Virus record (IMG/VR): IMGVR_UViG_3300047095_001310
Span: 1 to 29,344 of that record
Origin: a virus
Length of the DNA: 29,344 bases
Direction: 5' to 3' (one strand)
Under the pieces are notes generated by a model. That model was not told the DNA's origin. It searched no databases and saw only the letters and a list, made by a program, of their open reading frames with translations. The position numbers and the translations under genes are program-made. This document shows, in pieces, positions 1 to 29,344 of this stretch; the first letter of the stretch is position 1; every line of letters starts with the position of its first letter.

Positions 1-2
1 TA

Positions 3-206
3 TTAGCACCAGAGCAACACGTTGTTATTGAATGGTTAAGAGTTAATCATGGTATTTGGATTTATTGTAAGTATCAAAAACGAGGTAAGATTATTTTTGT
101 AATTGAAGATTTACAAGGCAATAATATAACAATATCTCCAGATTTTAACTCACCACAAGAAGCATATTCAGCAGCATTTGATTACGTTTTAAATAATTTG
201 ATATGA
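3..206 (+). CDS. Hypothetical phage protein, C-terminal part
   Basis: The frame is open from the left edge and ends in TGA at 204-206, so only the last 67 residues are visible. They begin LAPEQHVVIEWL and end in FDYVLNNLI. There is a mixed strand-rich stretch (WIYCKYQKRGKIIFVIE) followed by a segment that looks helical. I recognise no family. The stop overlaps the next start (ATGA), which suggests translational coupling with the following gene. The true start lies outside the window. Confidence 0.75.
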   Translation, partial: LAPEQHVVIEWLRVNHGIWIYCKYQKRGKIIFVIEDLQGNNITISPDFNSPQEAYSAAFDYVLNNLI

Positions 207-487
207 AAGGAATCTATTTAACCCAAGAGGGTAAACAAGAAATTGAAGCTAAAATAGTTGAACTTAAAGAAGAAAATAAATTCCCCATAGATAAATGGGA
301 GGAAGGGAAGAATCAAGGTAAAATTTACATTCTTGAACAAATCCTATCATCTGCAACAATACTTCCTGTTGAATCTGTAGATATTGTATTTAGAACGGCT
401 GATGATGATGTAAATCATTATATTGAAAACATTGCTTGTTTACCATCAAAATATCCAAACGGAGTAATCATTCAACCTAAACAATAA
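203..487 (+). CDS. Small protein with GreA-like N-terminal coil pattern
   Basis: This is a 94-residue protein whose ATG overlaps the preceding TGA. Residues 5-55 (YLTQEGKQEIEAKIVELKEE, then GKIYILEQILSSATILP) follow the pattern of the GreA/GreB N-terminal coiled coil: an LTxEG start, a long charged helix, then a second helix ending near an 'A.vi' turn. GreA coils reach into the RNA polymerase secondary channel, so a host RNA polymerase-binding role is possible. The C-terminal half does not obviously match the GreA FKBP-like domain. The resemblance was judged by eye and is weak, so hypothetical protein is the safe label. Confidence 0.7.
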   Translation: MKGIYLTQEGKQEIEAKIVELKEENKFPIDKWEEGKNQGKIYILEQILSSATILPVESVDIVFRTADDDVNHYIENIACLPSKYPNGVIIQPKQ

Positions 488-492
488 AAGTT

Positions 493-771
493 ATGAGTAA
501 AGAAAAAAAATTAGAATATTGGTTTTGTGATATAGGACCAATTGACAGAAATAAAATTGGATGGGGAGCAGATGGTCCCTTAAGAATGGCTGTTCAAAAT
601 AAATTTATTGAAATGTTTGATGAACAAGCCCAAAGATGTAGTAGTGGTTGGGGTTTAACCGAAGAAATGAAAACAAGATTGGACATAATTTCTCTTTTAC
701 CTACAACTGACGCATCAGGAAACATACTAAAACAAATAGATGAAATACTGAGTAAAAGACCTATGCATTAA
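493..771 (+). CDS. Hypothetical protein
   Basis: This is a 92-residue protein starting five bases after the previous stop. It has an aromatic N-terminus (LEYWFCDIGPIDRNK) and a helical middle (MAVQNKFIEMFDEQ). Its C-terminal part (ISLLPTTDASGNILKQIDEILSKRP) looks helical. It has no signal peptide, membrane segment or catalytic motif that I recognise. Spacing and codon use match its neighbours, so it is probably a genuine co-transcribed gene. Confidence 0.7.
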   Translation: MSKEKKLEYWFCDIGPIDRNKIGWGADGPLRMAVQNKFIEMFDEQAQRCSSGWGLTEEMKTRLDIISLLPTTDASGNILKQIDEILSKRPMH

Positions 772-794
772 AAAACTAATTAAAATCGTTAAAA

Positions 795-1050
795 ATGCTA
801 CAGAAAACAATCAGGAAGAGTCTTGAGATTAAACCGTCAGGCAGATCAACAGATTATATTACTCCTTCATTTATAATGGGTTGTGGATTTAATTGTTCTT
901 ATTGTTATTGTAAGAGGCATAAAACTGAAGGTGTTGATGTATCTAAAAACATTGATACTATTTTATCAGAAATAAATTCACATGCTTGGTTTGCAGATGT
1001 TATTAAGCCTAATCAGACTCATCCTGAATATATAACTTATGACATTGGCT
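795..1050 (+). CDS. Spore photoproduct lyase-like radical SAM protein, exon 1
   Basis: This exon encodes the N-terminal 85 residues plus the first base of codon 86. It contains the radical SAM cluster motif CxxxCxxC as C30, C34 and C37 (CGFNCSYCYCKRH), which binds a 4Fe-4S cluster and cleaves S-adenosylmethionine. Joined to exon 2 (2041-2639) it gives 284 residues. The split codon becomes TGT, giving YDIGCNSD, where C86 lies 49 residues after C37. In Bacillus subtilis the corresponding spacing is C98 to the hydrogen-donor C141. Spore photoproduct lyase reverses the UV-induced thymine dimer spore photoproduct. In a non-sporulating host the substrate could be another DNA lesion. The reading frame stops directly after the exon (T plus intron AA), so splicing is required. 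Confidence 0.85.
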
Positions 1051-1092
1051 AAATAAATGTCATTATTACATTTTTTTTATGTAAATATTTTT

Positions 1093-1100
1093 TATATTTG
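1093..1100 (+). promoter_or_regulatory. Candidate Bacteroidota -7 box inside intron 1
   Basis: TATATTTG matches the Bacteroidota -7 consensus TAnnTTTG. It ends only three bases before the endonuclease ATG at 1104, so transcription would begin at or next to the start codon and give a leaderless message. No clear -33 TTTG is present, only a T-run at 1071-1078. Confidence 0.35.
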
Positions 1101-1103
1101 TAT

Positions 1104-1874
1104 ATGAAAAATTTTACTAAAGAAGAAATTATTAATACAATTAAACAAATTGCTGATAATCAAAATTTTGAATGAATAAATGAATATAAAGATGCAAAAA
1201 CTCATCTTTTGTTTAAACATAAAACTTCAGAATTTTTAACAAAAGCAATTTGGAGTGGACTTAAACAAACGGGTAAAATTCCTGTTAGAAATACAAAATC
1301 TTATCACGAATCCAGACTTCAAAAATTATGTTTAAAATATAATTTTACAGCATTATCTTTATATAAAAATTATTTAACGTGCATTGATTATAAATGTAAT
1401 ATTTGTAACAAAATGTATAGCAGAAGATTACATGATATTTATAAATGTAACACATGTAACAATTTTTATAAAAATAATAAAGGTATAAACAAAACAACAG
1501 TTTTAAGAACACCTTATATATCTTATAAATTGTATTTTGTTTATTTACCAACAGTAGATGCTTATAAAATAGGTCTTTATAAAGGAAAATATATAAAATC
1601 AAGATTTGGCTCATTACCAATAGAAGTTTTAAATATTTTAGAGTTACCTTTATATAAAGCTTATTATTTAGAACAAACTATAATAAAAACTTTTAAAGAG
1701 TTTAAATATATAGGAATGAAGTTTGGAGGGTATACAGAAGCTTTTAACAATTGTATTAATAAAGATAAAGTAATAGAAATTATGGCCACATCTATTGAAG
1801 ATGTTAAACCCTGTGAATTGCTGGAAACTCTGGAAGCAGACAATCAGCAGCCAAGCTTTGTAGAAATACATTGA
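1104..1874 (+). CDS. Intron 1 homing endonuclease (T5orf172/GIY-YIG-like), interrupted by in-frame TGA
   Basis: The frame starts at ATG 1104, is broken by TGA at 1173-1175 (codon 24), and then runs open to 1874. Without readthrough, translation could restart at TTG 1209, giving 221 residues. In that numbering there is a CxxC...CxxC zinc finger (C63, C66, C80, C83). A compact GIY-YIG-type domain follows: FVYLP (110-114), YKIG (119-122), R132, E155 and GGYTEAF (173-179), which resembles the T5orf172 family. Such enzymes cut intron-less alleles to spread the intron. The last 25 residues are encoded by the ribozyme core. The TGA suggests decay of the N-terminal region. A sequencing error or readthrough is less likely, since nearby genes use TGA as their stop. 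Confidence 0.75.
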
Positions 1875-2040
1875 AGGTTCAACGACTAACACATGGAATC
1901 TTAACAGGTAAAGCTGAAGATAGTAAAGTGACACGAGTGCAGGGCATGTATTTATCTACATGATGATATAGTCTGAACTGCATACATAACAAAAGAAAAT
2001 GCAGAATTGTAGGATAAAGAGCCTACAAGATAACAAAATG

Positions 2041-2639
2041 GTAATTCAGATATGGCCTTACATGCAAAGCATTATGATTGGAAAAGAGTCTTTAATTTCT
2101 TTGTAACTCATCCATTAGCTATGGGTTCATTTGCAACAAAGTATGTAAACCCTATATTTCTTGACTATAATCCACAACAGAAAATTAGAATCAGATACAG
2201 TTTAATGCCTCAGAAATACGCTGACCTGTTAGAGCCTAAAACAACTCCTATAGAAGCAAGAATAAGGGCAATAGATGAGTTTATCAGAGCAGGGTATGAT
2301 GTACATATTAACTTCAGTCCTGTAATAGTACATGATGGGTGGCTTGATGAGTATAGATTACTGTTTGAACAAGTCAATGATTTAGTTCAAAATAAAGATA
2401 TAGTCAAAGCTGAAGTAATATTTTTAACTCACAATATAAAGAAGCACAAGTATAATCTTGAGAACGGTTTAGGAGGAGAAGAATTATTATGGAAACCTGA
2501 GTTACAGGAAGCTAAGATTTCTCAATACGGAGGAGAAAATATCAGATACAATCATAGATTAAAAGCAGGTTACATTAAAGAATGGACTGCATTACATGAT
2601 ATGATAATTAATTGGAACACAATAAGATATATATTTTAA
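2041..2639 (+). CDS. Spore photoproduct lyase-like radical SAM protein, exon 2
   Basis: This is the C-terminal exon of the gene starting at 795. It supplies two bases of the C86 codon and then residues 87-284. It reads NSDMALHAKHYDW, then RIRYSLMPQKYADLLEPKTT, then AGYDVHINFSPVIVHDGW. These match the spore photoproduct lyase order in which strand RxSLSP is followed by 'TPxxxARIxAxxxxxxAGY' and a barrel strand ending in PVI. An ATG at 2052 could be mistaken for the gene start, but the conserved Cys and Asn lie upstream of it. The exon boundary is therefore preferred as the start of this segment. Confidence 0.85.
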
Positions 2640-2641
2640 TT

Positions 2642-2857
2642 ATGGCAACAATGTTAATAAGAAAAGATGCAAAAAGTAAATCTAACTGGAAAAGAATGTT
2701 AGATGCCGCTAATAAATTAGATTTTAGTGACGGCAGACTTATGGCAGGTAAAGGTTGGAAAATATCTGACATGGATGTAAATACTATATCTGACAAGCTT
2801 AAAGCTTTGGGTATAGAACATGAAGTAAACGGGTTATATAGTATAAGTATAAATTAA
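2642..2857 (+). CDS. Hypothetical small protein
   Basis: This 71-residue protein starts at ATG 2642, two bases after the stop of the lyase-like gene. A longer TTG start at 2612 would overlap that gene and is less likely. The protein is basic at its N-terminus (MLIRKDAKSKSNWKRMLDAANK) and ends in a short helix-strand region (SDKLKALGIEHEVNGLYSISIN). That end resembles small alpha-beta phage proteins, but I recognise no family. It is co-oriented with its neighbours and probably in the same transcript. Confidence 0.65.
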   Translation: MATMLIRKDAKSKSNWKRMLDAANKLDFSDGRLMAGKGWKISDMDVNTISDKLKALGIEHEVNGLYSISIN

Positions 2858-2867
2858 TAAATAAATT

Positions 2868-3119
2868 ATGAAACCGCAACCAGGTTATTACAGAAATCTT
2901 CTTACTGATAAAAATGTAAGAATAGCTTTTACTCATACTCCTATGTATGGAGTAACAAAAATTGATAACAGTGAAACATTAAAAGAGTTAGAAAATTCTA
3001 CAGATGAATATGCTAAATATTATATTGATGGATTAAAAAATGGTACTATGATTACTATTGTAGAAAATTCATATAGTGAAAAATATTTTGCACCTGGAGA
3101 ATTATATTTTAAATCTTAA
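2868..3119 (+). CDS. Hypothetical protein
   Basis: This is an 83-residue protein, ten bases after the previous stop. It begins MKPQPGYYRNLLTDKNVRIA and has an acidic helical centre (LKELENSTDEYAKYYIDGL), followed by a beta-rich end (TMITIVENSYSEKYFAPGELYFKS). No motif is recognised. The composition suggests a small soluble alpha-beta protein. Confidence 0.65.
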   Translation: MKPQPGYYRNLLTDKNVRIAFTHTPMYGVTKIDNSETLKELENSTDEYAKYYIDGLKNGTMITIVENSYSEKYFAPGELYFKS

Positions 3120-3120
3120 T

Positions 3121-3420
3121 ATGAAAACAACATTAGATTATTGGAATCCGAGAGATGTATCAGTTGTAACAGAATCAGGTTTTCGTTTTCGCGACACTAC
3201 ATCAGTTATAACAGATACAAAAGAAATTACTGGTGATAGCGAAATTGATTTGTTTGAGCAATTTTACAAACTTAACAATAGATTGAGGTATTGTAACGGT
3301 AGTTATTACAAATTTCAGGACAAAGAATGGGAAATTAAATATCAAGATTGGCTAAAATCTGATGATTACAAAAAGAAATCTTTTGATTTATATTATGGTA
3401 AAAATGGAATTGTTGATTAA
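3121..3420 (+). CDS. Hypothetical protein
   Basis: The protein has 99 residues when started at ATG 3121, one base after the preceding stop. An earlier in-frame ATG at 3076 lies inside the upstream gene and was not chosen. The sequence is aromatic and charged (LDYWNPRDVSVVTESGFRF; IDLFEQFYKLNNRLRYCNGSYYKFQDKEWE). It ends in a lysine- and tyrosine-rich helix. No known domain is recognised. Confidence 0.65.
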   Translation: MKTTLDYWNPRDVSVVTESGFRFRDTTSVITDTKEITGDSEIDLFEQFYKLNNRLRYCNGSYYKFQDKEWEIKYQDWLKSDDYKKKSFDLYYGKNGIVD

Positions 3421-3655
3421 AGAAAAAACTTGCTTTACTTGTAAAAAGAAATATCCTAATTTTGTATTCCCCATAAACGGAATGAAATATCAGAGACCTG
3501 ATGATTTAGGAACTTGTAGAGTATGTAAATTTTGTACCTATAAACAATGGTCTAAAGATATGTATACTTGGGTGTACAATTTTAAATTCAGAAAGTTTGA
3601 AAAGATAGAATTTAAAAGTAAATGGGAAATAATAAAAAAATTAATAATGAGCTAA
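3404..3655 (+). CDS. Small putative zinc-binding protein
   Basis: This protein has 83 residues from ATG 3404; ATGs at 3395 and 3362 are alternatives further upstream in the same frame. Residues 9-12 (CFTC) and 37-43 (CRVCKFC) give two pairs of closely spaced cysteines about 25 residues apart, the layout of a zinc ribbon or treble clef. The C-terminal half is basic and aromatic (YTWVYNFKFRKFEKIEFKSKW), which would suit nucleic acid binding. The start overlaps the end of the previous gene by 17 bases. Function is unknown, and zinc binding is inferred only from cysteine spacing. Confidence 0.65.
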   Translation: MELLIKEKTCFTCKKKYPNFVFPINGMKYQRPDDLGTCRVCKFCTYKQWSKDMYTWVYNFKFRKFEKIEFKSKWEIIKKLIMS

Positions 3656-3668
3656 AAACATAACTATT

Positions 3669-3848
3669 ATGAGCTTAAAAAATGAACAATACACAGCTCT
3701 GTTAAGAACCAGAGAATTATTGATGGACCTTCTTGACAGTAAAAAATGTCCTAAAACAAGAAAAGAAATGAAAGAAAGAGTATATAAATGCCTGAAACAT
3801 TTTCCTTTTTTAGACAAAGACGGAGAGCCATTATTTAGTAAATACTGA
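3669..3848 (+). CDS. Hypothetical 59-residue protein
   Basis: This short gene runs from ATG 3669 to TGA 3846-3848 and encodes MSLKNEQYTALLRTRELLMD through to EPLFSKY. It is predominantly helical and basic. It fills the gap between two other genes, and its TGA overlaps the next ATG (TGATG), a coupling pattern seen repeatedly in this window. That makes it likely to be real despite its size. No family is recognised. Confidence 0.6.
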   Translation: MSLKNEQYTALLRTRELLMDLLDSKKCPKTRKEMKERVYKCLKHFPFLDKDGEPLFSKY

Positions 3849-4159
3849 TGAAAGAGATAGAAATTTTATGTAATAAACTTATTAAAAGAGCAAATATAAG
3901 AACAGAAATAGATGTATTAAGTTTAAGAAATGCAACAGGTAAAAAGTATATTGATATTCTCAAAACAAGGGATTTAGCATTATATATACTTATAGAAAAT
4001 TATCCTGAACTTACTATTAAAGACTTAAAAGCATTATTTCCCAGTATTAAATATTACAGTGTTTCTGAGATAAGAATGAGAACACACAAAAGAATGAACG
4101 GAGATTTTGACTACATAGATTTATACTTAAAATTAAAGAATGATATATTTCGTCAGTAA
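3848..4159 (+). CDS. DnaA domain IV-like helix-turn-helix protein
   Basis: The 103 residues line up by eye with the C-terminal DNA-binding domain of the replication initiator DnaA. An N-terminal helix (IEILCNKLIKRANI) is followed by ILKTRDLALYIL (DnaA: VxxRQxAMxL). LTIKDLKALFPS then matches LSLxEIGxxFG, followed by YSVSEIRMRTHKRM (DnaA: HTTVLHACRKI) and a terminal helix. The DnaA signature HTT is not conserved. The gene sits directly before the DNA polymerase, overlapping it by 20 bases, which suits a role in replication initiation or its control. A Trp-repressor-like fold is the main alternative. The ATPase domains of DnaA are absent. Confidence 0.6.
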   Translation: MKEIEILCNKLIKRANIRTEIDVLSLRNATGKKYIDILKTRDLALYILIENYPELTIKDLKALFPSIKYYSVSEIRMRTHKRMNGDFDYIDLYLKLKNDIFRQ

Positions 4160-6158
4160 TCAGACTTCTATAGGAGAATCTGAATACTATCAAAGAGCAA
4201 CTATATCTGAATTTTTTGATTGGCTTAAAAACCAAAAAGAAGTTCAGATTGATACCGAGACTACGGGATTTGATGCATACACACATAACATTATTTGTGC
4301 TCAGTTTGGTAATGATGATTACCAATGGGTTATTACTGAAGATATTATATTTTCTCAAAATTCTAAGGCCCAGTTAAAGCCTATATTAGAATCTATGGAA
4401 ATATTATGTATTCTTCAGAATGCTTTATTTGACCTCAGATTTTTTTATATACAGGGTATATACCCGAGAAGAATATATGATACATTTATAGCTGAGATAT
4501 GTATAAATCTCGGTTATGATGCAGGAACTTACAGAAGAAGCCTTCAGGCTCTTGCTGAAAAGTATCTTGGTATATATATCAATAAAGAAATCAGAGGGCA
4601 GATTCATTACAAAGGGCTTTCAGATGATGTTATTGTGTATGCGGCAAATGATGTTAAGTATCTCAATAAAATAAAACATGAGCAGGAAAAGATAATAGCG
4701 GAGAAAGAACTGGAAACTATCGTAAATCTTGAAAATTCATTTGTAAGAGTACTTACTTATCTTACATTGTCAGGCATTTCTCTGAATATAGAAAAATGGA
4801 CTGAAAAGTGTGCAAAAGATAAACAGGAACTTGCGGAGCTTGAAAAAAGATTGCATGATTGTATATTGGAACATCCTAATCAATTCAGGAAATATATTAA
4901 CAATCAGCTTGATTTGTTTTCAGATGAGCTTACTACCAATATTAACTTTTCTTCACCTGCTCAAGTAGTAAAACTGTTTAAAGAACTTGGGCTTAATTTA
5001 GAAACTAAAGATAAAAAGACAGGTAAGATTAAAGATTCTGTTGAGGCTAATATACTTATACCTCAAAAAGATAAACACCCTTTAATACCTATTTATCTTG
5101 ATTTTAAATCCCAGGAAAAAACAGTATCTACTTATGGTGAAAACTGGCTTAAACATATAAATGCAAAGTCAGGCAGATTACATACCCAATATACTCAGAT
5201 GCTTGATACAGGCAGGATGAGTTCAGGAGGTAAGGATAAATACAATAAAATAGAGTATCTTAATTTTCTCAATATTCCTCAGGATAATGAAATCAGAAAC
5301 TGTATTATACCTAAAGAAGGATACAGTTTTATTGATTGTGACTTTACGGGTCAGGAGACTATGATATTTGCAGAGTTTTCCCAAGAACCTTCAATGGTAG
5401 AATTTCTTAATTCAGATGGTTCTGATATGCACAGTTTTATAGCATCAAAGATATATCCTGAACTTTCAGGTGTTCCTTTAGATGAAATTAAAACTAAACA
5501 TAAACAGGCCAGGCAATCAGCTAAAGCTGCAGGTTTTGCCATACAATATGGAGGTGTGGGAGCTACAATAGCTAAGAATTTATCTATATCTACTGAAGAA
5601 GGTGAGTTTGTATATAACTCTTACATGAAAGCATTTCCTAAGATTTCAGAGTATTTTAAAAAATGTAAAGCACAGGTTCTTTCTAAAGGTTTTATTGTAA
5701 CTAATCAGTTAACTAAAAGAAGGATTCACTTTACAGATTTTGAAAAGTATAAAGAGTTATCCAAAGAAATAACAGGAAAGTTTTGGGAAGAATACAGAGA
5801 ACAAAAGAAATTAAATTCTTTTAAATTCTCTTTAATGAAAGAAACTATAAGAGAATACTTTTTAATTAAAGGTAAACTTGAAAGAGCTTCTCTTAATTAT
5901 CCTATCCAAAGTACAGGTGCAGATATGACTAAACTTGCAGCTATGTATCTGTTTAATCATATTATTGAAACAGATAATATGTTTAAAGTATTTATTCCTC
6001 TTGTAGTCCATGACCAGATTGTTGTTGAATGCCCTGATTCTGAAACAGAGTATTGGGCTAAAATAACTTCTGATTGTATGGTCAAAGCAGGAGATTTATT
6101 TTGTAAATCAGTTAAAATTAAAGCAGAACCAGAAATACTTAAAAAATGGAAAAAGTAA
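4140..6158 (+). CDS. Family A DNA polymerase with 3'-5' exonuclease
   Basis: This 672-residue replicative polymerase copies phage DNA. The N-terminal exonuclease starts with the DxE motif in VQIDTETTGFDAY (Exo I). YAANDVKYL is Exo III-like. Polymerase motif A is FIDCDFTGQETMIF with metal-binding D401. Motif B is RQSAKAAGFAIQYGG (R458, K462, Y470), and motif C is VVHDQIVVE (H624, D625). There is no 5' nuclease domain, as is usual for phage family A enzymes. Motif A has DFTGQE where bacterial Pol I has DYSQIE. The gene overlaps its neighbours at both ends and lies in the replication block with helicases and primase. Confidence 0.95.
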   Translation: MIYFVSNQTSIGESEYYQRATISEFFDWLKNQKEVQIDTETTGFDAYTHNIICAQFGNDDYQWVITEDIIFSQNSKAQLKPILESMEILCILQNALFDLRFFYIQGIYPRRIYDTFIAEICINLGYDAGTYRRSLQALAEKYLGIYINKEIRGQIHYKGLSDDVIVYAANDVKYLNKIKHEQEKIIAEKELETIVNLENSFVRVLTYLTLSGISLNIEKWTEKCAKDKQELAELEKRLHDCILEHPNQFRKYINNQLDLFSDELTTNINFSSPAQVVKLFKELGLNLETKDKKTGKIKDSVEANILIPQKDKHPLIPIYLDFKSQEKTVSTYGENWLKHINAKSGRLHTQYTQMLDTGRMSSGGKDKYNKIEYLNFLNIPQDNEIRNCIIPKEGYSFIDCDFTGQETMIFAEFSQEPSMVEFLNSDGSDMHSFIASKIYPELSGVPLDEIKTKHKQARQSAKAAGFAIQYGGVGATIAKNLSISTEEGEFVYNSYMKAFPKISEYFKKCKAQVLSKGFIVTNQLTKRRIHFTDFEKYKELSKEITGKFWEEYREQKKLNSFKFSLMKETIREYFLIKGKLERASLNYPIQSTGADMTKLAAMYLFNHIIETDNMFKVFIPLVVHDQIVVECPDSETEYWAKITSDCMVKAGDLFCKSVKIKAEPEILKKWKK

Positions 6159-6604
6159 GACATAGGCGTGGTGTATTAACCACAGAACAAATCTATTCAG
6201 ATTTAAAGAAAACTAAACAGTTTATAGATTCTTCCAAAGAACCTGTAAGAAGTTGGCATTTGGTATCTAATAAAGAGAAAGGCACAATAGGATTTATGAG
6301 TGGTCCTATGGTAAGAATTCTTACAAGCAATAATGTTTTAAAATCTTCTGTCAAGGATGGTTACACATGGAATTCAAAAATTCCTGTAACCTATGTACTT
6401 GCAACTAAGATTAAAAAAGAATGGGAAACTTATAAAGAAACTTTAGAAAAAACTTCTGTTAAAGAATATAAATTTAAAGAACTTCCCGTTGCTCCTTGTG
6501 TAGCACATGAGAATGAACCTGAAGTTGCTAAAGTTTCTGTTGTAAGGAAAAGAAAGACTAAAAAAGAAGGTTGGTTAAAAAGATTTTTTAAATGGATTTG
6601 GTAA
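6146..6604 (+). CDS. Hypothetical protein with basic aromatic C-terminal tail
   Basis: This is a 152-residue protein overlapping the polymerase end by 13 bases. Residues 1-100 look like a small alpha-beta domain (RSWHLVSNKEKGTIGFMSGP; TYVLATKIKKEWETY). A proline- and charge-rich linker follows, and then a cationic tail, KKEGWLKRFFKWIW. That tail could form an amphipathic helix lying on a membrane, or it could bind a partner such as the adjacent polymerase. No family is recognised. The stop TAA overlaps the next ATG (TAATG). Confidence 0.7.
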   Translation: MEKVRHRRGVLTTEQIYSDLKKTKQFIDSSKEPVRSWHLVSNKEKGTIGFMSGPMVRILTSNNVLKSSVKDGYTWNSKIPVTYVLATKIKKEWETYKETLEKTSVKEYKFKELPVAPCVAHENEPEVAKVSVVRKRKTKKEGWLKRFFKWIW

Positions 6605-6867
6605 TGGGAAAGTTTAAAGATTATAGAACAGCTCACAATTTTATGAACCCTGGAGATGATCTCAAAAAATGGGTTGATAAAGATAATTATTTTAATCATT
6701 ATTTAGAAGATTGGAATGCTCTTATGGAACTTGCGGAAGAATGTCTGACTAATGCATACGTTATTCCCCAGATAGAATCATATAAACTTGAAACAGCTTT
6801 ATTAAATTTTGATAAAAAGAAAGTTTTTAAAGCTTGTGTAAAAATTATTAAAGAAATAACTAAATAA
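6604..6867 (+). CDS. Hypothetical protein
   Basis: This is an 87-residue protein read from ATG 6604, which overlaps the preceding TAA. An ATG at 6592 in the same frame would extend it into the upstream gene. It is largely helical and contains MELAEECLTNAYVIPQIESY and a lysine-rich C-terminus. Its stop overlaps the helicase start by one base, so the two are probably translationally coupled. No domain is recognised. Confidence 0.65.
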   Translation: MGKFKDYRTAHNFMNPGDDLKKWVDKDNYFNHYLEDWNALMELAEECLTNAYVIPQIESYKLETALLNFDKKKVFKACVKIIKEITK

Positions 6868-7934
6868 TGACTTTAAGAGACCAAAGACAGAGAGAATTTG
6901 CAGAATTAGCATTAAATAAAAAGAATGGATTGCTTCATGTTGCTGCCCGTTTTGGAAAAATTAAGCTGACATTTAACTTCTTAAAACCTGAAGATAAAGT
7001 TCTTGTTATTTACCCTAAAAAGCCTATCAAGCTGTCTTGGTTAACTGATGCAGAAAAGTGGGAATTTGATATATCTAATGTCAAATTCACCACTACTGCT
7101 TCATTATCTAAACATATACATGATAAATATGATTGGGTAATATGGGATGAACCTCAGGAAGTTCTCAGTCCTAAAGTACTTTCCTGTATAGCAGCTTTAA
7201 AAAAGAATAATAACATTATAGGGCTTTCAGGTTCTTTAAGTGTTAAGACACAGGCTAAAATACAAGAATGGACAGGACTTGAAGTTATTGCAGAATACTC
7301 TACTTCACAGGCTATTTCAGAAGGTATTATCACAGACTATCAGATATCTGTAATCAAAGTGCCTTTAGATGATTCTCTGATAAGCAAATATAAATGGATG
7401 ACTGATACTATAGAAATTTATAAACAGACTATGCAATATGCAAGACAAAAACAACTGGCTTTGGCAAGAATGAGGCTGTTACATAATTCAGCCAATAAAC
7501 TCAGTAAAGCCAAGAATTTTGTTAATAAGTTTAAGCATGAAAGATTTATAGTATTTACCCATCTTACTAAATTTGCAGACTCTTTAGAAATCCCGGTTTA
7601 TCATTCTAAAAATAAAGATGAACAAATCTTAGATTTGTTTAAAGAAGGCCATATAAATCATTTGGCTACACTGGATATGATAAGTGCAGGAGTCACTTTT
7701 AAAAAGATAAATAAAGCTCTTATATGCACTTTTACCAGTAATTCTGAAGAATTGTATCAAAGGATTAACAGGATTACTTCAGTAGAAATGGATAATCCTG
7801 ATAAAAAAGCACATGTATATGTACTTTGCCTGAAAGATACTCAGGAAGAAGTTTGGTTAGAATCTGCATTAAGTATGTTTGACAAAGAAAAAATTAAATA
7901 TTATGATATTAAAGAACGCAATACAAACTCCTGA
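6867..7934 (+). CDS. SF2 (DEAD/SNF2-like) helicase
   Basis: This 355-residue protein has the two RecA-like lobes of a superfamily 2 helicase in minimal form, similar in size to compact phage UvsW/SNF2-like enzymes. Motif I is AARFGKI (27-32) and is atypical, having Ile where Ser/Thr normally follows the Lys. Motif II is VIWDEP with D94 and E95. Motif III is GLSGS (119-123). Motif V is in MISAGVTFKKINKAL from residue 271, and motif VI is QRINR (298-302). It probably remodels branched DNA or displaces bound proteins during replication or recombination. It lies downstream of the polymerase, with coupled starts on both sides. Confidence 0.85.
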   Translation: MTLRDQRQREFAELALNKKNGLLHVAARFGKIKLTFNFLKPEDKVLVIYPKKPIKLSWLTDAEKWEFDISNVKFTTTASLSKHIHDKYDWVIWDEPQEVLSPKVLSCIAALKKNNNIIGLSGSLSVKTQAKIQEWTGLEVIAEYSTSQAISEGIITDYQISVIKVPLDDSLISKYKWMTDTIEIYKQTMQYARQKQLALARMRLLHNSANKLSKAKNFVNKFKHERFIVFTHLTKFADSLEIPVYHSKNKDEQILDLFKEGHINHLATLDMISAGVTFKKINKALICTFTSNSEELYQRINRITSVEMDNPDKKAHVYVLCLKDTQEEVWLESALSMFDKEKIKYYDIKERNTNS

Positions 7935-8361
7935 CGGAACCATACTACAGTCTTATCACAGACATGATTCAAAGAATCATATAGATTCTGTCACAGGACA
8001 TGTATATGGAGTTGACGGAGGCAGTATGTATTTAAAAAGATTTGGACCTCCCGGATATAAAGAACTGGCTGTACTTGATGACGGAAATCATGAAACAAGA
8101 AGAAACAATGTATCCTGGGGTAATAATTATGATAAACACAATAACAGATTACCTGATACTAAATGGATACTTATTAAAGATTTAACAAATTCACATTTAA
8201 AAGCCATAGCTAAATATCTTACAGAGATAGGAGTAGTTTCTGAAGATTCTTTACATTACCAAATAATTTTAGATGAAATTAAATACAGACAAGCAAACAA
8301 ACCAAAGATTACTTCTAAAGCATCTTCTCGTAACACAGTTACATCTGGAAATAGCAGATGA
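7903..8361 (+). CDS. Conserved phage protein of the RHD...VDGG...YL type
   Basis: This protein has 152 residues from ATG 7903; an in-frame ATG at 7879 lies deeper in the helicase gene. Residues 15-50 contain YHRHDSKNH, then VYGVDGGSMYLKR, then a polar segment DDGNHETRRNNVSWG. The combination RHD, VDGG and YL-R recurs in small phage proteins of unknown function that I recall from Gram-positive phages. The second half (KWILIKDLTNSHLKAIAKYL) looks helical, and the C-terminus is serine-rich and disordered. Several conserved His, Asp and Arg residues could form an active site, but I assign no activity. Confidence 0.7.
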   Translation: MILKNAIQTPDGTILQSYHRHDSKNHIDSVTGHVYGVDGGSMYLKRFGPPGYKELAVLDDGNHETRRNNVSWGNNYDKHNNRLPDTKWILIKDLTNSHLKAIAKYLTEIGVVSEDSLHYQIILDEIKYRQANKPKITSKASSRNTVTSGNSR

Positions 8362-8620
8362 TTGCCTTAATAAAAAATTAATTACTCAGTACGAAAAACA
8401 ACAGACTAAAAGATTCAGTGAAGTTATGGAAAAAACTCACGGTAAAAATCTTTACAGTCTTTGTAACCAGGATTCAGAAGCTTTCTTAAAGCTTACTGAT
8501 ATAATTGATACAGTTATAGAAACTATAGCTGATTTGTCTCTTGATGAAATAGTAACTTTTGATAAACATTTAGATGAGTACATTAGAAAAATCAAAGAAA
8601 ACACTCCAACAGCTGAGTAA
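8273..8620 (+). CDS. Hypothetical helical protein
   Basis: The frame from ATG 8273 to 8620 gives 115 residues, but the first 89 bases overlap the preceding gene. The next in-frame ATG is at 8426. The convincing part begins near LEIADDCLNKKLITQYEKQQ and continues through a KTHGKNLYSLCNQDSEAF segment into a long acidic helix. The real start could be a non-ATG codon close to 8361, or translation could arrive by frameshift from the upstream gene. No domain is recognised. Confidence 0.55.
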   Translation: MKLNTDKQTNQRLLLKHLLVTQLHLEIADDCLNKKLITQYEKQQTKRFSEVMEKTHGKNLYSLCNQDSEAFLKLTDIIDTVIETIADLSLDEIVTFDKHLDEYIRKIKENTPTAE

Positions 8621-8810
8621 TAATGAATTAACAGTATTTATGGATATTATCAAGCAAAGGTATGACAGAGCTTTTTGGGATACTTATGAGCTTATGGCAG
8701 AAAGACTGAGTACAGATTTTGAATTAAATATTACGGCAGAAGATTTATACTATCATTTTTCACATGAGCCTGTAGAAGTTGATATGAGATTAATATGGGA
8801 AAGATTATGA
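8574..8810 (+). CDS. Hypothetical small protein
   Basis: This is a 78-residue protein overlapping the previous gene by 47 bases. It is rich in helix-forming residues (LTVFMDIIKQRYDRAFWDTY; ELMAERLSTDFELNITAEDL). The NITAEDLYYHF segment resembles one helix-turn of a small DNA-binding domain, but this is not enough for a call. Its TGA overlaps the next ATG. Confidence 0.6.
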   Translation: MSTLEKSKKTLQQLSNNELTVFMDIIKQRYDRAFWDTYELMAERLSTDFELNITAEDLYYHFSHEPVEVDMRLIWERL

Positions 8811-9019
8811 CAGATTATATAATAATAGGATTATTGCTGATACAAATGTTACCTAAAGTAAGGTTTGTATCAGATCATAAAGGAATAAGAATAACTGTTT
8901 TTTATACCAAAAAATATTATTCAGATCCTGACAGTCTTATGGAAGGATATTTTGAAGTAACAAATTGTTTTTGGTTAAAAAAGAATAAAGAATGGTGGGA
9001 TTTGTTAAAGAAAGATTAG
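8807..9019 (+). CDS. Hypothetical small protein with hydrophobic N-terminus
   Basis: ATG 8807 overlaps the preceding TGA (ATGA), giving 70 residues; an upstream in-frame ATG at 8795 is possible. The N-terminus YIIIGLLLIQML is hydrophobic but short for a membrane anchor. The remainder alternates strands and charged turns (VRFVSDHKGIRITVFYTKKY) and ends in an aromatic helix (KNKEWWDLLKKD). No family is recognised. Confidence 0.55.
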   Translation: MTDYIIIGLLLIQMLPKVRFVSDHKGIRITVFYTKKYYSDPDSLMEGYFEVTNCFWLKKNKEWWDLLKKD

Positions 9020-9177
9020 GCAGAAACAAGATTAATAATTTTACTCATACTGAGAAAGAAGCCTACATATTAAAAAGTAGAAAATTAAACGGAAATTATG
9101 TAATTTTTGATTTTGACCGACTTGTATTTGTATATAAATCAAAATTTAATGATTTAGAAAATGACGATAACAATTGA
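8992..9177 (+). CDS. Hypothetical 61-residue protein
   Basis: This short basic protein overlaps its upstream neighbour by 28 bases and its downstream neighbour by 17. It contains a charged helix followed by YVIFDFDRLVFVYKSKF, which suggests two beta strands. It is supported mainly by uninterrupted frame, position and coupling to adjacent genes. No known motif is recognised. Confidence 0.5.
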   Translation: MVGFVKERLGRNKINNFTHTEKEAYILKSRKLNGNYVIFDFDRLVFVYKSKFNDLENDDNN

Positions 9178-9682
9178 AACAGATAATCTTCCTGAAGATT
9201 TGTCTCCCGTAGAATATGTTATTTTATATTGTCTTTATTTTAAGATACCTGCAGAGATAATGCCTCAGGAATTACTTAAATTACAAGATAAAAAGTACCT
9301 GAAACTTACTGACTCTGTTGAGTTAAGAGAAAAAGCCATTGAATTGCTTAATCCTTCTTATAATAAACAGTTTCAAAACTTTTTAGAAATATTTAATGCA
9401 TATCCTATTAAGACTTATACAGGCAGGAGATTAAGACCTGTTAAAATAGATGCCAAAGAAACTTTGGAATTATTTCAGAAATATAAAAAGAGAGTATTGG
9501 ACAAAGGAAAACACTCTTATGTTAAGGCTTGCTTAGATGCAGAATTAAGCCAAAGAAAACGGGCCAATACTATTGAATTTATGCATGAAATGATTACCTG
9601 GATGAATGGTGAAAAATGGGATAGATTTGCTCCCGAAGATAATGTTATTCCTGAAATTAATGAAAGGGTAGACAGTATATGA
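9161..9682 (+). CDS. Candidate helicase loader / winged-helix replication accessory protein
   Basis: This 173-residue protein lies immediately before the DnaB-type helicase and overlaps it by four bases. Residues 13-65 (LSPVEYVILYCLYFK through KKYLKLTDSVELREKAIEL) look like a winged helix. Residues 70-155 (FLEIFNAYPIKTYTGRRLRP; ETLELFQKYKKRVLDKGKHS; EMITWMNGEKWDRF) have the aromatic spacing seen in phage replication proteins that carry a helicase-loading domain. A role in delivering DnaB to the origin fits the position. The functional assignment is inferred from context and pattern only. Confidence 0.6.
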   Translation: MTITIETDNLPEDLSPVEYVILYCLYFKIPAEIMPQELLKLQDKKYLKLTDSVELREKAIELLNPSYNKQFQNFLEIFNAYPIKTYTGRRLRPVKIDAKETLELFQKYKKRVLDKGKHSYVKACLDAELSQRKRANTIEFMHEMITWMNGEKWDRFAPEDNVIPEINERVDSI

Positions 9683-10393
9683 GTTTAGAACAGAGAATCC
9701 AGGATGGATTAGAAGGTAAGTATAAAGGTCTTGAAAATGGATTTTCTGATATAAACAAGTATATATTCGGAGTCCAAAGAAAGTGTTATACTTTAATCGG
9801 GGGTGCATCAGGCAGTTATAAAACTACTATATTAGATTTTATAATTCTTAATGCTTTGATTGATGCAGAAAAACAGAATATTCCCATAGACATATTTTAT
9901 TATTCTTTTGAGATTGACGAGATTACCAAAAAATGTAATTGGACTTCCCAATTAGTCTATATGACTTATGGTGTAGTCATTCCTCCTGAGAAAATAAAAG
10001 GTCTCGGTAATAACAGGTTAAATGAAGAAGAGCTTGCATTAGTAAAGACAGTAATACCTGATGTAGAAAAATTGTTCGGTAAAATCAGATTTACATTTGA
10101 GCCTACTAATCCTACAGGTATTTACAATGAAATTTTCAGACATTGTAAAAATCAGGGAGAATTTATTTACAGCGATTATATTGATGAAGAAGGGAATAAT
10201 CAAAAAAGGATTCAGGGCTTTAAACCAAATGATGACAGATATACTTTAGTGGCAATTGACCATTTGTATTTGTGTAAAAAAGAAAGAAATTTCTCTACTA
10301 AAGAAAATATGGATAAAATGAGTGAGTATCTTGTACTTCTCAGAAATATATTCGGTATTTCAGCATTTGTTCTACAGCAGTATAATCAAGGGT
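9679..10393 (+). CDS. DnaB-family replicative helicase, exon 1
   Basis: This exon encodes residues 1-238 and the first base of codon 239 of a 348-residue RecA-fold hexameric helicase. Walker A is GGASGSYKTT (41-50). The DnaB motif 1a region is FYYSFEID (73-80). Walker B is LVAIDHLYL with D194. Motif H3 is FVLQQYNQG (230-238), where the paired Gln residues act as the gamma-phosphate sensor. The N-terminal DnaB domain is missing, as in many phage helicases. The reading frame continues without a stop into the intron and its endonuclease as far as 11151, so unspliced RNA would give a 490-residue fusion. Confidence 0.9.
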
Positions 10394-10419
10394 TAACACA
10401 AAAATTAATGAAAATTTTG

Positions 10420-10427
10420 TATATTTG
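10420..10427 (+). promoter_or_regulatory. Candidate Bacteroidota -7 box inside intron 2
   Basis: TATATTTG matches TAnnTTTG and lies four bases before the endonuclease ATG at 10432. This is almost the same arrangement as in intron 1 and would again give a leaderless transcript. No -33 TTTG is visible at the normal distance. Confidence 0.35.
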
Positions 10428-10431
10428 CATT

Positions 10432-11151
10432 ATGAATGCAAGTGTATATATAATAAAAAATTTAGTAAACAAAAAAGTTTATATAGGAAGCAGTGTAAAA
10501 GTGGAAAGAAGATTTTATGAGCATACAAGAAAATTAGATAAAAATATTCATATAAATCTTCATCTGCAAGCTGCTTGGAATAAATATAGTAAAAATAATT
10601 TTGAATTTAAAGTTATTTACACTATAAAAAAAGAATTAATAAGAAAAGCAGAACAATTTTTTATAAATAAATACCAAAGTTTAAATCCAAAATATGGATA
10701 TAACAAAACAGTTGTTATCAGTAATTGTTGGGATGATTTAAACATAAACAAAACACAAGAAAATAAATTTTACTTTGTGTGTTATGATAAAAATGGAATT
10801 ATAAAAAAAGTGTTTAAAACTATACAAGATGTTTATGATTTTTTAGGAGGTAGATATACCAGAATTTATGATGCCTGCAATAGTAATTTTTCAAAAACTT
10901 GTAAAAATTATTATTGGAGTAAAATAAATGTGACAAAAGATAAAATACCTTCTAAAATAATTCCTAAAAAAAGAAAAGGTAGACACAAACAATTGTATCA
11001 GTATGATTTAAACATGAATTTTATCAAAAATTGGTCTTGTGCTGCAGAAGCAGCGAGAGTTTTAAAATTAAGTTCTTTTAATATTACCAGATGTTTACGA
11101 AAAAATAATAAGTATAAAAATTTTTATTGGTTTTATAGCCCAGTTGTATAG
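10432..11151 (+). CDS. GIY-YIG homing endonuclease of intron 2
   Basis: This protein has 239 residues from ATG 10432. The GIY-YIG catalytic domain is at the N-terminus: SVYIIKNLVNKKVYIGSS carries the GIY and YIG elements, followed by the catalytic-type Arg in VERRFYEH. The conserved Glu is in KAEQFFINKY. A basic linker leads to a C-terminal NUMOD/IENR1-type DNA-binding helix-turn-helix (YQYDLNMNFIKNWSCAAEAA, then NITRCLRKNNKYKNFYW). The enzyme would cut the intron-less helicase gene near motif H3. The start was chosen because homology begins there; the frame is open further upstream through exon 1. The ORF ends in TAG before the ribozyme core, unlike the intron 1 ORF. Confidence 0.9.
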   Translation: MNASVYIIKNLVNKKVYIGSSVKVERRFYEHTRKLDKNIHINLHLQAAWNKYSKNNFEFKVIYTIKKELIRKAEQFFINKYQSLNPKYGYNKTVVISNCWDDLNINKTQENKFYFVCYDKNGIIKKVFKTIQDVYDFLGGRYTRIYDACNSNFSKTCKNYYWSKINVTKDKIPSKIIPKKRKGRHKQLYQYDLNMNFIKNWSCAAEAARVLKLSSFNITRCLRKNNKYKNFYWFYSPVV

Positions 11152-11391
11152 TAATATACAATTAAAAATATGGGAAGAATTGCTGGAAACCCTAAGTCTG
11201 AAAAGATATGGAAATCAGCAGCCGAGCTACTAACCATTTAGTAGAAGGTTCAGAGACTACTGGAGAGAAAATGGGTTCTCTTAATAACCAGATGTAGCAT
11301 CCCACTACCTAAAATCAGGTAGAAGATATAGTCCGAGCTTATAGGAAACTATAAGAAGTGAAAAAGAAAGATTTTCACGATAACAAAACTG

Positions 11392-11723
11392 TAAGTGCAG
11401 TAGACAGACAAAAATTTAAAGGTGTAGATTTATCTCCGCAGCAGACAGACTTTAAAGATACTACCAATCCTTATCAGGATTCTGATGTAGCCATAGGTCT
11501 TATGAATGCATACAAAATGGGTCTTGATACTTCTTTAGGGTATAAACTTGATGTTTTTAAAGATAGTTTTATCATGTTTAAAATTATTAAAAACAGACTT
11601 TCAAGAGATAATATTGCCAAAGGTCTTATAGCCCACCCTCAATCAGGCAGATTTGTAGAATTGCCTAAACCTGAAGAGTTTGTTAATGACAGTTCTCTTT
11701 ATAAAAAGTATAAACCGGATTAA
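11392..11723 (+). CDS. DnaB-family replicative helicase, exon 2
   Basis: This exon provides the rest of codon 239 (Leu) and residues 240-348. It begins SAVDRQKFKGVDLSPQQTDF, then KDTTNPYQDSDVAIGL, matching the DnaB motif H4 region that contacts DNA and nucleotide. The tail is LPKPEEFVNDSSLYKKYKPD. A GTG at 11358 in the same frame lies inside the intron and is not a plausible start, because the conserved sequence begins exactly at the splice junction. Confidence 0.88.
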
Positions 11724-11734
11724 ATTAAACTACA

Positions 11735-11998
11735 ATGGATTTTGAACAGGAATTAGAAATAGTACTTCATCAGATGAAAGAATTGTTAAAAGCTAAAAAT
11801 GCTTCTTACGGTAATGCTGCATTAGAACCTATCAGAGTATTTTCTAAAGTAAATGCTTTAGAACAGCTTAAAGTAAGAATAGATGATAAGTTAAGCAGGA
11901 TAGCTAAAGGCAATGAATTTTTAGGTGAAGATACTATTACAGATTTATTGGGGTACCTGATACTTTATAAAATAAAATTAAATGAAACGAAGAATTAA
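11735..11998 (+). CDS. DUF1599-like protein (nucleotide modification-associated domain 1)
   Basis: This 87-residue protein has the characteristic order KAKNASYGNAALEP (K..DYGN pattern), RVFSKVNALEQLKVRIDDKL and EDTITDLLGYLILYKIK. These match the DUF1599 family, common in phages, which is found next to genes for nucleotide metabolism or modified bases. The conserved acidic and Lys/Arg residues suggest an all-alpha fold related to MazG-type enzymes, but the reaction is not established. The stop overlaps the next gene by 17 bases. Confidence 0.8.
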   Translation: MDFEQELEIVLHQMKELLKAKNASYGNAALEPIRVFSKVNALEQLKVRIDDKLSRIAKGNEFLGEDTITDLLGYLILYKIKLNETKN

Positions 11999-12413
11999 AG
12001 AAGAATATTTAGCTATGTTGGAAAACACAGTAGCTTATTATTCAGAAAATCCAAAAGAAAGAAGAGCAGTGCAGGGTAATGATGATTCTCCCAGTAACTG
12101 TGTGTATTCATCAGATACAGGGCAACATTGTGCAGTAGGCAGATGGATTGATTATGATGTTTTTGATTTAGCAGAATTTAATGAAGCTACTGCCGTAGAA
12201 GATATATTTGATTATTATGATAATAATGAAGAAGATATTTTTGTACCTGAAGCCAGAGGTTATGCATTGGCATTTTGGCAAAATTTACAATATCTGCATG
12301 ATAAAAAACAGAATTGGACTGATACAGGATTGAGTGAAGAAGGAGAAGCAGCTAAACAAAAAATTATAGAAAAAATAAATGCAAATCATTATCTCTTTGC
12401 AGATAATTTTTAG
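11982..12413 (+). CDS. Hypothetical protein with CVY...HCAVGR motif
   Basis: This 143-residue acidic protein has a central CVYSSDTGQHCAVGRWIDY segment (residues 40-58). I have seen this kind of segment in small phage and bacterial proteins of unknown function, where the two Cys flank a short strand pair. Two acidic helices follow (VEDIFDYYDNNEEDIF; LAFWQNLQYLHDKKQNW). No enzymatic function is assigned. It ends in TAG, just before a promoter-like TATCTTTA. Confidence 0.7.
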   Translation: MKRRIKEEYLAMLENTVAYYSENPKERRAVQGNDDSPSNCVYSSDTGQHCAVGRWIDYDVFDLAEFNEATAVEDIFDYYDNNEEDIFVPEARGYALAFWQNLQYLHDKKQNWTDTGLSEEGEAAKQKIIEKINANHYLFADNF

Positions 12414-12421
12414 TATCTTTA
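12414..12421 (+). promoter_or_regulatory. Weak -7-like box upstream of a small gene
   Basis: TATCTTTA differs by one base from TAnnTTTG and lies three bases before ATG 12425, the same geometry as in introns 1 and 2. A TTTG at 12396-12399 is only 14 bases upstream, too close for a standard -33 box. Confidence 0.2.
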
Positions 12422-12424
12422 TAC

Positions 12425-12616
12425 ATGATTTTTATAGTTCAATTATCTGACTTACAGGAGAAAATTCCTCAATTAGTTCCTATAATTTTACAGCAAATAT
12501 TAAAAGAAAATGAAGAGTACTTTATAGCAGATTTTGCAATAATTTATTCTTTGGGACTTGCAATGTCTTTATTTCCTGTAGAGATGAAATACAAGTATTT
12601 ACAAATAAATAAATAA
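12425..12616 (+). CDS. Hypothetical 63-residue protein
   Basis: This small protein is rich in hydrophobic helices (LVPIILQQILKENEEYFIAD; FAIIYSLGLAMSLFPVEM). It is well placed between two genes and separated from the next start by two bases. It could be a small membrane-associated protein, although charges interrupt the hydrophobic runs. No family is recognised. Confidence 0.55.
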   Translation: MIFIVQLSDLQEKIPQLVPIILQQILKENEEYFIADFAIIYSLGLAMSLFPVEMKYKYLQINK

Positions 12617-12618
12617 TA

Positions 12619-13299
12619 ATGGCAGAATTAATTGCAATTTTTGGACCGTCAGGTAGCGGTAAATCTACCTCAATTGAAACACTTAAACCTGAAGAGACCG
12701 TAATTATTAATGTGGCTTCCAAACCTTTGCCTTTTAAAGGTTGGAAATCTAAATATAAAGAAGGTCTCTCTGCAGGTGGTAATTACGCAGGACTGCATGT
12801 AGCCAAAGATATATGTGCAGCTATTAAATATGTATCTGATAACAGATCTGAAATTAAACAGATAGTTCTTGATGACGTAGGCTATAATATGAGTTTTCAG
12901 GCTTTGGAAAAAGCTACTGACAAGGGCTTTGACAAGTTTAGTGTAATTGCTAAAGATATGTTTACCATTCTTAATACTTCCCGCACTTCAAGAGGAGACT
13001 TAAAGATTTTCTTTATGTTCCATGATGAGGTAGAGGATATGGGTAATGGTAAAAAGCGTAAAATCAGAACTATCGGTAAAATGCTTGACAGTACTTTGAC
13101 TGTTGAGGGCTTATTTACCATAGTACTTTACGCAGAACCTTTGATTAACAGCATGGCAGGTACTGTAGAATACAGATTTCTTACTCAGACTGACGGAGTT
13201 ACAACTGCTAAATCTCCAAAAGGTATGTTTGAAACTAAAGAAATCAATAACAGTCTTGCTTTGGTAGTACAAAAAATGGATGAATATAATAATGGTTAA
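12619..13299 (+). CDS. Sak4/RecA-like P-loop ATPase
   Basis: This 226-residue single-domain ATPase has Walker A FGPSGSGKST (8-17) and Walker B QIVLDDVGY (D85, D86). Its length and layout fit the AAA_24/Sak4 group, reduced RecA-like proteins that work with phage ssDNA-binding proteins in annealing and recombination. A candidate ssDNA-binding protein lies three genes downstream, which supports this. The segment FFMFHDEVEDMGNGKKRKIR resembles the strand-turn after Walker B in this group. Other P-loop nucleotide-binding phage proteins remain possible. Some CGT/CGC Arg codons hint at higher expression than its neighbours. Confidence 0.75.
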   Translation: MAELIAIFGPSGSGKSTSIETLKPEETVIINVASKPLPFKGWKSKYKEGLSAGGNYAGLHVAKDICAAIKYVSDNRSEIKQIVLDDVGYNMSFQALEKATDKGFDKFSVIAKDMFTILNTSRTSRGDLKIFFMFHDEVEDMGNGKKRKIRTIGKMLDSTLTVEGLFTIVLYAEPLINSMAGTVEYRFLTQTDGVTTAKSPKGMFETKEINNSLALVVQKMDEYNNG

Positions 13300-13300
13300 T

Positions 13301-13615
13301 ATGAAACAGGTAAATGTAAGCAATCGTGATTTGACAATCATGGTTAAAGTAGACGGTCTTACTGCAGACCAAATTGCAGCTAAACTTTCTTATGAGAATG
13401 GAATACACATCAATGGAGAAGATGTAGTAGCTCTTATTAAAGAAAGAGGTATTCAACAGAAAAACATTAAGCGCAGTACAAACTTTGTGTTTGTAAATCC
13501 TGAAGAACTTCCCATGACTAACATGGAAGAAGCTATGGAATTAGTGGCTGCTACTGCACACATGGAAGATATGAGTGCATCTGTTGAAGAAAGAATGGTA
13601 ACTACAATAAGTTAA
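13301..13615 (+). CDS. Hypothetical protein
   Basis: This protein has 104 residues from ATG 13301, directly after the stop of the ATPase gene. In-frame ATGs at 13280 and 13292 would overlap that gene. It starts MKQVNVSNRDLTIMVKVDG. LTADQIAAKLSYENGIHING then has the look of a helix-turn-helix (ADQIAAKLS...VVALIKERGI), possibly a DNA-binding fold. The acidic, methionine-rich C-terminus seems flexible. The setting between a RecA-like ATPase and an SSB candidate suggests a recombination accessory role, which is an inference. Confidence 0.65.
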   Translation: MKQVNVSNRDLTIMVKVDGLTADQIAAKLSYENGIHINGEDVVALIKERGIQQKNIKRSTNFVFVNPEELPMTNMEEAMELVAATAHMEDMSASVEERMVTTIS

Positions 13616-13616
13616 T

Positions 13617-13865
13617 ATGGACACTACACAATTATCAGAAGCTCAGATTGAGCTACAGAAAGAACAATTGGCTCATGCATTGGATATGCACAAGCTTAAC
13701 CTTGAGCAATTTCAGCACAGGGCTAAATTAGAAAAGTTACAAGCTCTTTTCTCTGCCAGAGAGTTTGCTAACACAATCAAAAATTATTCTTGGGGAGAAA
13801 CTCTCCAGAAACAAATTGAACAACTTACGGCAGAAATTTATCCACTATCTAAAATTATTCAATAA
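13617..13865 (+). CDS. Small coiled-coil protein
   Basis: This is an 82-residue protein made almost entirely of heptad-like helix (LSEAQIELQKEQLAHALDMH; KLNLEQFQHRAKLEKLQALF), followed by a short second helix. It lies one base after the previous stop and two bases before the SSB candidate. It may be a structural or adaptor subunit. No specific family is recognised. Confidence 0.65.
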   Translation: MDTTQLSEAQIELQKEQLAHALDMHKLNLEQFQHRAKLEKLQALFSAREFANTIKNYSWGETLQKQIEQLTAEIYPLSKIIQ

Positions 13866-13867
13866 TT

Positions 13868-14635
13868 ATGGAATTTGAACAAAGTTCAGGCGGGGGTAAT
13901 TCATACTCCCTTTACACAGGTATTACCAACTTAGAAGTAGTTTTGGTAAATCCTACACTTGCAGAAATTCAGCAGTACAATCCTAATGCCAAACGTGAGC
14001 CTGTTTATGAGCAGGGAACAGTAGAGTTTTGGCTTAGAAATGATGATGTGTTCACATCTGTACGTTTTATCCTTTCTACTAGCCCGAGAGTAAATAATGC
14101 AGGTGATAAGCGTGTATTTACTAATGACTTCGGACAGTCTGTATATGCACCTTCTGCAGAGTTTATTAAAGATACTTATGCATGGTTTAATCAAGAAGGT
14201 CTTCGTGAGGCTTATACAGGTGAGGCAGAACTTATGCAGTTTATACGCAGTTGGTTGGCAGTTCCCGTAAAAGGTAAATGTAAGTTTGTAAACCGTACTG
14301 CAGTATTTAGTGGTGACCTTACAGAACTAAAGCAGACTTTTGCCAATAACAAAGTGTCTAAAGATGGTAAAGTACGTCAGGTAAAAGTTGCTCTTATGGT
14401 AACTTCTACTGAAACTGACAATGGAGTTAAAAGGTATCACAGAGTTTATGCACGTTATTTTGAGCCTGCATGGATGACTTCTCTTAAATCTTGGCAGAAA
14501 GAACTGTTTAATGAAGACGGAAGCCCAAGATTTTCTGCAGATATGCAAAACTCTCTTGAGTACAAAAAATATGTTGCTCCCACAGAAGCAGCAGGAATAT
14601 CTGTACCTACAGAATCTGCTCCCCTTCCGTTTTAA
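13868..14635 (+). CDS. Candidate phage single-stranded DNA-binding protein
   Basis: This 255-residue soluble protein has a beta-rich N-terminal half (SLYTGITNLEVVLVNPTLAE; TVEFWLRNDDVFTSVRFILS) and aromatic residues suited to an OB-like fold. It has a flexible C-terminus ending in PLPF. Bacterial SSB proteins end in a DIPF-like tip that recruits partners, so the tail is suggestive although less acidic. The context (Sak4-like ATPase upstream, primase downstream) supports an SSB role. Arg codons are mostly CGT/CGC, unlike the AGA-rich neighbours, which suggests high expression. A strong terminator follows. No direct family match could be checked. Confidence 0.65.
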   Translation: MEFEQSSGGGNSYSLYTGITNLEVVLVNPTLAEIQQYNPNAKREPVYEQGTVEFWLRNDDVFTSVRFILSTSPRVNNAGDKRVFTNDFGQSVYAPSAEFIKDTYAWFNQEGLREAYTGEAELMQFIRSWLAVPVKGKCKFVNRTAVFSGDLTELKQTFANNKVSKDGKVRQVKVALMVTSTETDNGVKRYHRVYARYFEPAWMTSLKSWQKELFNEDGSPRFSADMQNSLEYKKYVAPTEAAGISVPTESAPLPF

Positions 14636-14643
14636 TAATTAAG

Positions 14644-14651
14644 TATCTTTG
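14644..14651 (+). promoter_or_regulatory. Candidate -7 box TATCTTTG
   Basis: This is an exact match to TAnnTTTG in the short gap after the SSB candidate. A transcript from it would begin within or just before the following hairpin and could supply the primase gene. No convincing -33 TTTG is seen upstream. Confidence 0.3.
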
Positions 14652-14655
14652 TTTC

Positions 14656-14688
14656 AGCAGGGGGAGTCTAATCTTCCCCTGCTTTTTT
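14656..14688 (+). terminator. Rho-independent terminator abutting the primase start
   Basis: An 11-pair stem, AGCAGGGGGAG with CTTCCCCTGCT (one G-U pair, six-base loop), is followed by a run of six T at 14683-14688. The primase ATG starts at 14689, directly after the T-run. Expression of the primase must therefore come from readthrough, antitermination or processing. Confidence 0.88.
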
Positions 14689-15654
14689 ATGGAGTTTGAT
14701 ATCAGCATAACAAAAGATTTATTATTTTCTAAAGTTTCTCAGGAAGAGGTATTTGAAAAAATATTAGGAATTCAGGTAGTCTATAATAAAAAGATTATAA
14801 ATCCTCTGAGAAAAGATTTAAGACCTACCGTAAGTTTTAAGTGGTTTGGAGATACTCTGCTTATGGCAGATTATTCAGGTTGGTTTACAGGCAACTGTAT
14901 TCAGCTTGTAATGAAACTTAACTATTGCACTTACCAGGAAGCACTTAAATTTATTTATGATGATTTTAATTTGGCTATTGACAGAACTCCTAAAGATTAT
15001 TTAAAACCTGCTCCTGAGAGTACTTTATTTAAAGTATATACAGAGCCTCTTAATGATACACAACTTGCATGGTGGAATTCTTTTAAAATAACAAAAGATA
15101 TTCTTGACCTGTACGAAGTATCTAAGATAAGAGAAGCCCATATAAAGAAATATTCTTATTATTATTTTGACTCAGATCCAGGCTATCACTACACAGTCAG
15201 AGATTTACAGGGAGAGCCCAAAAGTAAATTGTATTTTCCCAACAGACAGGAATATAGGTTTTTCAGTAACATACCTAAAGACTCCTGGAATATTCAGGGA
15301 TTATTTCAATTGAAAACAGAAGCTACAGATTATCTGGTAATAACTAAATCTCTTAAAGATGTAATGGCTATGCACAGATTTGAGATACCTGCAATAGCAT
15401 TAAATTCAGAAAGTACTATGCTTTATGAGCCTGTACTTGAGTATTTAAGTAACCGCTATAGTAAAATCTATATCAATATGGATTATGATTATGCAGGTAT
15501 CAGAATGATGAATAAGTATAAAAGGAAAGGATTTCCTTTACTGTTCTTTGATAAAACCTATAGTCCTGTAAAGGACTTTGCAGACTATTGTAAATTAACC
15601 GATGAATTAACTATTAAACAATTTTTAAATAAAATAAAAAATGAGAACTATTAA
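14689..15654 (+). CDS. DnaG-like TOPRIM primase
   Basis: This 321-residue protein probably makes RNA primers with the DnaB-type helicase. The TOPRIM fold is seen in YLVITKSLKDVMAM (215-228), YINMDYDYAG (261-270, the DxDxxG metal motif) and SPVKDFADY (292-300). Residue 220 is Lys where TOPRIM enzymes usually have catalytic Glu. The N-terminal part (residues 38-95: NPLRKDLRPTVSFKW; GNCIQLVMKLNYCTYQEALK) resembles the zinc-binding domain region of DnaG, but without a full cysteine set. The start is forced because no other Met occurs before residue 59. It overlaps the ubiquitin-like gene by 14 bases. Confidence 0.82.
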   Translation: MEFDISITKDLLFSKVSQEEVFEKILGIQVVYNKKIINPLRKDLRPTVSFKWFGDTLLMADYSGWFTGNCIQLVMKLNYCTYQEALKFIYDDFNLAIDRTPKDYLKPAPESTLFKVYTEPLNDTQLAWWNSFKITKDILDLYEVSKIREAHIKKYSYYYFDSDPGYHYTVRDLQGEPKSKLYFPNRQEYRFFSNIPKDSWNIQGLFQLKTEATDYLVITKSLKDVMAMHRFEIPAIALNSESTMLYEPVLEYLSNRYSKIYINMDYDYAGIRMMNKYKRKGFPLLFFDKTYSPVKDFADYCKLTDELTIKQFLNKIKNENY

Positions 15655-16210
15655 GTTTGTAAATGACACAGGTTCACCTGTTCGTATTGAAGCCCCTGAA
15701 AATCTTACAGTAGGGCAATTTATTGAGCTTCTTGCTCAAAGAGAGAATGTATCTGTTAACCTCTCTAAAGTAGTATTGACTGAGCTTAAGTCTAAAGCTA
15801 TTTTTGCAACTGACAGTGCAATTCTTCCTGAAGGAGATTTAAGGCTGTTTACTACCATTAAAGATCCTAAGGGTAATGGTAAATTTGATGACCTTTCCCG
15901 TGGAGAACTTTACACTATTATCCGCACTATTCGCACAGTTGACGGAGAAAATGCTGATGAGCACTTTAATTCTTACGGTAACATCACTCAGGTATCAAGC
16001 TATATTCTGATTGAATTGCTTGATGAGTATGATTACACCAGAAAATCCCGTGCTGCAGTTAAAGAACTTCTTACAGGAAATGTAGAGTCTGTACGTCCTG
16101 CTGCTCCTAAAAAAACAGCAGCTTCTGCAGGATTAGATGAAGACCCTGATTTTGCAGCTTTACGTGCTGCCCAGAGTTCATTTAATCCATCATTAACCCG
16201 TAAGTCCTAA
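15641..16210 (+). CDS. Ubiquitin-like beta-grasp modifier candidate
   Basis: This 189-residue protein is the first gene of a cassette with E2-like, JAMM and E1-like genes. Residues 1-78 fit a ubiquitin-like beta-grasp: strand MRTIKFVNDTG, strand SPVRIEAPENLTVGQF, helix IELLAQRE, then strands KVVLTE, KSKAIF and LRLFTTIK. The next 60 residues form a helical extension. The C-terminus (PAAPKKTAASAG...) is flexible and ends in RKS without Gly-Gly, so either JAMM processing or a non-classical tail would be needed. PRTRC system protein C is a plausible relative. Arg codons are largely CGT/CGC and a terminator follows at once, indicating high, separate expression. The fold is inferred by eye and strengthened by context. 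Confidence 0.65.
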   Translation: MRTIKFVNDTGSPVRIEAPENLTVGQFIELLAQRENVSVNLSKVVLTELKSKAIFATDSAILPEGDLRLFTTIKDPKGNGKFDDLSRGELYTIIRTIRTVDGENADEHFNSYGNITQVSSYILIELLDEYDYTRKSRAAVKELLTGNVESVRPAAPKKTAASAGLDEDPDFAALRAAQSSFNPSLTRKS

Positions 16211-16213
16211 TTT

Positions 16214-16244
16214 AAGAGGGGGGAAATTAATCCCCCCTTTTTTT
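16214..16244 (+). terminator. Rho-independent terminator after the modifier gene
   Basis: The stem GGGGGGA with TCCCCCC is extended by A-T and G-U pairs, has a six-base loop and is followed by a T-run to 16244. It lies four bases after the modifier stop and twelve bases before the E2-like gene. It would reduce expression of the downstream enzymes relative to the modifier. Confidence 0.88.
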
Positions 16245-16256
16245 AATTTAATTATT

Positions 16257-17075
16257 ATGGATGTAAGAAAAGTATTAGAAGAACTTATAGAAAAAGACGG
16301 CTTAGATAATATTTCTCTGAATGATAATACTTTTACAGTATATTTTGGAGATGTATTAAACACAGAAACAGATACAGGAAACACTTATTATCTTTTAGAT
16401 ACTTATATAGAGTTTCCTTACACATTAAATCCCAGTATGGTAAAACTTCACAGAGGTATTGTTAATGAGTTTGAAACAGGTGGACCAGATTACCAATATG
16501 AGTATTCAGGATTTGTACATTATGGTTCAGGATTTTGTTGGGGTCAGTGCAGAGTAGATGCTATTTTACAAAATGCAATATTGGAAGATGCATTTACAGA
16601 TGATACTTATTATTCTCTGATACTTCATTTTCAGAACTATTTAGAAACATCTTCTCATGATTCAGGATCAAGAACTACTATGTATAAAAAACTTGATTTA
16701 CAGGATGTAATTACAGAAATTTATAATGTTCCTGTTTCTGTAAGAAACATAGACGGAATACCTTATATTTTTGAGTTTTCTGAAATAACTAAAATCAAAA
16801 ATAACTCAGCAATAGATTATTCTAAGCCTTATAAAAAAGTGCTTAAAAATTTTAATAACAAAGCTTTTGTATATAAGGGAAATACAATTATTCCCAAAGT
16901 AGTAGACCATTATACAATTGAAACAACAGAGATTAAAGTAACTCCTAAATTTCAGAATTTAGAAACTATACTATTTACCATAAATAATGAAAAATTTAAT
17001 TTGATAGAAAATGAAATTAATAATAAAAAAAGAATTACTTTCCAAGATTGCATACATCAACTCACAAATTCATAA
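16257..17075 (+). CDS. E2-like conjugating enzyme candidate (PRTRC-B-like)
   Basis: This 272-residue protein lies between the modifier and the JAMM gene. Residues 44-64 (YYLLDTYIEFPYTLNPSMVK) follow the E2 strand pattern ending in an FP-Y...P element. Residues 86-98 (FVHYGSGFCWGQC) place a Cys (C94) after a His (H88) and Gly-turn, as in the E2 'HPNV..G.iCL' active-site region. The helix YYSLILHFQNYLET follows, comparable to the helix after the catalytic loop. PRTRC system protein B has a similar 'DGSVCMGT' element as I remember it. The last 130 residues are unassigned. The E2 assignment is an inference from pattern and gene order. The gene overlaps the JAMM gene by 65 bases. Confidence 0.6.
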   Translation: MDVRKVLEELIEKDGLDNISLNDNTFTVYFGDVLNTETDTGNTYYLLDTYIEFPYTLNPSMVKLHRGIVNEFETGGPDYQYEYSGFVHYGSGFCWGQCRVDAILQNAILEDAFTDDTYYSLILHFQNYLETSSHDSGSRTTMYKKLDLQDVITEIYNVPVSVRNIDGIPYIFEFSEITKIKNNSAIDYSKPYKKVLKNFNNKAFVYKGNTIIPKVVDHYTIETTEIKVTPKFQNLETILFTINNEKFNLIENEINNKKRITFQDCIHQLTNS

Positions 17076-17271
17076 TATAGAATGGATGGGTGTGTTTGCT
17101 TACAAAGCTAAAGGCAAGTTTCCTTCTAACTTTGTAATGGAAGCAGTTGATGTATATCTTGTAGCTAAAGGTGTTTCTGCAGAAGTAGGCTACAAAGTTA
17201 CTGCAGATCTTATGGCTGATTTAGATGATGCTGGTCTTTTGGAAGAAGGAGTTTACAGAGGGCTTATACAT
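17011..17271 (+). CDS. JAMM/JAB metallopeptidase (DUB-like), exon 1
   Basis: This exon encodes residues 1-87. The catalytic Glu of the JAMM domain is E24 (HNIEWMGVFAY), and the exon ends with GLIH, where H87 is the first metal-binding His. Joined to exon 2 (18387-19103) it gives HSHHNMATNFSGTD, the canonical HxH...SxxD zinc-binding set (H87, H89, S97, D100), within a 325-residue protein. JAMM enzymes remove or process ubiquitin-like modifiers, which fits the neighbouring modifier, E2-like and E1-like genes. Unspliced RNA gives a stop two codons into the intron and a dead enzyme. Confidence 0.88.
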
Positions 17272-18386
17272 TTGTGAAAGAGTGTCATTAATCAGTAATG
17301 GTTAAAAGTAAACAGGATGAATTGTCTGGAAAGGGTACAGAAAGCCTCAATCAGCAGCCAAGCTATAAGTACACTTATAGAAGGTTCAACGACTACCTGG
17401 GCAGTACAGTCTGCTTAATAACAGGAAGTAGCTATTAGTAGTGTAATAGTGAAAAAGCGTCCTGCCCCTAATAATAGTTTATTAGGGTGAAGATATAGTC
17501 TGGTCTTGTATAATTTTCTGAAAAGAATTATGATTAATTCTATTTTGAATTTTATCATATTTTCTTTTTAAATAAAAGTTTAAATGATTATAACAATTTA
17601 AAAATTGAACAATTTGTTCTTTTTTACACAAGCTTAATATATAAGTTTTATTAAAAACTAAATTTTTTTGAATATTAAGATGATTTAAAATTCCAGTAAG
17701 AAGTTCTTTTGTGCCTCTTATTGAAATTTGAATACTATAAGATGGATAATATTTATTATTTGTTTTTTTAATTTTGCCTTTTGGTAATAAAACACTTCCA
17801 TCTCCATCAAAATATCCAATAATAAATGAATTTCTAAACTCATACGGAATGTTTTCTATAATATTTCCAATTGTTAAAGATTTACGACTAAAAATTCCTA
17901 AATTATTCAAATCTTGAATTAATTCAGGGTTTGATAAAGTAAATCTTATATGAGAAGTCATTTCATCAGAACCTTTATATAAAGGACGAACAATATTAAT
18001 AAGAGGTTTTTCACATCCTATTTCTCTTTTAAGAGTATCTAATATTTCTTTGTCTTTTTTATGAATAGTAATTGTTAAAGTATTTTTTACAATTCCTCCA
18101 TCTGCTGCAATAAAACCTAAAAAATAAGCTTTTAAAAAAGTATCTATATTTTGAAAATACCTTACATTTCCTTGATCAGGTCTAAATTTATACCCTAACT
18201 TATTACACATTTGTTGGGTAGAACAATAGACTAAATTAAGTAAACTAGATATTTCACTGGGAGTTTTACCTTCTTCTAAAAAAGATAAAATTTCTTTTTT
18301 AAAATTAGAAGGAATATTTTTGTTTTTCATTATAGATACTATTTATAATCATTGTAACGATAAAATAAAATACAAGTTACATTACG
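17272..18386 (+). mobile_element. Group I intron 3 (in the JAMM gene)
   Basis: This 1115-base intron follows a U-ending 5' exon (ACAT) and ends in G at 18386. In contrast to introns 1 and 2, the ribozyme core is in the 5' part: AATCAGCAGCC at 17349-17359, the 5' P7 strand in GAAGGTTCAACGACTA at 17380-17395 and the 3' P7 strand in GATATAGTC at 17492-17500. The rest is an antisense endonuclease ORF located in a peripheral 3' loop. An alternative 3' site at 18389 would also keep frame but would give HHH instead of HSH, so 18386 is preferred. Confidence 0.9.
17482..18330 (-). CDS. LAGLIDADG homing endonuclease, antisense within intron 3
   Basis: This 282-residue single-chain enzyme has two LAGLIDADG helices, FLGFIAADGG (70-79) and FIIGYFDGDGS (169-179). 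Each ends in the catalytic acidic residue. The N-terminus (FKKEILSFLEEGKTPSEISS) looks like a helix-turn-helix. It would cleave the intron-less JAMM gene near its HxH codons. It is encoded on the strand opposite to the intron, so it cannot be translated from the host-gene transcript and needs its own promoter, near 18340-18400 on the - strand. Its last residues (QDQTISSP) are read from the complement of the ribozyme 3' P7 strand. Confidence 0.93.
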   Translation of the reverse strand: MKNKNIPSNFKKEILSFLEEGKTPSEISSLLNLVYCSTQQMCNKLGYKFRPDQGNVRYFQNIDTFLKAYFLGFIAADGGIVKNTLTITIHKKDKEILDTLKREIGCEKPLINIVRPLYKGSDEMTSHIRFTLSNPELIQDLNNLGIFSRKSLTIGNIIENIPYEFRNSFIIGYFDGDGSVLLPKGKIKKTNNKYYPSYSIQISIRGTKELLTGILNHLNIQKNLVFNKTYILSLCKKEQIVQFLNCYNHLNFYLKRKYDKIQNRINHNSFQKIIQDQTISSP

Positions 18387-19103
18387 TCGCATCATAATAT
18401 GGCTACTAACTTTTCAGGTACAGATTATGAACAGTTGAAACTTGCATGTCAGAGTAATCCGTATTATCTTTCTGTAGTGGTAAATAATGTTTTAGATTTT
18501 ACAGCTAAAGTAGCTATTGAGTCTAAAGAAGTTCTTAACGGCTACAGTTATTTTAAAACTCCCAACAATAAAGAAGTAAAAACTCCCAAGACTTATACAA
18601 AAAACAGTTATGAAATTATAGAAGTAGAGATAGAGTGCCATTGGCCTGAGTATATGTTGCAGACAGATGCCCAGATAAAAAGTATTCAAAGCTATTCTCC
18701 TACTCCGTCTTATAACAATTCTGCAGGTTATTCTCATAATCAGGGATGGAAATCTCAACAAAGAAACAGTTGGGAATTATTTCCTGAAAGTTATTATCAG
18801 CCTTCATCAGTTCCTGCCTCAAAGCCTGCAGAAAAACCTAAAGATATAGAAGTATTGACTTTGGAAGAAGAAGAATATGAACTCTGCAGTCAGCATCTGG
18901 CTATTGTTATAGAGTCTTTAAAGCTACAAAATCTTAAATATAAAGAATTTGCAGATGCTTTACTGGAGACCTGTTCTGAAGTAGGTATTCCCGTAGAAAT
19001 TATGTGGGAATATATTGTAACGGAAGAAATGGTTAATGATAAATTTGATAACCAGGTTGTAGAATATTTAGAACCTATTGTATATAAAGAAGATAACAAA
19101 TGA
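18387..19103 (+). CDS. JAMM/JAB metallopeptidase (DUB-like), exon 2
   Basis: This exon starts TCG CAT CAT AAT and encodes residues 88-325. It supplies the second metal His (H89) and the SxxD part of the motif (S97, D100 in FSGTD). The following strand YLSVVVNNVLDFTAKVAI is typical of the JAB core. Residues about 195-245 form a Ser/Pro/Asn-rich linker, and the C-terminal 80 residues form a helical, acidic extension of unknown role, perhaps for partner binding. The ATG at 18399 lies after both His codons and would give an inactive protein. The stop overlaps the E1-like start (ATGA). Confidence 0.88.
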   Translation, partial: SHHNMATNFSGTDYEQLKLACQSNPYYLSVVVNNVLDFTAKVAIESKEVLNGYSYFKTPNNKEVKTPKTYTKNSYEIIEVEIECHWPEYMLQTDAQIKSIQSYSPTPSYNNSAGYSHNQGWKSQQRNSWELFPESYYQPSSVPASKPAEKPKDIEVLTLEEEEYELCSQHLAIVIESLKLQNLKYKEFADALLETCSEVGIPVEIMWEYIVTEEMVNDKFDNQVVEYLEPIVYKEDNK

Positions 19104-19792
19104 GTACAGTACAAACAAGATTTGAAGGAGCTTCCTGGTATAAATTAATGAAAAATCAATCTGCTTATATCGGGGGAGTAGGAGCTACAGGTTCTTTTTT
19201 TGCTTTCTTTTTGGCAAGAACAGGTGTTTATAATATTACATTAGTTGATCCAGATACATTTGAAGCACATAATGTAGGTTCCCAATTAGTTTCTTATGAT
19301 TCTATAGGAACTCTAAAAGTAGAAGCAGTAAGAAATTTTCTTACTAAGTATGCATCTGTTCCTTATATAAACACAGCTGCAACCAGATTTGAAGAATCAA
19401 TAAATTATTCTTTCAGAACTGCAAGTATAATAGTATCTACTACAGATTCTATGACTGCAAGAAAAGCTATGTTTGAAGCATTTTTAACAGGTTATCAAAA
19501 AGATGCTATTTTTATTGATACAAGAATTTCTGCAGAATATTGGGAAGTATTTGCCGTTACTAAAAATAATCAAAGTGCCATAGACAGATACAAAGAAACT
19601 TTGTTTGATGACTCTCAGGGAAATACGGGAGCATGTAACTATCAGCAATCTTCTCACTCTGCTGCAGGAGCAGCTATTCAGGGTGTAGAATTAATTACTA
19701 ACCATCTTAACAACATTTTAATGGAAGATGATTATCTTCCTTTTAAATGTTCTAAAGATTTAAGAACACAAAATTACAATGTTATCTATTAA
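19100..19792 (+). CDS. ThiF/E1-like modifier-activating enzyme
   Basis: This 230-residue Rossmann-fold adenylyltransferase contains the nucleotide-binding GGVGATGS loop (25-32), LVDPDTFEAHNVGSQ with D50 and N58, K73 (IGTLK), and a later STTDSMTAR segment (D116, R121). These match the ThiF/MoeB/E1 family. Such enzymes adenylate the C-terminus of a ubiquitin-like protein and pass it to a thiol. There is no zinc-binding CxxC pair. C179 in GNTGACNYQ is a possible thioester Cys. It is shorter than most E1 enzymes, close in size to PRTRC ThiF proteins. It is co-translated with the JAMM gene. Confidence 0.9.
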   Translation: MSTVQTRFEGASWYKLMKNQSAYIGGVGATGSFFAFFLARTGVYNITLVDPDTFEAHNVGSQLVSYDSIGTLKVEAVRNFLTKYASVPYINTAATRFEESINYSFRTASIIVSTTDSMTARKAMFEAFLTGYQKDAIFIDTRISAEYWEVFAVTKNNQSAIDRYKETLFDDSQGNTGACNYQQSSHSAAGAAIQGVELITNHLNNILMEDDYLPFKCSKDLRTQNYNVIY

Positions 19793-20492
19793 AAATAAAT
19801 TTCAGTTGTTTATTCCTGCAAATAAGAATGAAGTATCTTTGCAAAACATAAATACTATTACTTATACTATTAAAAGAAAAACTTCTGCATTGATAGACAA
19901 TTTAACAAGCTATGCTTCAAATTCACAAATTAAGTTTATAGCAAGTGATACAGAGTTAAAATATATCAAAGGTAGAGTTTATGATTCACAAAACAGATTA
20001 GTGGGAGGTTGGTTTCAGTTAAATCCTGTTATTAAAGATTTTCTTGAAATGTATAATTTTGAAAGTCAGGCTATTTTTCTTTTTAATAAAGATTTGCTTT
20101 CAGATAAAGCAGTTAAATATCTTAACAGTGTTTATGCTAATTATAACAGTTGTCCGTTAAGCAATGTTCTTTTTAAAATGTTAACTGATACTGATTTAAA
20201 ACCTTTAAAAGACAATTTACCTCCTGAAATTATAGAACAATTAGTTAATAATTGGGCAGCAGGATTAAATTTAATCCCGGGAAGTTGGGAATATAGTCCT
20301 GAAAACGGTATTAAATTTAACAAAACACCAGAAGAAGTTCTTAATGAAGTAAGAGAAGGAACTATACAAGAGTCTGTTGTTCAGGAAGAAACTGAAACTT
20401 TACAATCTATTACCATACGGGTAGATCAGTTTTTAGAGGAAGAAGAAGATGAGCCAGAGTATGTAGACCATCCTGACAATCCTGTTTTCTGA
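19779..20492 (+). CDS. Hypothetical protein downstream of the E1-like gene
   Basis: This is a 237-residue protein overlapping the E1-like gene by 14 bases. The N-terminal half has several strands (FQLFIPANKNEVSLQNINTI; QIKFIASDTELKYIKGRVYD). The middle is helical, and the C-terminus is strongly acidic (FLEEEEDEPEYVDHPDNPVF). No catalytic motif is seen. Its overlap with the cassette makes it a candidate substrate, adaptor or accessory for the ubiquitin-like system, but nothing in its sequence proves that. Confidence 0.7.
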   Translation: MLSIKNKFQLFIPANKNEVSLQNINTITYTIKRKTSALIDNLTSYASNSQIKFIASDTELKYIKGRVYDSQNRLVGGWFQLNPVIKDFLEMYNFESQAIFLFNKDLLSDKAVKYLNSVYANYNSCPLSNVLFKMLTDTDLKPLKDNLPPEIIEQLVNNWAAGLNLIPGSWEYSPENGIKFNKTPEEVLNEVREGTIQESVVQEETETLQSITIRVDQFLEEEEDEPEYVDHPDNPVF

Positions 20493-20493
20493 T

Positions 20494-21021
20494 ATGCAGA
20501 CATTAGAGTACAAAGGAATAATGTGTGATTCTTATGAAGAAGTATATATGCTGATGTACTTGTTTGAGCTTCAAGAGAAGGGGCTTGTTTCTGATATAGA
20601 AAGAGCTCCTTCTTTTGAACTTTTTTCAGAAGTTGCAGATACTTATGAAGAAGTAATACAGCTTAAAACTAAGATTAAAACGGTGCAGAAAAAGAATATC
20701 ATACTCAGAAAGCACATTTATACTCCTGAATTTAAAGTAAAAATAAATAATCTTGAGTTATTTTATCATACAGAGGACATAGCTTATATAGAAGTAAAAC
20801 CTATTTATGACCAAAATAATATGACAAGGCTATTTAAGATTAATCAAAAATGGATGTTTCAAAAGTTTGGAATCATAGTAAATTTAGTTACTCCTGAAAC
20901 ATTATTTCAACAGACATTTACTCCAAAAGATTATTTAAAAACACCTACAGGTAAGAAAAGAAAAATTAAATGGGAAATTAAAACTATTAATGATTGGTTA
21001 TATGGGCAAGGACAAAGATAA
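20494..21021 (+). CDS. DUF1064-like resolvase/PD-(D/E)XK nuclease
   Basis: This 175-residue protein has the order of a small Holliday-junction-type nuclease. A helix with Glu (SYEEVYMLMYLFELQEKG, E15/E16) comes first, then RAPSFELF. The strand IYTPEFKVK (E79) follows, then AYIEVKP (E100, K102) as the ExK metal-binding pair, and the helix-strand WMFQKFGIIVNLVTPE. This matches the DUF1064 layout of phage endonucleases. It could resolve branched replication intermediates. The basic C-terminus (TPTGKKRKIKWEIKT) may bind DNA. Confidence 0.7.
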   Translation: MQTLEYKGIMCDSYEEVYMLMYLFELQEKGLVSDIERAPSFELFSEVADTYEEVIQLKTKIKTVQKKNIILRKHIYTPEFKVKINNLELFYHTEDIAYIEVKPIYDQNNMTRLFKINQKWMFQKFGIIVNLVTPETLFQQTFTPKDYLKTPTGKKRKIKWEIKTINDWLYGQGQR

Positions 21022-21211
21022 TTTTATAGGATTCAAGACTAATAAAGAATCCAGAGATAAGGCTTTACAATTTAAAGGGCCTGATACTTCTAATATGATA
21101 GGTGTAAAGTTTGATAACAATACAATGATATATTTTAAACCAGGGACTACTAAAGAAAGAATTGAAGAAAGATTAAAAATACATAAAAAAGTAAGGCAGT
21201 CATGGGAGTAG
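21002..21211 (+). CDS. Small basic hypothetical protein
   Basis: This protein has 69 residues from ATG 21002, with an in-frame ATG at 20990 as alternative. It contains DNFIGFKTNKESRDKALQF, then a strand pair (MIGVKFDNNTMIYFKPG) and a basic helix. No family is recognised. It overlaps both neighbours, which is typical of this region. Confidence 0.55.
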   Translation: MGKDKDNFIGFKTNKESRDKALQFKGPDTSNMIGVKFDNNTMIYFKPGTTKERIEERLKIHKKVRQSWE

Positions 21212-22140
21212 AATATGTAAGTTACTCAAGATTGAGTACATTGGATAAAGGTCCATTTTTATTTAAAAGAAAGTATATAGACGGAATACAGGAAGAAAGA
21301 GATTCCAAAGCTTTATCATTAGGCTCTGCGGTAGATTGTCTTCTCACTACTCCTGATAAATTTTATGAACTGTTTATAGTATCTACTATAACAAAACCTA
21401 CAGGACAAATGGGAGATTATATAGATTATCTTGTTAAATTTTCTGAAGAAGAAAATTGTGAGCAACTTGCTTATGAAGCGGCAGGATTTAAAAGAGATTC
21501 TTTAGATAAAGTCAAAGAAAGATTTAACAATGAAGGTAAAGAGTATTATGACTTTTTACTTGACTCTAAAGAAAAGGCTGTATTAAGTTTTGAAGATTAT
21601 ACAAAAGCTCAAAATATTGCAGTTTCTTTTAAAACAGGTAAATATACTGAGCATTTATTTACGGAGCAATTAGGTATTGAAAGACATTATCAATATCCTT
21701 TTGAACTGTATGTACCTTTAATTGACAGAACAGTTAAAGGTATGATTGACATACTGGATATTGACCATGAGCGTAAGCACATTGTAATTACGGATGTAAA
21801 AACTACTTCCAAGTCTGTACTCAGTTTTGGAAAGGAAGTGTTTGAATGGAGATATGATATTCAGGCATTTATTTATTACATGGCTATGGATTGTGCATTT
21901 CCTGATTATACTATACACATGCAATATGCAGTAGAGAATTCAGAATATCCTAATTTGCCTGTAATTTGGAAGATGCCTTTATATTATATAACAAGTCATG
22001 CTCATTATGAGCCTATTGTTTACAATAACAGAGAATATAAAACGGTGAAGCAGTTGCTTAAAGAGTTGGAGCATTATGAAGCAGAGGGATTTAACGAGTA
22101 TTATGAGAGTTATGTAAATAATGGTAAGTTTACAATTTAA
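21202..22140 (+). CDS. PD-(D/E)XK nuclease, RecB/Cas4-like
   Basis: This 312-residue protein opens with YSRLSTLDKGPFLFKRKYID, the usual start of RecB-type phage nucleases. LSLGSAVDCLL (39-48) is in the GxxxH position, with Asp replacing His. The active site is VKGMIDILD (D183), then IVITDVKTT (D198, K200), and a helix with Q221 (DIQAFIYYMAM). Such nucleases process DNA ends during phage recombination or degrade host DNA. They often work with Sak4/SSB sets such as the one encoded upstream. It overlaps both neighbours slightly. Confidence 0.88.
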   Translation: MGVEYVSYSRLSTLDKGPFLFKRKYIDGIQEERDSKALSLGSAVDCLLTTPDKFYELFIVSTITKPTGQMGDYIDYLVKFSEEENCEQLAYEAAGFKRDSLDKVKERFNNEGKEYYDFLLDSKEKAVLSFEDYTKAQNIAVSFKTGKYTEHLFTEQLGIERHYQYPFELYVPLIDRTVKGMIDILDIDHERKHIVITDVKTTSKSVLSFGKEVFEWRYDIQAFIYYMAMDCAFPDYTIHMQYAVENSEYPNLPVIWKMPLYYITSHAHYEPIVYNNREYKTVKQLLKELEHYEAEGFNEYYESYVNNGKFTI

Positions 22141-22763
22141 TGTTAAAGCGTGAAAAAACTAAAACATCTTTATTTCTCCTGCCCCTGATGACATATCAGA
22201 CAGGAGAGACAGCTTCTCAGGTACTCTGGGATATAGGGCTGTTTAAAAATTCATACCTCAAAGTAGATATAGCTGAATATACTTCTCCAGATTTTTGTAT
22301 AGCTCTCCATTTTAATTGGAAAAACGGAAGCCATACATTTGACAGATATGAGAGTATATTAGAAAACAACTTTGAAGGTTTTAAATGTATTTATTCTAAA
22401 GCTCCCGATAATACATCAGAGCTTATGGTATTTCAAATACCTGATAAATACAAGACTATTTATAATCAGTTTATAAATGGTCAGTATTCATGGTTCCCTG
22501 AACCATACAAACAACATATTCTGAAATTTACAGCTCAGCCTAAAGACGGTAAGCTGTTCAGAATTATGTATAAATCTCAGTTACTCAGGCAAGAGCTTGA
22601 AGAAAAATTGGGATGTTCAGTTCCTGATAATGTGGAGCTTTTTGATCCTCCTTATTTGGAGGAAGAAACTTTTACAGATGAATTAAAACAAAACAGAAAT
22701 CAATTAAAATTGTTTAAAAATGAGCAAGAAATTAAATTTGACACAGATAAATGCCTTGAGTAA
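22140..22763 (+). CDS. Hypothetical protein
   Basis: This is a 207-residue protein whose ATG overlaps the preceding TAA. It has a beta-rich N-terminal half (SYLKVDIAEYTSPDFCIALH; GFKCIYSKAPDNTSELMVFQ) and an acidic helical C-terminus. The segment KYKTIYNQFINGQYSWFPEP is aromatic-rich, and KHILKFTAQPKDG-type strands follow. No family is recognised. Its position next to a nuclease suggests a DNA metabolism role, which is speculative. Confidence 0.7.
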   Translation: MLKREKTKTSLFLLPLMTYQTGETASQVLWDIGLFKNSYLKVDIAEYTSPDFCIALHFNWKNGSHTFDRYESILENNFEGFKCIYSKAPDNTSELMVFQIPDKYKTIYNQFINGQYSWFPEPYKQHILKFTAQPKDGKLFRIMYKSQLLRQELEEKLGCSVPDNVELFDPPYLEEETFTDELKQNRNQLKLFKNEQEIKFDTDKCLE

Positions 22764-23139
22764 GAAAATTTACGATGATTTAAATAAAGCAAGAAACAGT
22801 AAAATAGTTACTGCAGATGATTTAGAAAATCATTTAGACAGACTTCCTAATGCACTATTTAATGCAGGGTATGAAATATTAAACTGTATAGAAGCTTTAA
22901 AAGAAGCACAGGAAAATTATAAGGAAATTTGTAGACAACTTTCAGTAGATTTTTATACAAGTAATTACGCTACTTCTATACTAAATGTAAAAAACTCTTA
23001 CAGAAATTATCTTAACAGAAATTTAGGGTTTGTTCCTAGTGTAGAAACTATTAAACAAGATATTATATTAGCTACTATTGACAGTGACAATATGGAAGAT
23101 ATTATAAATTCTGTTAAATCAAAATATGAAAGTGCTTGA
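22720..23139 (+). CDS. Hypothetical helical protein
   Basis: This is a 139-residue, mostly alpha-helical protein overlapping the previous gene by 44 bases. It has repeated Asn/Tyr-rich helices (LNKARNSKIVTADDLENHLD; YEILNCIEALKEAQENYKEI). There is no catalytic motif, membrane segment or signal peptide. The function is unknown. Confidence 0.65.
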   Translation: MSKKLNLTQINALSKKIYDDLNKARNSKIVTADDLENHLDRLPNALFNAGYEILNCIEALKEAQENYKEICRQLSVDFYTSNYATSILNVKNSYRNYLNRNLGFVPSVETIKQDIILATIDSDNMEDIINSVKSKYESA

Positions 23140-23332
23140 AGTACCACAGGATTGTGAAAATTTATTAGATTTGTACAGACATACAAGTGTAGGCGAAGCA
23201 AATAGTTTAGAAAAAACAGGGTTAATCAGAGAAGTTGAGGAAGGGGAATATCCCCTTCCCGGCTTCTTTTGGCTTATGGAAGTAACAGGTAGATTAAAAA
23301 TTTACAAAGCTAATTTTAAGAATTATTTATGA
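23126..23332 (+). CDS. Small acidic hypothetical protein
   Basis: This 68-residue protein starts MKVLEVPQDCENLLDLYRHT and ends with strands (GFFWLMEVTGRLKIYKANF). A Gly/Pro-rich turn (EGEYPLPG) lies between. It overlaps the upstream gene by 14 bases and the MazG-like gene by four (ATGA). No family is recognised. Confidence 0.6.
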   Translation: MKVLEVPQDCENLLDLYRHTSVGEANSLEKTGLIREVEEGEYPLPGFFWLMEVTGRLKIYKANFKNYL

Positions 23333-23952
23333 ATAGGATTGATTATTTTAACAACTGTAAAAGAACGTGTCCTGACTTAGGCTCTGTACAAAATAACATA
23401 GACCACATGGCAGCAGGGGTAATTACGGAGTTTGGAGAACTTATAGATGTATATAAGAAAGAACTTGCTTATAAAAAAGAGATTGACAGGCCTAATGTAG
23501 TGGAAGAATGTGGAGATGTTGCCTGGTATCTGTACAATGCTATCAGATTTTTACTTCCTTACCCAGGAATCTGTGAAAAAATGTTAGAAGAAGGTGAAAG
23601 TATTGTTGAGGAGTCAGGAGCTGCAGATACTTACAGAGAGCTTTTAGAAGAAGCACATGCTAATGGAGAATCCAGTCTATATGTTGTTATGAATGCTTTT
23701 CAAAATATTGTATCTACCAATCCTGATTTATTTGCTTACGGTGATATAGGTATTGCATCTGATTTTGAAATAGGTCATAAATTAGTAGTGAGCATCATTA
23801 TGTGGGAAGAAACTATGAAATTCATAGGAATACATCCTGAAGAAGCTTATGCAAGAAATATCAATAAACTTAGAGTAAGGTTCCCTGAAAAGTTTTCTGA
23901 AGAAGAAGCTTTAATCAGAAATCTTATTGAGGAAAGAAAAACTTTAGAATAA
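23329..23952 (+). CDS. MazG-like NTP pyrophosphohydrolase
   Basis: This 207-residue all-alpha protein has the MazG/dUTPase-like metal site. VITEFGELIDVYKKEL (E34, E37) is the first helix pair. VVEECGDVAWYLYN (E59, E60, D63) is the second. The C-terminal segment NINKLRVRFPEKFSEEEALI is typical of phage MazG-like proteins (NxxKLxxRYPxxFxxxxA). It would hydrolyse nucleoside triphosphates or alarmone-type molecules to tune nucleotide pools or host stress signalling. An extended middle region (100-165) makes it longer than the minimal family. It is in the last part of the + strand arm. Confidence 0.85.
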   Translation: MNRIDYFNNCKRTCPDLGSVQNNIDHMAAGVITEFGELIDVYKKELAYKKEIDRPNVVEECGDVAWYLYNAIRFLLPYPGICEKMLEEGESIVEESGAADTYRELLEEAHANGESSLYVVMNAFQNIVSTNPDLFAYGDIGIASDFEIGHKLVVSIIMWEETMKFIGIHPEEAYARNINKLRVRFPEKFSEEEALIRNLIEERKTLE

Positions 23953-24203
23953 TGAATTTACAGGAAATAAAAGATTTGTTAGAAGAAGTTTCAGGAGAAG
24001 TGCCTAAAACAGAATTAATTCCTGACAGTATTGATTATAATATTCTTTGTGTATCATTACCTGAGTTAGGAGTTAAAATAACTTCTTATCAGGATTCTGA
24101 TTATCCTTTAGACAATTTAAAGTTTAATACTTTTAAACAGCACTTTGATTTATTAAAGTACATATTATTAAGAGGTATAGAGAAAATAAAGGAAGGGGAT
24201 TAG
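23952..24203 (+). CDS. Hypothetical protein, last gene of the + arm
   Basis: This is an 83-residue acidic protein whose ATG overlaps the previous TAA. It contains IKDLLEEVSGEVPKTELIPD, a short strand region and a final helix (FDLLKYILLRGIEKIKEG). The TAG stop lies in the loop of the terminator hairpin. No family is recognised. Confidence 0.65.
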   Translation: MNLQEIKDLLEEVSGEVPKTELIPDSIDYNILCVSLPELGVKITSYQDSDYPLDNLKFNTFKQHFDLLKYILLRGIEKIKEGD

Positions 24204-24216
24204 TCCCCTTCTTTTT
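24192..24216. terminator. Bidirectional terminator between convergent arms
   Basis: The stem GAAGGGGA with TCCCCTTC has a four-base loop and is followed by TTTTT on the + strand. On the - strand the same stem is followed by a T-rich stretch (TTTATTTTC). The + strand gene stops in the loop, and the - strand giant gene stops at the edge, so one hairpin serves both transcripts. Confidence 0.88.
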
Positions 24217-27200
24217 ATTTACTCTGCATTTGCATAATATCTATAGCTTCATCAGGATTTATTGTATTACCTGATATACCTATTAACTTTAAGAATTTAG
24301 CATAAATTTTTAAATCTCCTTTTTTCCAGATTCCTGTATCTCTTTCATACTCTTCAAAAGGATTTGAAAGCTGATTTAAGAATTTAAACCCTTTATCTAA
24401 TGTGCCATAAGCAGCGGTAGGAGTTTTAAATGATTTCATCATATCATATAAAGGGGGAATAACAAAAGCACTTCTTGGATCTCCTAATCCTCCGTATGCA
24501 GAAACTTCCTGATTTAATCTTAGTGTCCAATACAAAAGATGTGCATATTTTCTTTTCTCTTCATCATCCATTTCTTTCATCATCTCAGTAAGAAGCCAAG
24601 CTGCAGTACCTGTAAGCATAATTATAAGTTGTTCCCTTAAAGCCCTTCTGACATTGGCTTTTTCTAACGGAGTAAGATTTGATTCTCCTATAGGAGATAT
24701 TTCTTTAAGAAGTTCTAAAGGTTGCATAAATAATGCTTTATAAAAGCTTATATAAAATCCTTCAGTTTCTCCTCCTAATTCCTGGTCAACTGACCATCCT
24801 TTTAATCTCTTTTTAAAACCAGGCCCCACATGCTTTCTGTACATCAACAACAATCTGCCCCAAGAATATCTGGATATTGTAGGAGCATCAAAAGAATTAT
24901 AAACTCCGTGAAGTCTTTTATTAATAGCGTGAAGTCTATTTTGAAAGTCAAAAGAAACCAATTTATCATCTGATAAATTTCCTTTTAATTCCACCCCCTG
25001 CTTAAGTCTTATTTTTTGAGCAGAATCAAGTTCATAAGCATCAAATAAATTTATTTCTTTACCTGAACTGTCTCTGAGTTTAGTTTCATTCATAAGAGCA
25101 AGCATTGATTGAACTGCTGCTGCGTGTTCTCCCATTTGCTGCATAGCAAACCAAAGGTCTGTATTAAATAACCTCAAAAACTCATTTTTACTTACCTTTC
25201 TTCCGTATTTATCTGTGTATTCTCCCTGCAGAGGATCATATAATTCTATAAGCTGTCCCATAAAACTTCTAGCTACGGGACTCCCCATATCTTTAGCAAA
25301 TTCATCTAAAGAAGAATAATATTTATATTTAGCCCAGGCTATAGATTTTTCTGAAAAATACTCTTTAGCTGCACTCTCAATTAACATTTGTGCATTTGCC
25401 TGTAAAGAGTTAGCTACTGAAAGTAATGGGTTACCTCCGATTTGAGTCATAGAGGCAAATCCCATAAAACTGTCAGCCATTTTACCTAAATCCATAGTAA
25501 ACCCAAAAGGGGCTACTTCTTCTTTAGCTTTTTTCATATTATAGATTTGCATATCTATAAAAGCTTCTATAAGAGCTGCGCTGTTATTACCTCCATTTTT
25601 CTTTAGGTACTTATTCCAGTTGTTAATACCTACTGAATCAGCTACTTTACTTACTATTTGTCTACCTAAAGAATCTGTTTCATAAACACCTGTTGTTTTT
25701 ACTTTATCTAAAGTAGCTTCTGCAATTCCTGCTACAGAGTTAGAAGCTTCATACTTAAGACTCATATAATCATATTGAAGTATTGAAGCTGTTAAATCTA
25801 AACTTATTTGTTCTGCAGGTAAATCATAAGAATATAAAACAGGAATACTTTTCATACTGTCTACTGCAACATCTTCCTCTTCAACTCCCCTTTTTAAAAT
25901 TCTGTCTTTTTTAAACTTGATAAATTCTGCAGGGTCTTCTATTAAAAAATCTGCATTAGATTTAGGAATTGCAGGTAATTTAAACCCTCTTTTAATAGGA
26001 ACTCTTTCCTGAGATTTAAAATAATTACTTAATAAAAACCTATAATACACAGATTTAGCATCAGTACCTTTTAACAAATTTTCAAACTTAGTATTTATAT
26101 ATTTATCAGAAGGCTGACTGAATTCTTCACTGTAAGTAGTAATACCTGTTTCTGTATTTTTTTGAATATTTCTGTTTTTCCATATTTCAAATTCTTTTTG
26201 AGACCATACTCCTGTATCTACCAACTTTTGTTTTTCTGCTATTAAAGTTTTCTGACCTTTAATAATGGTAACTCCATTTACAATTAAATCATTTTCTCTT
26301 AAAGGAACTGTATTTTCTTTATAAAACCTTTTTCTGATTCTTGATTTTTCTTCATAACTGGTAGCTTCAGCCATCTGTTTATGCATTTTTCTTTTAGCTT
26401 CTTCAAAAGCAGTTATATCAAAAGGTTGTACAAATGCATAAGTAGTTAAGGAAGTATCTTTCTTATACTCTGTAACACTCTCATACATACCTTCATACAT
26501 TGCTGCAGAGTTTATAGAATAGCCTGCATTCTTTTTAAAAGTTTCAAAAGCATCAGATACCTGGCCTGCAAATTTTCTTGAAGCTAATCTTGCATTCTCA
26601 AAAGCTCTTTTTACTTTTTTAGCCAAAAGAGATATTATAGGATTAGAAGAACTTATGGCGGGAGTTATTAAAAAGTCTATAACAGATATATCTTTTGAAG
26701 AACCTTTAGATATCTCTTCAACAAGACCTTCAGGACTTGTATTTTTTTCTATAGATTCTTCCAAAGTTTTAATTTTTTTAGCTAAGTCTTTAGCTAACAT
26801 ACTTTTTTTATCAGGCAGAGAATCATATCTTTTTTTTAACTTAGATAAATTTTCCTCTAATCTTGCTTTTAATTCAGGATTCACTTCTTCAGCTAAACTT
26901 ACAGCTAATATCTTATCAATATTATCATTATACTTATTTTTTATAAGAATAAAAGTTTTAGTCAGTTTTTCAAGTTTTGTAAATGTTTCATTATTAGGCA
27001 ATACATCTCCTTCAGCTTCCATCTCCACATAAAGGTCTCTTAAAGATTCAATTACAGGACTGTAGGCATCTAATAATTTCTTATAATCTAAAAACTTGGA
27101 TGTAACTGTATCAGGACTTAAAGTATCTATTTCTTTAAGAAAAGAATTAAATTGGTCAGATATGGTAGGAAATCCTTTTTCTAAGTCTTCCACCATAAAG

Positions 27201-29344
27201 TTATACATACTGCTGATAAAATTGTTAATTTTATTAACATTTTCCATAGTACTTAACCCTGAATCCAGTAAACTTTTTAATTTCCAATACTCCTGTTTTT
27301 TTAATCCTTTGTTTTCTAAGTAATTAAGTCTATTTTTAATAGTAACTACTAATTTATTTATAGCATCAGTAGCTCTTACTGTTTCTTTAACAGGAGCATC
27401 AGAAGTTCTTTTAAGAATATCTACAAACTTAGATAATGGATTTACGGTATTTAGCTCAGGTTCAGGATTAACTGAATTGATTATTTCAGTATTTTCAGGA
27501 TCCTGAATTACTTGTACAGGCAATACACTGATTGAATTTTCAGGGTCAAATTTAATACCCATAGACTCTGCAAGTCCTTTATAACATGAAAGCTGAGCTT
27601 CAACTTTTTGTTTTCTTGAAGCAAACTTTCCATATACATTATTATAAGCATTAGTTTTACCTGAAGAAGTTGTGTAAGACTCATAAGTACCGTCTTTATA
27701 TCCTACGGGATATATACTTGATTTTAAGTCTATAATTTTAACTCTTCCGTCAGGAAATACTACTACAACATCTGCAGTTCCTGCTACATTGGCATAAGTA
27801 TTATAAAGTATCTGTTGTGTTAAAAAAATAGCATCAGGATAAGATTTTTTAAAATCTGTAAAGTAATCATATAATTGATCCATTACTTCATCTGTCAACA
27901 ACAAACCGGGAATCTGCATTTCATTCAGAGCTTTGTCTTTTGGTAATCTTAAAATAACTTTTCTTAAAAGTTCATCTACCTGATTACCCCAAATTCTGTT
28001 ATTAGGAAACTTTTCATCTATATCAGAATCTTTTTTACCGTAAACTGAAGGGTCTGAATTTGTAACAAAACTTGATACAGAAGTAAGTTCTGTGTTTCCA
28101 TATCTATATGTATGGGTAACAGAGTCAAAACTTACTAATTTAGCCATATTAATAAGTTTTTCTACAGTTTCTTTCATCTGTAAAGTAGGTTCATTACCCG
28201 TTCTGTCTTTATAAGTATTTATTTGATCTCCATAATATGAAGCTTCTTTAGCATCATTATATAAAAGTTCTATTTTTTCAGAAGGAGTTTTAACAGTTTC
28301 TCTTAAAAAGTTATTGCTATCCTGAATTACATCCCACCCTGCAATTAAAGCATCAGCAAATAATGTTTTGGCCTCATAACTTTTAATACCAAATAATTCT
28401 GCTAAGTCTGCAAGCAATCCTTCAAAAAATGTAATTACAGTCTGAGCAGTACTTTTAGGAGAAGGAATTTGTTTTAATGCATTTCTGAATTCTTCACTGT
28501 AAAACAAAGCAGCTAAAAATTCATCAGGATTTGCAAGTTCTCTCTTAAATTGCATACCTGTAGCATTTTGTATAACAGCTCTGCTTTGCTCAAACAAATC
28601 TGTAAATGCTTTAGCTTTTTCTCCTCCTGCTCTTAAATATTGGGCAGTCTGGGCATGTATCATTTCTTCTAATAAAATATCACTGAACATTTCATCAGAA
28701 AACACTTTATCTGAATTAATAACAATAGTATGAGTATTAGGGTCATAAAAAGCATTAAAATCTTCTTTGGCTCCAAAATCTACCTGAGCTCTGTAAGTAC
28801 TCATTGCTTTTACCTGAGGAGTAACAGTTATTTTAGATTCTAATATTCTTGCAAGTTTAGCATTTTTTGGATTAGTTTTTAAGAATCTAATTATATTTTC
28901 TATTGTATAATTGTTAATTCCTATAGACCTGTATCCAGGTTTTAAACTTATTTTAAATGTTCTTGTTTTACCTTTGTATTCATCTGTAGAGTATTCAGGA
29001 GTAAATTTTAATCCAGGGTATTGTTTTTCTAATCTTTCTTTTGCCTTAACAGTTTCTATATAACCTGCAGGACCTGGAGTATTTGCAATTCTAAATACTT
29101 CTTCTATATTAGGAACTCCTTTTACATCATTAAATAAAGGCTTATTATTAACAAACTCTTTAAATCCTTCTATATCTTGTTTATTACCTAATATATGAAT
29201 TTGTTCTGGTTCAAATACTACTAATTCTCTTGTACCTCTACCTGTTTCTAAATTTTCAAGAACATCTACAAAAGCACTATCATAACCCTCTCTAATAGCT
29301 TTATTAACAGATTCTACTTGGTCTGGAAATATTGTTCTAAAAAT
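24215..29344 (-). CDS. Giant polyvalent-type phage protein (C-terminal 1709 residues)
   Basis: The frame is open from the right edge to TAA at 24215. The Met at 28804 is internal, since 180 open codons lie upstream of it. Visible residues 18-50 (REGYDSAFVDVLENLETGRG, then TRELVVFEPEQIHIL) resemble the C-terminal end of ADP-ribosyltransferase-like domains of polyvalent proteins. Next is a zincin-like segment, YDPNTHTIVIN and LLEEMIHAQT, in which the HExxH motif has become EEMIH. A PD-(D/E)XK domain follows at about 27545-28123 (GTADVVVVFPDG, KIIDLKSS, QLSCYKG). The rest is long helical regions with a hydrophobic stretch, IIMLTGTAAWLLTEMM, near the end. Such proteins are thought to be packaged and injected with phage DNA to overcome defences. 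Confidence 0.85.
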   Translation of the reverse strand: MFRTIFPDQVESVNKAIREGYDSAFVDVLENLETGRGTRELVVFEPEQIHILGNKQDIEGFKEFVNNKPLFNDVKGVPNIEEVFRIANTPGPAGYIETVKAKERLEKQYPGLKFTPEYSTDEYKGKTRTFKISLKPGYRSIGINNYTIENIIRFLKTNPKNAKLARILESKITVTPQVKAMSTYRAQVDFGAKEDFNAFYDPNTHTIVINSDKVFSDEMFSDILLEEMIHAQTAQYLRAGGEKAKAFTDLFEQSRAVIQNATGMQFKRELANPDEFLAALFYSEEFRNALKQIPSPKSTAQTVITFFEGLLADLAELFGIKSYEAKTLFADALIAGWDVIQDSNNFLRETVKTPSEKIELLYNDAKEASYYGDQINTYKDRTGNEPTLQMKETVEKLINMAKLVSFDSVTHTYRYGNTELTSVSSFVTNSDPSVYGKKDSDIDEKFPNNRIWGNQVDELLRKVILRLPKDKALNEMQIPGLLLTDEVMDQLYDYFTDFKKSYPDAIFLTQQILYNTYANVAGTADVVVVFPDGRVKIIDLKSSIYPVGYKDGTYESYTTSSGKTNAYNNVYGKFASRKQKVEAQLSCYKGLAESMGIKFDPENSISVLPVQVIQDPENTEIINSVNPEPELNTVNPLSKFVDILKRTSDAPVKETVRATDAINKLVVTIKNRLNYLENKGLKKQEYWKLKSLLDSGLSTMENVNKINNFISSMYNFMVEDLEKGFPTISDQFNSFLKEIDTLSPDTVTSKFLDYKKLLDAYSPVIESLRDLYVEMEAEGDVLPNNETFTKLEKLTKTFILIKNKYNDNIDKILAVSLAEEVNPELKARLEENLSKLKKRYDSLPDKKSMLAKDLAKKIKTLEESIEKNTSPEGLVEEISKGSSKDISVIDFLITPAISSSNPIISLLAKKVKRAFENARLASRKFAGQVSDAFETFKKNAGYSINSAAMYEGMYESVTEYKKDTSLTTYAFVQPFDITAFEEAKRKMHKQMAEATSYEEKSRIRKRFYKENTVPLRENDLIVNGVTIIKGQKTLIAEKQKLVDTGVWSQKEFEIWKNRNIQKNTETGITTYSEEFSQPSDKYINTKFENLLKGTDAKSVYYRFLLSNYFKSQERVPIKRGFKLPAIPKSNADFLIEDPAEFIKFKKDRILKRGVEEEDVAVDSMKSIPVLYSYDLPAEQISLDLTASILQYDYMSLKYEASNSVAGIAEATLDKVKTTGVYETDSLGRQIVSKVADSVGINNWNKYLKKNGGNNSAALIEAFIDMQIYNMKKAKEEVAPFGFTMDLGKMADSFMGFASMTQIGGNPLLSVANSLQANAQMLIESAAKEYFSEKSIAWAKYKYYSSLDEFAKDMGSPVARSFMGQLIELYDPLQGEYTDKYGRKVSKNEFLRLFNTDLWFAMQQMGEHAAAVQSMLALMNETKLRDSSGKEINLFDAYELDSAQKIRLKQGVELKGNLSDDKLVSFDFQNRLHAINKRLHGVYNSFDAPTISRYSWGRLLLMYRKHVGPGFKKRLKGWSVDQELGGETEGFYISFYKALFMQPLELLKEISPIGESNLTPLEKANVRRALREQLIIMLTGTAAWLLTEMMKEMDDEEKRKYAHLLYWTLRLNQEVSAYGGLGDPRSAFVIPPLYDMMKSFKTPTAAYGTLDKGFKFLNQLSNPFEEYERDTGIWKKGDLKIYAKFLKLIGISGNTINPDEAIDIMQMQSK

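Follow-up and report, generated by a model that had tools for sequence, protein, structure and literature searches.

The window, i.e., the whole stretch of 29,344 nucleotides under analysis, probably carries a ubiquitin-like (Ubl) conjugation cassette of crAss-like phages and their relatives, arranged as Ubl modifier, E2-like protein, JAMM peptidase and E1 and placed in the replication module; we put the probability of this reading at about 0.7. The four consecutive genes proposed by the sequence-only reading were confirmed at their place, and the features of the region are listed in Table 1.

Table 1. Features of the cassette region, in coordinates of the window
Feature	Position	Strand	Basis
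Flanking DNA primase (TOPRIM)	14689..15654	+	phrog_12622 DNA primase, 1.8e-30
Modifier precursor, 189 aa; ubiquitin-fold domain, residues 1 to about 78, then helical tail domain	15641..16210	+	
Predicted Ubl-domain end, KDPKGNGK; G78 or G80 as terminal Gly	15866..15880	+	family alignment
E2-like protein, 272 aa; putative catalytic Cys94 (codon 16536-16538), His88 upstream	16257..17075	+	
JAMM exon 1, residues 1-87 (E24, H87)	17011..17271	+	open frame, splice junction
Group I intron between H87 and S88, inside the JAMM motif	17272..18386	+	RF00028
LAGLIDADG homing endonuclease gene, antisense within the intron	17482..18330	-	LAGLIDADG_3, phrog_4645
JAMM exon 2 (S88, H89, S97, D100, C-terminal region)	18387..19103	+	
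E1-like ThiF-fold enzyme, 230 aa (G26, G28, D50, K73, D116, C179)	19100..19792	+	
Gene at the position of the conserved fifth gene; possible cassette partner	19779..20492	+	

Gene order, conservation and neighbourhood

The gene order was analyzed in 70 viral loci that had been chosen by the E1 alone and had enough upstream DNA, several of them being copies of the same phage, and it was kept in all 70. The loci with all four genes include those of phiCrAss001 (gp79-76), DAC15 and the Flavobacterium Fpv phages. In these phages, the annotations go no further than hypothetical protein, metalloprotease or thiamine biosynthesis protein, and no published description of the phage cassette was found in the literature. 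crAss-like phages include the most abundant human gut viruses. When the window was compared with the relative L010, the dN/dS values were about 0.33, 0.33, 0.14 and 0.32, indicating that all four genes are under purifying selection. Since the order recurs in every one of these E1-chosen loci and selection maintains the genes, the four-gene block is not a product of chance. A search seeded with the window E1 only retrieved zero relatives, and the scan of cellular genomes gave only three matches, all on short MAG contigs, which are perhaps stray phage.

The cassette is flanked by a DNA primase gene, as it also is in phiCrAss001, and it is therefore located in the replication module of the phage genome. 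On the 3' side of the E1 gene, one family occupies the adjacent position in 72 of the 90 loci; the window's gene at this place is a putative member only, with an E value of 0.044 against the profile of that family. A relationship of this fifth gene with the PRTRC proteins E and F was rejected upon negative profile comparisons. One relative, cr116_1, has lost four parts at once, namely the Ubl domain and the genes for E2, JAMM and E1, and retains the tail domain of the modifier (E 1.6e-14).

The modifier and the three further proteins

The first protein of the cassette had been proposed as a beta-grasp modifier, and this was borne out by the AlphaFold2 model of the window's own protein (mean pLDDT 84), which has a ubiquitin fold over residues 1-78, with strands at 2-7 and 13-18, a helix at 24-35, and strands at 44-48 and 67-73. 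The Foldseek comparison of this model with the PDB retrieved ubiquitin, NEDD8, ISG15 and SUMO (E 1e-4 to 9e-4). The sequence-only reading had allowed that both a beta-grasp fold here and an E2 fold in the next protein might be missing; for the modifier, the ubiquitin fold is present. Moreover, the protein matched a family profile made without it and its closest relative (E 1e-10). Scans of Pfam, NCBIfam and PHROG named no usable function for the family, and its profile found nothing significant among the PDB sequences. Of 60 relatives, 58 have Gly in the column that closes the Ubl domain; the window and L010 read KG-N here by alignment, not the KSG of the K-I-K-S-G found in other family members. 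Stand-alone relatives of the modifier stop 1-3 residues after this Gly (KSG-NKN, AAG-H, AAG-Y and KSG-KF, each followed by the stop codon), and from their sequences these short forms look like a ubiquitin-like precursor.

The E2 identity of the second protein is the weakest part of the cassette reading, and its E2 activity is putative, being suggested by sequence and model. The proposed catalytic Cys is invariant (61/61 homologues), and the upstream His is found in 60 of the 61. The model of phiCrAss001 Gp78, used as the family representative (pLDDT 86), has the topology alpha-beta4-[His..Cys]-alpha, with the Cys after the predicted fourth strand. The family profile matched that of PRTRC-B (Prok-E2_D) with an E value of 0.008 and Cys on Cys, and the score of 26.5 was above those of all 400 shuffles, the best of which reached 22.8. 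These observations and the position of the gene favor the E2-like call, but the Foldseek search with the Gp78 family model gave zero matches to solved E2s or viral E2s. None of the 61 members matched the E2 families of Pfam or NCBIfam, the PHROG scan named no usable function, and nothing significant was found when the profile was compared with the PDB sequences. The window copy is divergent, with the second His of the HSH absent and the first His and the Cys kept. A family profile from which it was left out did not find it; the E2-like profile of the window triple matched the family with an E value of 2.9e-4, against 0.05-0.8 for unrelated window proteins.

The JAMM residues E24, H87, H89, S97 and D100 were correctly named beforehand, but only the spliced gene contains them in one frame, and the intron had been left out. 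This intron matched Rfam RF00028 with 71.4 bits (E 7.5e-18; core at 17262-17520), and the gene within it matched Pfam LAGLIDADG_3 (5.5e-10) and the endonuclease family phrog_4645 (5.6e-42). A gathering scan with Rfam over the full window missed the introns, which were found by short-range scans. When 17271 was joined to 18387, an open 325-aa JAMM protein with GLIHSHHNMATNFSGTD was generated, in which the motif is intact. This joined reading was confirmed by the intronless relative L091, which carries the same motif uninterrupted. A broken JAMM gene was therefore rejected, the interruption being a group I intron with an intronless counterpart. The E, H, H, S and D follow the pattern E ... HxH-x7-S-x2-D and are invariant in 54/54 relatives; Prok-JAB was detected in 51 of these 54, mostly weakly, and the profile comparison with PDB sequences gave nothing significant, only weak CSN5 matches.

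For the E1, the match of the window protein to Pfam ThiF was 9.4e-18 (64.7 bits, with a cut-off of 28.1). The motifs GGVGATGS, D50 and K73 indicated earlier were found in the 230-aa frame, and residues G26, G28, D50, K73, D116 and C179 are kept in 46/46 sequences. Both the JAMM and the E1 active sites of the window are thus complete. The E1 family profile matches the UBA5, ThiF and MoeB structures, and the best PADLOC relative of the domain is of the CBASS/Bub E1-E2-JAB type (1e-15).

Known systems and alternative explanations

The likeness to PRTRC cassettes pointed out in the sequence-only reading holds for the gene order and the types of component, the plasmid order C-[F]-B-A-ThiF placing the four types as in the phage loci. 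It is possible, if on balance doubtful, that the cassette is a phage branch of these plasmid systems, i.e., the same machine serving to replicate or maintain the DNA of the element itself and not acting against the host. In addition to the order and the PRTRC-B match, the E1 profile matched PRTRC-ThiF (1.3e-17), the JAMM profile matched PRTRC-A (7e-7), and the cassette neighbours are replication genes. However, the cut-offs of TIGR03735/03736/03737 were reached by no member: the scores were 12.6 for A (cut-off 101.8) and 24.4 and 38.3 for ThiF (cut-off 144.75), with none for B among 61 members. The Ubl did not match PRTRC-C (0.65), and no ParB, E or F was matched, ParB being judged by annotation only; the neighbours of the phage cassette are the primase and an unrelated fifth gene. 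It also differs in its phage replication module and in the C-terminal helical tail of its modifier.

A counter-defence role, in which the cassette tags a host defence component or provides decoys for it (e.g., host Bil, Bub or CBASS E1-E2-JAB), is unlikely. It would fit cr116_1, where rIIA/rIIB replace the cassette in the slot between the primase and UDG. The rII genes of T4 overcome exclusion. Moreover, Bil-like systems exist in Bacteroides hosts (PMC12135933). However, the rII exchange was seen in a single genome, and a cassette present almost throughout its phage group resembles a core function rather than a counter-defence gene of patchy distribution.

Bil itself was the other system named at the outset, and the likeness extends to the Ubl, E2, JAMM and E1 component types, but not to the defining features of BilA, BilB and BilD. 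BilA has two Ubl domains and BilB a CEHH motif (PMC11354881). The phage modifier has a single Ubl domain, the E2-like protein has xGxGPI... after its Cys without the E/H pattern, and the 230-aa E1 has one ThiF domain, whereas BilD is a two-part E1 with inactive and active adenylation domains and a Cys domain. Bil is also carried by the host and the cassette by the phage, and membership was rejected on the single Ubl domain, the lack of CEHH and the one-unit E1. Membership of CBASS was likewise rejected: E1 and E2 are fused in CBASS/Bub and separate in the phage-borne cassette, which has no CD-NTase beside it. Outside this phage group, the closest E1 found was that of the Xanthomonas PhiXhv and Erwinia Ep032 jumbo phages (1.8e-29), which adjoins an upstream protein ending in KASGG and a protein with IHPH..SLCLGS. 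These belong to a different phage type, and their E2-like candidate has 892 aa, with no JAMM recognised in it by motif search.

A sulfur carrier of the ThiS/MoaD type is improbable; here, the Ubl thiocarboxylate would donate sulfur, the E2-like protein would be the acceptor or an enzyme, and the JAMM would serve only maturation. The E1 is ThiF-like, and clusters of JAMM, ThiS/MoaD-like protein and E1 are known in sulfur metabolism (PMC1779556), but the block contains no rhodanese, SirA or sulfur gene, the E2-like protein with its invariant Cys is always present, and Foldseek places the Ubl near ubiquitin and NEDD8.

The KG-N end of the modifier, the divergent E2-like copy and its lost HSH residues could also mean that the system is decaying or changed in the lineage of the window. 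This is very unlikely, as the dN/dS is 0.14-0.33 across all four genes, the Cys and first His of the E2-like protein and the JAMM and E1 residues are all retained, and three related phages have the same changes in common. Virion maturation or tail assembly, with lambda TAPI (Ubl) and TAPK (JAB-NlpC) as a phage-encoded precedent of a Ubl beside a JAB peptidase (PMC1779556), is most improbable, since the cassette lies in the replication module outside the tail genes, contains an E1 and an E2-like protein but no NlpC/P60 domain that could be found, and its gp76-79 are unmentioned in the text of the phiCrAss001 structural atlas; membership of TAPI/TAPK was rejected.

Proposed pathway and its meaning

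Under the conjugation reading, the JAMM would cut the modifier precursor behind the Gly at the end of the ubiquitin fold and so release the helical tail. The ThiF-type E1 would then adenylate the terminal Gly and, probably via its invariant Cys179, hand the Ubl to the E2-like protein, on its invariant Cys; this protein would in turn attach the Ubl to a lysine or another nucleophile of the target. The JAMM may also take the Ubl off again, making the tagging reversible. We infer that the target would be a protein of the host or the phage inside the cell while the genome is replicated, in host takeover or counter-defence, and not a part of the virion. The wider proposal, which we regard as an even bet, is that crAss-like phages possess a complete, reversible Ubl pathway that serves as a core function at the replication stage. 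In this proposal, the phage's own JAMM would process a Ubl-tail precursor, the E2 would belong to a new family, and host or phage proteins would be modified.

Most of what is known of Ubl conjugation in bacteria comes from defence against phages and from plasmid cassettes without an assigned use. If our reading is true, the pathway would here be owned by the phage itself and form a conserved component of the replication module. The cassette is present in cultured phages (phiCrAss001, DAC15 and the Flavobacterium Fpv phages), where its genes are mostly unrecognised; what a bacterial virus tags with a Ubl is therefore directly testable, and the phage cassette offers a second setting for learning what PRTRC does.

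The cassette and its conservation

The virus record of 29,344 bases carries a phage replication module with genes for PolA, DnaB, a Sak4-like protein, a helicase, an exonuclease, a MazG-like protein and a primase. Directly after the primase gene, all four genes listed by the sequence-only reading were found, i.e., a modifier candidate, an E2 candidate, a JAMM gene and an E1-like ThiF gene.

Positions of features in the window
Feature	Position	Remark
Radical-SAM gene piece	795-1052	gene intact in related locus L091
Group I intron	1748-1987	between the radical-SAM gene pieces
Radical-SAM gene piece	2052-2639	
Group I intron	11121-11355	in DnaB, adjoins a GIY-YIG endonuclease
Modifier candidate	15641-16210	
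E2 candidate	16257-17075	
JAMM	17011-19103	interrupted
ThiF (E1-like)	19100-19792	Pfam ThiF 9.4e-18
Gene in the fifth-gene position	19779-20492	candidate family member by position

The window E1 matched ThiF genes of phiCrAss001, DAC15, Kolpuevirus, uncultured crAss-like phages and Flavobacterium Fpv phages. The block of phiCrAss001 runs primase, Gp79, Gp78, Gp77 (annotated as a metalloprotease) and Gp76 (annotated as thiamine biosynthesis), and in the Fpv phages the same four-gene block adjoins a toprim gene and UDG. An E1 profile search of IMG/VR yielded 79 loci, 70 of them with sufficient upstream DNA, and in all 70 the modifier, E2-like, JAMM and E1 genes lay in that order on a single strand. 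E1 was the sole criterion for locus choice, which makes the finding of the remaining three genes independent of it, although several loci are copies of one phage. The E1 residues G26, G28, D50, K73, D116 and C179 were kept in 46/46 sequences, and dN/dS between the window and the related locus L010 was about 0.33, 0.33, 0.14 and 0.32 for the four cassette genes, synonymous sites being partly saturated. In 72 of 90 loci, E1 is followed by a fifth conserved gene, possibly a ligase, substrate or regulator.

The modifier and the E2-like protein

The AlphaFold2 model of the window modifier with 60 relatives (mean pLDDT 84) displayed a beta-beta-alpha-beta-beta arrangement across residues 1-73, and Foldseek matched it to ISG15, Hub1, NEDD8, SUMO, ubiquitin and the Caldiarchaeum ubiquitin (E 1e-4 to 9e-4), with a TM of 0.75 on the target for NEDD8. 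The beta-grasp proposed earlier is thus borne out as a predicted ubiquitin fold. In most relatives K-I-K-S-G closes this domain (Gly in 58/60), where the window lineage has KDPKG-N. The gene ends just past the domain in three related loci, L012 (KSG-NKN*), L072 (AAG-H*) and L077 (AAG-Y*). In L013 (2153-3425), from cr106_1, an HNH endonuclease gene falls exactly between the Ubl domain (ending KSG-KF*) and the tail domain, so that each of the two is a gene of its own. By their sequences, these four forms look like short-tailed ubiquitin-like precursors. The remainder of the modifier was modeled as a separate helical domain, which may resemble SAP/HeH domains.

Of the four assignments, the E2-like one is the weakest, and the call made for it stands in part. 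The Gp78 model (pLDDT 86) contained a helix, four strands, HSH (180-182), C198 and helices, a predicted order as expected for a UBC fold; Foldseek found no match to it in the PDB and, among viral models, family members only. The Cys was kept in 61/61 proteins, and by profile the best PRTRC partner of the family was PRTRC-B, with Cys aligned on Cys; PRTRC-B is the Prok-E2_D family, a name that was shown for one relative. This pair scored 26.5, whereas the best of 400 column shuffles reached 22.8 and the reversed profile 12.2. The window copy was missed by the family profile built without it, and its match to the family profile was modest (E 2.9e-4, against 0.05-0.8 for unrelated window proteins); together with position, His88 and Cys94, this match suggests that it belongs to the family. 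The E2-like gene was split in several loci, L073 (2218-4695), L038, L052 and L080, with a group I intron in the L073 gap.

JAMM and ThiF were absent from all 101 kb of the uncultured crAss-like phage cr116_1, where rIIA and rIIB lie between primase and UDG, in the slot of the cassette (locus L092, 2530-6994); this rIIA is itself split, the intervening intron-like stretch carrying an endonuclease gene. Only the modifier tail domain is retained (82 aa, E 1.6e-14), without the Ubl domain or E2. The loss of exactly these four parts together, seen in one genome, argues that they act as one unit, and the retention of the tail there argues that this domain has a role of its own.

An intron within the JAMM motif

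The window JAMM gene is intact though split: the motif read earlier was recovered, but not in a continuous frame, since a group I intron lies between the H87 and S88 codons (Rfam RF00028, E 7.5e-18) and contains an antisense LAGLIDADG gene. Splicing in silico from 17271 to 18387 gave a 325-aa JAMM with GLIHSHHNMATNFSGTD, and L091 carries the uninterrupted version. The motif was interrupted in eight further loci, in six of them at these codons or very close by, and in two (L018 and L058) a few codons later; Rfam placed a group I intron at the JAMM gene in L010, L015, L018, L024 and L067. Homing introns favour codons unable to vary, and these positions are consistent with an essential JAMM active site, whose E, H, H, S and D residues were kept in 54/54 proteins. 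The window holds three group I introns in 29 kb. Short-range scans score each of them above the gathering cut-off, whereas the default Rfam gathering scan of the whole window returned no intron.

Known systems and a proposed mechanism

The resemblance to PRTRC plasmids held for gene order, which equals C-B-A-ThiF, and profile matches were strong for E1 (1.3e-17) and JAMM (7e-7), with no off-diagonal pair matching strongly. However, no phage cassette protein reached a PRTRC cut-off, PRTRC-C gave no match to the Ubl, and the cassette lacks PRTRC E and F; membership was therefore rejected, although on paper the cassette works like PRTRC. It also differs from Bil in lacking the two Ubl domains of BilA, the CEHH motif of BilB and the two-part E1 of BilD (PMC11354881). 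Searches of the open full-text literature and the main crAss papers turned up no reference to crAss-like phages having ubiquitin-like genes.

With the components and active sites in place, we infer every chemical step of the best-supported scheme: JAMM would cleave the modifier precursor, E1 would adenylate the modifier, and this would be passed to the E2-like Cys and conjugated to a target, from which JAMM would later remove it. The setting among replication genes favours an intracellular target during replication over a virion part; the data do not distinguish between host takeover, counter-defence and maintenance of the phage's own DNA as candidate roles. Outside this group, the nearest E1 proteins were those of jumbo phages of Xanthomonas and Erwinia, next to a protein that ends in KASGG and another with an IHPH..SLCLGS motif. 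In Xanthomonas phage PhiXhv-12 (L097, 2802-6678), the cluster comprises a ThiF protein, the protein ending KASGG* and, as the carrier of IHPH..SLCLGS, a Cys-rich protein of 892 aa, and it looks like another phage Ubl-E2-E1 set. With such clusters in jumbo phages, phage Ubl systems may be wider.
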